From NCBI GenBank assembly GCA_019638705.1, contig JAHBTI010000004.1, positions 1 to 64,000 on the forward strand: DNA of 64,000 bases. The letters are read 5' to 3'. Position numbers and translations under genes: made by a program. This document shows positions 1 through 64,000 of this stretch, piece by piece; positions within the stretch are counted from its first letter, which is position 1; each line of letters begins with the position of its first letter. Source of the DNA: Bacteroidota bacterium. GTDB taxonomy: Bacteria > Bacteroidota > Bacteroidia > B-17B0 > Aurantibacillaceae. The notes beneath the pieces are model-generated. The model ran no database searches. It had not been told where the DNA came from and worked only from the letters and a program-made list of their open reading frames with translations.

Positions 1-1532
1 CTGCTGTATGTTTGAGTGTTTGTTATGCCCTGCCATAAGTAACTAAAAGTACCGACACCGCCCGAAGTATTGGCGTTTAATGTTACGCTGCCACCCGCGC
101 AAGCGGTGGGCGAACTTGAAGAAATGTTTACGGTTATGGCGGGAGGTTGGGTGATTGTGAAAACACTTGATGAGGTACAGCCTAAAACATCTGTTGCTGT
201 AACGGTCCACGAACCTGCACTTATATTGTTGATAGATTGTGTGGAATAACTTGTTATGCCATTGCTCCACGAATACGTTGGTGTACCCGAATTGCCCGAT
301 ACACTTAATATACTTGCGCTGCCTGTGTTTGCACCATTGCAAGCCGCATTAGCACTTTGCGTGGTAAGGGTAAAAGTACACATAGGCACCATATTGGGTA
401 ATCTTGTATTAATGTTTGTTGTGGCAGTATTGGCAAGTTGCCCGCAGTTAACATAATTACAAGCTAAACCCGGTGCATTTGGGTTGTTAATTACAGAAAG
501 CGAATAAACAGACGGTGATAAAGAACCACATGTGTATATTTTTCCGTCTATAGCTAACTGCATATCACTATATGTGGAATAATTATAAATAAGATTATTG
601 GCTATGCTCACAGAAGAAGATTGAATAGCGAGGGGAAGACCTGCATTTACATCCCATTGTATGATGTTATTATTTACTTGATTTTGATAAAATCTTGAAC
701 CGTCGGGAGAAAATTCGCAGCCCCAACCACCGGCAGCATAGATATTAGATTGATGATTATATTGCAGGGAGACTGGATTACTAACCACTCCGGTGCTGTT
801 ATTAAAATCATATAATTCTGCTACCACAGTGCTGGAAAAATTACCCGTTGCCATTAATGCCGTCCCTATTTTCTGTCCTGAAGAAGAAAACTTCAGTTGC
901 CCGCTGATACCATAATTAGAATGATACGCCATGCCTGCCGAAGAAACAACAGCAACGGTGTTTATCCCCCCGGCAGTAAATAAATAGGCTCTAAAATTAT
1001 TTGTATTATCTTCATGGGTCATTATCCAGTAATCAATACCATTGGCATGTTTGGCAGCATGAAGTTTACTGGCACAATGTGGCAGGTATATGGGTGCATT
1101 TTTTACGGTAACTGAGCCGGCACCGGCAGCCAAACTCATATCTACTACCGAATAATGGAAACCCATTCCTCCCGGAGTGCCTTGTACCGTAAAAATATAA
1201 TAAACAGAGTTGCTGCCCGGTTGCTTCACAATAAGCGCAGTTCCATACACAGTAGCGAGCAAGCCGGAGCCATTAGCCATAACAATATGCTGATTGTTCC
1301 ATACGGTTTGCCCGTTGGTATAAAACAATAAATTACCAAAAGCATCAGCTATGCTTGAGCAGCCCCAAACAGACCAACTAAAGGAACTGTTGCTTAAAAC
1401 GGTAGGCGGGGTAGTTATAAAATCCAAAGCAGCATCAACACCAAAATACCACTTGCTGTTTTCGTTTTGGCAAAAGAGAGAAGTGTTTGCGAAAACACAG
1501 AAAATAAAATAATATTTAAAAAACGCTTTCAA
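1..1532 (-). CDS. Secreted WYFG-family protein with SprB-like repeat, partial
   Basis: The minus strand is open from a TTG at 1532 to the window edge, so at least 510 residues are present and the C-terminus is missing. The start follows a TATTTTTA box (1541-1548) by 8 bases. A hydrophobic signal sequence ends near residue 22 and is followed by NENSKWYFG. Further family signatures are LLFYTNG, YSVVDMSLAAGAG, HANGIDYWIMTHE and FSPDGSRFY. After about residue 390 a segment with CNGANTGSASI and AGSWTVTATDVLGC resembles SprB/PKD-type adhesin repeats of Bacteroidota surface proteins. It is a clear paralogue of the gene at 56968-58881, which ends in a T9SS sorting domain, so a similar tail is expected beyond the edge. 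Role inferred as cell-surface or secreted; no catalytic motif seen. Confidence 0.8.
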   Translation of the reverse strand, partial: MKAFFKYYFIFCVFANTSLFCQNENSKWYFGVDAALDFITTPPTVLSNSSFSWSVWGCSSIADAFGNLLFYTNGQTVWNNQHIVMANGSGLLATVYGTALIVKQPGSNSVYYIFTVQGTPGGMGFHYSVVDMSLAAGAGSVTVKNAPIYLPHCASKLHAAKHANGIDYWIMTHEDNTNNFRAYLFTAGGINTVAVVSSAGMAYHSNYGISGQLKFSSSGQKIGTALMATGNFSSTVVAELYDFNNSTGVVSNPVSLQYNHQSNIYAAGGWGCEFSPDGSRFYQNQVNNNIIQWDVNAGLPLAIQSSSVSIANNLIYNYSTYSDMQLAIDGKIYTCGSLSPSVYSLSVINNPNAPGLACNYVNCGQLANTATTNINTRLPNMVPMCTFTLTTQSANAACNGANTGSASILSVSGNSGTPTYSWSNGITSYSTQSINNISAGSWTVTATDVLGCTSSSVFTITQPPAITVNISSSSPTACAGGSVTLNANTSGGVGTFSYLWQGITNTQTYS

Positions 1533-1540
1533 TGTTTATT

Positions 1541-1583
1541 TAAAAATAGAAACAACAACAGTAGCCCCGCTACTGTTGTTGTT
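1541..1583 (-). terminator. Hairpin terminator of 1593-2021 abutting promoter of next gene
   Basis: Perfect 15-bp arms at 1551-1565 and 1569-1583 around a CCC loop. On the minus strand the hairpin is followed by TCTATTTTTA; the TATTTTTA at 1541-1548 doubles as a likely -7 box (TAnnTTTG-like, one mismatch) for the gene starting at 1532. Confidence 0.75.
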
Positions 1584-1592
1584 TTTTGTGCA

Positions 1593-2021
1593 TTAATTAA
1601 TCTTCGTCTCAGTAACACTCCATGTTAATTGATAGGAATAAGTTCCCCCCACACAGTGTGTAACCGTAGCACTACTATTATTCTGCATACTTCCACTTAC
1701 CGATACTGGAGTGAAAGTTCCACTGCCAATGGCTTGCAATAAAGTTACCCTTACATCGCAGGCTGTTGCAGTAGAGTTACAAACGTTAAAATCACCATCT
1801 ACAATTGAAAGATAACTACCCGCAGGAATGGTAATACCTCCGCCAGAGTTATTACATTGGGCACAAGGGTTTCCGTCTGCTAATGCCCATGTAACTACCA
1901 ATGGACAACTTGTGTTATTATAAATATTGTACGGTGAAGATATTTGTCCTACCATCTCCATTTGTGTAAACGCAGTTAAAATACTTGCTATAACTATGCT
2001 TTTAAAAATTGATTTTTTCAT
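1593..2021 (-). CDS. Small secreted hypothetical protein
   Basis: 142 residues. A basic N-terminus plus hydrophobic stretch (residues 1-25) ending at VGQ is a signal peptide, so the mature chain of about 117 residues is exported. It is rich in Ser, Thr, Asn and Gly, with four or more cysteines including a CAQC pair near residue 53, suggesting a disulfide-stabilised beta domain. No family recognised. It lies 25 bases downstream of a degenerate gene (2047-2292) and ends at a strong terminator, so it may have been the last gene of a small secreted-protein unit. Confidence 0.7.
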   Translation of the reverse strand: MKKSIFKSIVIASILTAFTQMEMVGQISSPYNIYNNTSCPLVVTWALADGNPCAQCNNSGGGITIPAGSYLSIVDGDFNVCNSTATACDVRVTLLQAIGSGTFTPVSVSGSMQNNSSATVTHCVGGTYSYQLTWSVTETKIN

Positions 2022-2046
2022 CTTTGTTTAATTTTTTAATTAATTT

Positions 2047-2292
2047 TTACTGTTGTTTGTGTAGTTCTGTGAAGTTTAATATAAAAGGCGGTGAGCGAGC
2101 GTGTAAGTTTTGTTGCATGTCAATAAAGCCACAAACTACTTTTGTGCTATTGATAGTAGTGGTTTGTAGATTAGTCATAAAATCCAATGCCACATAGTTA
2201 CCAAAATACCATTTGCTATTTTCGTTTTGCGAAAAAGAAAAAGCAGCACAAAAAATAAAAGCAATAAAAAAATATGTTTTTAACTGTTGCAA
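2047..2292 (-). pseudogene. Degenerate N-terminal copy of the WYFG family
   Basis: An 81-codon frame from TTG 2292. The first 45 or so residues are a signal peptide followed by NENSKWYFGNYVALDFMT, nearly the same as the starts of the genes at 1532 (minus) and 56968 (plus). After this the sequence diverges into an unrelated short tail and stops; full family members exceed 500 residues. I read it as a truncated paralogue left by tandem duplication and deletion. It could still encode a short secreted peptide, but the loss of every downstream motif argues for a pseudogene. Confidence 0.65.
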
Positions 2293-2434
2293 AACGCTTG
2301 GTTTAAAATCGGTTGAAAAGGTACAAAAATTAAATGTTGTATAAAAAGGGGGTTGTTTTGTAGAGATTTGACAACTTTAAAATTTGCCAAATCTGCGCCG
2401 TTGCGATTGCGCCCTGAAAGGGCAGCATAAACAA

Positions 2435-2457
2435 AACGTAAGGCAACGCCTTGCGTT
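2435..2457 (-). terminator. Hairpin at the end of rarA
   Basis: AACGTAAGGC and GCCTTGCGTT form a 10-bp stem (one G-T) with a 3-base loop, touching the rarA stop codon and followed on the minus strand by TTGTTT. A second small hairpin, GCCCTGAAAGGGC, lies further downstream at 2410-2422. Confidence 0.5.
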
Positions 2458-3728
2458 CAATACCCATACTTCTCTTTCCACAATTTTTTTAAGTAGGCTC
2501 TTTGTTCTGCTTCCCGCGTGTTATTGCCGGGTTCGTAAAATTTTGTGCTGCTTATTTGTTCGGGTAAAAATTCCTGTTCGGCAAAATTGTTTTCGTAAGC
2601 ATGTGAGTATTTGTAATCTTTTCCGTAATCCAAATTTTTCATCAGCTTGGTGGGCGCATTGCGCAGATGCAAGGGCACGGGTAAATCTCCGCTCTTGTCC
2701 ACTTCGGCTAAAGCCGCATCAATAGCCATATAACTTGCATTGCTTTTTGGGCTGCACGCCAAATAGGTTACGCACTGACTTAAAATAATTCGCGCTTCGG
2801 GATTACCGATAACATTTACCGCACTGAAACAATTATTTGCCAAAAGCAAAGCGTTTGGGTTGGCATTACCGATGTCTTCACTTGCCAAAATCACTAAACG
2901 GCGCGCAATAAATAAAATATCTTCGCCGCCGCGCAACATTCGTGCCAAATAATACAAAGCGGCATTCGGGTCGCTGCCGCGAATGGATTTGATAAATGCC
3001 GAAATGATGTCGTAATGTTGTTCGCCGCTTTTGTCGTACAAAGCCAAGTTTTGCTGAATAACATTTAACACCAATTCGTTGGTAATTTCAATATCGTTTC
3101 CTTGCAGGCTGTTTATCGTAATTTCCAAAGCATTCAGGAGTTTGCGGGCATCGCCGCCGCTCACACGAATTAAGGCTTCGTGTTCTTTAATTAAAATATT
3201 TTTTTTGGAAAGAACGGTGTCTTCTTTAATGGCATTTTGAATGAGCGTAAGCAATTCGTTTTCTTCCAACGATTTTAACACATACACCTGACAGCGTGAG
3301 AGCAAAGCAGGAATAACTTCAAACGAGGGATTTTCGGTGGTTGCGCCAATTAACGTAACAACGCCTTTTTCCACCGCGCCCAATAACGAATCTTGCTGCG
3401 ATTTACTGAAACGGTGAATTTCATCAATAAACAACACAGGTTTGTTTTGATTAAAAATGTTATTGTCGCTTGCTTTTTCAATCACTTCCCGCACTTCTTT
3501 TACGCCGCTGTTTATGGCACTCAGCATATAAAAAGGGCGTTGCAGTTCGTTGGCAATAATTAAGGCAAGCGAAGTTTTGCCTACGCCCGGAGGTCCCCAA
3601 AAAATAAGCGAGGGCAGCAAATTTTGTTTTATGGCGTTGCGCAACGCGCTTCCTGTTCCAATAATGTGTTGCTGACCGATGTATTGGTCAAGATTTTTTG
3701 GTCGTATTCGTTCGGCGAGAGGTTGCAT
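2457..3728 (-). CDS. rarA: Replication-associated recombination protein A (MgsA/RarA AAA+ ATPase)
   Basis: 423 residues, the usual length of the family. AAA+ core: Walker A GPPGVGKT at 45-52, Walker [11 protein letters not shown] at 98-107, sensor 1 GATTEN at 128-133; the C-terminal part holds the MgsA tetramerisation region ([15 protein letters not shown] and following). RarA is a clamp-loader-like ATPase that acts at stalled replication forks and interacts with single-strand binding protein. ATG 3728 is the start because the conserved [17 protein letters not shown] motif begins at residue 3. It is transcribed divergently from the gene at 3813, with 84 bases between the starts. Confidence 0.95.
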
Positions 3729-3759
3729 TTTTTTAACTGTTAAATATGGCAGAATTTCT

Positions 3760-3767
3760 TAGTTTTG
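3760..3767 (+). promoter_or_regulatory. Likely -7 box for 3813
   Basis: TAGTTTTG matches the Bacteroidota TAnnTTTG box exactly, 45 bases before ATG 3813. Confidence 0.5.
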
Positions 3768-3812
3768 GAAACTAAATTTAGAAAAGAAATTCTACACAGA
3801 GAACTTAAAAAC

Positions 3813-4337
3813 ATGAACAGACTAAAACTATTTTCTTTCCCGCAATTTGTAACGGCTGCCGCTGTTGTTGTTTTACTTTTGGCTTTTAAAGGCGATAAAG
3901 ACGCTTTGCACAAACGGATTTTCTTTGTAAACCTTACCGAAATAAAGGATTCGGGTCCCGTTAAAAAAACAATATTTGACGAAGTTGAATTTAAAGACGG
4001 AAAAATGTTCAGCGAATATTTGTTTGACAAGTTTAATTACAAATGGATACGCTACCGCATTAATAAAGACACGGTGTATGTGGATTCTACCAACACCAAA
4101 GTGCGCCGTTTAGATGTGGAAGCCTCGCACACAGACGATGAAACCGACCAAACCGTAACCATTAATTTTACTACCGTAGAGTGGGATTTGGAGGGTACGG
4201 TGAAAATAACCAAAAAAGACAAATTGAAAAAATATTTCGACATGACGGGCTTTGAAAAAGGCGGAAAACCCAAGAAAGAGAAAAAGAAAAAAAATCCGAA
4301 CGACACCATTCCGTTGTTTGAACTTAAAAAAGAGTAA
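3813..4337 (+). CDS. Hypothetical membrane-anchored or exported protein
   Basis: 174 residues from ATG 3813, chosen over an upstream TTG at 3765 that sits on the promoter box. One hydrophobic segment (residues 9-25) acts as signal or anchor. The body is rich in charged residues with alternating beta pattern, and the tail (about 145-174) is very lysine rich (KKEKKKK). No domain recognised. Its stop overlaps the msrA start by one base (TAATG), so the two are translationally coupled. Confidence 0.65.
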   Translation: MNRLKLFSFPQFVTAAAVVVLLLAFKGDKDALHKRIFFVNLTEIKDSGPVKKTIFDEVEFKDGKMFSEYLFDKFNYKWIRYRINKDTVYVDSTNTKVRRLDVEASHTDDETDQTVTINFTTVEWDLEGTVKITKKDKLKKYFDMTGFEKGGKPKKEKKKKNPNDTIPLFELKKE

Positions 4338-5008
4338 TGAATTTTTTTCTCAACATAAATTTTAAAGCAGTTGTAACCCTTGTGGCGACTGCTTTTTTTA
4401 TAAATGCCTGCGGGCAAAACAAAACTAATGTAACTATGCAACAACAAGAAAATATACCGCAACAAAGTTCAGGAAATATGGATACCGCCACGTTTGGCGC
4501 AGGGTGTTTTTGGTGTGTGGAAGCGGTGTTTCAACGCTTAAACGGTGTAATGAGCGTAAACAGCGGTTACAGCGGCGGCACGGTAAAAAATCCATCGTAC
4601 AAAGAAGTTTGCACAGGCACAACGGGACACGCCGAAGTTGCCCAAATTGTTTTTGACAAAACAAAAATTTCGTTTGACGAACTGCTGCAAGTGTTTTGGA
4701 AAACACACGACCCCACAACATTGAACCGTCAGGGAAACGACATTGGCACACAATACCGCTCCGCCATTTTTTATCACAACGAGGAACAAAAACAAATTGC
4801 CGAAAAATATAAACAGGCGTTAAACACCGAACAGGCTTATCCCAATCCTGTAATTACAGAAATAACAGCGTTTACAGAGTTTTATCCTGCCGAAGACTAT
4901 CACAAAAACTATTTTAATTTGCATGGCGAGGAACAGTATTGCAAGTACGTTATTCAGCCCAAAGTAGAGAAATTTGAAAAAGTGTTTAAGGAAAAATTGA
5001 AGCGTTAA
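4337..5008 (+). CDS. msrA: Peptide-methionine (S)-S-oxide reductase, lipoprotein form
   Basis: 223 residues. Reduces methionine-S-sulfoxide in proteins. The catalytic motif GCFWC is at 56-60 with Cys57 as nucleophile; other family blocks are YSGG, GHAEVAQIVFD, NRQGNDIGTQYRSAIFY and FYPAEDYHKNYF. The N-terminal extension is a lipoprotein signal (FINAC, Cys25), so this copy should sit in the envelope and repair oxidised envelope proteins. The start overlaps the previous gene's stop (TAATG). Family assignment is certain; the periplasmic location is inferred from the lipobox. Confidence 0.95.
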   Translation: MNFFLNINFKAVVTLVATAFFINACGQNKTNVTMQQQENIPQQSSGNMDTATFGAGCFWCVEAVFQRLNGVMSVNSGYSGGTVKNPSYKEVCTGTTGHAEVAQIVFDKTKISFDELLQVFWKTHDPTTLNRQGNDIGTQYRSAIFYHNEEQKQIAEKYKQALNTEQAYPNPVITEITAFTEFYPAEDYHKNYFNLHGEEQYCKYVIQPKVEKFEKVFKEKLKR

Positions 5009-5083
5009 GCCTCACAAAGTCAAAGCGTTTGTTTGAGTAAAATTTAACAGTTTCTTATGATTATGAAAATCAAAAGAAAAAAG

Positions 5084-5091
5084 TATTTTTG
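5084..5091 (+). promoter_or_regulatory. -7 box for 5119
   Basis: TATTTTTG, an exact TAnnTTTG match, 27 bases before ATG 5119. A copy of the motif AAATTTAACAGTTTCTTA lies upstream at 5040-5057. Confidence 0.55.
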
Positions 5092-5118
5092 CTTCATCTA
5101 AAAATTATATCAAGAAAT

Positions 5119-5694
5119 ATGAAAACAGGTTTTAAAGCCATAATTTTTTCTTTGTTTATGTTTTCCGCGCCTGTGTTTGCGCAGGTAACTCCCTCGGCGG
5201 AGGACGGCGGCATTCCCAAGAAAAAAGAAGAATTTAAGATACAGGAAATAATAACCACCGACTCGTTGCCACCCGAGGAATTGGCAAAACGCGCAGCGGC
5301 ATGGGTAAACGAAGAAAATTTAACCTATGTAAAATCAGGAGGTTCAAGCACAGGCAGCAAAGTAGAATGTGTGGCTACGTTTTCAATTATGCCTAAGGAA
5401 TTAAACCCAAAACCCGATTACACAGGGAAATTTACCATGAATGTGGTTATTGAGTGTAAAGACAGCCGTTACCGCTACACAATTTCTCAGATAAAACATA
5501 TCAGCAAAAAAGGCGATTACAACGGTGGCGATATTGGCAATTCTACCCCTGAGTGCGGCAGCATGATAATGGATGACATTATGTGGAAAAAATTAAAAGG
5601 TGAGGCTACGAAACGCGCCTATAAAGTAGCGGCTGACTTAAAAGCAGCTATGGCTATAGAAGCGGCTGAAACTAAAAAAGATGATGACTGGTAG
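5119..5694 (+). CDS. Secreted DUF4468-like protein
   Basis: 191 residues from ATG 5119, which directly precedes a signal peptide (MKTGFKAIIFSLFMFSAPVFA). The mature part contains ELAKRAAAWVNE, YTGKFTMNVVIECKDSRYRYTI and a helical C-terminus, the layout of DUF4468/TBP-like-fold envelope proteins of Bacteroidota. Function of that family is unknown. It has its own promoter and faces the convergent gene 5703-6308, with only 8 bases between the stops. Confidence 0.7.
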   Translation: MKTGFKAIIFSLFMFSAPVFAQVTPSAEDGGIPKKKEEFKIQEIITTDSLPPEELAKRAAAWVNEENLTYVKSGGSSTGSKVECVATFSIMPKELNPKPDYTGKFTMNVVIECKDSRYRYTISQIKHISKKGDYNGGDIGNSTPECGSMIMDDIMWKKLKGEATKRAYKVAADLKAAMAIEAAETKKDDDW

Positions 5695-5702
5695 TTTGCT
5701 CT

Positions 5703-6308
5703 CTACTGCTCCAAAGATGAAATAAGACATTTTGGAATAAACCACGATGTTGAGAAAACAGTCAAATCAATTTCGTTGTTGTTGCAATCTACATAACGGG
5801 CAAGGGAATTGCGTTTAATAATAAACACATTCCCTTTTTTTATTTCTGAAATTACCAGCGTTTTTAATTCATTTAAATTTATTTTTTTGTTGGCGTGTCC
5901 AATTGCCAAACCAATGCCGTTATTTCTTAAATCCATTACACAAGCTATGCTGTCAGGGCGTTCGTTATCTTCCAACTGAGATTTAAGAAACTGTCGGTAA
6001 TTGCCTTTTTCGTGTGCTATACCAAGTTGGCGTAATTTTTTGGTGTTTATTTTTTGAGCATACGCCGCCATAAAAAACGTATGCCGAAACGCATCTAATT
6101 TACCGCCGTTTGCAAAAGTATCTAATTGCGTTTTTATGTCGGGGTGATGATAAACGGAAAAACATTTTTTAGTAAGGTTGTTTACGCGCAGGGCAGCAAA
6201 GGGGTGAAACACAGCCCAGCGTTTTTCGTACTTGGATAAGGGCGGCATACTTGCCATACAACACGCAGAGCAAAAAAACAGGCACAGTATAAACACAGGT
6301 TTTAGCAT
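5703..6308 (-). CDS. DUF6973-like secreted protein
   Basis: 201 residues. The N-terminus is a cleavable or lipoprotein-type signal (CLFFCSACC). The core has DAFRHTFFMAAYA (about 73-85), IAHEKGN and MDLRNNGIGLAIGH, matching the pattern DAFRH..(N)..AHE..MD..NN..G seen in DUF6973 proteins, where the His/Asp/Glu residues may form a hydrolase-like site. Activity is not established. ATG 6308 is the start. Confidence 0.6.
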   Translation of the reverse strand: MLKPVFILCLFFCSACCMASMPPLSKYEKRWAVFHPFAALRVNNLTKKCFSVYHHPDIKTQLDTFANGGKLDAFRHTFFMAAYAQKINTKKLRQLGIAHEKGNYRQFLKSQLEDNERPDSIACVMDLRNNGIGLAIGHANKKINLNELKTLVISEIKKGNVFIIKRNSLARYVDCNNNEIDLTVFSTSWFIPKCLISSLEQ

Positions 6309-6400
6309 ATCGGCATGAAACTAAAAATTTTTAAAGCCTGTTTAAATGTAAACACTTTCTATGCAGTATTAACATTCTCTTGTACAAAATTTCATCAACT

Positions 6401-6420
6401 AAGTTCTAAATCAAGAACTT
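6401..6420. promoter_or_regulatory. Inverted repeat upstream of the NlpC/P60 gene
   Basis: AAGTTCT (6401-6407) and AGAACTT (6414-6420) are perfect 7-bp arms around 6 bases, just upstream of TAGTTTTA/TATTTTTA (-7-like) and the GTG at 6443. Possible operator; no regulator gene is adjacent. Confidence 0.35.
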
Positions 6421-6442
6421 CTTAGTTTTATTTTTAGGGGAA

Positions 6443-6994
6443 GTGAAATTTACCCGATATAGTTTTTTATTGCTGATGTTTGTGTTTGCCTGTAAACACA
6501 AGCAGGTTACTACGCATAATAAAGAAACGGTAAAGCAAAATACTGCCAAAAAAACGCAATCCCAAAAAAGCCCTGTTCAGGAACAAATGGGTATGACCAA
6601 CAAGCAGGTACGCGACAGTAAACTGTATTCTTTTATTGACGAATGGTACGGTGTGCCGTACAAATACGGTTCATGCCAAAAATCGGGCATTGACTGTTCT
6701 TGTTTTGCGGGCGTGCTTTGCGAAAAAATATACAATCAACATTTGGCGCGAAGCGCAGGCGAAATTTTTAAGCAATGCAAACAAATTTCTTTGGAAGATG
6801 CAAAAGAAGGCGATTTGTGTTTTTTTAAAATCGGCGGAAATCAAATTACACACGTTGGGGTTTATTTAAAGAAAAAATTATTTGTTCACGCAAGCACAAG
6901 CAAAGGTGTTGTTATTAGCAGTTTGGACGAAGCCTATTACAAAAAATATTTTTTCAGCGCAGGCAGAATAACAAAAACGCCCATTAAAGATTAA
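6443..6994 (+). CDS. NlpC/P60 family peptidoglycan hydrolase, lipoprotein
   Basis: 183 residues from GTG 6443. Lipobox VFAC with Cys17. The NlpC/P60 domain spans about 57-183: catalytic Cys85 in GIDCSCF, His137 in ITHVGVY and His149 in FVHAST make the usual Cys-His-His triad. Such enzymes cut cell-wall stem peptides (D-Glu-meso-DAP bonds). The linker (18-55) is Lys/Gln/Thr rich. It lies 2 bases upstream of a polytopic membrane protein, so the two are probably cotranscribed. Confidence 0.88.
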   Translation: MKFTRYSFLLLMFVFACKHKQVTTHNKETVKQNTAKKTQSQKSPVQEQMGMTNKQVRDSKLYSFIDEWYGVPYKYGSCQKSGIDCSCFAGVLCEKIYNQHLARSAGEIFKQCKQISLEDAKEGDLCFFKIGGNQITHVGVYLKKKLFVHASTSKGVVISSLDEAYYKKYFFSAGRITKTPIKD

Positions 6995-6996
6995 AC

Positions 6997-8085
6997 ATGA
7001 TTGAAGGATTACAGTTAAGCATTCCGCGCCGCATGGCAATACTCAAAACAGTATTGCTTGTATCGCTGGTTATTTCTGTTTTTTTGACCTTTAATTTGTG
7101 GGGCGGCTCACGGTTTTTTCCTTGTACGCCTGTGTTTATAAACAATCCCGTGCAAGCACCTTATGATTATGTGTTTATTATTTTAGCTGTGTTGCTTTGG
7201 GTTTCGGCTTTGTTTTTACGCATAGAACGTTTGCTGTTGTTTCTTGCTTTTCTGTTGAGCGTTGTTTTGGTATTGTTTGACCTTAACCGTTTGCAAACTT
7301 GGTTTTATGTTTACAATGCCATGCTGTTGGTGTTTGTGTTTTACAACGGGCGGGTTGATGATGCCAATAAATTCACCTCGCTGTTTATTGTATTGCAGCT
7401 TATTTCGGCTTCGGTTTATTTTTTTTGCGGCTTGAGCCAACTCAACGAGCATTTTATTGAACACTCCTTTGCCGAAATTATTTCTCCGCTCCGTAACATT
7501 ATGAGCGAACGCCAGTTTTTATTTATCAAAAGCATGGGCGTTGCTTCGCCGTATCTCTTAATGTTTACAGGTGTTGGGCTAATGGTTACGCCTGTGCGTT
7601 ATCTGGCAATTACTACGGCGTTGGTAGTTCATGTGTTGCTGCTTGTTTTTTTATTTCCGAGTGAAAAAAATCAAAATTATGCCTTGTGGTTCAGCAATTT
7701 TTCTATGCTTGTGGTTACCTTGCTTTTATTTTCGGGACGAACAAAACAACGTTATTTCAGCCCCACATTTTTGTTTAAGCAAGTCATGTTTTATCTCATT
7801 GTTCCGTTTTTTGTCATTTTGCCCTTTTTTAATTTGGATAACCGCTATCCCGATTATTTGTCTTTCAATTTTAAAAGCGGAAAAGACAAAGCCGATGTTA
7901 TCGTCATTCAAAGAACAGTGTATGATAACTTGCCCGAAAACCTGCATCAATACTGCCATTTCATATCTTCAATGGATATGACCTTTGACTACAAAAAATT
8001 GTGTTTAGATGAATTAAATACCGATTGTATTTCTTCACCCGAAGTAAAGCAAAATGTGAGAAATTATTTAGCTAATCATCGTTAA
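6997..8085 (+). CDS. Polytopic membrane protein, HTTM/DoxX-like
   Basis: 362 residues with roughly eight hydrophobic segments and a soluble C-terminal tail of about 85 residues. The FCGLSQLNEHFI segment after a hydrophobic helix and a later loop before GRTKQRYFSP resemble HTTM-type (vitamin-K-dependent-carboxylase-like membrane) or DoxX-like proteins, but the match is by eye and weak. ATG 6997 follows the stop of the NlpC/P60 gene by two bases. Function unknown. Confidence 0.6.
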   Translation: MIEGLQLSIPRRMAILKTVLLVSLVISVFLTFNLWGGSRFFPCTPVFINNPVQAPYDYVFIILAVLLWVSALFLRIERLLLFLAFLLSVVLVLFDLNRLQTWFYVYNAMLLVFVFYNGRVDDANKFTSLFIVLQLISASVYFFCGLSQLNEHFIEHSFAEIISPLRNIMSERQFLFIKSMGVASPYLLMFTGVGLMVTPVRYLAITTALVVHVLLLVFLFPSEKNQNYALWFSNFSMLVVTLLLFSGRTKQRYFSPTFLFKQVMFYLIVPFFVILPFFNLDNRYPDYLSFNFKSGKDKADVIVIQRTVYDNLPENLHQYCHFISSMDMTFDYKKLCLDELNTDCISSPEVKQNVRNYLANHR

Positions 8086-8090
8086 GTTCT

Positions 8091-8115
8091 TTCAAATTCA
8101 AGCTCTGAATTTGAA
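8091..8115. repeat. Perfect 9-bp inverted repeat
   Basis: TTCAAATTC and GAATTTGAA separated by 7 bases, between the stop of 6997-8085 and the promoter of the Skp-like gene. No T-run follows; may be an operator or weak terminator. Confidence 0.35.
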
Positions 8116-8123
8116 CTTAATAG

Positions 8124-8131
8124 TATCTTTG
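8124..8131 (+). promoter_or_regulatory. -7 box for the Skp-like gene, giving a leaderless transcript
   Basis: TATCTTTG is an exact TAnnTTTG match. It ends 5 bases before ATG 8137, so transcription should begin on or next to the start codon. Confidence 0.55.
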
Positions 8132-8136
8132 CGGCA

Positions 8137-8808
8137 ATGAATAATTCAATGAATAAAATTTTAATTGGCGTAAATGCCTTGCTGGTAGCCGCCGTGCTGC
8201 TTTTGTTTGTAAAAGTAAACGGAATAGCAAACCATGAAAAAAGTGAAGAAGCAGAGGAAAGCCATAAGTCGGAAATTGGCGGGCAGCAAGGTGGAAAAAA
8301 CGAACCTGTAAAAGAAGTTGGGAACATTCCCACGGGAAAAATTGCTTATGTAAACATTGACCGCCTGAACGAAGAAAGTTTGGAAATTATTGATTTGGTT
8401 GCCGAAGCAAAACGCCGTAAAAATAATTTGGAAGCCAGTGTAGAAAGTTTGAGTATGCAGTATCAGCAAAAAATTGAAGAATATCAAAACTCTGCAAAAG
8501 CGGGCATTGCACCCCCTTCGGAAATGCAAGCCAAAGAACGTGAGATTATGCAAATTGAAAAAGAAGCGCAGAACAAACAACTTCAAATGGACAATTTGAC
8601 TATGGACATCAGCGAAAAAAATGCGAAATTTCAAAAAAATGTGCACGACTATTTGGTGAAATGGAATAAGGGAGAGTATGATTTTATTTTTTCATACAGC
8701 GAAGCCGTGCCAACGCTTTTGCTTGGTAATTCAACGCTGGAAATTACCGATGAAGTGATTACGGGATTGAATAAGGAATACAAAGAAAGCAAGGGGAAAA
8801 AGAAATAA
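8137..8808 (+). CDS. OmpH/Skp family outer-membrane chaperone
   Basis: 223 residues. An N-terminal hydrophobic segment (about 7-27) is followed by a charged linker, then KIAYVNIDRLNEESLEI, the conserved strand that opens Skp/OmpH proteins. Residues 85-190 are long coiled-coil tentacle helices rich in Glu, Lys and Gln. It ends in strand-like TLEITDEVITGLN. Skp holds unfolded outer-membrane proteins in the periplasm. The N-terminal segment looks like an uncleaved anchor. ATG 8149 is an alternative start; the promoter position favours 8137. Confidence 0.85.
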   Translation: MNNSMNKILIGVNALLVAAVLLLFVKVNGIANHEKSEEAEESHKSEIGGQQGGKNEPVKEVGNIPTGKIAYVNIDRLNEESLEIIDLVAEAKRRKNNLEASVESLSMQYQQKIEEYQNSAKAGIAPPSEMQAKEREIMQIEKEAQNKQLQMDNLTMDISEKNAKFQKNVHDYLVKWNKGEYDFIFSYSEAVPTLLLGNSTLEITDEVITGLNKEYKESKGKKK

Positions 8809-8816
8809 AAAACATT

Positions 8817-8879
8817 GTCATGCTGACGAAGGAAGCATCTTTTTTAGTAAGGTATAGATTCTTCGTTCCTCAAAATGAC
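8817..8879. repeat. Dispersed palindromic repeat, family A
   Basis: The outer arms GTCATGCTGACGAAGGAAGC and the complement of TTCGTTCCTCAAAATGAC form an imperfect hairpin. Same family as 26444-26713 and 29570-29630. It occupies the region before ATG 8901 and shows that the longer frame beginning at 8820 is not the true start. Confidence 0.75.
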
Positions 8880-8900
8880 AAAAAAAGAGTATTAAGGATT

Positions 8901-9293
8901 ATGAGCAAGCTTTACGAAAAAATAAAATCGGTAGAAGAATTTCACAACGTGTTTCAAATCGGAAACGCCAATGAAATGAAGTTGATTGACGAAAAAGATT
9001 ACACCTTGCGTTACAATCTCATAAAAGAAGAAAACGACGAATATTTGGAAGCCTGCGAAAACGGCGACATTGTTGAGATTGCCGATGCTTTGGGCGACCA
9101 GTTGTATATTTTGTTCGGTACAATTTTAAAACACGGGCTTCAGCACAAAATTGAAGAAGTGTATGACGAAATTCATCGCAGCAACATGAGCAAATTAGAC
9201 GAAAAGGGGCAACCCATTTTTCGCGAAGACGGAAAAATTTTAAAATCTGATTTGTATTTCCGTCCTGATATTAAAAAGATTTTGGATAAATAA
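8901..9293 (+). CDS. MazG-like / phosphoribosyl-ATP pyrophosphohydrolase-like protein
   Basis: 130 residues from ATG 8901; the upstream extension is only repeat DNA. An all-alpha MazG-type NTP pyrophosphohydrolase fold is indicated by LIKEENDEYLEACENGD (EExxE metal-binding helix) and IVEIADALGDQLYILFG (ExxD helix). Family members hydrolyse nucleoside triphosphates to monophosphate and PPi, cleaning the nucleotide pool. C-terminal KLDEKGQPIFREDGKILKS is typical of the short PRA-PH-like members. Stand-alone gene, convergent with the rhomboid gene. Confidence 0.82.
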   Translation: MSKLYEKIKSVEEFHNVFQIGNANEMKLIDEKDYTLRYNLIKEENDEYLEACENGDIVEIADALGDQLYILFGTILKHGLQHKIEEVYDEIHRSNMSKLDEKGQPIFREDGKILKSDLYFRPDIKKILDK

Positions 9294-9300
9294 GATTGCC

Positions 9301-9930
9301 TCAAAACGCCCCCACAATCTGCGCAATAAAATGTTTTAACATCATGGGTTTTAAAATCAAAATAAACGCTACGCCAAACAGCGCACCCCAAAAGTGCGAT
9401 TCGTGACTGATGTTGTCGGTATAATTGGAAGTCTTTTTTCTGCGGATTAAATAATAACTCACGCCAAGCAGCAGCACACCTGCAATCCAGCCTTGCATGG
9501 GGAAAAAGAGTAAATAAATTTTACTCAAAGGGCTTACCATAATGTAACAAAACAAGATGGACGAAATTGCGCCGCTTGCGCCCAGCGAAGAATAATCGGG
9601 ATTGTTTTTGTTACGGAAATATTCGGTAAAGGAAGCTGCGTAAATACCGCCTGTAAATAAAAGTATGTAATAAATCTTGCCGAGTTTTTCGCCGAAAAGC
9701 TGCGGAAAAAAATGGTTTTCAAGTGCCATGCCAAAACCGTAAAGTGCAAGGCAGTTAAACGCCAAGTGCATAAAATCGCCGTGAATAAAGGCGTGCGTAA
9801 GAAAACGGTAATGCTCTTTGTTGTGATAAATAGAGTAGGGGTGAAACAAATATTTTTTCATGGCATTTTTGTTGTTAAAACAATACAGCGAAAAAACTAT
9901 GATAATTGATAAAAGTGTGAGTGTAATCAT
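9301..9930 (-). CDS. Rhomboid family intramembrane serine protease
   Basis: 209 residues with about six membrane segments. Catalytic Ser119 lies in GASG (117-120) and His179 in the SHFWGALFG helix; HGDFMHLAFN (50-59) is the conserved loop/TM2 motif. Rhomboids cleave membrane proteins within the bilayer. The compact six-helix form without extra domains is the common bacterial type. The substrate cannot be predicted; no neighbour suggests one. Confidence 0.92.
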   Translation of the reverse strand: MITLTLLSIIIVFSLYCFNNKNAMKKYLFHPYSIYHNKEHYRFLTHAFIHGDFMHLAFNCLALYGFGMALENHFFPQLFGEKLGKIYYILLFTGGIYAASFTEYFRNKNNPDYSSLGASGAISSILFCYIMVSPLSKIYLLFFPMQGWIAGVLLLGVSYYLIRRKKTSNYTDNISHESHFWGALFGVAFILILKPMMLKHFIAQIVGAF

Positions 9931-10010
9931 AAATACAATAAATACTAAATTCTAATGTCTAAATTCTAATTTGCTAAATTCTCTGTGTTCTCTGTGCCTC
10001 TGTGGTTTCA

Positions 10011-10661
10011 TTAGCCTTTCTTTAAAAATTTACCGATAACAAAATGCCCCACATAAATAAGAGGAATTAAACACACCGCCACTAACAATTTAAAGGCATA
10101 ACCCCAGGCAGCGTTGGTTAAAAATTCATCAAATGTCCATTTAGCAGGCAATACAAAAGCAATGTACTGAACCAAAAACGTGTCAAACAGTTGGCTGACA
10201 ACGGTGCTGCCTGTGGCGCGCAGCCAAATCATGCGGCTTCCTGTTCTGTTTCTGAAAATCCAAAATACATACACATCAATTAACTGCGAAACCAAAAATG
10301 CAATAATGCTGCCCACAATAATCCATTGGCTTTGCCCGAACACCGTTTGAAAAACGGCATCATTTACAGGGCTTGACGGCACAGCCTGAATATGCAAGGC
10401 AAATGAAAGCAGAACAAAGGTATAAGCAATTAACCCCACTGTGATGTAAGTGAGTTTGCGCACACCTTGTTTCCCGTAGTGTTCGTTAATTAAATCGGTG
10501 AGCAAAAAAACTACGGGCCACAAAATAATGCCCACACTTTGATAAAACAATCCGAAAAATTGAACGATTTTTCCGCCGATTAATTCGGCTACAATGGCAT
10601 TGGTGATAAAGAAACCCGCCAACACCAAAAACACCAGGTCTTTTCGTTTTGTAAAATCCAT
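10011..10661 (-). CDS. Queuosine-precursor transporter (YhhQ/QPTR family)
   Basis: 216 residues, six or so transmembrane helices. ITNAIVAELIGGKIV, WPVVFLLTDLINEHYGK, QLIDVYVFWIFR, and STVVSQLFDTFLVQYIAF are signature blocks of the VUT/YhhQ family, which imports preQ0/preQ1 for queuosine tRNA modification. Its ATG overlaps the stop of the upstream fluoride channel gene by one base (TAATG), so it is coupled to it. Family certain, substrate from family knowledge. Confidence 0.9.
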   Translation of the reverse strand: MDFTKRKDLVFLVLAGFFITNAIVAELIGGKIVQFFGLFYQSVGIILWPVVFLLTDLINEHYGKQGVRKLTYITVGLIAYTFVLLSFALHIQAVPSSPVNDAVFQTVFGQSQWIIVGSIIAFLVSQLIDVYVFWIFRNRTGSRMIWLRATGSTVVSQLFDTFLVQYIAFVLPAKWTFDEFLTNAAWGYAFKLLVAVCLIPLIYVGHFVIGKFLKKG

Positions 10662-11020
10662 TAAGCAGCTTTAAAAATGTAAAAGATGAAAAGACAGGCA
10701 AGGGTGTTGAATAAAATATTCATGCCTGCGTAAAAAAACTGCGCTTGTTTCAGCAGCAAAAATGTTTCGTAACCAAAACTTGAAAAAGTGCTTAATCCTC
10801 CGCAAAAACCTGTAATGAAAAGGAGTTTAAGAGCATGTGTGTTCATGTCTTTTGCCTGCATTAACCAAAGCGCAAATGCAAATAAAATGCAAGCTGTAAC
10901 ATTAGCCACAAACGTAGCCCAGGGCAATGTGAGTGTAGTTTTTTGAAAACCTACGCTGATTAAGTATCGCACAATGCAACCAAACCCGCCGCCTACAAAA
11001 ACCAAAAATAAATTTATCAT
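10661..11020 (-). CDS. crcB: Fluoride-specific ion channel
   Basis: 119 residues, four transmembrane helices. GGGFGCIVRYL (10-20), WATFVANVTAC and GFCGGLSTFSSFGYE are the CrcB/Fluc signatures, including the Asn and paired Phe residues that line the fluoride pore; the channel works as a dual-topology dimer and exports fluoride. It starts 18 bases after pfkA on the same strand and overlaps the next gene by one base. No space exists for a fluoride riboswitch directly upstream. Confidence 0.93.
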   Translation of the reverse strand: MINLFLVFVGGGFGCIVRYLISVGFQKTTLTLPWATFVANVTACILFAFALWLMQAKDMNTHALKLLFITGFCGGLSTFSSFGYETFLLLKQAQFFYAGMNILFNTLACLFIFYIFKAA

Positions 11021-11038
11021 AGCTTCAAATGTAAATGT

Positions 11039-12010
11039 TTAACTGCTCAAAACTTCAATTAATTCTTCCAAATCTTTATTTAACTTTTGATGATGTTTTA
11101 CGGCTTTTTCAAACGGAGTAAAAGTTATTTGTTTGTTTACAATGCCAATCATTTCTCCGCTTTTCCCGTTTAACAAGGCTTTTACGGCGTTGAAACCTAC
11201 AATGCTTGCGTTCACACGTTCCATACAACTTGGGTTGCCGCCGCGCTGAATGTGTCCTAACACACTCACGCGCACATCAAACTCGGGATTGTGCTGTTTC
11301 ACAATGTCGGCAACTTTATACGCACCGCCGCTTTCATCGCCTTCGGCTACCACAATAATTTTGCTGCTTTTGGTGCTGCGCCAGTTTTTTATTTTCTTTA
11401 TTAAATCATCGGTGTCCTGTTTTATTTCAGGAACTAACACCGCTTCCGCGCCGCTTGCAATGGCACTGCGAATGGCAATTAATCCCGCATCGCGCCCCAT
11501 AACTTCCACCACAAAAATACGGTCGTGGCTTTCGGCGGTATCGCGAATTTTGTCAATGGCTTCAATGGCGGTGTTAATGGCGGTATCGTAACCGATGGTG
11601 AAATCCGTCCCGACCAAATCGTTGTCAATTGTACCCGCACAGCCTACAATCGGAATGTTTGCGTGTTTGCTTAATTCAATTGCGCCGCGAAAACTTCCGT
11701 CCCCGCCAATCACAACCAAAGCCTCAATGTTGTTTTCTTTTAAATGGTTTACGGCAAATTGCATTCCCTCATCAGTTCTGAAACGCTCGCTGCGCGCGGT
11801 TTTTAAAATTGTACCGCCTTTTTGAATGATTCCCGAAACACTTTCGCGTTTCAGTTCTAAAAATTTATTGTCAATTAAACCTTCGTAACCTCTGATGAAA
11901 CCAAGCACTTCCATGTTATTGTAAATGGCGGTGCGCGTAATGGCGCGAATACAGGCGTTCATGCCCGGCGCATCTCCGCCCGAAGTGAGTATGCCTATTT
12001 TTTTAATCAT
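11039..12010 (-). CDS. pfkA: ATP-dependent 6-phosphofructokinase
   Basis: 323 residues, standard length. Phosphorylates fructose-6-phosphate in glycolysis. N-terminal GILTSGGDAPGMNA binds ATP; GGDGS (102-106) with Gly after Asp indicates the ATP- rather than PPi-dependent type; catalytic TIDND (127-131) carries Asp129; VVEVMGRDAG and GHIQRGGNPS bind the sugar phosphate. The usual Pro before GTIDND is Ala (CAGTIDND). First gene of an apparent operon with crcB and the queuosine transporter. Confidence 0.95.
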   Translation of the reverse strand: MIKKIGILTSGGDAPGMNACIRAITRTAIYNNMEVLGFIRGYEGLIDNKFLELKRESVSGIIQKGGTILKTARSERFRTDEGMQFAVNHLKENNIEALVVIGGDGSFRGAIELSKHANIPIVGCAGTIDNDLVGTDFTIGYDTAINTAIEAIDKIRDTAESHDRIFVVEVMGRDAGLIAIRSAIASGAEAVLVPEIKQDTDDLIKKIKNWRSTKSSKIIVVAEGDESGGAYKVADIVKQHNPEFDVRVSVLGHIQRGGNPSCMERVNASIVGFNAVKALLNGKSGEMIGIVNKQITFTPFEKAVKHHQKLNKDLEELIEVLSS

Positions 12011-12040
12011 AATGTCAAAGTAAGTAATTTAGCTCCGAAT

Positions 12041-12463
12041 ATGGGAAGAATTTTAGCAATAGATTATGGCAGCAAACGTTGCGGCTTGGCAGTAAGCGAC
12101 CCGCTGCGCATTTTGGCAACAGGTTTGACAAACGTGCACAGCAAAGATTTGATAAAGTTTATTGAAGATTATCTTGCCAAAGAAAACGTTGATATTATTG
12201 TAGTTGGCGAGCCGAAAACCTTGCAGAATAACAAAAGCGAGAGCGCACGTTTTATAGACCCTTTTGTAACGCATCTCAAAAAGAAATTTCCACACATAAA
12301 AATTGACCGTTTTGACGAGCGGTTTACAAGCAAATTAGCCCACCAAACCATGCAACTCGGCGGCTTAAAAAAGAAAGACCGCCAAAATAAAGAAACGGTG
12401 GACATTATTAGTGCCACCATAATTTTGCAGGATTATATGCAGTATTTAAGCATGAAAGCATGA
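12041..12463 (+). CDS. ruvX: Putative pre-16S rRNA nuclease / Holliday junction resolvase YqgF
   Basis: 140 residues, RNase H-like fold. ILAIDYGSKRCGLAVSD (4-20) contains the first catalytic Asp, IIVVGEPKTLQNN the second strand, and DRFDERFTSKLA plus KETVDIISATIILQDY the later acidic residues. YqgF/RuvX is needed for 16S rRNA 5' end maturation and was also proposed as a resolvase. Divergent from pfkA (30 bases between starts). Confidence 0.92.
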   Translation: MGRILAIDYGSKRCGLAVSDPLRILATGLTNVHSKDLIKFIEDYLAKENVDIIVVGEPKTLQNNKSESARFIDPFVTHLKKKFPHIKIDRFDERFTSKLAHQTMQLGGLKKKDRQNKETVDIISATIILQDYMQYLSMKA

Positions 12464-12482
12464 AGTTGTTTAAAGACCACCT

Positions 12483-12545
12483 GTTACTTCGAGTAGCCCG
12501 AAGAATGAGGGCGTATCGAGAAGTGAATTTCGTCGCAATGACATG
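12483..12545. repeat. Dispersed palindromic repeat, family B
   Basis: TTACTTCGAGTAGCCCGAAG and GCGTATCGAGAAGTGA form an imperfect palindrome, inverted relative to the copies at 53987 and 58881-59077. Followed by GAAATAAAATTTAAACA (12571-12587), shared with 59108. Confidence 0.7.
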
Positions 12546-12597
12546 ATATCTTGCCTCATAATATTTTCTTGAAATAAAATTTAAACAACTTTTTACA

Positions 12598-12605
12598 TAG
12601 CTTTG
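12598..12605 (+). promoter_or_regulatory. -7 box for the GT4 gene at 12611
   Basis: TAGCTTTG, an exact TAnnTTTG match, ends 5 bases before GTG 12611; the predicted transcript is leaderless. Confidence 0.5.
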
Positions 12606-12610
12606 CCCGC

Positions 12611-13738
12611 GTGCAAATAGTTGTAAATACAAGGCTTTTACTCAAAAACCGATTGGACGGTATCGGTTGGTTTTCTTATCAAACGTTGAAACGCATCACG
12701 CAAAACAATCCCGATGTACATTTTGTGTTTTTGTTTGACAGAAATTTTTCGGAAGAATTTATTTTTTCAGAAAATATTACGCCGCTCATTCTTTCGCCGC
12801 AAGCGCGACATCCGTTTTTGTATTACGCATGGTTTCAGTTTTCGGTAAAAAATTTGCTTAACAAAATGCAGCCCGATTTGTTTTTGTCGCCAGACGGATT
12901 TTTGTCTTTGGGTGCAAAATGCAAGCAATTACCCGTTATTCACGATATTAATTTTGCACATTATCCGCAAGATGTAAAATGGCTTACGGCAAAATATTAC
13001 AACCGTTACTTTCCGCGCTACGCAAAAGAAGCCGCACGCATTGCAACAGTTTCGCAATTCAGTAAACATGATATTGCAAAAACCTACCACATTGCTCCCG
13101 AAAAAATTGATGTGGTGTATAACGGCATTAATTCTTTTTTTAAACCACTAAGCGAAACCGAAAAACAAAACACCAAACAAAAATTTTCGAAAGGCAAAGA
13201 TTATTTTTTGTTTGTTGGTTCTTTAAGTCCGCGCAAAAACATTCCCAACTTAATAAAAGCCTTTGCGCAATTTAAAGCTGAAACAACATCAGACATTAAA
13301 TTGTTGCTCGCAGGTTCGGAGTTTTGGGGCATGAGCGACATTTACCAAGTAATTGAAGAAAATAATTTGCGCTCTGAAATTATTTTTACAGGAAGACTAA
13401 ATGACGAAGATTTGGCTTCGGTTCTCGGCAGCGCACTCGCTTTAACTTTTGTGCCTTATTACGAAGGTTTTGGTATTCCTTTAATTGAAGCCATGCAAGC
13501 GCAAGTGCCTGTTATTACAAGCAATGTAACAAGTTTGCCCGAAGTAGCAGGAAACGCTGCCTTGCAGGTAAATCCATTTGATACTAACGAAATAAAAAAC
13601 GCACTGCTTCAAATTTCTACCAACGAAAATTTGAGAAAAGAGTTGATTGAAAAAGGCAATTTCCAAAAACAAAATTTTTCTTGGGACAAAACGGCAAATT
13701 TGCTTTGGAAAAGCATTTTAAAAAGTGTGGAAATTTGA
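12611..13738 (+). CDS. Family GT4 glycosyltransferase
   Basis: 375 residues from GTG 12611. GT-B fold: acceptor domain with GIGWFSYQ near residue 17, linker VVYNGINSFFKP, then the nucleotide-sugar domain starting FLFVGSLSPRKN. The E-x7-E retaining motif is YEGFGIPLIEAM. It is most like mannosyl- or rhamnosyl-type GT4 enzymes of polysaccharide assembly; the sugar cannot be told. No glycan cluster surrounds it. The GTG follows a -7 box so closely that the mRNA is likely leaderless, as in the second GT4 gene at 59148. Confidence 0.88.
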   Translation: MQIVVNTRLLLKNRLDGIGWFSYQTLKRITQNNPDVHFVFLFDRNFSEEFIFSENITPLILSPQARHPFLYYAWFQFSVKNLLNKMQPDLFLSPDGFLSLGAKCKQLPVIHDINFAHYPQDVKWLTAKYYNRYFPRYAKEAARIATVSQFSKHDIAKTYHIAPEKIDVVYNGINSFFKPLSETEKQNTKQKFSKGKDYFLFVGSLSPRKNIPNLIKAFAQFKAETTSDIKLLLAGSEFWGMSDIYQVIEENNLRSEIIFTGRLNDEDLASVLGSALALTFVPYYEGFGIPLIEAMQAQVPVITSNVTSLPEVAGNAALQVNPFDTNEIKNALLQISTNENLRKELIEKGNFQKQNFSWDKTANLLWKSILKSVEI

Positions 13739-13793
13739 AATAAACATTATGTCTTAAAAAAATCCCACCGAGAGAGCAAGCCTGCCCGACTGC

Positions 13794-14021
13794 CTAATTC
13801 TCTATTTCTTTCATCAAATCAGACATTTTTATTTCTAAAGCATCGCAAATGCTTTTCAAGACTTTTACGGAAATGTTTTGTTTACCAAGCAAAATACGGC
13901 GAACACTACTCTCGTTAATATTACATACATCTGCAAACTCCACGTTAGATTTAAACTTCTCTTGCGCTCGTTTGGCAATAACTACACTCATTTTAACAAG
14001 TATGTCTTTTTCCTTTGACAT
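13794..14021 (-). CDS. XRE-family transcriptional regulator
   Basis: 75 residues, essentially one HTH domain (about 20-70): FADVCNINESSVRRILLGK is the helix-turn-helix and LKSICDALEIKMSDLM the closing helix. It is divergent from the collagen-repeat lipoprotein gene at 14114, and a 16-bp perfect palindrome (14055-14070) sits between the two -7 boxes. It probably represses both its own gene and its neighbour. Confidence 0.88.
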   Translation of the reverse strand: MSKEKDILVKMSVVIAKRAQEKFKSNVEFADVCNINESSVRRILLGKQNISVKVLKSICDALEIKMSDLMKEIEN

Positions 14022-14044
14022 ACTCTAAAAGTCATTTTAAAGTG

Positions 14045-14084
14045 CAAATTTATCTCGTCATATATGACGAATTTATTATATTTG
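14045..14084. promoter_or_regulatory. Divergent promoters flanking a perfect palindromic operator
   Basis: TCGTCATATATGACGA (14055-14070) is a perfect 16-bp palindrome. On the plus strand TATATTTG (14077-14084) is the -7 box of the lipoprotein gene; on the minus strand TAAATTTG (14045-14052) is the -7 box of the XRE gene. The palindrome lies 2 and 6 bases upstream of the two boxes, where a bound repressor would block both. Confidence 0.7.
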
Positions 14085-14113
14085 TAACTGTTAATCAATA
14101 AAAACAAAAAAGT

Positions 14114-14710
14114 ATGACAACAACAATTACAAAAACAACAAAAGCAATGGCAATATTATTTGTTGCTTGCAGTTTAATTTTTTCATCTTGTAAAAAAGGT
14201 GACACCGGATCTCAAGGTCCTGCGGGAAAAGACGGAATTAACGGTACAGACGGTAAGGACGGCACAAACGGAACAGATGGCACAAACGGAACAAATGGCA
14301 CGGATGGTCAAGACGGAAACGCTAATGTTAAGTCAGGAACTGCGACTATTTCTAATTGGACTTACGATGGAAATAATAAACGGTACACAACAACATTAAT
14401 TGATAATAGAATAACGCAAGATATTGTTGATAATGGAGTTGTTATAGTTTATTTATATCAAGAGGGTGTGAATGTGGTATTACCTGTAACCATTTATCCA
14501 AGTTCTCTATATTCTAGAACTTTAGGCTTTATTTATGGAGTACAGCAAGTTATTATCAGAGTACAAGACTCTGATTTAACTCAACCCTCAAATCCCGGTA
14601 CTCTAACTTTCAGAATTGTTGTAATAGAAGGCTCTCAATTTTCAAAAAGTTCAAATGTAGATTGGAACAATTACGAAGAAGTAAAAGCAACTTACGATTT
14701 AGTTGATTAA
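14114..14710 (+). CDS. Collagen-like-repeat lipoprotein
   Basis: 198 residues. Lipobox IFSSC with Cys26. Residues 29-68 are an uninterrupted Gly-X-Y run of 14 triplets with many GTD, GTN and KDG units, as in bacterial collagen-like proteins; then a beta-rich globular domain of about 125 residues ending YDLVD. The repeat likely forms a trimeric stalk presenting the C-terminal domain at the cell surface. Its promoter region carries the palindrome shared with the divergent XRE gene, so expression is probably controlled by that repressor. Confidence 0.85.
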   Translation: MTTTITKTTKAMAILFVACSLIFSSCKKGDTGSQGPAGKDGINGTDGKDGTNGTDGTNGTNGTDGQDGNANVKSGTATISNWTYDGNNKRYTTTLIDNRITQDIVDNGVVIVYLYQEGVNVVLPVTIYPSSLYSRTLGFIYGVQQVIIRVQDSDLTQPSNPGTLTFRIVVIEGSQFSKSSNVDWNNYEEVKATYDLVD

Positions 14711-14733
14711 AATTCTAATACATCTAAACAAAG

Positions 14734-14758
14734 AGTCCCGATTTTGTCGGGACTTTTT
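14734..14758 (+). terminator. Rho-independent terminator
   Basis: AGTCCCGA (14734-14741) pairs with TCGGGACT (14747-14754), loop TTTTG, followed by TTTT. Ends the lipoprotein gene; it lies just past the end of the convergent E1 gene. Confidence 0.85.
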
Positions 14759-14763
14759 AATTT

Positions 14764-17172
14764 CTAATAAATTTCAGGAAAACGTTCGGGATTTGCCTCT
14801 CGCATTAAATTATAAATGGTGTCAAACACATCATCGGCATTTGGTTTGCTGAAATAATCGCCGTCGCTGCCGTAAGCAGGGCGGTGTTCTTTTGAAGTAA
14901 GCGTTACAGGTGCAGAGTCTAAAAATTTGTATCCGCTCTGCTCTTCCATAATTTTTTGAAGAATATAGGCACTTGCGCCACCCGGCACATCTTCGTCAAA
15001 CACCACCAAACGGTTTGTTTTTTGCAAAGACTGAACTAAGCTGTGATTTATGTCAAACGGAATCAAGGTTTGTAAATCAATTAACTCAACCGAAATGCCG
15101 TGTTTTTCCAAGTGCTTTAACGCTTCCTGCGCTACGCGAACGCTGCTGCCGTAAGTTACCAAGGTTACATCAGTTCCGTTATTTAAAATTTCGGGAATGC
15201 CCAAAGGCATTTTGTATTCACCAAAATTTGACGGCGATTTTTCTTTTAAGCGGTAGCCGTTCAATGGTTCAATAATCAAAGCAGGTTCATCGGCTTCTAA
15301 CAACGTGTTGTAAAAACCTGATGCAACAGTCATGTTGCGCGGCACACACACATTAATTCCTCTGCACGCATGAACAATCATGCCCATTGGCGAACCGCTG
15401 TGCCACACGCCCTCCAAGCGATGACCGCGTGTGCGGATAAGAACAGGTGCTTTTTGTTTTCCTTTGGTACGCCATTGCACGGTTGCCAAATCATCGCTCA
15501 TTACTTGCAAAGCATAAAGTAAATAATCCAAATATTGAATTTCGGCAATGGGGCGCAAACCGCGCATGGCAAGTCCTATGGCTTGTCCCATAATGGTTGT
15601 TTCACGAATACCTGTGTCAAAAACGCGGTGTTCGCCGTATTTTAACTGCAATCCTTCCAAGCCCTGATTTACTCCGCCGATTTTTCCCGAGTCTTCTCCA
15701 AAAATCACCACTTCGGGGTATTTTGCCAAAATCGCATCAAAGTTATTGCGCAAAATTTCACGTCCGTCCAATAATTTTTCTTCGCTGTATTCAACGGCAT
15801 TTGCAGAAATATTTTGCACACGTTGCTCCGATTGCGAATACAGATGCGAGCCGTAACGTTCGCTGTTTACAACACGCTGATTTTCCAACCAGGCAATTAA
15901 ATTTTGTCGTGCGGGATTATTTGACGAAGCCGTTAAGCGCAATACCGATTTTACGGCTGTGTGTACATCTTTACGGATTGGTTCTTTAATACTTTGCAAT
16001 TCTTTTTTGATTGGCAAAATTTCTTCACCGCCAATTTCGTCAAGCAAAGAAGCTACTTCTGAAATTTCATTTTTTATCGGGGTGAGATAATCGTTCCAAG
16101 CCGCATTTTTAGCCAAACGCACGGTTTCTTTGGCTTGCTCTTCAATGGCGGTTAACTCTTCTTCGTTTGCCAAAGCGTTCTTCAAAATCCATTGGCGCAT
16201 TTGCTTAATGCAATCAAAATCGGCTTCCCATTGCAAACGCTCTTTGCTTTTGTAGCGTTCGTGCGAGCCGCTTGTACTGTGTCCTTGCGGCTGTGTTACT
16301 TCTTCCACGTGAACTAAAACGGGAACGTGTTCTTCGCGGCAAACTTTTATGGCTTTCTCATACGTTTCGCACAAATGCGCGTAATCCCAACCTTTGGTTT
16401 TAAAAATTTCGTAGCCTTTTTGTCCGTTTTCTCTTTGAAAACCTTTTAATGCTTCGCTGATACTTTCTTTGGTAGTTTGAAATTTTTTAGGAACAGAAAT
16501 GCCGTGTCCATCGTCCCAAACGCTCATCAGCATTGGCACTTGAAGCACACCTGCCGCGTTCATGCTTTCCCAAAACGGACCTTCGCTGGTGCTTGCATCG
16601 CCTATTGTGCCAAACGCCACTTCATTACCTTTGTTGCTGAATTTTTGAAATTTATCGGTTTGTAAATCTTTGTTTATCCTGTAAAAATGTGAAGCATACG
16701 CCAAGCCCAATAATCGCGGCATTTGCCCAGCGGTGGGCGAAATATCGCTGCTTGAATTTTTTTGTTCGGTTAAGTTCTTAAACGTTCCGTCTGCGTTTAA
16801 AGAATGTGTGCCGAAATGTCCGTTCATTTGGCGACCTGCACTCATGGGTTCTAAATCATCGTCTGCATGACCGTATAAGCCTGCAAACCATTGCTGAACG
16901 GTGAGCGCGCCGATTGCAAACATAAAAGTTTGGTCGCGGTAATAGCCGCTTCGGAAATCGCCGTTTTGAAACACTTTGCTCATGGCAATTTGTGCTACTT
17001 CCTTTCCGTCTCCGAAAATGCCGAATTTGGCTTTGCCCGTCAAAACTTCCTTTCGTCCCAACAAACTTGCTTGACGGCTTTCGTTTGCCAATGTATAATC
17101 GTTAAGCACAATGCTTTTAAACTCTTCAAAACTCAAATTGCCTTTTTTAGCGGCTGTATCTTGTTTACCCAT
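14764..17172 (-). CDS. 2-oxoacid dehydrogenase E1, fused alpha and beta subunits
   Basis: 802 residues from ATG 17172 (an upstream TTG at 17220 lacks support). TPP-dependent decarboxylating component of a 2-oxoacid dehydrogenase, closest in style to branched-chain (2-oxoisovalerate) E1. The alpha half (about 20-400) has RDQTFMFAIG, GDASTSEGPFWESMN (191-205) and WDDGHGIS where most E1 enzymes have NN; the beta half (about 460-800) has VVIFGEDSGKIGGV, RETTIMGQAIGLA and EIQYLDYL. The fusion is common in Bacteroidota. The E2 partner type is at 52643. Convergent with the collagen-like gene. Confidence 0.9.
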   Translation of the reverse strand: MGKQDTAAKKGNLSFEEFKSIVLNDYTLANESRQASLLGRKEVLTGKAKFGIFGDGKEVAQIAMSKVFQNGDFRSGYYRDQTFMFAIGALTVQQWFAGLYGHADDDLEPMSAGRQMNGHFGTHSLNADGTFKNLTEQKNSSSDISPTAGQMPRLLGLAYASHFYRINKDLQTDKFQKFSNKGNEVAFGTIGDASTSEGPFWESMNAAGVLQVPMLMSVWDDGHGISVPKKFQTTKESISEALKGFQRENGQKGYEIFKTKGWDYAHLCETYEKAIKVCREEHVPVLVHVEEVTQPQGHSTSGSHERYKSKERLQWEADFDCIKQMRQWILKNALANEEELTAIEEQAKETVRLAKNAAWNDYLTPIKNEISEVASLLDEIGGEEILPIKKELQSIKEPIRKDVHTAVKSVLRLTASSNNPARQNLIAWLENQRVVNSERYGSHLYSQSEQRVQNISANAVEYSEEKLLDGREILRNNFDAILAKYPEVVIFGEDSGKIGGVNQGLEGLQLKYGEHRVFDTGIRETTIMGQAIGLAMRGLRPIAEIQYLDYLLYALQVMSDDLATVQWRTKGKQKAPVLIRTRGHRLEGVWHSGSPMGMIVHACRGINVCVPRNMTVASGFYNTLLEADEPALIIEPLNGYRLKEKSPSNFGEYKMPLGIPEILNNGTDVTLVTYGSSVRVAQEALKHLEKHGISVELIDLQTLIPFDINHSLVQSLQKTNRLVVFDEDVPGGASAYILQKIMEEQSGYKFLDSAPVTLTSKEHRPAYGSDGDYFSKPNADDVFDTIYNLMREANPERFPEIY

Positions 17173-17339
17173 AAAGGCAAATATAATAGATTGAGGGAAA
17201 TAAGAGAAATTTTTAAGCAATCGTAACGTTAAACCAACATTTTATAAACAAAAACACCCTTTTTGTATAAAGTTGTTTTAACAGATGTTTTATTTTGCCT
17301 ACATTTATTGGGTTAAATTTTTTATAAAACACAGAAATC

Positions 17340-19472
17340 ATGCGTATTTTATTTTCCACCATTGCAGCCTTTGTAGTATTAAACGCTGCGGCTCAAGATG
17401 ACCATTTTCGCTGCGGCACTACCGAAATGCAAGACAAATGGTTTGCCGAACACCCTGAACTGAAAGCCGAGTTTGACAGACTTCAGCAAGAAGCTGCCGA
17501 ACTTGACCGAGAAATGTATAAAAACAATTACGGACAACAAAACACTAATCAGCAAAAAACAACGGCTGCAAGTTTATACACCATTCCTGTGGTGTTTCAT
17601 ATTTTGCATACAGACGGCGAAGAAAATATTTCTAACGCGCAGGTAATTAATGCCGTGAATATTTTAACCCGTGATTTTAATAAACTGAATGCCGACATTG
17701 CCAATGTGGTGGGTGCGTTTCAGGGCATTACCGGCAATGCTCAAATTGAATTCAGGTTGGCAACCAAAGACCCACAGGGGAATTGCACCAACGGCATCAT
17801 TCGCCATTACGATGCAAACACCAACTGGACAGGTACGCCTTCAGAATACATTTACACATGGGACAGAACACGTTACATGAATGTGTATGTAGTAAAAAGC
17901 ATCGCTTCGGGAGCGGCAGGTTATACCAATTACCCGGGTGTTTTTGATGCTATCAGAGATGCTATTGTGATTTTACACAGTTATGTGGGCAGCATTGGTA
18001 CAGGCAATGTACAAAGGTCGCGGGCATTAACGCACGAAGTGGGACATTGGTTAAACTTGCAGCACGTTTGGGGAAATAATAACAACCCGGGGCAAGTTTG
18101 CGGTGATGACGGTGTAAGCGATACGCCTATAACAAAAGGACATACCTCGTGTAACCTAAGTTCGGCATCGTGTGGCAACGGCGTTGAAAACGTTCAAAAC
18201 TATATGGATTATTCATATTGCTCTAATATGTTTACCACAGGGCAAGCTGCCCGCATGACAACGGCAATAAACAGCAACGTAAACTTTAGCGCAAGAAGCA
18301 ATTTGTCTTCGGTAACCAATTTGTTTTTTACAGGAATTACAGCACCCGGCTGCCCGCGCTTTGATATAGCCGTTCAGCCCTCTGCCGTAGTTTGCCTTGG
18401 GCAACCTCTTAGTTTTGCTACTCAAACATTTAATAACATAGCTCCCACTTCTTACGAGTGGTCTGCCACTAACAGTGCCAACATTATTAATGTTAATTCA
18501 CCAAGTACCCCGATTACTTTTTATACTGCGGGCGAGGCAGTAGTAAGTTGCACCATTATAAACGAAAATGGCGTGGCAGAAGTGCAGAACACAACCGTAT
18601 ATGTTCAAAACAGCGTACCTGAGGTAACACACGCTTACCGAGAAGGCTTTGAAGAAAGCCACGAGTTTCCGGCAGGCTGGCGCGCCATCAGCATGAACTC
18701 AACCACCGATTGGGTATTGAGTTACGACGGTGCATACGACGGTGCAGTAAGCACCATGGTGCAAGGCGAACTGGCAGCACCAAACAGCACCTTAATTTTA
18801 GAATCGCCCTCGTTTGATTTCTTAAACAACCCTGATGCTACCTTTACTTTTTATTATGCTTACGCCAGACAAAGCAGCCAGCATCAGGACAGGTTAAGGC
18901 TGCAAGCCACTATGGATTGTGGTGCTACATGGAAAAATGTGTGGGTAGCAAATTTGGTAACTGCGGCAAATTCATCGGGGGGTATTACTTCCGAGTTATT
19001 TTATCCTCAGCCTGAACATTGGATTTATCACGATATAACTAACATAGCAGCTTTTAACCAGTTCAAAAACCAAGAAAGTGTAAGATTTCGTTTTGTGTTT
19101 GTTGAAAATCAAAACGGGTCAGGCTCAGGCAACAGATTATATTTAGATGAAATTAATTTTACAGGAAGAGAGGTAGAAGTGGAAGACGATACCGCCATTA
19201 ATGAATTGGCAAAGGCAATACGCCTGAATGTGTATCCTAATCCTGCAAGTTCGGAAGCAAAAATTCGTTTTACTTTGGCTGATGCAGCTTTAATTAAATA
19301 CAGCGTTACCCATATTACAGGCGCATTGCTTGTGGAAACTGCCGTAAGCACATACACACCCGGCAAGCACGACATAAACATTAGTACCGAAAAATTACAG
19401 TCAGGAATTTATTTTGTTAATCTTGAATTAAACGGCGTGAAGCTGACCAAAAAATTATTGGTGAACCATTAA
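17340..19472 (+). CDS. M43-family metalloprotease with T9SS sorting domain
   Basis: 710 residues. Signal peptide 1-18. Catalytic domain about 78-325: HEVGHWLNLQH (232-242) supplies His232, Glu233, His236, His242; Met-turn YMDYS around 288-292. Asn replaces the usual Gly in the HExxHxxGxxH motif, a variant I believe also occurs in the family. A PKD-like domain (about 345-420) and a jelly-roll-like domain (REGFEESHEFPAGW, about 432-615) follow. The C-terminus (VYPNP... YFVNLELNG) is a type A T9SS sorting signal, so the enzyme is exported to the surface. Next gene is porQ. Confidence 0.9.
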   Translation: MRILFSTIAAFVVLNAAAQDDHFRCGTTEMQDKWFAEHPELKAEFDRLQQEAAELDREMYKNNYGQQNTNQQKTTAASLYTIPVVFHILHTDGEENISNAQVINAVNILTRDFNKLNADIANVVGAFQGITGNAQIEFRLATKDPQGNCTNGIIRHYDANTNWTGTPSEYIYTWDRTRYMNVYVVKSIASGAAGYTNYPGVFDAIRDAIVILHSYVGSIGTGNVQRSRALTHEVGHWLNLQHVWGNNNNPGQVCGDDGVSDTPITKGHTSCNLSSASCGNGVENVQNYMDYSYCSNMFTTGQAARMTTAINSNVNFSARSNLSSVTNLFFTGITAPGCPRFDIAVQPSAVVCLGQPLSFATQTFNNIAPTSYEWSATNSANIINVNSPSTPITFYTAGEAVVSCTIINENGVAEVQNTTVYVQNSVPEVTHAYREGFEESHEFPAGWRAISMNSTTDWVLSYDGAYDGAVSTMVQGELAAPNSTLILESPSFDFLNNPDATFTFYYAYARQSSQHQDRLRLQATMDCGATWKNVWVANLVTAANSSGGITSELFYPQPEHWIYHDITNIAAFNQFKNQESVRFRFVFVENQNGSGSGNRLYLDEINFTGREVEVEDDTAINELAKAIRLNVYPNPASSEAKIRFTLADAALIKYSVTHITGALLVETAVSTYTPGKHDINISTEKLQSGIYFVNLELNGVKLTKKLLVNH

Positions 19473-19497
19473 TTTCTTTTTTGTGAATATGAATTAA

Positions 19498-19527
19498 AAG
19501 GCTGCTCAAAAACGGGCAGCCTTTTTT
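19498..19527 (+). terminator. Rho-independent terminator
   Basis: AAGGCTGC (19498-19505) pairs with GCAGCCTT (19516-19523), 10-base loop, T-run. Separates the M43 gene from porQ. Confidence 0.85.
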
Positions 19528-19561
19528 GCAATAAATCCTTACTTTCGCCGTTATTATTGCG

Positions 19562-20626
19562 TTGAAAAAAATTGTTCTCTTAATATTTGTTTTACTTTCT
19601 TCGGTTCGTTTTCAGGCGCAAATTGGCGGTACTAAGGCTTACAGTTTTTTAGATATTCCCATGACGGCGCGGGCTGCTGCCCTTGGCGGTAATAATATGG
19701 CTATCTGGGGCGAAGACATTAATTTAATTCACAGCAATCCTGCGCTGCTTAACCCAAGCATGGTAAAGCAACTGGCACTTAATTATTCAAACTATGTGAG
19801 CGATTTGAATTTTGGTTACGTTGCACTTGCAAAAAATTTAAAAAAACAAGGCACAGCCGCCGCAAGCATACAGTTTTTTAATTACGGAAAATTTACAGCT
19901 TACGATGAGTTTGGGCAAAACACAGGAAAATTTGTGGCAAACGACATCAGCCTGAATTTTACTTACGCCAAGCCTTTGGCAGACTCTATGTTTAATGTGG
20001 GCGGTGCATTAAAAACAATTATTTCTCAGTATGAGAGTTATGTTTCTTTAGGCAACGTGATTGATTTTGGAATAACCTATCACAACAAGAAAAATTTTGT
20101 GGCAAGTGTGCTGGTAAAAAACATTGGCTTTGTTTGGAAAGATTACACGAAAAATAATCCTATTAACAGTAATCAACTGCCGCGCACGGTGCAGTTGGGC
20201 GTAAGTTACAAACCCGAAAAAGCACCGTTTAAATTATTTGTGGTTTACGACCAGTTGCTGAAATGGAATTTAAAATACATCAGCCCCGTGGATACCGCAG
20301 GACAAAACAGTATGCTTGGTTCTAACGGATTACCGAAAGATTCTACAAGTTTTGAGAAATTTAAAGTGCGTTTTGGCAGCGGTGCAGATAATTTTATGCG
20401 CCATTTTACCTTTGGTACTGAAATTGTTTTAACCAAAAACTTTAACATTCGCTTGGCTTATAACTACCGCCGTCAGCAAGAAATGACCCTGCCCGAACGG
20501 CGCGGTGCAAACGGATTAAGTTTTGGTTTTGGGTTTAAAATAAAACGTTTCGGCATTTCGTATTCTTTTTCAAAAATGGCTTTTCCCGGAAATTCAAGTA
20601 TTTTGGGCGTAACGCTGCTGCTGTAA
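19562..20626 (+). CDS. porQ: Type IX secretion system outer-membrane protein PorQ
   Basis: 354 residues from TTG 19562, the only start that keeps the whole signal peptide (about 1-20, ending FQAQ). PorQ features: YSFLDIPMTARAAALGGNN, NPALLNP, repeated beta-strand pairs ending in aromatic residues, and a final SYSFSKMAF/GVTLLL strand. PorQ is a FadL-like barrel that works with PorV, PorU and PorZ in the attachment complex that processes T9SS cargo. A box TACTTTCG (19540-19547) lies 14 bases before the start. It is flanked on both sides by T9SS-tailed proteases. Confidence 0.88.
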   Translation: MKKIVLLIFVLLSSVRFQAQIGGTKAYSFLDIPMTARAAALGGNNMAIWGEDINLIHSNPALLNPSMVKQLALNYSNYVSDLNFGYVALAKNLKKQGTAAASIQFFNYGKFTAYDEFGQNTGKFVANDISLNFTYAKPLADSMFNVGGALKTIISQYESYVSLGNVIDFGITYHNKKNFVASVLVKNIGFVWKDYTKNNPINSNQLPRTVQLGVSYKPEKAPFKLFVVYDQLLKWNLKYISPVDTAGQNSMLGSNGLPKDSTSFEKFKVRFGSGADNFMRHFTFGTEIVLTKNFNIRLAYNYRRQQEMTLPERRGANGLSFGFGFKIKRFGISYSFSKMAFPGNSSILGVTLLL

Positions 20627-20742
20627 AGCGGTGTTTTTAACAAACAATTTATTCTGTTGATAGATTTTTTTATGGGTTTGGGCGTGTTTGTTATTGCATT
20701 TTACTCACATTGAACTATATTAGCACGCTATAAAATTTTAAA

Positions 20743-22380
20743 ATGAACACAAAATCAATTTTTTCGGCACTTGCTTTTTGTCTGTCCCTTTCGGCAGTCG
20801 CACAAGAAGAAACATTAATTAACGGCAGAGGCTGCGGAACAGAAATTCCTTCGGAAGAATGGAACATTGTTTTTAATAAACAGGTAGAAGAGTTTAAACG
20901 CAACCAAGCCCTTGCTAAAACAGCGGAGAACACTTACACCATTCCCGTGGTAGTACACGTTATATACGGTGCGGAGGCGGTGGGCACGTTCCCCAATTTA
21001 TCGCAGGCGCAAATTAACTCGCAGATAAGTGTGTTAAATGCAGATTTTGCAGGTACAGGTTTAAATGCAGGAAATGTCCCCTCTATATGGGCAGGGCTTG
21101 TGTCTAATACAGGCGTTACGTTTTGTATGGCAAAATATAACCCTGACGGCGATACTTTGGCTGAACCGGGTATTGACCGCGTAAGTTACAACGCGCTTGG
21201 GTTTCCAAATCCTGCGGCTTCTACCTATTCAACACCTGCTGCGTTTCAAACGTATATGAACGGAACTATAAAACCTGCCACAATATGGGACCCTACACGT
21301 TACCTTAACATTTGGGTAAGCAACCGCCCCAACACCAATGGCTTATTGGGCTATGCCACGTTTCCTGCCACATCGGGCTTGTCGGGTATTCCGGGAGCTA
21401 TGGGAACTGCTACAACCGACGGCATTTGGGTGTGGTCAAGAGCTTTTGGAACTGTGGGAACTTTGTCCTCGCCATACAACAGAGGCAGAACAACTACGCA
21501 TGAAATAGGACACTGGCTTGGTTTGCGCCATATATGGGGCGACAGCAACTGCGGAACGGATTATTGCAGCGATACACCGCCTTCGCAAACACAAAATGGA
21601 GGTTGCCCGGGTTTTCCGTATAAATCAGGTGTTTGTTCGGGAAACACAACAGGTGAAATGACCATGAATTTTATGGATTATACCAACGACCAATGTGCGT
21701 ATATGTTTACGCCCAACCAAACCTCGCGCATTCACGCAGCCATGACCAACGGCATATACCGCAAAGATTTAACCGCAAGTTCGGCAAACCTTTGCACGTT
21801 TGCCACCCCAACGGTAGTGCCGCTTGACCCTCCTGTTGCCCAGTTTGCTTTATCGGCACTTGAGGGCTGCATATATGACCCGATAGAAATAAGCAACAGC
21901 ACCACAGGTTCAGATACCTTGATTTATGAATGGCTTTTGTCGGACGACACGAATATTCTTTTTACCTCTGACGAGGCTGCCCAAACACCCACGCTTTACT
22001 TTTTAGATGCCGGCACATACACCATTACCTTGGTAACATCTAACTCGGCAGGTTCAGATACCTTGTCGCAAGAGATTACTATCGGGTATTGCGGACGAGA
22101 TGTGGGCATTGCCAAAGCTGAGGCGTTGAGCAAAAAAATAAGTTTAGTACCCAATCCGAGTTCGGGCATGGTAAACATTCATGCCAAGTTGCCCGATAAC
22201 ACAGGCGTTGAACTTGCCTTATACAATATGCTCGGGGAACTGTTACTCACCAAAACGTATCATCACATTTCGGGCAGTGCAATCAGTTTAGATTTGAGTG
22301 CTTACCCTTCGGGCGTTTACAGCTTGCTGATTAATACAAACGAGGGCAAAGTGAACAAAAAATTAATATTGAGTAAGTAA
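20743..22380 (+). CDS. M43-family metalloprotease with PKD and T9SS sorting domains
   Basis: 545 residues. Signal peptide ends at VAQ (about 21). Zinc motif HEIGHWLGLRH at 253-263 (His253, Glu254, His257, His263), the full HExxHxxGxxH form; Met-turn FMDYTND. A PKD domain (about 365-450; VAQFALSALEGC, YEWLLSDD) precedes the type A sorting domain (VPNPSSGMVNIH to KKLILSK). Cytophagalysin-like secreted protease, paralogous to 17340-19472 but shorter. Confidence 0.92.
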   Translation: MNTKSIFSALAFCLSLSAVAQEETLINGRGCGTEIPSEEWNIVFNKQVEEFKRNQALAKTAENTYTIPVVVHVIYGAEAVGTFPNLSQAQINSQISVLNADFAGTGLNAGNVPSIWAGLVSNTGVTFCMAKYNPDGDTLAEPGIDRVSYNALGFPNPAASTYSTPAAFQTYMNGTIKPATIWDPTRYLNIWVSNRPNTNGLLGYATFPATSGLSGIPGAMGTATTDGIWVWSRAFGTVGTLSSPYNRGRTTTHEIGHWLGLRHIWGDSNCGTDYCSDTPPSQTQNGGCPGFPYKSGVCSGNTTGEMTMNFMDYTNDQCAYMFTPNQTSRIHAAMTNGIYRKDLTASSANLCTFATPTVVPLDPPVAQFALSALEGCIYDPIEISNSTTGSDTLIYEWLLSDDTNILFTSDEAAQTPTLYFLDAGTYTITLVTSNSAGSDTLSQEITIGYCGRDVGIAKAEALSKKISLVPNPSSGMVNIHAKLPDNTGVELALYNMLGELLLTKTYHHISGSAISLDLSAYPSGVYSLLINTNEGKVNKKLILSK

Positions 22381-22411
22381 GAGCCTTAGTTTATTCAGCT
22401 ACCATTTAAAG

Positions 22412-24229
22412 CTAACGCTTTTCTTTTATCAAAAACAAGGGCGCATTTATTTGGTACGTTTTGCTTGAACCATAAGAAGAAATACTTTGGAAAATAATTT
22501 TTATGTGATATTTACCTAAATCTTTTTCCACCGCAAGGTCTTTTACTTTCACGGTTTTACTTTCAGTATGGTTTTCAAAAAGATTTTCTATGGACGGAAA
22601 CACATCAACGGTTTCATCACCGTTTAAAGTCAATCTGAAAAAACCTTGCGCGCGCGCACCAAATAATACAAAGCTAAATTTAATTTCATCGTTATTTATT
22701 TTGAAATGGTTTTCCATTGACTGTTTGCCTGTCCAACTATATGGTACGGCATAATCATATCCTTTAATGTTTGTTGTGAAACCACTTTCATTTTCTAATA
22801 TTACAAATATATTTTCGCTGCTATTTGAATGATTTTTGCCGCCGTTAACAGTATCAATGCTTGCACGGTTAAAATAGCCGTTCAGCCAAAAAGTAGTGTG
22901 GTTATTATCAAATTGGGCGTGTAAGTTCTCGGGCAAAAAGTTTTTTAAATATTCTTTTTCCTTGCGTTTGTTTAAGTAATTAAACTTCTCGCTTATTTCA
23001 ATGGAAGTATTGCCTATGTATTTAGTGAATTTGATTGTTCCGTTTTCCAACAAATCATTTTCCGTTAATAATTTTTCAAATTCATGTTTTTGACTGCGTA
23101 TTGATGTGGAAAAGACATTGAAATACGGAAAAATTAAGGCAAACAATCCGAATAAAAACAAGGACATGGGAATAAACTTGATGTTTGCTTTTTTATTCAG
23201 CACAAAATACAGCACCACTGTTGCCAGCCACAACGCCAAGAGCAAAACAAAATAACGCGGTTCGGTAAAACCGTACTGTAAAATCCGTGTAAATATTGCC
23301 ACGAAGAGCAAAACAAGTAAGGGAATTAAAGCAACATAAAACACTTTACCGAAAATTTTTACCCACGATTTTCCGTCTTCATCTTCTTTTAAGGGGTGAA
23401 CCAACAGTAAGGCTAAAATTCCAACCGAAGCATAAGCTAATATGAGATAAGAAACCCAACCGCGCGGAAGCTCCCACGCAAGCAAAATTTTTGCCGAGTA
23501 GAGATACAGAATAACCACATAAATACACAGCAGGGGAATAAGAATAAACTGCGTGAAAAATTTTAACACCACAGGATATTTTGTTTCCTGTTCCAAAGAA
23601 GAAAGTCCCTCGTCATTAAACAATAAAAAAATAAAGGTGCTGCCGAAAATCGTCAGGGCAAAAAAAGTTTCCAAATAAACATTAGAGCCAAAATCAACAT
23701 TAAAAAGTTGTTGAATTGCCACAATAGCGAGTTCAACACCGCCTGTAAGCACCTGCGTAAAAATTCCTGTGAGGAAAAAATTGACAAACAAGTTTTTGTT
23801 GTATTCCCAAAAGTTTTTTTCGGAATGTCCGGCGCGAAAAAACGCTGCCACCGCCACCAACAAATGCGATAATATGAACGTGGGAACAAGTACAAAAACG
23901 TATATATCCGAAAAATCTTCGTTTTTTGTTGGCAATACCAAAAAATAAAAACCAAGCAAAAAAATAAGTCCCGAAATCTGTATTAAAATTTCTTTGCCTT
24001 TGCCTATGCGCTGCGCCAGCATTTTAAGCGCAAACATTAAAGAAATGCCAAGCGCGGAAACAATGACGAGTTTTACTTGTATATAATTGGCTTCGTCATC
24101 ATATTGCCTGTCTTTAGCTTCAGTCATATAAATAACTACCGAAGTCATAATAAACGACATCAGCAACACCATAGGATAGCGAAGCACCACGCCTTGCGCT
24201 TTTTGTAAGAAAACAGATAACTTTTTCAT
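22412..24229 (-). CDS. DUF4153 membrane protein
   Basis: 605 residues. About twelve hydrophobic helices in residues 15-385, then a soluble domain of about 220 residues. The conserved YNKNLFVNFFLTGIFT and FNVDFGSNVYLETFFALTIFGS blocks are typical of DUF4153 proteins. The role of the family is unknown; the C-terminal domain faces one side of the membrane and shows beta pattern. Alone on its strand, convergent with the M43 gene. Confidence 0.82.
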   Translation of the reverse strand: MKKLSVFLQKAQGVVLRYPMVLLMSFIMTSVVIYMTEAKDRQYDDEANYIQVKLVIVSALGISLMFALKMLAQRIGKGKEILIQISGLIFLLGFYFLVLPTKNEDFSDIYVFVLVPTFILSHLLVAVAAFFRAGHSEKNFWEYNKNLFVNFFLTGIFTQVLTGGVELAIVAIQQLFNVDFGSNVYLETFFALTIFGSTFIFLLFNDEGLSSLEQETKYPVVLKFFTQFILIPLLCIYVVILYLYSAKILLAWELPRGWVSYLILAYASVGILALLLVHPLKEDEDGKSWVKIFGKVFYVALIPLLVLLFVAIFTRILQYGFTEPRYFVLLLALWLATVVLYFVLNKKANIKFIPMSLFLFGLFALIFPYFNVFSTSIRSQKHEFEKLLTENDLLENGTIKFTKYIGNTSIEISEKFNYLNKRKEKEYLKNFLPENLHAQFDNNHTTFWLNGYFNRASIDTVNGGKNHSNSSENIFVILENESGFTTNIKGYDYAVPYSWTGKQSMENHFKINNDEIKFSFVLFGARAQGFFRLTLNGDETVDVFPSIENLFENHTESKTVKVKDLAVEKDLGKYHIKIIFQSISSYGSSKTYQINAPLFLIKEKR

Positions 24230-24364
24230 GCTTTAAAAATTGATTTATTGAAACAACGCAAGTTTAGTGAAAATAGTATTCGAAAATCTTACAATATGCT
24301 ACATATTATAGCAACAGATAAGTAAGCGGAGTATTACCTTTATACTTCTAAAATTGCTTGGAGT

Positions 24365-25402
24365 ATGGCAAAAAATAAAAACACCGAACCAAAAGAAGGC
24401 TTTAATGAAATACTGCTTTATACCACGCCCAACGGCAAGGTAAAAGTAGAGATGTATTTGCAAAACGAAACCATTTGGCTCACACAACAAAAAATTGCCG
24501 ATTTGTTTGGCGTTCAGCGTCCTGCTGTTACTAAGCACCTGAAAAACATTTTTGATTCAGGCGAATTAAAGGAAGAAGTGGTTAGTTCCATTTTGGAACA
24601 TACCACTCAACACGGCGCAATTACAGGGAAAACGCAAGAAACAAAAATAAAGTATTACAATCTTGATGCGATTATATCTGTCGGATACAGAGTAAACAGC
24701 TCACAGGCTACATCGTTTCGCATTTGGGCAACCGAGCGATTGAAAGAATACATCATCAAAGGCTTTACTATGGACGATGAGCGGCTGAAAAATCCCGACA
24801 ACATTTTTGGTAAAGATTATTTTGATGAACAACTTGCCCGCATTCGCGACATACGCAGCAGCGAACGCCGTTTTTACCAAAAAATCACCGACATCTATTC
24901 GCAATGCAGTGCTGATTACAGCAGCGATAACAAGATTACCAAACAATTTTTTGCTACCGTTCAAAACAAATTGCATTGGGCAATAACAGGACAAACTGCC
25001 GCCGAACTTATTTATTCAAGAGCCGACAGCACGAAACAAAACATGGGCTTAACCACATGGAAAAATGCACCGCAGGGAAAAATAAGAAAACCCGATGTGA
25101 GCATTGCAAAAAATTATTTGTATGAAAGTGAAATGACCTCGCTTAACCGCATTGTAAGTATGTATCTTGATTACGCAGAAAATCAGGCAAATAAAGGCGT
25201 GGTCATGTATATGAAAGATTGGGTACAAAAATTAGATGCTTTTTTGCAATTTAACGAAGAAGCAGTTTTGAAACACACAGGAACTGTAACGCATGAAGTG
25301 GCTCTTGCTTTAGCTGAAAAGGAATTTGAAAAATATAGCATCATTCAAGACAAACTTTTTGAAAGTGATTTTGACAAAATTGTACAACGCATTAAGAAGT
25401 AA
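24365..25402 (+). CDS. RhuM-family protein
   Basis: 345 residues. N-terminal HTH-like segment ETIWLTQQKIADLFGVQRPAV (about 34-54), then KIKYYNLDAIISVGYRVNS and FRIWATERLKEYIIKGF, the defining blocks of the virulence RhuM family, often found in mobile islands, near toxin-antitoxin or restriction genes. The C-terminal half is helical with MTSLNRIVSMYLDYAENQA. Molecular role unproven; DNA binding is plausible from the N-domain. No mobile-element genes are adjacent. Confidence 0.88.
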   Translation: MAKNKNTEPKEGFNEILLYTTPNGKVKVEMYLQNETIWLTQQKIADLFGVQRPAVTKHLKNIFDSGELKEEVVSSILEHTTQHGAITGKTQETKIKYYNLDAIISVGYRVNSSQATSFRIWATERLKEYIIKGFTMDDERLKNPDNIFGKDYFDEQLARIRDIRSSERRFYQKITDIYSQCSADYSSDNKITKQFFATVQNKLHWAITGQTAAELIYSRADSTKQNMGLTTWKNAPQGKIRKPDVSIAKNYLYESEMTSLNRIVSMYLDYAENQANKGVVMYMKDWVQKLDAFLQFNEEAVLKHTGTVTHEVALALAEKEFEKYSIIQDKLFESDFDKIVQRIKK

Positions 25403-25435
25403 AATTCTAAATCCTAAGGTCTAAATTCTAAAATG

Positions 25436-26386
25436 TTACTTAGTAAGGCTTCCCCACACACCCAAAGGCAATTTCACGCCGCTTTTGGCATTCAAAAAAA
25501 GTTCACCTATTTCCAATTGAGATTTATGTTTTTGCGCAAAAGGTTTCAATAAATTTTCGGGTACTAATGCAGAGAAGCCCAATGAATAAGCGTTTAAAAT
25601 CAACAAATGTTCTTTCGGGTCAAGAATTTGCAATACGCTGCTCATCATTTCGGCAATGTTATCTTCCAATTTCCATTTTTCGCCGTTTGGTCCGTGTCCG
25701 AAAGCGGGCGGGTCAAGAATGATGCCTTGATATGAATTTTCGCGGCGAATTTCTTTTTTTACAAACTTCAACGCATCATCAACCAACCAACGAATGTTAT
25801 CCAAATTGGATTTCTGCATATTTTCATTTGCCCAAGTTACCACTTGCTTAATGCTGTCCACATGGGTAACATCAGCCCCCGCAGCCCTTGCCGCAATAGA
25901 CGCACCGCCTGTGTAAGCAAACAAATTCAAAAATTTTGCTTTGGGTTTTGTGTGCAGAAAAGAATAAATTTTATCCCAGTTCACGGCTTGTTCGGGAAAA
26001 ATACCAACGTGCTTAAAGGAAGTTAGTCCTAAACGGAAAGTTAATTCAGTTGGCAGTTTTGAGTTTGCAGTTCTCAGCCCTGACTGCAAATTGCCGTCTG
26101 CTGACTTCTGACTTTTAACTTCTGACTTTAAACTTTTAACTTGATACTTCACCTCCCATTGGTCGGGCATTTGTTTTAGTTTTTTCCAGTCGCCGCTGCT
26201 TGACGAACGCGGAACAAATTTTACATGCGCCAATTTTTCCCATTCGGAATTTGAATACACTTTTTGCCACACGGCTTGCGGCTCAGGACGAATGGTAATG
26301 TACTTACCAAAACGTTCCAACTTTTCAAAGTCGCCGCAATCAATCAATTCGTAATCGTGAAAATGTGAGGGAGTTAATAGCTGCAT
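25436..26386 (-). CDS. SAM-dependent rRNA-type methyltransferase (COG1092-like) with repeat insertion
   Basis: 316 residues. Rossmann methyltransferase: LNLFAYTGGASIAARAAGA (SAM loop, about 152-170), VDSIKQVV, and ILDPPAFGHG (catalytic DPPxFG). This resembles RlmI/RlmK-type 23S rRNA methyltransferases without the PUA domain. Residues of about 82-114 (SLKSEVKSQKSADG and following) are low-complexity and encoded by a run of TGACTTCTGACTTT-like DNA (26051-26150), which looks like an in-frame repeat insertion between domains. ATG 26386 starts with LLTPSHFHDYELIDCG, a normal family beginning. Confidence 0.82.
   Translation of the reverse strand: MQLLTPSHFHDYELIDCGDFEKLERFGKYITIRPEPQAVWQKVYSNSEWEKLAHVKFVPRSSSSGDWKKLKQMPDQWEVKYQVKSLKSEVKSQKSADGNLQSGLRTANSKLPTELTFRLGLTSFKHVGIFPEQAVNWDKIYSFLHTKPKAKFLNLFAYTGGASIAARAAGADVTHVDSIKQVVTWANENMQKSNLDNIRWLVDDALKFVKKEIRRENSYQGIILDPPAFGHGPNGEKWKLEDNIAEMMSSVLQILDPKEHLLILNAYSLGFSALVPENLLKPFAQKHKSQLEIGELFLNAKSGVKLPLGVWGSLTK
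26051..26150. repeat. Low-complexity repeat inserted in a coding region
   Basis: Runs of CTGACTTCTGACTTTTAACT and CAGTTCTCAGCCCTGACTGC type words within the methyltransferase gene, in frame, coding for Lys/Ser/Glu-rich residues. Confidence 0.6.
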
Positions 26387-26443
26387 AAAATTTTAAAGCA
26401 CGAAGTTAGAGATTTATTTACGATTTGCTTATTGACAATTTAC

Positions 26444-26713
26444 GATTGAAGCAGTTCGTCATGCTGACGAAGGAAGCATCTCTTGTCTTTGGTTTTAGAT
26501 TCTTCGTTCCTCAGAATGACAGCACTCATTTTAGATTGAAGCAGTTTGTCATGCTGACGAAGGAAGCATCTCTTGTCTTTGGTTTTAGATTCTTCGTTCC
26601 TCAGAATGACAGCACTCATTTTAGATTGAAGTAGTTTGTCATGCTGACAAAGGAAGCATCTCTTGTCTTTGGTTTTAGATTCTTCGTTCCTCAGAATGAC
26701 AGTACTCATTTTA
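26444..26713. repeat. Three tandem 90-bp units of palindromic repeat family A
   Basis: Units start at 26444, 26534 and 26624 with near-identical sequence. Each contains the hairpin arms GTCATGCTGACGAAGGAAGC and TTCGTTCCTCAGAATGAC plus a spacer ACTCATTTTAGATTGAAGCA. Unit length divisible by three keeps both strands open, giving false ORFs. Lies in the gap between the methyltransferase and the sugar transporter. Confidence 0.9.
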
Positions 26714-26797
26714 GTTAAAATTTTGCTGTTCAAATTGTCAATTGTAAATTTCAAAATTGTAAATCCGAAAAGCGTATTTTCAACAAAAATTTATTTT

Positions 26798-28189
26798 ATG
26801 CAAAACAAACGTTCGGCTCTTATTACTTTAATTTCTGTGTTTTTCTTTTGGGGATTTGTTGCGGCAAGCAACGATATTTTAATTCCTGTTTTTAAAGAGA
26901 AATTAAATTTAGAACAATGGCAAAGTCAGTTGATTTCTCTTGCCTTTTATGTGGCATATACCGTTGGTTCGGTGATTTACATTTTGCTTTCCAAATTTTA
27001 CGGTGGCGATATTTTAAATAAAATCGGTTACAAAAACGGCATTGCGCTTGGACTTTGCATTTCGGCGGCTGGAACATTGTTGTTTTATCCTGCGGCGCAA
27101 ATGGTGTCGTTTAATTTAATGATTACAGGTTTGTTTATTGTTGCGCTCGGATTTTCGCTGCAACAAACGGCTGCCAATCCTTTGGCAATAGTTATGGGTG
27201 AGCCGCAAAAAGCCTCGCAACGTTTGAGTTTGGCGGGCGGTGTAAATAATATCGGTTCAATTATCAGTCCGCTGATTTTGAGTTACGTTATTTTTGGTGC
27301 AGTTGGCGGAGAACACAAATTAGAAAGTATTGATGCGGTAAAATTTCCTTACTTGATTTTGGGTGCGGCGTTTTTAATTGTGGCTTTGATTTTTAAACTG
27401 TCTTCTTTACCAAATCAAATTTTTTCAGAGCAACATAAAAACAAAAATGAAAGCAACACAAAAACAAGCTCGTTACAATATCCGCAATTAGTTCTCGGCA
27501 TGATTGCCATTTTTATTTATGTAGGTGTTGAGGTGGCAACGGCTTCCAACTTGCCTGAATATATGCGCCAATACAACAATATTTCTGCAAGCGAAGTTGC
27601 GCCTTTTATTTCTTTGTATTGGGCAAGTTTAATGATTGGACGTTGGGCAAGTTCCGCAAGTGCAATTTCAAAAAACAAATTGTTGCGTTTTGTGTTGCCG
27701 TATTCGGCATTTGCAGTTTTCTTATTGGTAAACAAAATTGCGGGCAGCGACTTAAACATATTTTATCCTTACGCAGGAATTATTTTAATTATGATTGCCG
27801 CCGATTTATTAAGCAAAGGAAATCCCGCCCGTCAATTAATTATTTATTCCGTTTGCGGAATTGCCGCGCTCATTATCGGAATTTTAACCTCGGGTATTGT
27901 GAGCGTTTATGCTTTTATCAGCGTGGGATTATTTTGTTCAACATTGTGGCCATGTATTTACACATTGGCAATCGCAGGTTTGGGCAAACACACCAATCAA
28001 GGTTCAAGTTATTTAATTATGATGATTATGGGCGGCGGTTTAATCTCTTGGCTGCAAGGTTGGCTTGCGGGTGATGACCTGATTGGCATTAAAGCAAGTT
28101 ATTTGGTTGGCGTAATTTGTTTTGTGTATCTCGCGTTTTATGGTTGGAAAGTGAAACGGATTTTGAATGAACAGAAAGTTGAATTTTAA
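26798..28189 (+). CDS. FHS-family sugar MFS transporter (FucP/GluP-like)
   Basis: 463 residues from ATG 26798; the longer frame upstream reads into repeat array DNA. Twelve transmembrane helices. FFFWGFVAASNDILIPVFK (TM1), LQQTAANPLAIVMG and RLSLAGGVNNIGSIISPL are hallmark FHS blocks (fucose/glucose/galactose:H+ symporters). In place of the fucose Asp/Glu pattern this has SNDIL, so the sugar is uncertain. It is followed at once by a small lipoprotein gene. Confidence 0.9.
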   Translation: MQNKRSALITLISVFFFWGFVAASNDILIPVFKEKLNLEQWQSQLISLAFYVAYTVGSVIYILLSKFYGGDILNKIGYKNGIALGLCISAAGTLLFYPAAQMVSFNLMITGLFIVALGFSLQQTAANPLAIVMGEPQKASQRLSLAGGVNNIGSIISPLILSYVIFGAVGGEHKLESIDAVKFPYLILGAAFLIVALIFKLSSLPNQIFSEQHKNKNESNTKTSSLQYPQLVLGMIAIFIYVGVEVATASNLPEYMRQYNNISASEVAPFISLYWASLMIGRWASSASAISKNKLLRFVLPYSAFAVFLLVNKIAGSDLNIFYPYAGIILIMIAADLLSKGNPARQLIIYSVCGIAALIIGILTSGIVSVYAFISVGLFCSTLWPCIYTLAIAGLGKHTNQGSSYLIMMIMGGGLISWLQGWLAGDDLIGIKASYLVGVICFVYLAFYGWKVKRILNEQKVEF

Positions 28190-28199
28190 AATAAAAAAC

Positions 28200-28811
28200 A
28201 TGAAACAACTCGCTGTAATATTATTGGCAATTGGATTATTTTCTTGCAATTCAAACGAAGACATCAGGGAAAATAAAGAAGCAAAAATTCAAGATAGTGT
28301 AATAGAATATTTTAAAGACGATATTTTTCAATTTAGTTTGGCAGGAAATATTTATACATATGCTCCAAAACTTGATAGTACCTGTCAAGCCTATGGAGAG
28401 TGTGATTGCTGTTCAGGGAATTATCTATTTATTAATGAAACAGATTTTATAATTATTGATTACTGTGAAGCTGACTATATTTACTCAAAAGGAACTTATG
28501 AATTAAAGGGTGACAAAGTATTTCTTCATTATAGCGGTATAGTTATTGGAAAAAATTATAATTGGGAAAAAGAAACAGATACAACCAATACTGTGAAACC
28601 TGATTATTTTATCAATGAAAATACAACAGAGCCAACGACGCGAATTTTAACAAGAATTGCCTGTGCAAATAACATTTGTTTTAATACAGGTATGGAAGAA
28701 ATGCCTTATGCAGCACTTGATAAAAAGCAAAAACTCGAAGATTTAGTTTCCCAACTTAGAAGTGACGGTATTTGGAAAAAATTAAGAATGGACAAAAATA
28801 GCCACGAATAA
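28200..28811 (+). CDS. Hypothetical lipoprotein
   Basis: 203 residues from ATG 28200, 10 bases after the transporter's stop. Lipobox GLFSC with Cys16. The mature part is acidic with cysteines in CQAYGECDCCSG and a second CANNICFNTG pair, suggesting disulfides. No family recognised. More AT-rich than its neighbours. Probably cotranscribed with the FHS transporter, but a link in function is not shown. Confidence 0.68.
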   Translation: MKQLAVILLAIGLFSCNSNEDIRENKEAKIQDSVIEYFKDDIFQFSLAGNIYTYAPKLDSTCQAYGECDCCSGNYLFINETDFIIIDYCEADYIYSKGTYELKGDKVFLHYSGIVIGKNYNWEKETDTTNTVKPDYFINENTTEPTTRILTRIACANNICFNTGMEEMPYAALDKKQKLEDLVSQLRSDGIWKKLRMDKNSHE

Positions 28812-28852
28812 CACAAATGATTGTTTTGTGAAAATTAGTGCAATTCGTGGCT
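28800..28852. repeat. Dispersed palindromic repeat, family C
   Basis: AGCCACGAAT and ATTCGTGGCT arms around an imperfect stem; same family as 44539-44594. It overlaps the end of the preceding gene and may serve as a terminator for the convergent pair. Confidence 0.65.
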
Positions 28853-28859
28853 CATAATT

Positions 28860-29540
28860 TTAATTCACTTTCACTTTAAACTCAACCATTACATCGGTTT
28901 CTCCCGGTGAGTAAGTGCCGTCTTTTTCATCAGGCTGATGTTTTAGCGTAATGATAAAAGGAAATTTTCCTGAAGTAGCATTGCTTGTTTTCAGATACGT
29001 TTCCAAGCCAATGTTTCGTGTCTGTTTTCCATGTTCCGCACCGTTATCTTTGTCAATGTAACGAATGCGAATATCAGAGCCGTTCAACTTCACTGTGTAA
29101 TTCGGATAGCCTGCATGGAGAATTGTGTTTCCTCTGTTGCCGGAAGCCTCGTCAAGATTACCGTTGTAGAAAATCATGTGTTCATACGATTCTTCTTCAA
29201 CCTCATTGGAAATGGAATCCACAGGATTTTTGGTTTCGTCCAAAATCACAATTCTTGTTTTGTAAGTGGTGTTGGCTGAAAGATTAATTACGGAATCCGC
29301 ACCGTTATTAAGGAAAGCTCCCGCTTGTCCGCCCTCGCCGTCAGGGTCTTTAAAGCTGAAAGGTGAGCCGCTGATTTCAGCATTTGTTATGGAATCCCAT
29401 AAGTAAATGCGAAGCGTGGTAATTACTTCCTGCTCATTTTGAACAGGCGGTGCAGGTTGTTCAGGCTCAATTTTCTTTTTGTTTTTATCGCAGTTTGAAA
29501 ATGTAAATGCGAGTAATGTTGCTAATGCAATGTGTTTCAT
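28860..29540 (-). CDS. Lipoprotein linked to a TonB receptor
   Basis: 226 residues. Lipobox TFSNC (Cys17), then a Lys/Pro/Gln linker and a beta-rich domain of about 185 residues with TYKTRIVILDETKNPVDSI, YEHMIFYNG, and IGLETYLKTSN. Similar lipoproteins follow TonB receptors in other Bacteroidota and are presumed surface or periplasmic partners of the receptor; I recognise the context more than the family. It is 99 bases downstream of the receptor gene with repeat A in between, so coexpression is likely but not certain. Confidence 0.7.
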   Translation of the reverse strand: MKHIALATLLAFTFSNCDKNKKKIEPEQPAPPVQNEQEVITTLRIYLWDSITNAEISGSPFSFKDPDGEGGQAGAFLNNGADSVINLSANTTYKTRIVILDETKNPVDSISNEVEEESYEHMIFYNGNLDEASGNRGNTILHAGYPNYTVKLNGSDIRIRYIDKDNGAEHGKQTRNIGLETYLKTSNATSGKFPFIITLKHQPDEKDGTYSPGETDVMVEFKVKVN

Positions 29541-29569
29541 ATTATTTAATTTTTACTTGTTTACGTTCT

Positions 29570-29630
29570 GTCATTCTGAACGATAGTGAAGAATCTCAAA
29601 CAATAGAGATGCTTCGTTCCTCAGCATGAC
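29570..29630. repeat. Dispersed palindromic repeat, family A
   Basis: GTCATTCTGAACG and CGTTCCTCAGCATGAC arms; inverted relative to the array at 26444. Sits between receptor and lipoprotein genes. Confidence 0.7.
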
Positions 29631-29639
29631 AAAACACGT

Positions 29640-31979
29640 TTACTTTTTATCATATAAAATTAACGGCAGAGTAATTCGCAGATTGTACGATACGCCTGCT
29701 GCATCGCAGAAATATCTAAATCTGTCCAAATATTCACGATACCGTTGGTTCAGCAAATTAGTTGCGCTTAAATGCAACCGGATTTTTTGTTTTTTGATTT
29801 GTATTTCCGAAGCTAATTCAATTCCGAACAAATAATAAGCATCGGGCGGCGGCGCAAAATCCACATTTTTCGGTGCGCGCCATTGTTTTGCTACAAACTG
29901 ATTATTGATTTGCAAATAAGAATTTGTAAACATTTTTGTTGAAGGTAAGTTTGTTTTCAAATTCAACTCCGCTCTGTCAGAAGGCATATAAATAAGATAA
30001 TCGTTCACGGAATAATTCCAGCCTCTCACTATCATGCCTTTTGCGATGAAAGAAAAAAAGTTGTTCAACACATATTCCGTTTTCAAATCAATGCCGCTGA
30101 TGCTCACGTTGTCTTGTCTGTACAAAAACACAGGAAACGCGCCGCGTATGGTCAATTCCAATTCACCCGAAGGATACAAGTAAATGTAATTCCTAAATCT
30201 GTTGTAATACGCCGTTAGTTCCGCATTTAATTTTTTTGATTTGTAAATGCCTGTTGCGGTAACATTATAACATTTCTCGGAAACAAAATTTGCATTGCCG
30301 CGCTCAATCGTTCCTGCGCCCTGATGAAGCCCGTTGCTGTAAAGCTCATTGGGAGCAGGCGCACGCCATGCCGAACCTGCATTTACAAACACATTGAAAT
30401 CCGTGCGCGGTTTCCAAATCATTCCTCCGTTGTAAGTGAAATTTTGGAAACTTCTGTCGTGTCCTGTCCAAATTTTTCCTTCGTAGAAATAAGATTGCAA
30501 ATGCTTTTCGTCATAACGCATTCCGATTTCAAACTCCGCTTTTTGCATTACATAACGCTCTGTTGCAAACATACCGAAAGAATTGCTCAAATAATTCGGA
30601 ACAAAAAACCGTCCTGTGTAAGTGTTGGCTTGGTGCATATAGCTTGCGCCAAACATGCCTCTGAACGATTTGATGTTGTCGTGTTCCAAAATAGCATCGG
30701 CGGTTTGCGAAACGATGTGCAAATTCATGTCGGGCAAAACAATACCTGTTTGTTTTTCAGTTGTTGTTAAGCGGCGTAAATCATATTCCTGCCTGATGTT
30801 GTATTGCCGCGCGTATTGCAAGGCTGCTCTCCATTTCGGTGAAAAATGATAGTGCGCTTCTCCTTTCATCAATTCGTGCATTACCGATTGTTTGGGACTT
30901 GCAAGTACATAAGAAAAAGAAGCGAGGCTGTCCACAGGTTTTCCCAATTTCAAAGCATTGTTTAAGTCGGTTAAATTGCCGATGTGCGAGCCTTTAAAAA
31001 TTCCGATGTCGGAATTGAAGCGTGAATAATACATTTCAACGCCCCAACGTTTTTTGTGATAACCCAGAGCGGCAGAAAAATTTTTTTCTTCCAAGCCTGT
31101 GTTGTTCAAATAATAATCGGGTGTTTTTATGTTACCGCCTTTTTTCAAGCTGCCTTGCACACGCCAACTGAACGTTTTGAGTTTTTCAAAATTTCCCTCT
31201 AACATTCCTGAAACCGCGCCTGAACGTCCATTACTCAATCCGACTAAATTTACTTCGCCTGTCATGGCAACAGTGTCGGGCAGCTCATTCGGCTCTACCA
31301 GCACCACGCCCGCTATGGCATCGCTGCCGTAACGAATAGCACTTACGCCTTTTATCACCGAAATTTTTTTCGCCATAAAAGGGTCTATTTCGGGCGCGTG
31401 TTCGTTGCCCCACTGCTGTCCTTCTTGCCGAATACCATTATTTAAAATAAGCAAACGATAACCCTGCATACCGTGAAGCATAGGTTTTGAAATGCTTGCG
31501 CCTGTGTTCAGCGCGGTAACGCCGCTTATGTTTTTCAAGGCTTCGCCCAAACTTTGACCTTTTGTTTTTTGCATCTCCTCTTCGGAAAGCTTGTCCAATG
31601 TTTGCGTTTTTTTCATCTCCACACGCTTGTCCATAATATCCACTTCTTCCAAATTATTAAGGCTGTGCGGCAATTTCAACAAAACGCTTTTTGACTTTGA
31701 CAAACTGATATTAAAAATAGTGTCTTTGCAACCGACGTGCTGAACCATGATTTGGTAATCGCCTTTGCAAAGATTTTCAAAACTAAATTCCCCTTTTTCG
31801 TTTGTCTGAATTATTTTTTCGGGCAACAGCAATTTTACCACCGCAAAACCAAGTGTTTCGTGGTTGTCTTCGTCTTGCACCACGCCGCGCAAAGTCAAAT
31901 TGCAAGTTTGCGATTTGAAAATTGTGGGAGCAAATACAAGAGCGCACAAGAGTATGTGTAATCTTAATTGCATACGCAT
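29640..31979 (-). CDS. TonB-dependent receptor with carboxypeptidase-like domain
   Basis: 779 residues from ATG 31979 (ATG 31973 is also possible). Signal peptide to about residue 24. A carboxypeptidase-regulatory-like beta domain (about 27-105; LRGVVQDEDNHETLGFAVV, GEFSFENLCKGDY) precedes the plug (about 125-240; GEALKNISGV, RYGSDAIAGVV) and a 22-strand barrel ending in Tyr/Leu-rich strands (YNLRITLPLILYDKK). In the gene order it follows a Cys/His-rich secreted peptide and precedes a lipoprotein. This arrangement suggests import of a metal or metal complex (inferred). Confidence 0.9.
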   Translation of the reverse strand: MRMQLRLHILLCALVFAPTIFKSQTCNLTLRGVVQDEDNHETLGFAVVKLLLPEKIIQTNEKGEFSFENLCKGDYQIMVQHVGCKDTIFNISLSKSKSVLLKLPHSLNNLEEVDIMDKRVEMKKTQTLDKLSEEEMQKTKGQSLGEALKNISGVTALNTGASISKPMLHGMQGYRLLILNNGIRQEGQQWGNEHAPEIDPFMAKKISVIKGVSAIRYGSDAIAGVVLVEPNELPDTVAMTGEVNLVGLSNGRSGAVSGMLEGNFEKLKTFSWRVQGSLKKGGNIKTPDYYLNNTGLEEKNFSAALGYHKKRWGVEMYYSRFNSDIGIFKGSHIGNLTDLNNALKLGKPVDSLASFSYVLASPKQSVMHELMKGEAHYHFSPKWRAALQYARQYNIRQEYDLRRLTTTEKQTGIVLPDMNLHIVSQTADAILEHDNIKSFRGMFGASYMHQANTYTGRFFVPNYLSNSFGMFATERYVMQKAEFEIGMRYDEKHLQSYFYEGKIWTGHDRSFQNFTYNGGMIWKPRTDFNVFVNAGSAWRAPAPNELYSNGLHQGAGTIERGNANFVSEKCYNVTATGIYKSKKLNAELTAYYNRFRNYIYLYPSGELELTIRGAFPVFLYRQDNVSISGIDLKTEYVLNNFFSFIAKGMIVRGWNYSVNDYLIYMPSDRAELNLKTNLPSTKMFTNSYLQINNQFVAKQWRAPKNVDFAPPPDAYYLFGIELASEIQIKKQKIRLHLSATNLLNQRYREYLDRFRYFCDAAGVSYNLRITLPLILYDKK

Positions 31980-32031
31980 TAAGTCCGCCAAAGCGAACTG
32001 AAAAAATATTTGAAAAAGGAAAAGGAAAAAA

Positions 32032-32352
32032 TCAGGAAATCATTTGAGGAGGACCTCGCAGAGAAATTCTGAATTTGGAAGAAGTAATTACATCTGATGA
32101 AACGAATTTTGTAAACTCATTCTCGTAATTTAAAAACAGGTGAATTTGCTCCTGTGTTTTTGGTGCGCCTGCGCAGGTAGAAAATACATAATCGCAAATG
32201 TCGCAAGTGTGCTCTGCCTCACAAAAGTGTTTTTCGGTAATGCCGCAATGTGCATCGTTCAAATGTTCAAAATCGTGCTGTACTTTTTCCGCTACCGGAA
32301 AAAGCAGCAATGCCAACAGGAGCATTGAACTATATGAACGGAATTTTTTCAC
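32032..32352 (-). CDS. Small Cys/His-rich exported protein upstream of TonB receptor
   Basis: 106 residues from GTG 32352. Hydrophobic N-terminus (about 10-22) acts as signal or anchor. Residues 26-62 hold many potential metal ligands: HDFEHLNDAHC, EKHFCEAEHTCDICDYVFSTC. The density of His and Cys, including CDIC, suggests zinc or copper binding. The receptor gene starts 52 bases downstream. No named family recognised. Confidence 0.68.
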   Translation of the reverse strand: MKKFRSYSSMLLLALLLFPVAEKVQHDFEHLNDAHCGITEKHFCEAEHTCDICDYVFSTCAGAPKTQEQIHLFLNYENEFTKFVSSDVITSSKFRISLRGPPQMIS

Positions 32353-32498
32353 TTTTGTAAAGCAAAGTAAGAGAATTAAATGTTTATGGGCAAAAAAATA
32401 TTTTGTTTTTTACAGGTTGTCATTCTGTTCTGAAACAAGTTCAGTATAATATTCCAATAATGTTTTTTTTCGCTGAAATTTAAACAGTTTCTTAATAA

Positions 32499-32529
32499 TT
32501 TGTTGCCTCAATTATTTTCTTTAGTTTTG
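32499..32529 (+). promoter_or_regulatory. Promoter of the structured leader and XRE gene
   Basis: TTTG (32499-32502), 19 bases, TAGTTTTG (32522-32529): matches both -33 and -7 Bacteroidota elements. Predicted start near 32533, 253 bases before ATG 32786. The motif GAAATTTAAACAGTTTCTTA lies just upstream (32475-32494). Confidence 0.6.
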
Positions 32530-32589
32530 GGTTACACAAGAAAAATTTGCCTATTGATTAAATAAAAAACACAAAACATAAATTACGTT

Positions 32590-32741
32590 TTTGAACTGAA
32601 CTCGTCTTACTCAATCCACCAAAATTATAACAATACGAAATTCAGTGAGAAACGCCCGAGAGGGCGTTGGCTTACTGTTCGTATTGTAGGGCTTGGTGGC
32701 TCTGAGTGAGATGCAGTATAGTTTAACGCCCGATTTTTTTT
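32590..32741 (+). ncRNA. Structured leader with alternative hairpins
   Basis: A long imperfect inverted repeat: TACTCA/TGAGTG, CCACCAA (32616-32622)/TTGGTGG (32693-32699), CAATACGAA (32631-32639)/TTCGTATTG (32678-32686), and a core AACGCCC (32651-32657) GAGA GGGCGTT (32662-32668). A second AACGCCC at 32725-32731, followed by GA and T8, can pair with the same GGGCGTT to make a terminator. Mutually exclusive pairing upstream of a regulator gene suggests an attenuator or riboregulator. Alternatively it is a palindromic repeat of transposon origin; the sequence alone does not decide. Confidence 0.5.
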
Positions 32742-32785
32742 GTGCTTACCACAAAGAATACAAACACCATAATTTTTTTTGCTTT

Positions 32786-33058
32786 ATGAAAAACATAAAC
32801 CTAAACAACAAAAAAATACTTGCCATTACGGGCGAGTTTGTTAAAACCAAAAGAAAACAACTCAACTATTGCCATGACGGAGTGGCGAAAGCTGTAAACA
32901 TTTCGCAACCCATTGTGAGCAAAATAGAGCACGGCATACACTCGGGTTTAAAATATACTATGCTTCACAACATTCTTGATTACTTAAAAACAAACATGGC
33001 AGAGCTTGACGAATACATTAAGCAAAAAAACGCCAATGATAATTTAGTTGCAGAGTAA
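32786..33058 (+). CDS. XRE-family regulator
   Basis: 90 residues from ATG 32786. Residues 10-75 form the HTH: EFVKTKRKQLNY, DGVAKAVNISQPIVSKIEHG (recognition helix), then helical LHNILDYLKTNMAELDEYI. It follows a 250-nt structured leader. Two 17-bp palindromes downstream (33094-33128), in front of the secreted-protein genes, are likely binding sites. Expected to control the cluster 33208-38945; this is inference from position. Confidence 0.85.
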   Translation: MKNINLNNKKILAITGEFVKTKRKQLNYCHDGVAKAVNISQPIVSKIEHGIHSGLKYTMLHNILDYLKTNMAELDEYIKQKNANDNLVAE

Positions 33059-33093
33059 AAAATATGCCTGTGAGGAATAAAAACCAACAACTT

Positions 33094-33128
33094 TATAACT
33101 GAGGGTTATAATATAACTCAGAGTTATA
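33094..33128. promoter_or_regulatory. Twin 17-bp palindromic operators
   Basis: TATAACTGAGGGTTATA (33094-33110) and TATAACTCAGAGTTATA (33112-33128, perfect 8-1-8) in tandem with 1 base between, in the gap between the XRE gene and 33208. The pair also forms a 22-bp inverted repeat with each other. Confidence 0.55.
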
Positions 33129-33207
33129 AAGTTTACCCTTTGTTTTTTGAATTTTACGCGGGTTTCGTAATAGGTTTGTGGCATAAATTTTTAAAACCAA
33201 ATTTAGT

Positions 33208-34461
33208 ATGCAACACATTACTCAAAACATCAGAAACACAAACGCAACAAGCGTATGTAAAAAATTAATTTTCGGCTTGGCATTTTTTGCTGCCACCGTT
33301 ACGGTAAAAGCGCAAATCGGTTGGCCTTGGCCTCCCGATTTACCTGTTTTTGAAAGCCCCTATCAACCTCTTGAAGAATACATACAGTCATCAAGAGCGT
33401 GTTATGTTAATTCTGTGCCTTGGTATGAGGGCGGAAATACAGTTGCAATGAATCCGGCTACCAGCATTTATGCTGCCACGGTTAATTTAACCCCCAACGT
33501 TATAGGACCCTGCAATAATGTTGATTTTATTTTGCAGGCAAACAGCAAAAAAACAGTTTTTTTGAAAACAAACGGAAATGTAGGTATAGGAATAGATAAC
33601 GATAGCCCAAGCGCGGTTTTAGATGTAAGCGAATTTGCGGGTGCAGGCAATCCAAGCTCTCATTTAAAAATATACGGCGATGCTGACGGAAGCATAGAAA
33701 GCACAGGCAATATGCACTTATACGCTGCGTCAAGCTCTCTGTTTCAAGTTACGTTTGGGGAATTTGGAAACCCAAACGGCAATAATCATAATGTCTTGAC
33801 AATAGACGGAACAACTAACGACATCTCTTTAAATGGCACAGGAAACGTAAGTGGAGATTTAAACGTAAACGGGTACACAAGTGTACATTCAGGTTTAGGT
33901 GTAACAGGTGGTTTTGGTGTGAACGGTTCAGCTGCCATTACAGGCGCGGCAAGCATTGGTGGCAATGCAAATGTGGGCGGTGCAGCAAACATTACAGGCA
34001 CGGCGAATATTGGCGGTGCAGCAAACATTGCAGGCAAAACAATTATTGGCAACCAACAAGGAGCAACAAACTCAGCCACATTAAACATAAATGTAAACGG
34101 TGGCAATGCTATTGAAGTATTTGACCAAGCAAGCAGTGGAAGTGGCAATGCCAAAGTAAATTTTAGAGTAAAAGCAAACGGTATTGTTTACTCACGCGAA
34201 GTAAATGTACAACTCACTAACTTTCCTGATTACGTTTTTAATAAAGATTACAAACTGCCAAGTTTGGAAAGCCTTGACGAATACATTAAGCAAAACAAAC
34301 ATTTGCCTAATGTGCCAACTGCAAAAGAAGTTGAAACCAACGGCGCAAACTTGGGCGAACTAAGCCGCATACAAATGGAAAAAATTGAAGAACTGACTTT
34401 GTATGTAATAGAGCTGAAAAAAGAAATTGAGGCTTTGAAAAAACAACAAAGCAAAAAATAA
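33208..34461 (+). CDS. Secreted repeat protein with tail-fibre-like C-terminal domain
   Basis: 417 residues. Signal peptide (about 15-37, ending VKAQ). N-domain of about 120 residues, then residues 205-290 contain short six-residue repeats (NVGGAAN, ITGTANIGGAAN, IAGKTIIG) expected to fold as a beta-helix. The C-terminus (about 335-417) has DYVFNKDYKLPSLESLDEYI, KHLPNVPTAKEVE and a coiled coil LTLYVIELKKEIEALKK, the Bacteroidota variant of trimerising fibre tail domains. Likely a surface fibre or adhesin. No T9SS tail is present. Starts the secreted cluster after the operators. Confidence 0.75.
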   Translation: MQHITQNIRNTNATSVCKKLIFGLAFFAATVTVKAQIGWPWPPDLPVFESPYQPLEEYIQSSRACYVNSVPWYEGGNTVAMNPATSIYAATVNLTPNVIGPCNNVDFILQANSKKTVFLKTNGNVGIGIDNDSPSAVLDVSEFAGAGNPSSHLKIYGDADGSIESTGNMHLYAASSSLFQVTFGEFGNPNGNNHNVLTIDGTTNDISLNGTGNVSGDLNVNGYTSVHSGLGVTGGFGVNGSAAITGAASIGGNANVGGAANITGTANIGGAANIAGKTIIGNQQGATNSATLNINVNGGNAIEVFDQASSGSGNAKVNFRVKANGIVYSREVNVQLTNFPDYVFNKDYKLPSLESLDEYIKQNKHLPNVPTAKEVETNGANLGELSRIQMEKIEELTLYVIELKKEIEALKKQQSKK

Positions 34462-34496
34462 TTTCTGATTTATTCATCTTTAAAAAAATTAGAATT

Positions 34497-37268
34497 ATGA
34501 AAACTCTTTTTTATTCATTATCATTTGTATTGTTGTTACACAACCACACAAATGCGCAAAACCCCGGCTGCCCCAGCCCAAACACACCGGGTTGGTTTGA
34601 TACGGATTGGGATTGGACAATTTCTACCAACACGCAAGATGCCCCTTACCGTTGGAAAGCCTATGTAAACAGCGGCTCTCCCACTCCGACTTTAGATGTA
34701 CTTTCTCCTTTTACTAACGGTGGAACAAATGAAGTTGACGATTTGACTTATACACAAGATTATAAACCAAAGCAAGGTTGGGTTCTTTTGTATAAACATT
34801 TTGGCTATATAGACCCTTTTGGACTAAACAACATACCTGCTCAAAATGATGTGCCTACATTTATTTTGTATAATAAATACCGTAGCTTGGTGCGTGTGTT
34901 TATGTACGCAAATACGGGAAACATTAATTACGCCTACATGAATGCTCAATGGCAAAGCCCGACAGTAAGTCAATACAACAACAGTATGCTTACTATGGGA
35001 CGAACCAATTTATTGCCAAGCAGCACATATTCCACAATCGGCACTAATAGCGATAAAATTTCGGTACACATTAACGACTATACAAATCATGAATGGATGG
35101 TGGCAGAATTCCCCATGCACTTTGACCCTACTACCAATCCGCAAACTTTTGGGCAAAGGTTATTGTTTTATTTAAGAAATGGAACGACTTCAAATATTGA
35201 TATGGACGGAAATTACAGTTTTAGCACTCAATCTGCGGCAGCAAAAGACCCGCCAAATGCTGCCAACAATACTTCCAATGGAAATCCTGTGTATGATTAT
35301 GTAAATCAAGCCAAAGAATTTATAGGGAAAGTGCCTACGCGAAGTGAATTGTCGGCTAATTTTACTAAAATGGCAAATGCTTCGGCAAGTTTAAGCGCAA
35401 ACCCTAAGTTTAAAGGCAAGTTTACAGACGGCATTGCAACAATTAATACTGCTTTACAAGGAGATTTTAAAGACTATTTGTTGGGAATTGCCGATGTGGC
35501 TGAATTTGCAGGTGGAGCGGTGGGGTTGGCGGGCACTTTGCTGAAAACCTTTATTGGCAAGGCAGACCCTGATAAAGCGAACGATAGCGAAAAGTATATT
35601 GAGCCAACAATATCTTCAGGTTTTTTAACTCTGAGCGGAACTATACAGACAGAAACCAATGCACGCATTCTTGATTTTCAAGTGCCGGGTACTAAGCACA
35701 AGGACGGTGCAGGCTGCGATAATTATTTTGGAATGCCTTATTACGACTGCCCTTTAGGTGTATTAGCAATAGAAGAAACGCCAATGTTGAACAAAAAAAC
35801 GTGTTTTGTGCCCAAGCAAGAAAGCTATGTGAACGTTTGGGCAGAATTTTTTGTGCCTGCTGTGGTTTTAGGAACAAGTTGCGACCCCGCTAATATAACA
35901 TTACCACCAAACCAAACTCTGACACCGCTACAAGATGTTTATCATCCGAATACAAATATTTTTACAGGCAGAATAATGAGAAGAACAGGCAATTATGGCT
36001 TGTCTCACGATAGTATGCGCATTAACAGCTTTCAACTTGACGGAAAAGTAAAGTTGGCTTTAAATGAAGCAGCAGGCTTGGAATTGGTATCTGCCAAAGC
36101 AGCCCTGTATTTTGAAATTGATAAAAGAGCAAATAATCAACCTGCTGTTGCCTTACAATCTTATTCTTATGCGCCATACATTGATACCACTTTTTTTCCT
36201 AACGGAAGCTATGCTGTTACATATATAGGAACACCCGCAGATTTAACAAATAATTGGGGCAGCCCCACTTGCGATTTTATTGCTATTAACAGTTTCCAAC
36301 ATCAGGGAGGCGGCATACAAGAAATAATTTTACGCCCTTACAGAAATTTGGCTGTGGATTTATTAGACAGAGAAGTGTTGGATTTGGCAACGGCAAATGA
36401 CAACGGCAGACATAGTTTTCAAACGCCTTTTATTGATTTGGATAAATTTGACGGAACGGCTATTACCATACAAGACAGCATAACACCATACATAAAAATA
36501 TTGGCAACGCTAAAACCTACTGACCCCAATGCCGACCAAACGCCTGTGGTGTATGTATTAACGTATGAAATACCTGCGGCAAAAATTAATACTATTGACA
36601 ATGGTACAACTTTATTAACGGAATATCCTATGACCTGTGAGCAACGCATGAATGATACGCTTGGTATTACAAAAATTCCGGGCGTGGCTTCCGTAAATAC
36701 AGGCACTACCCAAAACTTGGCAATAATTTTGGGCGATAATTCCAATAATGCCGTTACTCTGAATGCCGCCAATGGCGTTAATTTGGTGCAGGCAGATAAT
36801 TATATTAAAGTAAAAAGCACAATTACTACCGCGCTTTCGGCGGGTGGCTCTGTACAGCTTAAAATTTCGTCAACAGGTGCTTGTGTGGCAGGTGGCGATG
36901 CCAAAGAGATTACGGGTTATTTTGGTAATTGCAACGTTAATCCTTTGGCAAGGCTTATCAGATACGATGAAGACGAAACCGCAGCAACTGAATTAAATAA
37001 TGAAATAGAAACACAATTGAAATTATTTGATAACGTGGCGTATTTGTATCCTAATCCCAATAACGGTAATTTTACTTTAGCTTTTAATAAAACCATTGTT
37101 TCGGCAAAACTGCTTGTAACAAACGCCATAGGAATGATTGTGTATGAAACAACGATTGAAAACTCTGATAAATTTGATTTATCTTTAGCAGGTATTTCAA
37201 AAGGGATTTATTTTTTAGCGATACTATCCAATGAAAAAATTAAACCGATTAAATTTATTGTACAGTAA
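34497..37268 (+). CDS. Large T9SS cargo protein
   Basis: 923 residues. Signal peptide ends at NAQ (about 21). A long ectodomain with no recognised fold includes WFDTDWDWTISTN, a region of about 250-360 with helix-like KAKEFIGKV and Gly-rich FAGGAVGLAGTLLKTF, and multiple beta segments. The C-terminus is a type A sorting domain (LYPNPNNGNFTLAFN to IKFIVQ). Exported and probably attached to the cell surface. Its last 38 bases overlap the next gene in another frame. Similar 'hypothetical, YPNP-tailed' proteins are numerous in Bacteroidota; function unknown. Confidence 0.85.
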   Translation: MKTLFYSLSFVLLLHNHTNAQNPGCPSPNTPGWFDTDWDWTISTNTQDAPYRWKAYVNSGSPTPTLDVLSPFTNGGTNEVDDLTYTQDYKPKQGWVLLYKHFGYIDPFGLNNIPAQNDVPTFILYNKYRSLVRVFMYANTGNINYAYMNAQWQSPTVSQYNNSMLTMGRTNLLPSSTYSTIGTNSDKISVHINDYTNHEWMVAEFPMHFDPTTNPQTFGQRLLFYLRNGTTSNIDMDGNYSFSTQSAAAKDPPNAANNTSNGNPVYDYVNQAKEFIGKVPTRSELSANFTKMANASASLSANPKFKGKFTDGIATINTALQGDFKDYLLGIADVAEFAGGAVGLAGTLLKTFIGKADPDKANDSEKYIEPTISSGFLTLSGTIQTETNARILDFQVPGTKHKDGAGCDNYFGMPYYDCPLGVLAIEETPMLNKKTCFVPKQESYVNVWAEFFVPAVVLGTSCDPANITLPPNQTLTPLQDVYHPNTNIFTGRIMRRTGNYGLSHDSMRINSFQLDGKVKLALNEAAGLELVSAKAALYFEIDKRANNQPAVALQSYSYAPYIDTTFFPNGSYAVTYIGTPADLTNNWGSPTCDFIAINSFQHQGGGIQEIILRPYRNLAVDLLDREVLDLATANDNGRHSFQTPFIDLDKFDGTAITIQDSITPYIKILATLKPTDPNADQTPVVYVLTYEIPAAKINTIDNGTTLLTEYPMTCEQRMNDTLGITKIPGVASVNTGTTQNLAIILGDNSNNAVTLNAANGVNLVQADNYIKVKSTITTALSAGGSVQLKISSTGACVAGGDAKEITGYFGNCNVNPLARLIRYDEDETAATELNNEIETQLKLFDNVAYLYPNPNNGNFTLAFNKTIVSAKLLVTNAIGMIVYETTIENSDKFDLSLAGISKGIYFLAILSNEKIKPIKFIVQ
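37230..37261 (+). repeat. 32-bp direct repeat, copy 1
   Basis: Shares 31 of 32 bases with 37796-37827. Here it codes for the end of the T9SS tail in one frame and the start of the lipoprotein in another. Confidence 0.85.
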
Positions 37269-37794
37269 TATTGGGTATTGTGTGTTGGGCGTTTTTATTT
37301 TGTTTCTGTTATCTTGCAAAAAACCGAAACCCGATATACCACAGCCTACACCCATAAATACCGACACAATAAAGCCAAAAATAAGTTTTGTGTTTGTAAA
37401 CCGCTTGGGTTGGAAACAGGATAGTAATAGTGTGAGATGGTTTTCAGGAGTTAATTTTCGTGGTAAATTTTATAATCCTGAAACAAATAAAAGTAATCTT
37501 AGGTCGGCGGTATATATCCGAAATTATTTAACGGAAGAAAATAGACTAAAGGATAGCATTTTATTAAGTCAATATATTAGTACAAAAAATGCACATTATA
37601 CACTTCAAGTCGGCTTGTATTGGGATTATCAATACGGCACAAGTAATTTTGCGTTTAAAGAAATGATGTGTGAACTTCCGAATTATCCCAATGCCTCTGA
37701 TACAATTAAAGTTGTAAGAGACACGATAATTAAGTTTGTATATCCCGATGATACATGTAGCGGTAGGTTTAATGTGAGAGTGGATTTTAGATGA
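37231..37794 (+). CDS. Lipoprotein overprinted on the T9SS tail
   Basis: 187 residues from ATG 37231. N-terminus MKKLNRLNLLYSN then lipobox FLLSC (Cys29) and a Pro-rich linker. The mature domain contains WFSGVNFRGKFYNPETN and TLQVGLYWDYQYG; no family recognised. The first 38 bases are also the last 38 of the upstream T9SS gene in a different frame. Its stop overlaps the next start (ATGA), so three genes are tightly coupled. AT-rich compared with most of the window. Confidence 0.7.
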   Translation: MKKLNRLNLLYSNIGYCVLGVFILFLLSCKKPKPDIPQPTPINTDTIKPKISFVFVNRLGWKQDSNSVRWFSGVNFRGKFYNPETNKSNLRSAVYIRNYLTEENRLKDSILLSQYISTKNAHYTLQVGLYWDYQYGTSNFAFKEMMCELPNYPNASDTIKVVRDTIIKFVYPDDTCSGRFNVRVDFR

Positions 37795-38945
37795 GAATGA
37801 AAAAATTAAACCGATTAAATTCATTGTGGATTAAGAGTAGTGTTTATTGTTCATTGCTTCTTCTTTTGACTAATATTTACGCTTGCAGAAAGAAAGAAAA
37901 AATTGTTGAGATAGAAAAAATCGTTTATCAAGAAACTGTACATAAGTGGAAAAGGGTTGATTATTTTACCCAACTTAGCGATGAATTTATTAAGAGCGTG
38001 AAGTATGTGGGTAAAGGTTTTATTTTTTTCTCAGCAACTTATACCGATGTGATTTATGATTCAACAACTAACCAATTTACTGCGTTAGTCGGTTTTATGC
38101 GAGACCAACAAATCCAGCCTCTTATTACAGAAAAATACAAATTAGAACTTTATACGCATGGCTTCAATCTTGTTCCTCATAATAATTTACCGAGCTTTCC
38201 GATAGATTACACGGAAAAACAGGTATATATAGAAAAATATGATAGTACCTTTTTAGGGTTTGTTTTATTTAATTATCCCGAAATAATGGGAACTGGGAAT
38301 AACGTGTTGTCAGTATATCAAACAAAATCAGGTGGTGTTTATAATTATATGGGTTTTAAATTATCTTATAATGATTTTTACTTATATGCAGCAAATGGTA
38401 AGTATATACAAGTTGATAGTGTCAAAGTTTTTCAAGCACCTCTATCTTATGCAAGTAATAGATTTCTTGGTACAGTAGGGACAAATATTTTATTTGTAAT
38501 GGGAAATGAAAGAAACTATGCTCTTACAGAGAATTTAGATACTGTATTTATAAACAATACATATTCTTTCAAGGATATATTTCAATATAAAAACACTTAC
38601 TATGCCATAGCTCGCACAACTTTAGCTTCTGGTAATGCAGGCGAAAATTGCTTAATACAAAGCAGCGATAATGGATTAAGTTGGCAAGAAATCGCTAAAG
38701 GGCTTAATTATGATTATACTTATTTGAATTTTGAGCAAATAGGCGATAAATTAATTGCGTACTTCAACAACCAGATATGGGAAATGGCTATAACAAGTGA
38801 TAATATTTCAACTAAAGAACTTGATAATGACGGTTTGAAAAATAAACGCATAAAAGGAATTACAATGTCAAACAATCGTGTTTTTATAAGCACAGAAAGT
38901 GGCGTTTTTGAAAGACCATATCAAGAGTTTATTGAGTATAAATAA
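37791..38945 (+). CDS. Lipoprotein, second member of pair
   Basis: 384 residues from ATG 37791 (ATG 37797 is the position matching the previous gene's start). Signal MKKLNRLN, lipobox IYAC (Cys32). The mature chain has several beta repeats with (FIFFSATYTDV, NGLSWQEIAKG, RVFISTESGVFER), a pattern reminiscent of BNR/sialidase-type propellers (SDNGLSW resembles an Asp-box). Enzyme activity is not indicated. Its first 30 bases are a near copy of the previous lipoprotein's start. Confidence 0.7.
   Translation: MRMKKLNRLNSLWIKSSVYCSLLLLLTNIYACRKKEKIVEIEKIVYQETVHKWKRVDYFTQLSDEFIKSVKYVGKGFIFFSATYTDVIYDSTTNQFTALVGFMRDQQIQPLITEKYKLELYTHGFNLVPHNNLPSFPIDYTEKQVYIEKYDSTFLGFVLFNYPEIMGTGNNVLSVYQTKSGGVYNYMGFKLSYNDFYLYAANGKYIQVDSVKVFQAPLSYASNRFLGTVGTNILFVMGNERNYALTENLDTVFINNTYSFKDIFQYKNTYYAIARTTLASGNAGENCLIQSSDNGLSWQEIAKGLNYDYTYLNFEQIGDKLIAYFNNQIWEMAITSDNISTKELDNDGLKNKRIKGITMSNNRVFISTESGVFERPYQEFIEYK
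37796..37827 (+). repeat. 32-bp direct repeat, copy 2
   Basis: Near-identical to 37230-37261. In the third frame it still spells NEKIKPIKFIV then a stop, the relic of a T9SS tail. Confidence 0.8.
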
Positions 38946-39138
38946 AGGGTCTGCTTATATGATTACCCCCCTCGCCCTTGTTTGAGGCGGTAGCGGAAAC
39001 GAGGGTGGTTGAACAGCTCATTATTTGTAATGCGCATCAAAGATTGTTTAAAGGCGTTACAAACGCCGTTTTCAAACGCACTTGTTACGCTGCGTTAAAC
39101 GAGTTACGAGGGTGGGGATTTTGACAAGAATATTACTC
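38946..39138. repeat. Intergenic palindrome-rich stretch
   Basis: No gene. Contains the hairpin GGCGTTACAAACGCC (39053-39067), another AACGCA/TGCGTT hairpin (39075-39096), and direct repeats of CGAGGGTGG. Looks like a dispersed palindromic repeat. Confidence 0.5.
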
Positions 39139-39702
39139 TTATGCGCGATTAGAAAGTGCGATTAAAGTCAAAACAAACACGATAAATGAACCGCCAAAGC
39201 ATATCAACACTATGACTGATACAGAAAGTAGAGGAAGCAAAAGTCCTAAAGACATGATTAATATAGTACCTGTCAGCAAAGTTAAGAATAAGGCAGCCGT
39301 GAACAGACAAAATCCTACCAATATATTTCCCAAAATGCCTCTGTCTTTACTTTTCTGCTCAACAAATTGTTCATGTTTAGTTTCTGTTTTTGCCGTTAAT
39401 GTTTTACTTTCAATTAAGCGAATTTCTTTTTTTGATTGGTTTAATAACGTAATGGAATTTTTCGCGGCAGCAATAAGTTTTGGTTCTTCTGTTTCATTGT
39501 GAATTTTCTTTTTAATGGTATCAGCAAAATAAACTTGCTTAGTGTTTTCTGCAACAGAATTTTTGTTGTTTGTTTCCTTATGTTTTTTAGCGGAGGAAAT
39601 AAAATAACCTTTGGTGTATCTTCTCTTTAATATGCTGTGTGTGGCACACGAAGAAAACAAAACCGAAAGCAGTAAAAAATATTTTATTGTTTTATACAAC
39701 AT
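39139..39702 (-). CDS. Lipoprotein with two C-terminal membrane segments
   Basis: 187 residues from ATG 39702; the frame upstream to 39891 overlaps the divergent gene and lacks a signal. Lipobox LFSSC (Cys19). A charged Lys/Glu-rich middle (25-115) is followed by two hydrophobic segments near the C-terminus (about 127-180), ending SNRA. An acylated N-terminus with tail membrane helices is unusual. No family recognised. AT-rich. Confidence 0.62.
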   Translation of the reverse strand: MLYKTIKYFLLLSVLFSSCATHSILKRRYTKGYFISSAKKHKETNNKNSVAENTKQVYFADTIKKKIHNETEEPKLIAAAKNSITLLNQSKKEIRLIESKTLTAKTETKHEQFVEQKSKDRGILGNILVGFCLFTAALFLTLLTGTILIMSLGLLLPLLSVSVIVLICFGGSFIVFVLTLIALSNRA

Positions 39703-39832
39703 AAAAAAGTTACAACCAAATGTAGGCAATTTTAAGTTCTTCTTTGTAAAACAAATTACGAGGATTATATACTTGCTGTACAGGATAGAAAAAATAAGAA
39801 TACTTTTGTAAGCAAAGTAATTTTTTAATGAG

Positions 39833-40501
39833 ATGTGTAAAATCAAACATATTGAAAGCAAAATAAAAAAGCTGTCTGTATTTTTTTTCATTTTGTTTTT
39901 GTGTATTTCTTCTTACGCTCAGGATTATGTTAAAGAGAAGAAAAATGATATTTTCTTTAATGGATTTTATGCTTCGTTAAACAGAACAACTTATTTTGAT
40001 ACAAACACAAAAAACAGATTTGGTTTTAATATTGCTGTAACCCGTGTTGGTCGTTGGAAAGAAGATATGAGTGGGGTTTTATCGTTAGAGTACAGTATGC
40101 TGCGTTTTTTTGAAAAGTCTGTTTATATATACGACAAGTTTGGCAGCACCTTTACTAATGTGGAATATAATATGCAAAGCATGACAATTCCTTTGGGTAT
40201 TCGTTTCAGCATAGATAAAAAGAACAGTTTTTTTATAGAAGGAGGAACTATTATAGGTGTGATTGTGAACGGCAGAGCAAGGGGTACATTCCGAGGCGGT
40301 TATCCTCCTAATATGATAAAAGAAACCGATATAACTCAAAAATTTAGCGGAGGGTTTGTCGGGCTTTATTCAGCAGTAGGTACAAATATTCCTGTAAAGA
40401 AAAATAATTTGTTTATAAAAGCAGAATGCAGAGCAAGCCTAAACAGGTATCAACGGAGGTTGAATAAATACGCAACAATAGTTGTTGGGTTAAAAGTATA
40501 A
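39833..40501 (+). CDS. Outer-membrane beta-barrel protein
   Basis: 222 residues. Signal segment about 14-29 (ending SYAQ). Then alternating polar/hydrophobic strands typical of a PorT/OmpA-like eight-stranded barrel: FGFNIAVTRVGRW, TIPLGIRFSIDKKNSFFIEGG, GLYSAVGTNIPVKKNNLFIKAECRA and terminal TIVVGLKV. Role unknown. Divergent from the lipoprotein at 39702 with about 130 bases between. Confidence 0.75.
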   Translation: MCKIKHIESKIKKLSVFFFILFLCISSYAQDYVKEKKNDIFFNGFYASLNRTTYFDTNTKNRFGFNIAVTRVGRWKEDMSGVLSLEYSMLRFFEKSVYIYDKFGSTFTNVEYNMQSMTIPLGIRFSIDKKNSFFIEGGTIIGVIVNGRARGTFRGGYPPNMIKETDITQKFSGGFVGLYSAVGTNIPVKKNNLFIKAECRASLNRYQRRLNKYATIVVGLKV

Positions 40502-40558
40502 ATATTGTAACAGGCTGTACGGTTTATGTGAAGCTGCATTTTTTTTTCACCTCGTAAA

Positions 40559-41032
40559 TCAACTTTCTAACTTTTCCCAAACCAAATCCCTTTCAAATCC
40601 CTTTGAAATGGCGTAATTCACAACGGCATACATATTTTTTTGTGTATCATTTCCTTTCAGCAGTTTTAATTTTTTATCCATCACTTTTTGTAAAACAGCG
40701 TTGTATTCGTTCTCATCAATGCTTTGCAAGGCTTCATTTATTAAGCGTTCAGAAATGCGGTGTTTTTTTAATTCTATTTTAATTTTGGTTTTTCCCCAAT
40801 GTTTTATTCTGAATTTTCCGCTTGTAAGCGCATTGGCAAAACGCGCTTCATTCAAAAAATTTTCTGAAATCAAGGTGGCAATTATGTTTTCCAAATCATC
40901 GGCTTGCAAGCCGTATTCGTGTAATTTTTGTCGCGTTTCGTGCTGCGAACGTTCCTGATAGGCGCACCAATGCTTGATTTTGTGTAAAGCCAATTCGGGC
41001 GTGAGTTTTATTTTATCTTTGCGTTCCACCAT
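40559..41032 (-). CDS. recX: Regulatory protein RecX
   Basis: 157 residues; three-helix repeats. ALHKIKHWCAYQERSQHETRQK (first repeat, about 15-36), VIATLISENFLNEARFANALTSGKF and KIELKKHRISERLINEALQSI are RecX features. RecX inhibits RecA filament extension. Its start is 17 bases from the divergent rsmF-like gene, whose -7 box (41014-41021) lies inside the recX coding start. Confidence 0.88.
   Translation of the reverse strand: MVERKDKIKLTPELALHKIKHWCAYQERSQHETRQKLHEYGLQADDLENIIATLISENFLNEARFANALTSGKFRIKHWGKTKIKIELKKHRISERLINEALQSIDENEYNAVLQKVMDKKLKLLKGNDTQKNMYAVVNYAISKGFERDLVWEKLES
41014..41021 (+). promoter_or_regulatory. -7 box for 41050
   Basis: TATCTTTG, exact TAnnTTTG match, 28 bases before ATG 41050 and inside the 5' end of recX. 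Confidence 0.45.
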
Positions 41033-41049
41033 TCACGCGAAGATAAACA

Positions 41050-42390
41050 ATGCCGCAAATACCACAGCAACTTTTAACCAGTTTATCGGCATTGCCCCAA
41101 TTTGACGAAAAAAAATTTGTAGCGGCGCATGCCGAAGAACATAAAATTACCTCCGTTCGTTTAAACCCGTTTAAAAAAACGGATTTGGATTTTGAACTTA
41201 ACGCGCCTGTGCTGTGGCATTCGCAGGGTTTTTATGTGAATGAAAGACCATTTTTTACGCACGACCTTTTGTTTCACGCGGGTTGCTATTATGTACAGGA
41301 AGCGGGCAGTATGTTTATTGAACAAGCATTAAAACAAACATTGGATTTTTCGCAAACGCTTAAAGTGCTTGATTTGTGCGCCGCACCGGGCGGAAAAAGT
41401 ACGCTCATCAATTCTTTGCTCAACGAAAAAAGTTTATTGGTGGCAAACGAATTTGTAAAATCACGCGCCGATGTGTTGGCTCAAAACCTTTCCAAATGGG
41501 GAACTCGCAATACTGTTGTTACAAACAATGCACCCGAACGGTTTTCAACTCTCAACTCTTTTTTTGATGCCATTGTGGTTGATGCGCCTTGCAGCGGAAG
41601 CGGTTTATTTCGCAAACAGCCCGAAGCTTTTGAGGAGTGGAGTGAGGGCAATGTAAAAACGTGTGCGTTGCGCCAGCATAACATTTTGCGCGACATCATT
41701 CCCGCGCTGAAAGAAAACGGAATTTTGGTTTACAGCACTTGTTCTTATTCGGTTGAAGAAAACGAAAACATGGTGAATTGGTTAATTGCCGAACATCAGT
41801 TGGAATATGTTCCTTTAAAAATTGGCGCAAATTGGGGCATAGTAGAAAGTGAGCGCGGTTATCGTTTTTATCCGCATTTAACGCAGAGTGAGGGATTTTT
41901 TTGTGCAGTGTTACGAAAAAAATCTTTTGAAGAAAACATTTCTCTGAAAAGGAAAAATAATTTAGAAAATGCTTCCAAAGCTGAAATGGCAATGCTTTCG
42001 GAATTTATTCAAACCACACACGAAGAATTTGTTATCAAAAAAAACAATCAGTTTCATTGGCTGAATACTTTGGCAGCAGAATTTTTAAATGTGTTTGAAA
42101 AACAATTTTACTTTAAAAAAGCAGGCGTAACTGTTGGCGAAATCAAAGGCAAAGATTTAGTTCCCAATCAAGAATTGGCTTGGGCTTTGAACCTGAACGA
42201 AAAAATAAATTCCCTTAATTTGGACAAAGAAACCGCTTTGAAATTTTTGAAAAAAGAAAATTTTTCAGCACCTGAAAACGCAAAAGGATTAGCTTTAATT
42301 CGCTATAAAAATTATGGTTTGGGTTGGGTTAAAATTTTGCCTAATCGCATAAATAATTATTTGCCACCGGAATTGAGGGTGTTGAAATAA
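41050..42390 (+). CDS. 16S rRNA (cytosine-C5) methyltransferase, RsmF/NOP2 type
   Basis: 446 residues. N-terminal domain about 1-95; Rossmann methyltransferase with LDLCAAPGGKST (107-118), VDAPCSGSGLFRK (177-189, Cys181) and STCSYSVEENE (229-239, Cys231), the two cysteines of the RNA m5C mechanism. The C-terminal about 290-446 matches the extra domains of YebU/RsmF. Target is presumably a 16S cytosine (C1407 in E. coli). Confidence 0.9.
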   Translation: MPQIPQQLLTSLSALPQFDEKKFVAAHAEEHKITSVRLNPFKKTDLDFELNAPVLWHSQGFYVNERPFFTHDLLFHAGCYYVQEAGSMFIEQALKQTLDFSQTLKVLDLCAAPGGKSTLINSLLNEKSLLVANEFVKSRADVLAQNLSKWGTRNTVVTNNAPERFSTLNSFFDAIVVDAPCSGSGLFRKQPEAFEEWSEGNVKTCALRQHNILRDIIPALKENGILVYSTCSYSVEENENMVNWLIAEHQLEYVPLKIGANWGIVESERGYRFYPHLTQSEGFFCAVLRKKSFEENISLKRKNNLENASKAEMAMLSEFIQTTHEEFVIKKNNQFHWLNTLAAEFLNVFEKQFYFKKAGVTVGEIKGKDLVPNQELAWALNLNEKINSLNLDKETALKFLKKENFSAPENAKGLALIRYKNYGLGWVKILPNRINNYLPPELRVLK

Positions 42391-42433
42391 AAAGACAACC
42401 GGTAGAGATAGTTTTTTTGAGTGCGGTAGTATT

Positions 42434-42727
42434 TTATGAAATTAATAAAATAGGTTCAAGATGTGTTTCTAAAATTTTAACAATATCATCCTTACATTCT
42501 GTCTTAAAGCTCTTAACCAATAACGGAAAGATATTTACCTTATCGTGTATATCTATATGCAAATAACCGTTTTCATATAAAATTATACTGCCTAATACTA
42601 ATTTATTTTCAATATCTATCCTATGAAAAATATCATTTTCTGTTTTTTCAGAAATATGCTGAATTACTTTTAATTCTAATGTTTTTACAAGAGCATTTTT
42701 TTTCTCTATCCAATCTATAATTATCAT
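42434..42727 (-). CDS. Small hypothetical protein
   Basis: 97 residues, no signal peptide, acidic. Mixed alpha/beta pattern (IIIDWIEKKNALVKTLELKVI, YENGYLHIDIHDKVNIFPLL). No family recognised. AT-rich with its own spacing between rsmF-like and tRNA genes. May be real given codon-like composition, but there is no homology clue. Confidence 0.5.
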   Translation of the reverse strand: MIIIDWIEKKNALVKTLELKVIQHISEKTENDIFHRIDIENKLVLGSIILYENGYLHIDIHDKVNIFPLLVKSFKTECKDDIVKILETHLEPILLIS

Positions 42728-42814
42728 TTTTCTATTATTTTAATATTACTAATTGATGGCTGAGAAACATATAGTCCTCTGCTCAATATAATTTATATTG
42801 AGGTGTGACAGCAC

Positions 42815-42850
42815 AAAAAAGCCCATAAATACTACAATTTACAGGCTTTT
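42815..42850 (-). terminator. Terminator of tRNA-Ser
   Basis: AAAAGCC/GGCTTTT arms (42817-42823, 42844-42850) extended by TAAAT/ATTTA; on the minus strand followed by six or more T. Confidence 0.75.
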
Positions 42851-42868
42851 GATTTGTTCTGTTGAGAG

Positions 42869-42953
42869 CGGAAAGTGAGGGATTCGAACCCCCGGACCTG
42901 TTACAGTCAACAGTTTTCAAGACTGCCGCATTAGACCACTCTGCCAACTTTCC
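42869..42953 (-). tRNA. tRNA-Ser (UGA anticodon)
   Basis: 85-nt class II tRNA. Acceptor GGAAAGT pairs with ACTTTCC, discriminator G; D arm GGCAGAGTGGTCTAATGC, anticodon loop CTTGAAAAC (TGA; plus-strand TCA at 42917-42919), long variable arm, and T arm GGGGTTCGAATCCC. No CCA is encoded. Reads UCA (and with wobble other UCN) codons. Confidence 0.97.
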
Positions 42954-42957
42954 GGCG

Positions 42958-42986
42958 CAAAAGTAATGTTTTTTTCATTTGTCAAA
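42958..42986 (-). promoter_or_regulatory. tRNA-Ser promoter
   Basis: On the minus strand TTTG (42983-42986), 17 bases, TACTTTTG (42958-42965), ending 4 bases before the tRNA 5' end. A textbook Bacteroidota -33/-7 pair; it fixes the start site within about 4 bases of the -7 G, which calibrates other promoters in the window. Confidence 0.75.
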
Positions 42987-43021
42987 CATTTCTTAGAGAA
43001 AAAAAAACTAATTTTATCAAA

Positions 43022-44533
43022 ATGTTTTTTCGTTTGCTTGCTAATACGCTAAAATCCTTGCTCTTACTCGTTTTTACGCTGTTTCTGAATGTTAATTCAT
43101 CGGCGCAAATAAATGCGTATTTCAGTAAAGCGGTGTTTAACACGCCTCAAAATCAGCCTTTTTTGGAAACGTATTTAACCGTTGTAGGTTCTGAACTCGC
43201 TGCAATGCCGGTGAAAGAAGGCTTTCAAAATTCGGTAAACGTTTCGCTTGTTATATATAAAGACACAGGCATTCTAAGAGCAAACAAATACAATGTAATC
43301 AGTCCTGCGTTTACAAACACAAATGTTGCGCCCTCGTTTATAGACAATCAGCGTTATGCTTTGCCAAATGGAAAATACATTTTGGAACTAACCTTGATTG
43401 ACAATTACAGCCCCTCCACAAAACCTTTGGTGATTAAATCAAACGTGGAAATTAATTTTTCCGCAGAGGGCTTGCAAAACTCCGACATTCAGGCTTTGGA
43501 GAGTTTTAAAAAATCGGAAACGCCGAATGCACTTTCAAAAAGCGGATTTGATTTAATTCCTTACACCGTAAATTATTATCCCGAAACAAGCAACGAATTG
43601 AGTTTTTATTTTGAAACATATAATGCCGATGTTGCTTTGGGAAAAGACAAATTGTTTATTTACGAATATTACATTGAAACGGCAGACAAATTTGAAAAAT
43701 TAAATTCTTACGGCTCTTTTAAGCGACAACAAGCAAATTCTGTAAACCCTTTGTTGGCAAGGCTTGACATCAGTAAACTCGGCAGCGGAAATTATAATTT
43801 GGTAATTGAATTAAAGAGCGCGGAAAATAAAACAATGCTGCAAAAAAAATATTTCTTCGCGCGTTTAAACAAAAGTGTTGACATTGTTGCTTTGCAGCAA
43901 TACAGCGAGAACAAAACCGTTCACGATTATTTTGGTAATTGCAACAATGTTGATACGCTGAAAATGTTTGTGGAATGCCTATGGCCCATTGCCAATGGGC
44001 TTGACAAAGAGCGCATCATTAATCAGTCCCTTGCAAAAAATCCCGATGTGATGAAACAATTTGTGATTGATTTTTGGCAACGCCGCGCTGCCGATACCGC
44101 CAATCCTTTAAATATGTGGGCAAATTATTACAGGCAGGTGCAGCAGGTGATGGTGTTGTTTAAATGCGGAAAACAAAAAGGCTATTACACCGAACGCGGA
44201 AGAGTTTATTTGCAGTACGGCGCGCCAAGTGTGCGCACACAAATGCCGAATGAACCCAACACATACCCTTACGAAATTTGGCTGTATTACCGCACAAGCG
44301 ATGCCAGCACAGGGCAATTTTTCAGCAACCGGAGATTTGTGTTTGCAAGCCGTATGTTGGGCGATGACTGCTATAATCTTATTCACAGCGATATGAGAGG
44401 CGAAATAAATAATCCGCGCTGGCAATACGAGTTAATCCGCAATGGCGACAGGGGCGGCGACAATCTTGACAACAATATACCCAAAGGCACAGAGTTAAAT
44501 CAGTTCAATGAAATTTATCAAAGTCCGCGATAA
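43022..44533 (+). CDS. GWxTD-domain protein
   Basis: 503 residues. Signal peptide about 8-30 (ending SSAQ). A long beta-rich N-terminal part (31-290), then the C-terminal GWxTD-like domain (about 320-500): RVYLQYGAPSVRTQMP, YEIWLYYRTSD, FVFASRMLGDDCYNLIHSDMRGE. Bacteroidota and other phyla carry these secreted proteins; function is unknown. The eponymous GWxTD residues are not obvious here. Single gene, preceded by tRNA-Ser on the other strand. Confidence 0.75.
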   Translation: MFFRLLANTLKSLLLLVFTLFLNVNSSAQINAYFSKAVFNTPQNQPFLETYLTVVGSELAAMPVKEGFQNSVNVSLVIYKDTGILRANKYNVISPAFTNTNVAPSFIDNQRYALPNGKYILELTLIDNYSPSTKPLVIKSNVEINFSAEGLQNSDIQALESFKKSETPNALSKSGFDLIPYTVNYYPETSNELSFYFETYNADVALGKDKLFIYEYYIETADKFEKLNSYGSFKRQQANSVNPLLARLDISKLGSGNYNLVIELKSAENKTMLQKKYFFARLNKSVDIVALQQYSENKTVHDYFGNCNNVDTLKMFVECLWPIANGLDKERIINQSLAKNPDVMKQFVIDFWQRRAADTANPLNMWANYYRQVQQVMVLFKCGKQKGYYTERGRVYLQYGAPSVRTQMPNEPNTYPYEIWLYYRTSDASTGQFFSNRRFVFASRMLGDDCYNLIHSDMRGEINNPRWQYELIRNGDRGGDNLDNNIPKGTELNQFNEIYQSPR

Positions 44534-44538
44534 TTAAA

Positions 44539-44594
44539 GCCACGAATTTCACGAACAAACACTAATCTTTTGTGTAATTAGTGAAATTCGTGGC
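44539..44594. repeat. Dispersed palindromic repeat, family C
   Basis: GCCACGAATTTCAC (44539-44552) and GTGAAATTCGTGGC (44581-44594) are perfect 14-bp arms. Same family as 28800-28852. Confidence 0.8.
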
Positions 44595-44608
44595 AGAGAA
44601 ACAAAAAT

Positions 44609-45643
44609 ATGAGTGAGGTGAAAATTGCAGTTGTTATTTTAAATTTTAACGGAAAAAAGTTTTTTGAAAAATTTCTTGCCGATGTGGTAAAATATTCTGC
44701 GCCACACACGGTTTATGTGGCTGATAACGGAAGCTCGGATAATTCTGTTGCTTACCTTAAAGAAAACTTTCCGACTGTGCGCATAATTGAAAACAAAGGA
44801 AACTTTGGTTATGCCAAAGGTTATAATTCAGCGTTAAAGCAAATTGAAGCGGATTATTTTGTGTTGCTGAACAGCGATGTGGAAGTAACTGAAAACTGGA
44901 TTGAGCCTGTGATTTCGCTCATGGAAAAAGATAAAAGTATTGCCGCTTGCCAGCCCAAAATTTTAGATTATCAAAACCGAAATTTGTTTGAATACGCGGG
45001 TGCAAGCGGCGGCTACATTGACCGTTTCGGTTATCCGTTTTGCAGAGGCAGAGTTTTTAATTCCATTGAAGAAGACAAACATCAGTTTGATGATGTAACT
45101 GAAATTTTTTGGGCAACGGGCGCGTGTATGTTTGTGCGGGCAAAAGCCTTTTGGCAAGTTGGTGCGTTAGATGATGATTATTTTGCGCACATGGAAGAAA
45201 TAGATTTATGCTGGCGGCTGAAAAATTTTGGTTACAAAATTTATGTGCAGCCGCAATCCTGTGTTTATCACGTTGGTGGCGGAACTTTAAATAAACTTTC
45301 TAAACAAAAGACATTTTTAAATTTCAGAAACAATTTAACTACGCTCACCAAAAATCATCCGCCGAAACATTTATTCCCAAAAATAGTGTTGCGCTTGATT
45401 TTAGACGGCATTGCTGCCTGCAAATTTTTATTTGAGGGGCAACCAAAACATTTTTTTGCGGTAATAAGAGCGCATTTTTCTTACTACGCTTGGCTTCCAA
45501 AAACTTTACAAAAACGCAAGCAGTTAAAAAATTCCGAAGGTTTTAAATTTTCTTTTTCAAAGGTGTATAAAGGAAACATTGTGAGCGAACATTTTTTGAA
45601 ACAGAAAAAAACGTTTAAGGAGTTAGAGAAGGATTTTTTTTGA
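44609..45643 (+). CDS. Family GT2 glycosyltransferase (WbbL/rhamnosyltransferase-like)
   Basis: 344 residues, GT-A fold. ILNFNGKKFFEKFL (N-terminal), ADNGSSDNSVAYL, YFVLLNSDVEVTENW (metal-binding region), FWATGACMFVRAKAF, and EIDLCWRLKNFGYKI are the GT2 blocks. These inverting enzymes add sugars to surface polysaccharides or glycoproteins; acceptor unknown. A C-terminal amphipathic helix (about 265-290) may associate with the membrane. The 3' end overlaps the convergent gene 45615-46412 by 29 bases. Confidence 0.88.
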   Translation: MSEVKIAVVILNFNGKKFFEKFLADVVKYSAPHTVYVADNGSSDNSVAYLKENFPTVRIIENKGNFGYAKGYNSALKQIEADYFVLLNSDVEVTENWIEPVISLMEKDKSIAACQPKILDYQNRNLFEYAGASGGYIDRFGYPFCRGRVFNSIEEDKHQFDDVTEIFWATGACMFVRAKAFWQVGALDDDYFAHMEEIDLCWRLKNFGYKIYVQPQSCVYHVGGGTLNKLSKQKTFLNFRNNLTTLTKNHPPKHLFPKIVLRLILDGIAACKFLFEGQPKHFFAVIRAHFSYYAWLPKTLQKRKQLKNSEGFKFSFSKVYKGNIVSEHFLKQKKTFKELEKDFF

Positions 45644-46412
45644 TACGTTGTTTATAGTATTTGGTTTGTTTCCCGTATTTCATGGTGATTAAAAATTTTT
45701 CACGATAATGAAGTAAGGGAGCTATTCCATATATTCCTATATCATCATTAAAAGATATTCTAATATCTACAGATAACGGATTTTCACGGGAAGAAAAATA
45801 ATACTTCCCTACACGAATACATGAGTCCAATATCTTGTATGCGTTTGAATTCAGATATACAGAAGCTTCCTCTAACGTTAATTTCAGCCAAGATAATGTA
45901 TCGTTATATGCAGGCAGTAGGGCATTACTATATATGTATAACTTCCCATCTTCTAACAAGAATGCGTGTAGATTTCCGTTTTTTGTTTTCATATCATACT
46001 GGTTAAAATATGCGTTCCATGTATAAGAACTTAACCCCATTTGTTTGACGGCATCAAGAGTTTTGTTTGTGTTTTCAAGCCGTTTTTTAATAGAAGCACG
46101 GTTTTTTGCGCTGCTAATTTCGTCATTTACTTTTCTGCCGGCTATAAGAGTAGCGGGTATAATAATAGACCAAACAGCAAGGCTCAAAATGACACTAAAA
46201 AATAATCTTTTTCCATTTTGCTTATTCACCAATAAAAGAACTAAAAATGAAATCAAAATAGAAATAGCGGCTGTTGTTACATAGGTGAATATTACTCCTA
46301 AACCGGCTAAAGTATCACCGGCGAATTTATCTTGTGCCCAAACTACACTTAGCACACCAATTAAAGTTTGCAACCCAAGATGAATGAGAATAATTAGCCA
46401 ATTCTTTTTCAC
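45615..46412 (-). CDS. Hypothetical membrane protein
   Basis: 265 residues from GTG 46412, which lies 5 bases after the asparaginase stop; GTG 46433 (overlapping that stop) is an alternative. Hydrophobic segments at about 6-25, 35-58 and 70-92, then a soluble Asn/Lys-rich domain with DDGKLYIYSNALLPAYN-like and YGKQTKYYKQRIKKN tail. No family recognised. Follows ansA on the same strand. Confidence 0.6.
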   Translation of the reverse strand: MKKNWLIILIHLGLQTLIGVLSVVWAQDKFAGDTLAGLGVIFTYVTTAAISILISFLVLLLVNKQNGKRLFFSVILSLAVWSIIIPATLIAGRKVNDEISSAKNRASIKKRLENTNKTLDAVKQMGLSSYTWNAYFNQYDMKTKNGNLHAFLLEDGKLYIYSNALLPAYNDTLSWLKLTLEEASVYLNSNAYKILDSCIRVGKYYFSSRENPLSVDIRISFNDDIGIYGIAPLLHYREKFLITMKYGKQTKYYKQRIKKNPSLTP

Positions 46413-46416
46413 GACA

Positions 46417-47445
46417 TTATATATTAATCTCACCCCTCAAATTATTCCCTAATAATTTTTTGATTTGAGTATTGTTTAATTTTTGTCCCAACAAAAACAT
46501 CAATTTGGTTATGGCACTTTCAAAAGTCATGTCTGCGCCGCCGATGACGCCGAGTTTTTTTAAGTGCGAGCTTGTTTCGTACATGCCTTGAATTACTTTG
46601 CCTTCCAAACATTGCGTAATGTTTAAAATAATAATGCCTTTGTTTATGGCGCGTTTTAATTCTGCAATAAACCAATCTTGCGTGCTGGCGTTGCCCGCGC
46701 CAAAAGTTTCTATAATAATGGCGCGTACATTCGGTGCATTAATAATGGCAGAAGTAATTTGTTGATTTATGCCGGGGAATAATTTTAAAACTGCAATATC
46801 ATTATTCAGCGAAATATGAATTTTTAATTTTTTTCCTTTGGGTTTCAGTAATGCGTTTCGGTTGTAATCAATATGCACGCCTGCTTCCGCCAAGGCAGGG
46901 TAGTTGGGCGATTTGAATGCGTCAAAATGTTGGCTGTTGTATTTAAACGTTCTGTTGCCACGATAGAGTTTGTATTCAAAATAAATACACACTTCGGTAA
47001 TAATGGGTTTGCCTTTTTCTTTAGCGGCGGCAATTTCAATGGCGGTAATTAAATTTTCTTTTCCGTCGGTGCGGATAGTGCCAATGGGTAATTGAGAACC
47101 TGTAAGCACCACAGGTTTGCTTAAATTTTCAAGCATAAAACTCAATGCGCTTGCCGTGTAACTCATGGTGTCGCTGCCATGCAGAATAACAAAGCCGTCG
47201 TATTTGTTGTAATTTTTTTCAATGGTTTCTGCCAACTCCACCCACACTTGGGGTTGCATATTGGAGGAATCAATCGGTTTTTTAAACGCAATAGAAGACA
47301 GCGCGATGTCAAATTTGTTGAGTTCGGGAATTTGCTGCGCCAAGGCTTTAAAATCAAAAGGTTTGAGTTCACCGCTGCGCAGGTCTTGCATCATGCCGAT
47401 AGTGCCGCCTGTGTAGATTAAAAGCACCGATGATTTCTTTTTCAT
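46417..47445 (-). CDS. ansA: Type I (cytoplasmic) L-asparaginase
   Basis: 342 residues. Hydrolyses L-asparagine to aspartate and ammonia. TGGTIGM (12-18) with catalytic Thr15, HGSDTM (89-94) with Thr93 and Asp92, and Lys in TDGKENLITAIEIA are the type I asparaginase catalytic set. No signal peptide, in keeping with the cytoplasmic type I enzyme. Followed directly by a membrane protein gene. A hairpin terminator of the upstream DUF3127 gene precedes it. Confidence 0.93.
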   Translation of the reverse strand: MKKKSSVLLIYTGGTIGMMQDLRSGELKPFDFKALAQQIPELNKFDIALSSIAFKKPIDSSNMQPQVWVELAETIEKNYNKYDGFVILHGSDTMSYTASALSFMLENLSKPVVLTGSQLPIGTIRTDGKENLITAIEIAAAKEKGKPIITEVCIYFEYKLYRGNRTFKYNSQHFDAFKSPNYPALAEAGVHIDYNRNALLKPKGKKLKIHISLNNDIAVLKLFPGINQQITSAIINAPNVRAIIIETFGAGNASTQDWFIAELKRAINKGIIILNITQCLEGKVIQGMYETSSHLKKLGVIGGADMTFESAITKLMFLLGQKLNNTQIKKLLGNNLRGEINI

Positions 47446-47481
47446 TTTAGTTTAAAGTTGAATGTTTAAAGTTGAAAGACA

Positions 47482-47536
47482 AAATAAAAAGTTCAAAGAT
47501 GTAAAGATTTTTTAATGTCCCTCATCTTTGAACTTT
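47482..47536 (-). terminator. Terminator of the DUF3127 gene
   Basis: AAAGTTCAAAGATG (47488-47501) and CATCTTTGAACTTT (47523-47536) are perfect 14-bp arms; on the minus strand followed by TTATTTTG. Confidence 0.7.
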
Positions 47537-47559
47537 AAACTTTGAACTTTTGAATTTAA

Positions 47560-47958
47560 TTAAAAAGGTAAATCATCATTATCGCTCACATTGCCTGTAA
47601 ACACAGGGGCTGCCGAAGCGTTGCCGATGGTGTTGTTCGGCTGACTTTGCTGTGCGGGTTGCGCAGGTGCGTTTCCGTTGCCTTGCACCTGTTCCAAACG
47701 CCATGCTTCCAAGGTATTAAAATACTTAATGCCTTGCGGTCCGTTCCACTCGCGCCCGCGCAAATTAAATTGCACACGCAGTTCATCGCCTTCGTTATAT
47801 TGGTCAAGCAACGCGCATTTGTCTTGCGTTATTTGAAAACTAACGTATTGCGGATAAGGCGTGTTGGCTTCCGTTGTCAATACAAAATCGCGTTTTTGAA
47901 ATCTGTCGCTTACTCGTTGTGTGTCAAATTTCACTTTTAGTGTTCCTACTACTTCCAT
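47560..47958 (-). CDS. DUF3127 (SSB-like OB-fold) protein
   Basis: 132 residues. OB-fold about 1-95 (VGTLKVKFDTQRVSDRFQKRD, CALLDQYNEGDELRVQFNLRGREWNG), a Gln/Pro/Ala/Asn linker, and an acidic tip NDDLPF like the C-terminal tail of single-strand binding protein. DUF3127 is a Bacteroidota protein; the acidic tip suggests it engages SSB-partner proteins. Actual DNA binding is not shown here. Confidence 0.88.
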   Translation of the reverse strand: MEVVGTLKVKFDTQRVSDRFQKRDFVLTTEANTPYPQYVSFQITQDKCALLDQYNEGDELRVQFNLRGREWNGPQGIKYFNTLEAWRLEQVQGNGNAPAQPAQQSQPNNTIGNASAAPVFTGNVSDNDDLPF

Positions 47959-48074
47959 GATATATTTATTTTTTATTTGTTACTAATTTTAAGGTAGCTA
48001 TAAAGCTAAGGAGTTTTTTCAAAAAAAAACAAAAGGACTTTTTAAGGTGTTGCTAACACAAGAGCACATCTTCG

Positions 48075-48581
48075 TCAAATCTCGGGTTTGTAGCCAATGT
48101 GTTTTCTTTCTTTTTGTAAAATCTCACGTTTGTCTTTTTGCTGTAAATAGGTCAAAACATCATTAATATCTTTAAACTGCATATCATATTTTATTTCAAG
48201 TTCCTTTAGTTTATCGGTTAAATCTTTATGACTTAAAGCATATTGCCTGATAAAAACAAAAGCCCGCATAATTAAGATGTTTACTTCAATGGCTTTGTCG
48301 CTTTTTAGTACGCTTGAAAGCATGGCAACACCCTGTTCTGTAAAAGCAAATGGTGTTGAAGGACTGTACTTTGCAGGCAGGTTATCCCAATTTGGGATAA
48401 GCTCACAATCCTGCTTGGTGAGCTGAAACATAAAATCTTCGGGAAAACGTTTTAAATTTCTGCGCACCGCACGTTTTAAAAGGCGCGTTTCCGTTTCATA
48501 AAGCTCTGCAAGGTCAAAATCAAGCATTAATTTCTGTCCGCGCAGCTCGTAAATTTTTGAATGTATGTTTTGGAGTTGCAT
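48075..48581 (-). CDS. ORF6N-domain protein
   Basis: 168 residues. ELRGQKLMLDFDLAELYETET and LKRAVRRNLKRFPEDFMFQLTK (about 13-60) followed by FTEQGVAMLSSVLKS are the ORF6N/KilA-N-type DNA-binding domain found in phage and Bacteroidota accessory regions. C-terminal helical region LKELEIKYDMQFKDINDVL. Probably DNA binding; function unknown. Confidence 0.88.
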   Translation of the reverse strand: MQLQNIHSKIYELRGQKLMLDFDLAELYETETRLLKRAVRRNLKRFPEDFMFQLTKQDCELIPNWDNLPAKYSPSTPFAFTEQGVAMLSSVLKSDKAIEVNILIMRAFVFIRQYALSHKDLTDKLKELEIKYDMQFKDINDVLTYLQQKDKREILQKERKHIGYKPEI

Positions 48582-48757
48582 AACACAAAACTAAAACCTT
48601 ATTTAAAAAAGCCTTGCCACAATTTGTAGCAATTTATTAATTCGCATAAAATTCGCGGCAAATCGGGGGCAGATTTGACAACTTTTAAAAAGTTCTCACA
48701 TCTTTGTTAAAAGCCGCGCTGTTCAGAAAAGTATATTCGCTGTTCAATAATTGAATT

Positions 48758-49807
48758 ATGATAGATTTTTCGCGTGCGCAATTAACGCATTTCACCGTTC
48801 ACTATATAGGAAACAAAGGGCTTGGAGAAGAACTCACGTTGAGTGAAAAAACCATTGAGTTTAAAGATGATTTTGTAAAAGAAACGCTGTTGCGGTATTT
48901 TTTGTCGCCGTTTAAAACAGACATTTATCATCAGTTTAAAGGCAAAGTTGATGTGTCGCTTGCCTCTGTTGCCAATGCCTGCGAAGATTTGTTCAATTCG
49001 CGAAAGGAGTTTATTGAACACAGCAAACAAGCGGCTTCGCATTTGTATAATCAAAGTATGCACCCAAAAATTAAAGGCGGCGAATTTTACGTTTGCTTTT
49101 TTAAAGATGCCGTTGTGGACGGCGAACTCTGCGATGCCATCGGTTTTTTTAAAACAGAAAACAAAGAAACCTATTTAAAAGTGTATCAGCATTTGGACGA
49201 GTTTGATATTGACTGCGACAACGGCATTAACATTAATAAATTAGACAAAGGTTGTTTGGTGTTTAATACCGACAAAAAAAACGGCTACAAATTGAGCATT
49301 ATTGATACCAACAATCGCAATGCGGAATGTGCTTTGTATTGGGAAGAAGATTTTTTGAACGCCACCATAAAACCAAATGCCTATTATCACACCAAAAATT
49401 TTATTGATACTTCACGCGGCTTTTGCGAAGAAATTTTAACCGAAGCAAACAACGTAAACAAGCAAGACCAAATGATGATGCTGAACCGCAGCACATCATA
49501 CTTTAAAGAAAAAGACAAATTTAATTTACAGGACTTTGAAAAAGAAGTGTTGGTGCAACCTGAATTAGTTGAGGCTTTTCATGATTACCGCACAGATTAT
49601 AATAAACGTATGGATTTAACCGCCGTTGATGAATTTGAAGTGTCGCCTACGGCTGTAAAGAAAAACCAAAAATATATGCGCAGTGTGGTGAAATTGGATA
49701 AAAACTTTCACGTTTACATTCATGCCAAACACGATTATGTTGAGCGCGGATACGATGAAGAACGCGGCTTGAAGTTTTATAAATTGTTTTATGTGAATGA
49801 GGAGTAG
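48758..49807 (+). CDS. Nucleoid-associated protein, NdpA family
   Basis: 349 residues. VHYIGNKGLGEEL, FKGKVDVSLASVANA, GGEFYVCFFKDAVVDGELCDAIGFFKTE and KGCLVFNTDKKNGYKLSIIDTNN are the NdpA/YejK family core; also FVDTSRGF-like ILTEANNVNKQDQ. The E. coli homologue is a nucleoid-associated protein of unclear role. Upstream of HipBA, but separated by about 80 bases and its own regulation. Confidence 0.85.
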   Translation: MIDFSRAQLTHFTVHYIGNKGLGEELTLSEKTIEFKDDFVKETLLRYFLSPFKTDIYHQFKGKVDVSLASVANACEDLFNSRKEFIEHSKQAASHLYNQSMHPKIKGGEFYVCFFKDAVVDGELCDAIGFFKTENKETYLKVYQHLDEFDIDCDNGININKLDKGCLVFNTDKKNGYKLSIIDTNNRNAECALYWEEDFLNATIKPNAYYHTKNFIDTSRGFCEEILTEANNVNKQDQMMMLNRSTSYFKEKDKFNLQDFEKEVLVQPELVEAFHDYRTDYNKRMDLTAVDEFEVSPTAVKKNQKYMRSVVKLDKNFHVYIHAKHDYVERGYDEERGLKFYKLFYVNEE

Positions 49808-49824
49808 CTTTTCTTTTCTATTTT

Positions 49825-49881
49825 ATAATGTTTATTATAATAAACAAATTGTGTATTTTTGCATGAAATAATAAACATTAT
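49825..49881 (+). promoter_or_regulatory. HipBA promoter with inverted operators
   Basis: ATAATGTTTATTAT (49825-49838) and its exact reverse complement ATAATAAACATTAT (49868-49881) flank the -7 box TATTTTTG (49854-49861). One operator covers the -33 region, the other follows the -7 box and precedes ATG 49888 by 6 bases. An arrangement typical of HipB autorepression. Confidence 0.65.
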
Positions 49882-49887
49882 TTTATT

Positions 49888-50199
49888 ATGGAATCGCGTA
49901 AAATTACATTAACACCGTCATCGCTCAAAGTGCTTGGGGAATTTGGTGCAAACATTAAAATGGCTCGTTTGAGAAGAAAGCTAAGTGCAGAGCAAGTAGC
50001 GGAACGAGCCGACATTAGCCGTGCTACTTTGTGGAACGTTGAAAGAGGCTCGCCGAGTGTGGCTTTAGGCATTTATTATCAAGTATTGTTTGTGTTGGGT
50101 TTTGAAAAAGATATTTTAAAAGTAGCAGCTGACGATGTTTTGGGAAGAAAACTACAAGACGCAGAATTAACCGTAAGAAAACGTGCGCCTAAAAAATAA
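49888..50199 (+). CDS. HipB-type XRE antitoxin
   Basis: 103 residues. HTH about 23-75: IKMARLRRKLSAEQVAERADISRATLWNVERG, then GIYYQVLFVLGFEKDI, and a Lys/Arg-rich tail VRKRAPKK. Three bases before the HipA kinase gene. HipB neutralises HipA and represses the operon by binding the operators just upstream (49825-49838 and 49868-49881). Confidence 0.88.
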   Translation: MESRKITLTPSSLKVLGEFGANIKMARLRRKLSAEQVAERADISRATLWNVERGSPSVALGIYYQVLFVLGFEKDILKVAADDVLGRKLQDAELTVRKRAPKK

Positions 50200-50202
50200 A
50201 AC

Positions 50203-51456
50203 ATGAGCGATAAAAAAAACATAGTGGTGTTTGCACACTGGGAAGATTTTTTAAATCCTGTGCTTATGGGAACGCTTACAGCTACCGGCTCAAGAGGTAA
50301 AGAAACATTTTCTTTTGAGTACGCCAAAGAGTGGTTAAATTCAAAATTTACACATACTATTGACCCCGATTTGCAACATTACGCCGGGCGTTATTTTCCG
50401 CGCAATGAAAAATCAAACTTTGGAGCTTTTCTTGATTCTTGTCCCGACCGTTGGGGGCGTGTGCTTATGGACAGAAAAGAAGCTGTTATGGCGCGAAAAG
50501 AAAAACGACCGTTAAAACACTTGTTAGAATCTGATTATTTATTGGGTGTGTATGACGAACATCGCATGGGGGCTTTGCGTTTTAAGTTAAATGTTGAAGG
50601 AAGTTTTTTAAACGATGATAAAAACATGGCTGCACCGCCATTTACATCATTGCGGGAGTTGGAACACGCCAGTCTTAAATTTGAAGAAGATAATATTGAT
50701 GATAAAAAATACATAGACTGGATAAATTTGCTGATTGCACCGGGTTCTTCGCTTGGAGGTGCAAGACCCAAAGCAAGCGTAACAGACGATAAAGGTCATT
50801 TATGGATTGCAAAATTTCCAAGCATTAAAGACGAAAAAAATACCGGCGCGTGGGAAATGACGGTAAATGCACTTGCTGCAAAAGCAGGATTAAACGTTGC
50901 CGAAGGTGATGTGAAAAAATTTAATAACAAACATCATACTTATCTCACCAAACGATTTGACCGCAACAAAAAAAACCGGCGTATTCATTTTGCTTCAGCC
51001 ATGACTTTATTGGGTTATACAGATGGGGCAGGAAAAGATACAGGTGTAAGCTATTTGGAATTGGTTGAATTTATAACAAGGCACGGCGCAAATACACATG
51101 CCGATTTGGAAGAATTGTGGCGAAGAATTGTGTTTTACATTTGCGTAAAAAACACCGATGACCATTTGCGCAATCATGGATTTTTATTGACCTCACAGGG
51201 TTGGCGCTTATCTCCTGCCTATGATATAAACCCTAATGAATACGGAACAGGACTGAGTTTGAATATTTCTGAAAAAGATAATTCGCTTGATATTGATTTA
51301 GCACTAAGTGTGGCAGATTATTTCAGGGTAAATAAAACCAAAGCAGGCTTAATTATTAAAAGAATACAAAACTCCGTTGCTTTGTGGCGGGAAACGGCAA
51401 AACAGTATGGTATTTCAAAATCAGAACAAGAAAGAATGAGCAGGGCTTTTGAATAA
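50203..51456 (+). CDS. HipA-family serine/threonine kinase toxin
   Basis: 417 residues. N-terminal HipA subdomain about 1-130 (FGAFLDSCPDRWGRVLMDRKEA); kinase with GSSLGGARPK (181-190; the Ser-rich P-loop-like segment), WIAKFPS, WEMTVNALAAKAGL, catalytic NTDDHLRNHG (317-326; Asp319) and YDINPN (Asp341 metal binding). E. coli HipA phosphorylates glutamyl-tRNA synthetase and induces persistence. All catalytic residues appear intact. Coupled to the antitoxin gene 3 bases upstream. Confidence 0.93.
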   Translation: MSDKKNIVVFAHWEDFLNPVLMGTLTATGSRGKETFSFEYAKEWLNSKFTHTIDPDLQHYAGRYFPRNEKSNFGAFLDSCPDRWGRVLMDRKEAVMARKEKRPLKHLLESDYLLGVYDEHRMGALRFKLNVEGSFLNDDKNMAAPPFTSLRELEHASLKFEEDNIDDKKYIDWINLLIAPGSSLGGARPKASVTDDKGHLWIAKFPSIKDEKNTGAWEMTVNALAAKAGLNVAEGDVKKFNNKHHTYLTKRFDRNKKNRRIHFASAMTLLGYTDGAGKDTGVSYLELVEFITRHGANTHADLEELWRRIVFYICVKNTDDHLRNHGFLLTSQGWRLSPAYDINPNEYGTGLSLNISEKDNSLDIDLALSVADYFRVNKTKAGLIIKRIQNSVALWRETAKQYGISKSEQERMSRAFE

Positions 51457-51535
51457 TCAAGTATCGTTTGTTTATATCTGCTTCGTAGGATTTTTGCATT
51501 GCGCTTGTAATACAATTTTTACTTTTTACATACTA

Positions 51536-51579
51536 CCGCAGGATTAGCTCTGCTCTTGCTTGCGCTTAAAATCCTGCGG
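51536..51579. repeat. Inverted repeat CCGCAGGATT
   Basis: Perfect 10-bp arms CCGCAGGATT (51536-51545) and AATCCTGCGG (51570-51579) around 24 bases; a partial related word CGTAGGATTT lies upstream at 51484. Between convergent genes, so a terminator or dispersed repeat. Confidence 0.55.
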
Positions 51580-51606
51580 AGCGGGGAATTTATCGGAAAT
51601 TTATTC

Positions 51607-52092
51607 CTAAACAGTTATCTCTTCAATGTCTATTGTATTTGTTTTGCAAACCCTTAAATCATCTGTCAAAATTAAAAGATTGTCATAAACCTCCGCTTCC
51701 ATTCGGTTTCCGTTCAAAATTTCATTTTTGTATGTGCCGTCTGTTCTTGAAAATTTAATTTTTTTGATTTTCTCCTGTACATAGTGTTTTCCTACTTCAT
51801 CTATATAATTTTTCAGGCTCATCAATTCACCTTCTTTCATTTCAACAGGTTCTAATTTCTCTCTTCTTAGTATTTCAAACACAACATCTATCAAATCAAT
51901 TTCAGTAACCGAAAGTTTCACTTCTCCGCCGGTTACGTTATAACGGATATTAACCTTGTTTTTTTGAGTTTCTGTAAGTTCAATGAAATTGATGTTGCTT
52001 TTTATTATCAATGAACTGCTGCTAAATTCAATGCTGTGATTGAATTTGTCTGCAAGAATTTTGATATGTTTTTTTCTGCCAAAGAATTGCAT
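51607..52092 (-). CDS. Hypothetical protein
   Basis: 161 residues, no signal, mixed alpha/beta with many charged residues; EIDLIDVVFEILRREKLEPVEMKEGELMSL in the middle, DIEEITV at the end. No family recognised. 12 bases downstream of 52105-52536; the two form an operon. Confidence 0.6.
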   Translation of the reverse strand: MQFFGRKKHIKILADKFNHSIEFSSSSLIIKSNINFIELTETQKNKVNIRYNVTGGEVKLSVTEIDLIDVVFEILRREKLEPVEMKEGELMSLKNYIDEVGKHYVQEKIKKIKFSRTDGTYKNEILNGNRMEAEVYDNLLILTDDLRVCKTNTIDIEEITV

Positions 52093-52104
52093 TGTTTCCT
52101 GTTT

Positions 52105-52536
52105 TTATTTCTTTTCTTCAAATGCTTTCGGATATTTGAATTCAAGCAGTCCGTAAACATAGATGCTGTAATACGCTATGTTACCAATTATTGTATCCAC
52201 TTCGCGTTGCACCAAATCATCTGCATTACGCAAAGTCATCACAAAATACCATTCGCCTTTTTTGCAAATCCTGCAACCACGCAAGGAATAAGCAAATTCC
52301 AATAAATCCGTTTCAATCTCACTTTTATTAATTTCAGGAACTTTAAATAAAGGCGACATGACTTTAAAATAATATTTTTCGGGTTTGACTTCAAAATTAA
52401 ACGCATCAATGTAAGCCGTGCTGTCTTTAATTTTCACGTTCCATTCTCCTTTTTTTTCGCCAAGACAGGCAGCGAGGTCAAGATTTAATCCTTTTACACT
52501 TGTTTCAATAAGGCTGTTTAATTGTTCAAATGTCAT
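52105..52536 (-). CDS. YbjN-like small protein
   Basis: 143 residues. LLEFAYSLRGCRICKKGEWYFVMTLRNADDLVQREVDTIIGNIA resembles YbjN/T3SS-chaperone-like folds, with alternating strands then a helix. Assignment is by eye. First gene of a two-gene unit with 51607-52092. Confidence 0.5.
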   Translation of the reverse strand: MTFEQLNSLIETSVKGLNLDLAACLGEKKGEWNVKIKDSTAYIDAFNFEVKPEKYYFKVMSPLFKVPEINKSEIETDLLEFAYSLRGCRICKKGEWYFVMTLRNADDLVQREVDTIIGNIAYYSIYVYGLLEFKYPKAFEEKK

Positions 52537-52611
52537 TTTTTCTGATTTTTTTTAGTGTGAGGTAAAAATAAAAAATATAAAACAAAAAATTGGCGGTTAC
52601 CCTTAAAAACT

Positions 52612-52619
52612 TATTTTTG
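52612..52619 (+). promoter_or_regulatory. -7 box of E2 gene
   Basis: TATTTTTG, exact match, 23 bases before ATG 52643. Confidence 0.5.
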
Positions 52620-52642
52620 TAACTCTTTTAAAAGAACAAACA

Positions 52643-53983
52643 ATGGCGAATTTTGATTTGATTATGCCTAAAATGGGCGAGAGTGTGGCAGAAGCCACCA
52701 TTATTAAATGGACTAAAAACGAAGGCGATAAAATTAAAGTTGATGAAACTGTATTGGAAATAGCCACCGACAAAGTGGACAGCGAAATTCCCTCGCCATT
52801 TGAAGGCACATTGGTAAAACGTTTGTTTAACGAAGGCGATGTGGTGCAAGTGGGCGCGGTGATTGGCGTGATTAGCAATGAAAACGGTGCAGCCGCCACA
52901 AGCGAAGCAGCAAAAACATCTGCACCAACCGAAACTAAAAAAGAAGTTGAAACCCTTGCTGCAAGTGCAAGCAAACCTGCCGTTGCCGCAGCAAAGAACG
53001 ATTACAGCCAAACCGAAAAATTTTATTCTCCCTTAGTAAAAAGCATTGCCAAAGAAGAAGGTATTTCTCTTGCCGAGTTAGACGGCATTAAAGGTACGGG
53101 TCAGGACGGGCGCGTAACCAAAGCCGATATTTTAGCTTATTTACCAAACCGCAATAAACAAACGGCAAGCGCAACAACAAGTGCTGCTGCACCTGCAAAA
53201 CCAACTGCAACCATAGCCGCAGGCGAAAATACCGTCATCGTTAATCGCCCTGCCGTAGCCGTTGGCGCAGGCGATGAAATTATTGAAATGGACAGAATGC
53301 GCAAAATGATTTCTGACCACTTGGTAATGAGCAAGCACGTTTCGCCGCACGTTACATCGTTTGTGGAAGCCGATGTTACCAACTTGGTGTTGTGGCGCGA
53401 TAAAGTGAAGAAAGAATTTGAAAAACGCGAGGGTGAAAAATTAACCTTTACACCTTTATTTATTGAAGCTGTTGCAAAAGCCATTAAAGATTTCCCGATG
53501 ATTAACGTGTCGGTTGACCAAACGGCGACTAAAATTATTAAACGCAAAAATATTAATATAGGTATGGCAACTGCCTTGCCTTCGGGCAATTTAATTGTCC
53601 CTGTAATTAAAAACGCCGATGAAAAAAATCTGTTGGGAATAACAAAATCTGTAAACGATTTGGCAAACCGCGCACGCAACAACAAACTTGCTCCCGATGA
53701 AATTCAGGGCGGAACGTTTACTTTAACCAACGTTGGCGGTTTTGGTAACGTTATGGGAACGCCGATTATCAATCAACCCCAAGTTGCCATTTTAGCGGTA
53801 GGAACTATTAAGAAAAAACCTGCCGTGATTGAAACACCGCAAGGCGACATGATTGGCATTCGTCAGTTTATGTTCCTCTCATTAAGTTACGACCACCGCG
53901 TAGTGGACGGTTCATTGGGCGGCAGCTTCGTTCGCCGCGTTGCCGATTATTTGGAGCAATGGGATTTGGACAGAAAAGTTTAA
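52643..53983 (+). CDS. Dihydrolipoamide acyltransferase (E2) of a 2-oxoacid dehydrogenase
   Basis: 446 residues. Lipoyl domain 1-78 (ATDKVDSEIP with lipoylated Lys44), Ala/Thr/Lys-rich linker, E3-binding domain about 130-170 (YSPLVKSIAKEEGISLAEL; TGQDGRVTKADIL), Ala-rich linker, and catalytic domain about 210-446 with SYDHRVVDG (His418, Asp422). The E2 core accepts acyl groups from E1. The fused E1 at 14764 is the likely partner type; being 35 kb away they are not an operon. Whether substrate is branched chain or pyruvate is not resolved. Confidence 0.93.
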   Translation: MANFDLIMPKMGESVAEATIIKWTKNEGDKIKVDETVLEIATDKVDSEIPSPFEGTLVKRLFNEGDVVQVGAVIGVISNENGAAATSEAAKTSAPTETKKEVETLAASASKPAVAAAKNDYSQTEKFYSPLVKSIAKEEGISLAELDGIKGTGQDGRVTKADILAYLPNRNKQTASATTSAAAPAKPTATIAAGENTVIVNRPAVAVGAGDEIIEMDRMRKMISDHLVMSKHVSPHVTSFVEADVTNLVLWRDKVKKEFEKREGEKLTFTPLFIEAVAKAIKDFPMINVSVDQTATKIIKRKNINIGMATALPSGNLIVPVIKNADEKNLLGITKSVNDLANRARNNKLAPDEIQGGTFTLTNVGGFGNVMGTPIINQPQVAILAVGTIKKKPAVIETPQGDMIGIRQFMFLSLSYDHRVVDGSLGGSFVRRVADYLEQWDLDRKV

Positions 53984-53986
53984 GTC

Positions 53987-54032
53987 TGTCGTTTCTCGAT
54001 ACGCCTCTTGTTGTCGGCTACTCGAAATGACA
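53987..54032. repeat. Dispersed palindromic repeat, family B
   Basis: TGTCGTTTCTCGATACGC and TACTCGAAATGACA arms, just after the E2 stop. Confidence 0.65.
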
Positions 54033-54593
54033 TTACCTTTCCGCTTCCCTGAAAATGCAACGTTCGTTTTTCAGCATATTACTTTCAGGTTCTACCAACA
54101 ATTTTATGCGCACGGCTTGCATTTCTTTTTTGTAAGAATTTTTTAATTCCTTGCGTTTAATGGCTTCCAAAAAACGTTTTACTTCTTCTTTACGCTCTAA
54201 AATTAATCCCGGAACTTGTGTGGGTTTGCCGTTTTCGTTTTTGGCAACCATAGTAAAATAAGAGGTGTTGGTGTGTTTTACCGTTCCTTTTTTAAAATCT
54301 TCGGCAATTACTTTAATGCCCACAATCATGGAGCTTTTGCCCACATAATTTACCGAAGCATACATCGTAACCATTTCGCCTACTTCCACAGGTTCAAGGA
54401 AATCAACATTGTCCACCGACACGGTTACGCAATAATTTCCCGCGTGCTTGGAGGCACAGGCGTAAGCCACTTTATCCATAAGCGACAACAAAATGCCACC
54501 GTGAATTTTTCCGCCGAAGTTGGCATAAGCAGGTATCATCAGCTCGCTTACCGTTGTTTGCGAGTAACGCACTTCTTTGTAATCTTCTTCCAT
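54033..54593 (-). CDS. Hotdog-fold acyl-CoA thioesterase
   Basis: 186 residues. ANFGGKIHGGILLSLMDKVAYACASKHAG (about 24-52) with the catalytic-region GGxxHGG pattern, VTVSVDNVDFLEPVEVGEMV and SMIVGIKVIAEDF are hotdog thioesterase (YciA/BFIT type) features. The C-terminal 50 residues (KRKELKNSYKKEMQAVRIK and onward) are an extra basic tail. Hydrolyses acyl-CoA; chain length unknown. Confidence 0.88.
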   Translation of the reverse strand: MEEDYKEVRYSQTTVSELMIPAYANFGGKIHGGILLSLMDKVAYACASKHAGNYCVTVSVDNVDFLEPVEVGEMVTMYASVNYVGKSSMIVGIKVIAEDFKKGTVKHTNTSYFTMVAKNENGKPTQVPGLILERKEEVKRFLEAIKRKELKNSYKKEMQAVRIKLLVEPESNMLKNERCIFREAER

Positions 54594-55210
54594 AATTAGT
54601 GTGTGTTTTAATTTCTCAAAAAGTACAGTTTTCTTTTACGCCAAACAAATCAGAATTTAGAGTCTGCTTTAAATTTTATCTGATTTTTTTGTTACATGTT
54701 TAACCCCGAAGGGGTAGCATGATTGTAAAAAAAACAATTAAACCAAAAACAAGAACCCCGAAAGGGGTGAAATATTAAAAACCACACTGTATCACCCTTT
54801 CAGGGTTTTGTGTCTTGTTTTTTATTGCATTATAATCATTTCATTCCTTCGGAATTTTTTCGCCATAGCATTTTTCCCGAAATAAAATTTAAACAGTTTC
54901 TTATTATGCCTTTGAAAAAAATGCTCTTATAAAACCTGATTTATGTCAGTAAGAAAACATGACATAAATCATATTTTTTTCTAAAAAAAATTGTGCAGTT
55001 TTGAAAAAAACAAATGTGAAAGCAATTGACAAAACAAACCATGTAAGTTGCGCTGTCATACTATTGAGCGCGTAAAGGTAATTAAAGACAATACGGAGGC
55101 GCGATTTGATTAAAGTTTTCAACAAACCAAAAAAATCACCATTTTAGGGGATAAGGAGGTATAAATTTTTAAAATACATTTGAACTTCATCGTTTCGAAA
55201 TTTTTTTTAA
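54594..55210. other. 617-bp intergenic region with several palindromes
   Basis: No gene seen. Contains AACCCCGAAGGGGT-type hairpins (54703-54715, 54755-54768) and an inverted copy ACCCTTTCAGGGT (54793-54805); the shared motif AAATTTAAACAGTTTCTTA (within 54879-54903); a perfect 11-bp inverted repeat at 54938-54970 followed by T8; AAGGAGGT at 55153-55160; and a -7 box TACATTTG at 55175-55182 for the XRE gene. Confidence 0.6.
54938..54970. repeat. Perfect 11-bp inverted repeat followed by T8
   Basis: GATTTATGTCA (54938-54948) and TGACATAAATC (54960-54970), 11-base loop, then ATATTTTTTTTC. Reads as a plus-strand terminator or an operator. Confidence 0.6.
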
Positions 55211-55594
55211 GTGAAGAAAGACTACCGAGATATAAATATTGCTGCCGTGGTATATGCGCTAAGGAAGTGGAAAAAACTGCCCCAGCTATATTTTGCCGAT
55301 ACGCTGCACATAGACCGTACCAACTATGGCAGAATGGAAAGTGGGGAAACGGTTATTTCGGGTGTGAGGCTCAAAGAAATTGCAGATTTGCTGGGTGTTA
55401 GCATTGCAGCCATACACACGTTTGCCGACAGCATTGTGCATATTGATTTTAAAACTATGAGCATAAGCCGTATGTTGGATTTGTTTGAAAGCGGAAATGC
55501 TGCCGAAAAAGACAATTTTACTGCCGAAGAACTCCACATTATTTATTCGTATATAAAAGCCTATTTTGGAAATAAGGCTACACCTCACCCATAG
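55211..55594 (+). CDS. XRE-family regulator
   Basis: 127 residues from GTG 55211, 28 bases after the -7 box TACATTTG (55175-55182). HTH about 10-65: NIAAVVYALRKWKKLPQLYFADTLHIDRTNYGRMESGE, then LKEIADLLGVSIAAIHTF. The C-terminal half (70-127) is helical. Followed by paired 17-bp palindromes and then a lipoprotein and T9SS gene: the same layout as the XRE gene at 32786. Confidence 0.85.
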   Translation: MKKDYRDINIAAVVYALRKWKKLPQLYFADTLHIDRTNYGRMESGETVISGVRLKEIADLLGVSIAAIHTFADSIVHIDFKTMSISRMLDLFESGNAAEKDNFTAEELHIIYSYIKAYFGNKATPHP

Positions 55595-55606
55595 CAGGTG
55601 CGCAAA

Positions 55607-55685
55607 GGTGCAGATTATGCACCCGAAATTTCAGCTAATGTGCGCAAAGGTGCATAAAGGTGCGCAAAGGTGCGTTTTATGCACC
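55607..55685. promoter_or_regulatory. Paired GGTGC palindromes with GTGCGCAAA repeats
   Basis: GGTGCAGATTATGCACC (55607-55623) and GGTGCGTTTTATGCACC (55669-55685) are 17-bp palindromes in copies of a longer repeat (GTGCGCAAAGGTGC units). They lie between the XRE gene and the lipoprotein start 55754. Candidate operators. Confidence 0.5.
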
Positions 55686-55753
55686 CGATTTTTCTTGTTT
55701 CTCTAACTTTTACGTTAAACCTTTGCTGCCATAACTTTTTAAATTTAATTAGT

Positions 55754-56869
55754 ATGAAAAAAGTAAAACTAAAATTGGGCGCAACCATAGTTGCTTGCGC
55801 GCTAACAACAGGACTTATAGTTGTGTCCTGTAAAAAAGACAAAACGTATACTGCGAACAACGAAACAACGCCTGTAAATGCAAAAAACGGGAAGATTAAA
55901 TCTCTGCAATGCAGTAACCTGTCGGGCAAGCAGGTTTTACAAATGGTAAAAACCTTTAAACAAAGCTCGCAAAATGCGGCAAAAACAAGCAGTTTAGATG
56001 TAGAAGATGCTTTGCCACTTGATAGTGCCGAGTTTTTAATAGAGGCTACGCTTAATTACGACTTTGACTACCATGCAGACTCTATTATAGGCAACGAAGA
56101 ACACTCTGACACGTTTACCTTTACTACTATGGCAGACGGAAGAATTGCCGTAGATGAAATGCAGCGGTTATATAGCGTAATGGGGAGTGCTATTAGTGAC
56201 TATGTGAGTGCAGACCGAAAAATTGCTGTGGTAGATTTAGAAACATTTACTGAAGCAGGTGGTGGCCATTTTGAACTTACAACAGTAGTAATAAAAGGAC
56301 CTATCCGCGTTCCTTTTCCCCCTGCTTTACCCCCTTGCGGTTTCCCTATAGGTGCAACTGTTTACGCGCTTGATAATCCCACCACTATTAACAACCAAAT
56401 TGGTTGCACATATGTTGGAAACCCTGTAAACGCCGCACCTATTTACCGAAATTGCTTAGAATGTTTAGACCCCGATGAAATTTGCACGGACATTAATGGT
56501 TATCCTGTTCCAATGCAAACTTTTTATTGGGGCGTATTTAATGCTCCTGCCCACAGATTTATTCCAAATAATACCCAAAGTGTACCGAGTACGCCTTATT
56601 TGCATATATCGCAACTGTGCGTAAACGGCAACTGGAACAACGCGCTTTATTTCTATAATAGTTCAGGCAATTTGCAGTTTAGTAATTCTCTTAATTCCTG
56701 CTATAATTTCTTTGCTAATCAATTTACCGGCTTTGTAAGGTGCGATAATACTTTTATGATTGATACGGATTGGGCTTTTAATGGTGCTCCCCAAAATCAT
56801 GTAACTCAATGTTGGGATATAAAAGTAAAATATGCACAGGGCTTCTATTGTTACGATTATATAGATTAA
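55754..56869 (+). CDS. Hypothetical lipoprotein
   Basis: 371 residues from ATG 55754, chosen over an upstream TTG because a signal with lipobox VVSC (Cys26) follows it directly. The first 150 residues have a helical then beta pattern (ALPLDSAEFLIEATLNYDFDYHA; TFTFTTMADGRIAVDEMQ). A Pro/Cys-rich segment PPALPPCGFPIG is followed by a region with several Cys (NCLECLDPDEICTDING). No family recognised. Its palindromic terminator and the next gene's promoter are adjacent. Confidence 0.75.
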   Translation: MKKVKLKLGATIVACALTTGLIVVSCKKDKTYTANNETTPVNAKNGKIKSLQCSNLSGKQVLQMVKTFKQSSQNAAKTSSLDVEDALPLDSAEFLIEATLNYDFDYHADSIIGNEEHSDTFTFTTMADGRIAVDEMQRLYSVMGSAISDYVSADRKIAVVDLETFTEAGGGHFELTTVVIKGPIRVPFPPALPPCGFPIGATVYALDNPTTINNQIGCTYVGNPVNAAPIYRNCLECLDPDEICTDINGYPVPMQTFYWGVFNAPAHRFIPNNTQSVPSTPYLHISQLCVNGNWNNALYFYNSSGNLQFSNSLNSCYNFFANQFTGFVRCDNTFMIDTDWAFNGAPQNHVTQCWDIKVKYAQGFYCYDYID

Positions 56870-56882
56870 TTCTTAATTTATT

Positions 56883-56927
56883 AAGTAAAAACAAAAGAGA
56901 AAACTGTTTTCTCTTTTGTTTTTACTT
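56883..56927 (+). terminator. 45-bp perfect palindromic terminator
   Basis: Perfect 21-bp arms (56883-56903 and 56907-56927) around CTG, starting AAGTAAAAACAAAAGAG. Followed at once by TATTTTTG. Ends the lipoprotein gene. Confidence 0.85.
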
Positions 56928-56935
56928 TATTTTTG
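56928..56935 (+). promoter_or_regulatory. -7 box of the T9SS gene
   Basis: TATTTTTG immediately after the terminator palindrome, 32 bases before ATG 56968. Exact TAnnTTTG match. Confidence 0.55.
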
Positions 56936-56967
56936 TTATCACCAAGCCATTATTAAAAACAAACAAA

Positions 56968-58881
56968 ATGAAAAAATTTATTCTTTTTATTATTTTATTT
57001 TTTTGTGCGCTTGTTGTACCTGCACAAAACGAACTTACCAAATGGTATTTTGGCAATCATGCCGCATTGGATTTTATGACCGACCCGCCAACCGTTTTAA
57101 ATAACAGCGCAATGTATCAGGTTGAAGGTTCTTCAAGCATAGCCGATGCCACAGGTAATTTATTGTTTTATACCAATGGCAGAACGATATGGAACAAATA
57201 TCACGCCGTAATGGATACGGGATTGTTGGGACATTTTTCTACGGCTCAATCTGCGCTTATTGTTAAGCAGCCCAATAATCTCAATTTGTATTATGTTTTT
57301 ACAATGGCGGTTTGTGGAGATACGCTTGGTTTAAATTATTCCATAGTAGATATGAGTTTAGCGGCAGGCGCTGGTTCTGTTATAGCAAAAAATATCCCTT
57401 TATATAGTGCCTCATGTACCGAACAACTTGCGGCTACCAAGCACGCCAACGGTGTAGATTGTTGGATAATGATACATGAATTAGGCTCAAATAATTTCAG
57501 AGCCTATCTTCTTACTGCCGCAGGATTAAATGCTACGGCAGTTATTTCATCTGTAGGGACAATTTACCCATTTGGACAAAATCCACCGGGTTTTTTTATG
57601 GCTGAAGCAATAGGTTATATGAAATTTTCTCATACAGGGGCTAAAGTTGCTTCTTGTATGCCGAATGTTCTGCTTAATTGGAATGATAGGCTTATGGAGT
57701 TATATGATTTCAATAACAGCACAGGTATAGTCAGTAATCCGTTAACTATAAACGTTCGTAGTTATGATTGCGAATTTTCACCTGACGGAACAAAATTTTA
57801 TTCTGAAGGTGAATATGTTTTTGTAACACCCGTTGAGTATGTAACACCCGTAATACAATGGGATTTGAATGCAGGTTCAAACGCTGCTATCCTTTCTTCT
57901 TCCGTAACCATAGCTGTCGTTAGTCCAACACTCTCTTACCCTGCAAACATGAAGTTAGCACCTAACGGGAAAATATATATTTTGGAATCCTCAGGTTCCG
58001 CACATTATTTTAGTGTTATCAATAATCCCAATGCCTTAGGAGCAGCTTGTAGTTTTTCTTATGCGGCGCAATCTGTTAGTGCCGTTATCAATCCTACTCT
58101 TACTTCCGATGCGCGACTTAGTATGCCTAATATGCTCTCGCCTTGTGCTCTTTATATTACAGGGTTAAACGGTAGTAGCGGTATTTGTAATAGTGCTACA
58201 ACAACAACTGCCTCGCTCAATGTTTTAACCACCAATTTAGGTGATGTTAATTATCGGTGGAGTAACGGAACTACAACTTACACTACATCTATGCCTCAAA
58301 TAAACAACCTAATAGCAGGACATTGGAGTGTTACAGCAACAAACACAATTGGTTGTGCTGCATATACAACATTTACTATTTCGCAATATGATTCCAACAT
58401 CATAAATATTTCAAGTACTAATACAGATGTAGTATGTGCCGGAAATACAATTACACTTACCGCGAGTGGCGCAGATACTTACACATGGAATACCTCACAA
58501 ACAGGGGCAAGCATAACTGTAACCCCTGCTGTTACTATAATATATGCCGCGTATGGAACTGATGAATACGGTTGCGAAAGCAGCAGCAATCAAATTCTTG
58601 TTTCTGTTTCGCCTTGCACAGGTGTTGATGAATTAGAAAATGGGAATGATGAATTGAAAATTTACCCAAACCCTGTAAATAAAATTTTAAATGTTGAAAG
58701 CCCCCTAAGCCCCAAAGAGGGAACAATTAAAATGTATGTGTACGACATTTTAGGCAATGTGATTTTGAATGAAAAAGTAAACATTGAAAACAATGTGGCG
58801 CAAATAAACATAAGCGCATTAAAAAGCGGAATGTATTTTATAAAAATTGGCAACGCCACACAAAAGTTTGTGAAAGAATAG
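56968..58881 (+). CDS. WYFG-family T9SS cargo protein
   Basis: 637 residues from ATG 56968. Signal peptide ends at VPAQ. Family N-domain: NELTKWYFGNHAALDFMT, LLFYTNGRTIWNKYH, YSIVDMSLAAGAG, and FSPDGTKFYSEGEY; this resembles the beta-propeller-like N-domains of Bacteroidota surface proteins. Two Ig-like segments (about 415-555; CNSATTTTASLNVL, VVCAGNTITLTASG) precede a type A sorting domain (IYPNPVNK to QKFVKE). Its sorting domain holds an in-frame insertion PLSPKEGT from dispersed repeat DNA (58700-58725). Paralogue of the gene at 1-1532. Confidence 0.88.
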   Translation: MKKFILFIILFFCALVVPAQNELTKWYFGNHAALDFMTDPPTVLNNSAMYQVEGSSSIADATGNLLFYTNGRTIWNKYHAVMDTGLLGHFSTAQSALIVKQPNNLNLYYVFTMAVCGDTLGLNYSIVDMSLAAGAGSVIAKNIPLYSASCTEQLAATKHANGVDCWIMIHELGSNNFRAYLLTAAGLNATAVISSVGTIYPFGQNPPGFFMAEAIGYMKFSHTGAKVASCMPNVLLNWNDRLMELYDFNNSTGIVSNPLTINVRSYDCEFSPDGTKFYSEGEYVFVTPVEYVTPVIQWDLNAGSNAAILSSSVTIAVVSPTLSYPANMKLAPNGKIYILESSGSAHYFSVINNPNALGAACSFSYAAQSVSAVINPTLTSDARLSMPNMLSPCALYITGLNGSSGICNSATTTTASLNVLTTNLGDVNYRWSNGTTTYTTSMPQINNLIAGHWSVTATNTIGCAAYTTFTISQYDSNIINISSTNTDVVCAGNTITLTASGADTYTWNTSQTGASITVTPAVTIIYAAYGTDEYGCESSSNQILVSVSPCTGVDELENGNDELKIYPNPVNKILNVESPLSPKEGTIKMYVYDILGNVILNEKVNIENNVAQINISALKSGMYFIKIGNATQKFVKE

Positions 58882-59077
58882 TCACTTCTCGATACGCTCT
58901 CATTCTTCGGGCTACTCGAAGTGACAACTGTCAGTTCGAGTAGGTTTGCTGCCTCTTTGCAAACCGTATCGAGAACTGAAGCCGTAAAATCACTTCTCGA
59001 TACGCCTCTTATCGTCGGCTACTCGAAGTGACAGAGCTTCTCGATACGCCCTCATTCTTCGGGCTACTCGAAGTGAC
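58881..59077. repeat. Cluster of four palindromic repeats, family B
   Basis: Copies at 58881-58925, 58927-58981 (inverted, shorter core), 58990-59032 and 59036-59077, each with GTCACTTCTCGATACGC / CTACTCGAAGTGAC arms. Located between the T9SS gene and the GT4 gene. Confidence 0.85.
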
Positions 59078-59107
59078 AGGGGGGATACGCCCCCGCAACA
59101 TTTTCTT

Positions 59108-59132
59108 GAAATAAAATTTAAACAGTTTCTTA
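59108..59132. repeat. Shared 25-nt motif copy
   Basis: Identical over 25 bases to 54879-54903, partly to 12571-12587 and 32475-32494; core AAATTTAAACAGTTTCTTA. Confidence 0.65.
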
Positions 59133-59142
59133 GAATTTCATT

Positions 59143-59150
59143 TATGTTTG
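59143..59150 (+). promoter_or_regulatory. -7 box of second GT4 gene
   Basis: TATGTTTG, exact TAnnTTTG match. If used, transcription starts near 59154, so TTG 59160 is more likely than TTG 59148 as start. Confidence 0.45.
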
Positions 59151-60302
59151 CATTTCAATTTGAAATCTTTAAAAATATTCATCATCGGACCTGCGTTTCC
59201 GTTGCGTGGAGGTCCTGCGCAGTTTAACGAAAATTTGTGTGCTGAACTAAACAAAGCAGGACACGATGCGCAAATAATTTCATACTCGTTGCAATACCCT
59301 AATTTTTTATTCCCCGGTTCAAGTCAGTATGAGCAGAGTCGGGAAGCACCGCCGAATTTGAAAATTCATACCTTGATTAATACCGTAAATCCTTTTAACT
59401 GGTTTAAGGTGGCGGCGTTCATCAAAAAACAAAAACCCGATTTTATTTTGTTTCGTTATTGGTTGCCGTTTTTTGGCGCATCGTTGGGAACGATTGCGCG
59501 TTTGGTAAAATCAAAAACTACGGTGTTGGCGTTAACGGATAATATTATTCCGCACGAAAAACGTTTTGGCGATAATATTTTGACAAAGTATTTTGTAAAA
59601 AGTTGTCACGGGTTTATTGCCATGAGCAAAACGGTATTGAACGATATTTCAAAATTTTCCAAAACAGAAAACAAGGCTTACAGTCCGCACCCCATGTACG
59701 AAACCTACGGACAACCTGTTTCAAAACAAGAAGCGCGACAAAAATTAAACTTAAACCAAGACGATAAAATTATTTTGTTTTTTGGCTTAATCCGTCATTA
59801 CAAAGGCTTGGATTTTTTGATTGAAGCCATGAGTGCCGATGATATAAAAAAGCAAAATATCAAATTGCTGATTGCAGGCGAATTTTACGAAGACAAACAA
59901 CCCTATTTGGATTTGATTGCAAAACATAAGTTGCAGTCGCACATTATTTTGCACGATACATTTATTGCCAACGAAGATGTGCGGTATTATTTCTGTGCAA
60001 GTAATTTGGTGGCGCAAACCTACCGCAATGCCACCAACAGCGGCGTTACCATGGTTGGTTATTACTACGAAAAACCCATGTTGGTAAGCAATGTAGGCGG
60101 CTTGGCTGAAATTGTTCCGAATGAAAAATGCGGTTATGTGGTTGAAACTTCCGTTCCAAAAATCTCCGAAAAAATTTTGGATTACTTTTCTCAAAACAGA
60201 GAACAAGCCTTTACTCAAAATGTTATTGCCGAAAAGAAAAAATACGAGTGGAGGGCGTTTATTGAGGCTTTAATTGGGCTTTATGGGAAAGCGAAGCGAT
60301 AA
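59148..60302 (+). CDS. Family GT4 glycosyltransferase
   Basis: 384 residues from TTG 59148; TTG 59160 is the alternative. GT-B fold with PAFPLRGGPAQFNENL near the N-terminus, acceptor-domain LNTVNPFNWFKV-like segment, and C-domain ILFFGLIRHYKGLDFLIEAM; the E-x7-E region is replaced by TNSGVTMVGYYYEKPMLVSN with a following GGLAEIV. Transfers a sugar from a nucleotide-sugar; specificity unknown. The upstream repeat-motif-promoter pattern is shared with the GT4 gene at 12611. Confidence 0.83.
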   Translation: MHFNLKSLKIFIIGPAFPLRGGPAQFNENLCAELNKAGHDAQIISYSLQYPNFLFPGSSQYEQSREAPPNLKIHTLINTVNPFNWFKVAAFIKKQKPDFILFRYWLPFFGASLGTIARLVKSKTTVLALTDNIIPHEKRFGDNILTKYFVKSCHGFIAMSKTVLNDISKFSKTENKAYSPHPMYETYGQPVSKQEARQKLNLNQDDKIILFFGLIRHYKGLDFLIEAMSADDIKKQNIKLLIAGEFYEDKQPYLDLIAKHKLQSHIILHDTFIANEDVRYYFCASNLVAQTYRNATNSGVTMVGYYYEKPMLVSNVGGLAEIVPNEKCGYVVETSVPKISEKILDYFSQNREQAFTQNVIAEKKKYEWRAFIEALIGLYGKAKR

Positions 60303-60313
60303 ATTATTCTATA

Positions 60314-60469
60314 TCACCTACTTTTTCGTTCCTTTTTAACAGCTTTTTTTATTTGAGATTTTTTACTCCATTGATTTAATTCAGAGTTAGAATCATTGGC
60401 TTGCTCGTTAAGTTCGGCTTTAGTTAAGCCTTTGAAATTCTTTTTTGTTATATGAATGCTTCTTGACAT
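60314..60469 (-). CDS. 51-aa small protein of the DUF4160/DUF2442 unit
   Basis: ATG 60469 to TGA 60314: MSRSIHITKKNFKGLTKAE then a Lys/Ser/Gln-rich helix ending KKERKSR. Highly basic. Starts 8 bases after the DUF2442 gene on the same strand. Too short for firm family assignment; possibly a third component or an RNA/DNA-binding peptide. Confidence 0.55.
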   Translation of the reverse strand: MSRSIHITKKNFKGLTKAELNEQANDSNSELNQWSKKSQIKKAVKKERKSR

Positions 60470-60477
60470 CGTAAAAA

Positions 60478-60729
60478 TTACACAAAAGAATATTTATAAT
60501 CCTCGTATCTTCCCAAAAGTTCGCTTACATGAATAACTTCATCTGCGTTATCAAAAATAATTGTTTCGCCGTCGGCAATAAATATTTTTCCTAATCTACC
60601 TTTTAAGAATGGGAATAATTTTTTAGGCGTGTAAAGTTCTCGTCCGTCTTCAAACTTTACAAACAATTTTGAGCCTATCACTTTAGCTTTTAATATTTGC
60701 GGCTTTACGCCAACTATGCCTAATGTCAT
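60478..60729 (-). CDS. DUF2442 protein
   Basis: 83 residues. VKPQILKAKVIGSKLFVKFEDGRELYTPKKLFP is the DUF2442 beta domain followed by DGETIIFDNADEVIHVSELLG. DUF2442 genes usually sit next to DUF4160 genes, as here (4 bases apart), and are thought to form toxin-antitoxin-like pairs, unproven in activity. Confidence 0.85.
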   Translation of the reverse strand: MTLGIVGVKPQILKAKVIGSKLFVKFEDGRELYTPKKLFPFLKGRLGKIFIADGETIIFDNADEVIHVSELLGRYEDYKYSFV

Positions 60730-60732
60730 GAT

Positions 60733-61005
60733 TTATAATTTTATAGTTTTTACTTTTATACCACGTTTAAAGTTAGCAATTGCTTCTTTAATTTTTTCAG
60801 AATTATCATTAATAATTTTTAAAGCGATGTTTAATTCTTGTTTCGTTAAAGCACCTTGCTCAAATACTTCTACAGGGTTAAGCCAAATTTTAGCTGCCGC
60901 TTCTCTGTTTTTGTTTTTACTGAAAACGTGCAGATGCAAGCGTTCGGTCAAATCAAAACTTACCAAAAAGAAAATTAAATTTTTATAGGTTAATATTTTT
61001 GGCAT
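60733..61005 (-). CDS. DUF4160 protein
   Basis: 90 residues. ILTYKNLIFFLVSFDLTERLHLHVFSKNK and AAKIWLNPVEVFEQGALTKQELNIALKIINDN match DUF4160. Usual partner of DUF2442. First gene of a three-gene minus-strand unit (spacings of 3 and 8 bases). Confidence 0.85.
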   Translation of the reverse strand: MPKILTYKNLIFFLVSFDLTERLHLHVFSKNKNREAAAKIWLNPVEVFEQGALTKQELNIALKIINDNSEKIKEAIANFKRGIKVKTIKL

Positions 61006-61104
61006 TGTTACAAGGTACGTTTTAATTATACAAATTTACAATCTCTTTGCGAAAATCGGAAAATGAGTGCTTGGTTAAATACCCGCTCCACTTTCTAACA
61101 CCTA

Positions 61105-62109
61105 CTATTTTTTCAGTTCCCAAATTGCTCCGTTTTTGGTGCTGTGTTTTTTCAGTTTTCCTTTGTCGGAAAGCTCGTTTAGCTGCTTTTCGCTTTCTGC
61201 CCTTGGTGTTCCCGAAAGCTCGGAAAATTCCTTTGCCGTGAGCGAATTGTATTTTGAAAAAAGTGTTTCCCAGTTTTTGCTGTATTCGCTTTTAACGACA
61301 TTGGGGTTGAGTTTTAAAACGGCTGTTTCATAAAAGGCATAGGGTTTTGAGCCATACACAATTTCTTTGTTGCCCGAATTATCTGTAAAAAACATGGTAG
61401 GAAATCCTCTTACGCCAAATTCTCTTGCCAGCTTCAAATCATCTTCAAAAAGTGTTTTGGCTTTTCCGTTAACATCAGTTTTTAACTGTTCTGCATTTAG
61501 TCCGACTTTTTTAGCTGCTGTTTCTATATGTTCCCATTTTGTAATGTTCTTTTTTTGCAAAAAAACCATTTCGCGGATTTCTCTTAAAAACAAAATTGCT
61601 TTTTCTTTGCTCTGCATTTGCGCGGCTTTAAAGGCAATGGAAGGCGGATAAGAAGAAGGCAAAGGGTCTTCTAACCAAACATCGCCGTCAATAGGCATAT
61701 CATAATGTACACTCACTTCGTCCCAGTGGTGTGCCACGTCAGACGGTTTGCTGATGCCGCCACTGTTGTAACTCCAGTCGGGCAGCAAGCCTCCCATTCG
61801 GTATTCAATTTCTGTGCTGTTGCCGTATTCTAATTTCAGCTTGCGTAATTGCGGCTCAATGCCCCAGCACGAAGAACAAATCGGGTCGGTAAAATAAATA
61901 AGCTTAACGGCTTTTTCGCTGCTTTGAGCAGGAACGTCGTGTTTTGCCGTGCTGTCGGGTAGTCCGCAAACTCCCTCAACAGGGTCGCACATAAGCGGAT
62001 TGTTTTGTGATGTTTCGTTTGTCATATTTTTTGAGTTATCGGTTTGTGCCTGACAGTTGGTTAATGTTGCTGCCAGTAAAAGTGAAATGATTGTTTTAGA
62101 TTTAGTCAT
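61105..62109 (-). CDS. DsbA-family thioredoxin-like lipoprotein
   Basis: 334 residues. Lipobox TLTNC (Cys19). Thioredoxin/DsbA core with CSSC (Cys78, Cys81) in DPICSSCWG, VRGFPTMFFTD with the cis-Pro, and an inserted helical domain WEHIETAAKKVGLN. FrnE/SpxH-like DsbA. The C-terminal about 45 residues (SLTAKEFSELSGTPRAESEK; LSDKGKLKKHSTKNG) resemble a small winged-helix, unusual on a periplasmic protein. Confidence 0.85.
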   Translation of the reverse strand: MTKSKTIISLLLAATLTNCQAQTDNSKNMTNETSQNNPLMCDPVEGVCGLPDSTAKHDVPAQSSEKAVKLIYFTDPICSSCWGIEPQLRKLKLEYGNSTEIEYRMGGLLPDWSYNSGGISKPSDVAHHWDEVSVHYDMPIDGDVWLEDPLPSSYPPSIAFKAAQMQSKEKAILFLREIREMVFLQKKNITKWEHIETAAKKVGLNAEQLKTDVNGKAKTLFEDDLKLAREFGVRGFPTMFFTDNSGNKEIVYGSKPYAFYETAVLKLNPNVVKSEYSKNWETLFSKYNSLTAKEFSELSGTPRAESEKQLNELSDKGKLKKHSTKNGAIWELKK

Positions 62110-62336
62110 TTAATCAAATTGAAACAGTAAAACCCAAAGATAACTACTGTGGCGTTATTTCCCTCTTTTCAACACCTGTTAATTCTTTTCCCGCTCTGTT
62201 GAAAGTTTAATTTTCTAAAAACAACCTTTCAAAATCAGGCACTTGTTTCTAAAAAGTTAATTACTTAATTTTTTGTTGATAACCGCGTTTTACGGGCTTC
62301 CCAAGCCTTTGTATATTTAATTCGTTAGCACAGCTT
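62110..62336. other. Intergenic region, no clear element
   Basis: 227 bases, AT-rich; TATATTTA-like box near 62312 precedes ATG 62337. Nothing else certain. Confidence 0.4.
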
Positions 62337-63584
62337 ATGGCATTACAGGTAAACGTAAACGATATTTTATCGCAACTATATCAGCACCGCAATGTGGTTG
62401 AATTTTTGTTCGCTAACCGTGAAAACATTACGGTAAACGAACTTTTGGCGCGTGAAGATATTTCGCACGAGCAGTTTCAAAAACTCAAATCACTGGATTT
62501 GATTTATGAATACGAAAACATTGTGAGCCTCAACGATGCGGTAGTCGCCATGTTTGAAGATTTTATGGAAATAGGCGAAGTAACGCCCGGTTTCATTAAC
62601 GATTATTTGAACGAACTCACGCGCCACATTCGTTTTTATCAGGAAGCCCGCGAACTCCGCTTTTTGCGCAGCATAAAAAAATATTTAAAGCGCATTGATT
62701 CCACACTGACACGCGAAATTATCAAGCTGCAAAAAAATGTGGACGATACTTACAAAAACGAAAGCAATTACCGCATTAAGTTGCACAAGCTGGAAGACTA
62801 CCGCGAAAAGCGCGACACGATTATTGATTTCATTAACCGCACCTCGCAAATTGTGGAAGAAACGCGAAGTTTGTTTACGCTCACTAACGACACGGAACTC
62901 TACGGCATTGTACAATCGCTGAAAGCAGGCTTGATTGAAAACTTGGATTTCCTGATTGAAATTCAAACCGACATTACGGATTTCATCAACAAAATTCAGT
63001 TTCAGTTAGACGTTTACAAAAAAGCGCAACGCCTCAAAGAAATTAAAGACACAGGCGCGTTGCATTACAAATCTAATTTCAAGGAAATGGTGAGCAACAT
63101 CAATACCATTCGCCACAACGGACATAAAACACCGAAAACAAAAATTGCGATTGACTTTTTATACACCGACGACGGACATATTATTTGCCGAAAAGTTGCC
63201 GATAAATACAAAATTACACGCCTTATGGTGCGTGGCTTGGCAGACAAAATGCAAGGCAACTTTAAAGAAAAAGGTCTTGAGCAACAAATAAAATTAGATA
63301 CCGAAAAATTGGTGGAACGTTTTTTAAATCAAAACAAACAAAACCTGTTTGAGTATTTAATGGATTACAAATTTCCCAAAGCCATTGGCACGGTGAGTTT
63401 TGAAGACCGTTTATCTCTGTTCGTTGAAATTGCCATGGAATACCAAAACAAATTGGATTTTAAATACCGTTTAAATTATTATGATTACGAAGACGCGAAC
63501 AAAAACAAAAAACGTTTGGGGTATACTTTGATTTTACCTGAATTTGAGGAGAAAGAGAAAACGAAGAAACAAAAAGCGGCGTGA
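62337..63584 (+). CDS. Unrecognised coiled-coil protein
   Basis: 415 residues, no signal. N-terminal part (1-75) looks like a winged helix (NVNDILSQLYQHRNVVEFLF; EQFQKLKSLDLIYEYENI); residues 90-245 are long helices with heptads (EARELRFLRSIKKYLKRI; YREKRDTIIDFI). C-terminal 260-400 contains DGHIICRKVADKYKITRLMV, mixed structure, and a Lys-rich tail KEKTKKQKAA. The layout suggests a kleisin/MukF-like or SMC-associated protein, but no partner gene follows, so I leave it as unknown. Confidence 0.6.
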   Translation: MALQVNVNDILSQLYQHRNVVEFLFANRENITVNELLAREDISHEQFQKLKSLDLIYEYENIVSLNDAVVAMFEDFMEIGEVTPGFINDYLNELTRHIRFYQEARELRFLRSIKKYLKRIDSTLTREIIKLQKNVDDTYKNESNYRIKLHKLEDYREKRDTIIDFINRTSQIVEETRSLFTLTNDTELYGIVQSLKAGLIENLDFLIEIQTDITDFINKIQFQLDVYKKAQRLKEIKDTGALHYKSNFKEMVSNINTIRHNGHKTPKTKIAIDFLYTDDGHIICRKVADKYKITRLMVRGLADKMQGNFKEKGLEQQIKLDTEKLVERFLNQNKQNLFEYLMDYKFPKAIGTVSFEDRLSLFVEIAMEYQNKLDFKYRLNYYDYEDANKNKKRLGYTLILPEFEEKEKTKKQKAA

Positions 63585-63618
63585 TGATTAGGCAATTTGA
63601 CAATGAGATAATTTGAAA

Positions 63619-64000
63619 ATGAAAATCTGTTTAACAATTTTGATGTTTTTATTAATCTGTAATACTGTTTACGGACAAACTTGCGATTGCCCAAAAACAA
63701 TGTACGCAGGAACAAAAGCAGATACAATATTTCATCTTTCTAATGGTAAAACTATTGTGTTGTGCGGTTGGAAAAATCCAAATAGTAATCCAATAACCTT
63801 TTCCGAATTTATCCTCTCTGTTTGCGGACAAGACACGATTATTGATTTTTGGGGGGCAGTTTTGACTTGCCGATTAAAAGTTAATGCTGATACATTGTTT
63901 GTTGAACAAATTGAAAAATTTCCGACAGGAGAAAATTTCCAAAGACAAGAAACCGTTTGGACAAGGGAAAAAATTTATTTCATTGGGCAAAAAATTTCAA
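63619..64000 (+). CDS. Secreted Cys-rich protein, partial
   Basis: ATG 63619 followed by a signal peptide (MKICLTILMFLLICNTVYGQ) and CDCPKTMYAG. Open to the window end, at least 127 residues, with Cys pairs. No family recognised. 34 bases after the previous gene. Confidence 0.65.
   Translation, partial: MKICLTILMFLLICNTVYGQTCDCPKTMYAGTKADTIFHLSNGKTIVLCGWKNPNSNPITFSEFILSVCGQDTIIDFWGAVLTCRLKVNADTLFVEQIEKFPTGENFQRQETVWTREKIYFIGQKIS

Follow-up and report, generated by a model that had tools for sequence, protein, structure and literature searches.

Introduction

Upstream of a small XRE-type regulator gene of a Bacteroidota bacterium lies a leader whose complementary segments cannot all pair at the same time. 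The locus is part of a stretch of 64,000 nucleotides, here called the window (assembly GCA_019638705.1, contig JAHBTI010000004.1, positions 1 to 64,000 of the forward strand). An earlier note, made from the letters alone, saw in this leader the architecture of an attenuator or riboswitch controlling a regulator gene, and kept a palindromic mobile repeat as a fallback. This raises the question whether the leader is a regulatory RNA and, if so, of which kind and for which genes.

In this study, we describe a new, phylum-wide family of cis-acting 5'-leader RNAs which most likely controls read-through by transcription attenuation. We give this reading as a whole a probability of roughly 0.66. The RNA family itself and its cis position are solid; termination, the default state and the signal are inferred, and there are no transcript data.

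Results

Promoter and fold of the window leader

The leader begins behind a promoter-like sequence (Table 1), which fits the TTTG/TAnnTTTG consensus that we take to be the Bacteroidota promoter type. Transcription is inferred to start at about 32536, which leaves approximately 250 nt to the ATG at 32786. This agrees with the leader length in the earlier note, in which the promoter, both AACGCCC copies, GGGCGTT, the T8 run and the arms of the long hairpin were also correctly placed. The folding prediction which it had suggested as a check gave a minimum free energy (MFE) of -83.5 kcal/mol for 32530-32790 as compared to -47.9 +/- 4.7 kcal/mol for 200 dinucleotide shuffles (z -7.5); the leader at 32585-32742 folds far better than chance.

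Table 1. Features of the leader and of the genes behind it (window coordinates), and other copies in the same genome
Feature	Position	Strand	Remarks
Bacteroidota-type promoter, TTTG-N19-TAGTTTTG	32499-32529	+	TTTG 32499-32502, 19-nt spacer, TAGTTTTG 32522-32529; from sequence, consensus match
Region 1, 5' invading strand ACGTTTTTGAACTGAA	32585-32600	+	partner: region 2 (32641-32657)
RNA core matched by family model R3	32606-32742	+	76.6 bits, E 2.3e-13 (own genome)
P1 5' strand CTTACTCA	32606-32613	+	partner TGAGTGAG 32703-32710; from fold, covaries in A7 and A8
P2 5' strand CCACCAA	32616-32622	+	partner TTGGTGG 32693-32699; fold, A7, A8
P3 5' strand CAATACGAA	32631-32639	+	partner TTCGTATTG 32678-32686; fold, A7, A8
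Region 2 TTCAGTGAGAAACGCCC (P4 and P5 5' strands)	32641-32657	+	partner: region 1 or region 3
P4 strands CAGTGAG/CTTACTG	32643-32649/32671-32677
P5 strands AACGCCC/GGGCGTT	32651-32657/32662-32668
Region 3 GGGCGTTGGCTTACTG (P5 and P4 3' strands)	32662-32677	+	partner: region 2 or region 4
P3', P2', P1' strands and hairpin internal-loop segments	32678-32710	+
Region 4 AACGCCC	32725-32731	+	pairs with GGGCGTT of region 3
U8 run	32734-32741	+	GA between region 4 and T8; intrinsic-terminator-like end with 3:4
Downstream gene, 90-aa HTH_3 (XRE-type) protein	32786-33058	+
Next gene, 417 aa	33208-34461	+	homologue also behind the C9 copy
C14 copy			downstream: EcoRI-type methylase
C18 copy			downstream: type IIG restriction-modification enzyme
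C23 copy			downstream: type III Mod-Res pair
C9 copy			downstream: LuxR-type regulator
C46, C45 copies			downstream: genes without family

The hairpin of the window copy is made up of five stacked helices, P1 to P5. Four strands, regions 1 to 4, pair in the order 1:2, 2:3 (the hairpin) and 3:4, with region 4 adjoining the U-run. Three of these strands were already present in the alternative pairings of the earlier note; the fourth, as well as P1 and P4, had been missed. In the window copy the duplex of regions 1 and 2 is calculated at -15.7 kcal/mol and that of region 4 with the GGGCGTT of region 3 at -14.7 kcal/mol. The MFE structure of a transcript ending at 32657 contains 1:2, and longer transcripts refold to the P1-P5 hairpin. 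If the full leader is constrained to form 3:4, 1:2 returns (-48.7 kcal/mol vs -70.7 kcal/mol for the 2:3 state).

A family of leaders detected by covariance models

By BLAST the leader is a single copy in its own genome of 3.2 Mb, and BLAST-level searches of own, related and phage DNA returned only the leader itself. One weak BLAST match of 15 nt, at locus C14, falls at the 3' end of a second long hairpin, which precedes a gene for an EcoRI-type DNA methylase and lies beside CBASS-type genes. Its stem order is identical to that of the window hairpin, and the alternative pairing is altered on both sides (AACGCCC/GGGCGUU in the window, ACACGCC/GGCGUGU in C14). A model from the single sequence (R1) was too weak, and the covariance model R2 was built from the window leader and this diverged relative. 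The covariation count of the first two-sequence alignment (A3), which was padded by hand with N, is not used as evidence.

R2 detected a third copy in the window's genome at E 1.7e-12 and further members in other bacterial families of the same phylum; in one such family, 14 of 54 genomes together carry 26 copies. In the named genome collection, an exact core pattern picked out at least 118 stretches, almost all of which are from Bacteroidota. About five of the matches fall in coding DNA by chance; most of the matches tested with R2 were confirmed. Taxa with pattern matches include Alistipes, Prevotella, Bacteroides, Flavobacterium, Ignavibacteria and Kapabacteria. The set collected by pattern is biased for the core sequence, and the final model R3 (89 sequences) is partly pattern-selected. 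Of the 296 nearly complete genomes of the class, R3 finds the RNA in at least 81 (a lower bound, only ten candidates being scored per genome), with E-values reaching 1e-26; E-values of models built here are rough. The search of Bacteroidota genomes and the covariance model proposed in the earlier note have thus recovered a large covarying family.

Seven copies are found in the window's genome, namely C34 (the window copy), C14, C46, C18, C9, C23 and C45. The window copy meets all features of the family, i.e. the P1-P5 hairpin, the GAAA/ACCU internal loop, AA/UU atop P2 and the 3' tract with its U-run. Its sequence was among the model sources, as was the C14 copy (136 bits); copies outside the models score 44.7-107 bits.

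The core pattern also matches seven IMG/VR contigs, six of them apparently genuine, and phages or prophages may carry the RNA. The one contig tested (L293) matched no named phage record. The 15-mer ACGCCCGATTTTTTT alone was rejected as a probe for viral contigs, giving chance matches without hairpin. Three leader copies are located within 1.2 kb at G027:C1:14000-18500 (L324 811, 1398 and 1767). The two that score best (1398, 1767) lie at a distance of only 369 nt without an intervening gene, so that the RNA itself is arranged in tandem.

Covariation and strand specificity

In alignment A7, 94.4% of the pair cells are standard and 38 of 40 pairs show changes on both sides; the covariation score is 0.781 as compared to 0.200 in shuffled and at most 0.11 in slid controls. 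Alignment A8, gathered by R3 without a sequence pattern, gives 94.0% paired cells, changes on both sides at 38 of 40 pairs and a score of 0.820. The fitting of both alignments to the model works in its favour, but the slid controls lie far below. Chance inverted repeats are refuted by the z-score of the fold, the E-values and the covariation in A7 and A8, and we see practically no room left for them.

Of the two strands, the sense strand has the better fold in 113 of 120 members, and the MFE structures contain 538 G-U pairs on the sense as compared to 329 on the antisense strand, which argues for an RNA rather than a DNA hairpin. Near-invariant unpaired positions flank P2 (GAAA / CCU, GG on the 3' side) in A8, the set gathered without a sequence pattern, and are the best place to seek the contact of a sensor.

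Co-evolution of the four strands

Own segments were compared with segments swapped in from other members (120 non-redundant members). The own 1:2 duplex is better in 118 of 120 (-18.3 vs -11.2 kcal/mol swapped, p 2e-21) and the own 3:4 duplex in 107 of 120 (-16.7 vs -11.4 kcal/mol, p 1e-16). The result was replicated in A8 with 44 of 48 for 1:2 and 45 of 48 for 3:4. These tests ignore the tree, but two control pairings with the same phylogeny show no gain of own over swapped segments, neither in the 120 members nor in A8. For transcripts that stop at the apex of the hairpin, the MFE structure includes 6 bp or more of 1:2 in every one of the 120 members, with a median of 18 bp; with swapped strands this holds for 85 of 120 (median 12 bp). 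The 3:4 helix ends -1 to +2 nt from the U-run in 114 of 120 members; in a few members the U-run is poor.

Genomic position and downstream genes

The next ORF is co-directional in 102 of 109 loci, as compared to 67 of 110 for the upstream gene, from which we conclude that the family sits in 5' untranslated regions; the start codon usually lies 40-120 nt past the core. The genes behind it have no family in common. They encode restriction-modification enzymes, small HTH regulators, lipoproteins and ORFans, and Pfam assigns 74 families to the 96 downstream proteins of other genomes, none of them in more than three proteins (among the commonest are BspA-type LRR and Cro/C1 HTH with three each). Defence models match few of these proteins. 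The link to restriction-modification is striking in the window's genome and not general. At other EcoRI-type methylase loci of the class the leader is absent in front of the gene, as judged by eye, and it is therefore not fixed to this gene. The tie to a regulator gene, as in the earlier note, holds insofar as the XRE gene follows the window leader; in the family it is one of many unrelated downstream genes. CBASS-like genes (DncV-like nucleotidyltransferase, patatin, HNH) lie directly upstream of the leader-methylase unit (L016 1942-4816).

Homologues of the XRE gene were not found in 60 related genomes nor in the genome-contig and viral-contig collections. The gene at 33208-34461 has a homologue in the C9 operon (tblastn, E 3e-20), where a LuxR-type gene takes the place of the XRE gene. 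The C9 unit (L329 2566-4300) and window 32606-34461 are paralogous operons with a common leader RNA and a homologous cell-surface-like protein, as if the small HTH gene between the leader and the rest of the operon had been swapped for another. Behind the XRE gene, at 33089-33134, a near-perfect palindrome is followed by a T-rich run. This is probably an intrinsic terminator, in which case the XRE gene may form a transcription unit of its own.

Relation to known systems

No Rfam 15 model matches the element at the gathering threshold, and at a relaxed threshold there was no credible match in the window, the diverged relative M or ten other member loci; 6S RNA was tried and gave no match. The statement of the earlier note that no described RNA family fits stands as far as Rfam 15 goes. 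Searches of the open literature, which leave out subscription journals and preprints, yielded no description of this RNA family. Its absence from Rfam is probably due to drifting sequence and unrelated genes, which defeat motif searches centred on genes.

With the trp and his attenuators the family shares four strands in the same order, a 2:3 pairing that excludes 1:2 and 3:4, and U residues after 3:4; the trp-type criterion of mutually exclusive 1:2/3:4 and 2:3 pairings is met. Unlike these attenuators, it precedes unrelated genes in many lineages, its 2:3 pairing tops a long P1-P3 scaffold, and frames for a leader peptide are depleted. ATG ORFs of at least six codons ending in region 1-2 were found in 15 of 90 cases, as compared to 50 expected from shuffles, which makes a leader peptide unlikely. 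Terminating riboswitches (e.g. the TPP, preQ1 and SAM classes) also have an aptamer-like domain in the 5' untranslated region, conserved internal loops and an alternative terminator pairing. The loops of the present family (GAAA, GG, CCU) meet this criterion; the family has no known ligand, no metabolic theme downstream and no Rfam match.

FopS acts in trans on susC-like mRNAs by a single-stranded 5' seed followed by a terminator hairpin (PMC11697453). FopS and GibS of Bacteroides are likewise multicopy structured Bacteroidota RNAs, with a phage example (PMC11697453). The present element is a long-hairpin leader and lacks the architecture of a seed and one terminator hairpin. The Bacteroidetes candidates HMP_4078, HMP2_4205 and HMP2_1065 of Fremin and Bhatt 2021 (PMC8040213) are palindromic and structured too, and some are predicted terminators. 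They are located near other genes (phage domains, TPR proteins); a partial overlap with the present family is not excluded.

Discussion

A proposed model of attenuation

In the proposed mechanism, region 1 of the emerging RNA would pair with region 2, leaving region 3 free for region 4 beside the U-run. The 3:4 helix with the U-run would then act as a terminator and keep the gene off. Closure of the long P1-P5 hairpin by regions 2 and 3 would leave region 4 free, act as antiterminator and turn the gene on. Which state forms probably depends on a protein or small ligand that recognises the conserved internal loops, or on folding kinetics; candidate recognition loops are GAAA/ACCU between P1 and P2 and AAttt/GGt..T above P2. 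Both termination by the 3:4 state and the existence of something that toggles the switch are inferred. The architecture of an attenuator or riboswitch, as read by the earlier note, has gained covarying relatives upstream of genes and exclusive pairings that co-evolve; attenuating activity itself remains an inference.

Several findings speak against attenuation. The 2:3 state of the window copy is more stable than the forced 3:4 state by 22 kcal/mol, so that the gene would just stay on if equilibrium were reached, and switching must be kinetic or ligand-driven. The 3:4 helix encloses a loop of about 56 nt, long for a terminator, and no theme common to the downstream genes points to a signal.

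Two other RNA-based explanations have to be weighed. The element might be a stand-alone, trans-acting small RNA which ends at the U-run and lies before genes by coincidence. Its own promoter and U-run end, the lack of a common downstream gene family and the many copies per genome, as in multicopy small RNA families such as FopS (PMC11697453), are all compatible with this. Coincidence, however, does not fit a downstream gene that is nearly always co-directional and usually starts 40-120 nt past the core while the upstream gene is near random; most members have no terminator in the 2:3 hairpin state, and region 4 tracks region 3 of its own molecule. We consider such a small RNA unlikely. About equally unlikely is a leader whose hairpin binds a protein or ligand and acts on translation or mRNA stability instead of termination. 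A very stable hairpin near the start codon and conserved internal loops of the kind seen at binding sites would suit it, but the co-evolution of 3:4 and its exact end at the U-run are left unexplained, and the tract, which precedes the start codon, is not an obvious anti-SD.

A mobile DNA palindrome (MITE or REP-like), or an integron attC-type site folding as single-stranded DNA, we hold to be very improbable. Copies are dispersed and sometimes close-set (G027, G262, G252, G332), accessory genes begin right behind the element as in cassettes, and some EcoRI-type methylase homologues lack it. Against this, copies of the same genome have diverged in sequence yet kept their pairing, the window copy is single by BLAST, and the covariation is strand-specific. 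The attC core pair at the hairpin base was not seen (by eye), U-run and promoter are unexpected for attC, and no integron array of copies was found in the larger regions fetched. The strand-specific covariation together with the fixed 5'-UTR position thus disfavours the mobile repeat which the earlier note had allowed for. Transcription attenuation in cis remains our preferred reading.

If the leader is an attenuator, it would be a common RNA gate on Bacteroidota accessory genes, e.g. restriction-modification, including those of gut Bacteroides, Prevotella and Alistipes. The RNA is spread over at least 27% of the sampled genomes of the class with up to ten copies per genome, and cis-regulatory RNAs this widespread usually mark a general signal. 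We tentatively suggest, as a possibility only, that one Bacteroidota-wide RNA switch acts as a portable gate in front of newly acquired genes, at which a common signal, through an unidentified protein or metabolite, releases the transcription of accessory genes. Its cargo would span restriction-modification systems, HTH regulators, surface proteins and ORFans. The covariance alignment makes the idea of an RNA gate directly testable.

Other repeats and hairpins

In two loci of related genomes (L048, L050), long hairpins with GTTAGC/GTTGGC cores, which have the look of attC-type cassette borders, precede EcoRI-type methylase genes. The window itself contains three tandem repeats of 90 nt, 94-97% alike, at 26438-26714. 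A diverged copy of the repeat lies at 8797-8893, and near 29597-29641 there are partial copies in inverted orientation. GC-richer dispersed repeats, cttctcgatacg...ctactcgaagtgaca, are present in both orientations at 12477-12526, 53993-54032 and 58882-59083 and are 93-98% alike.
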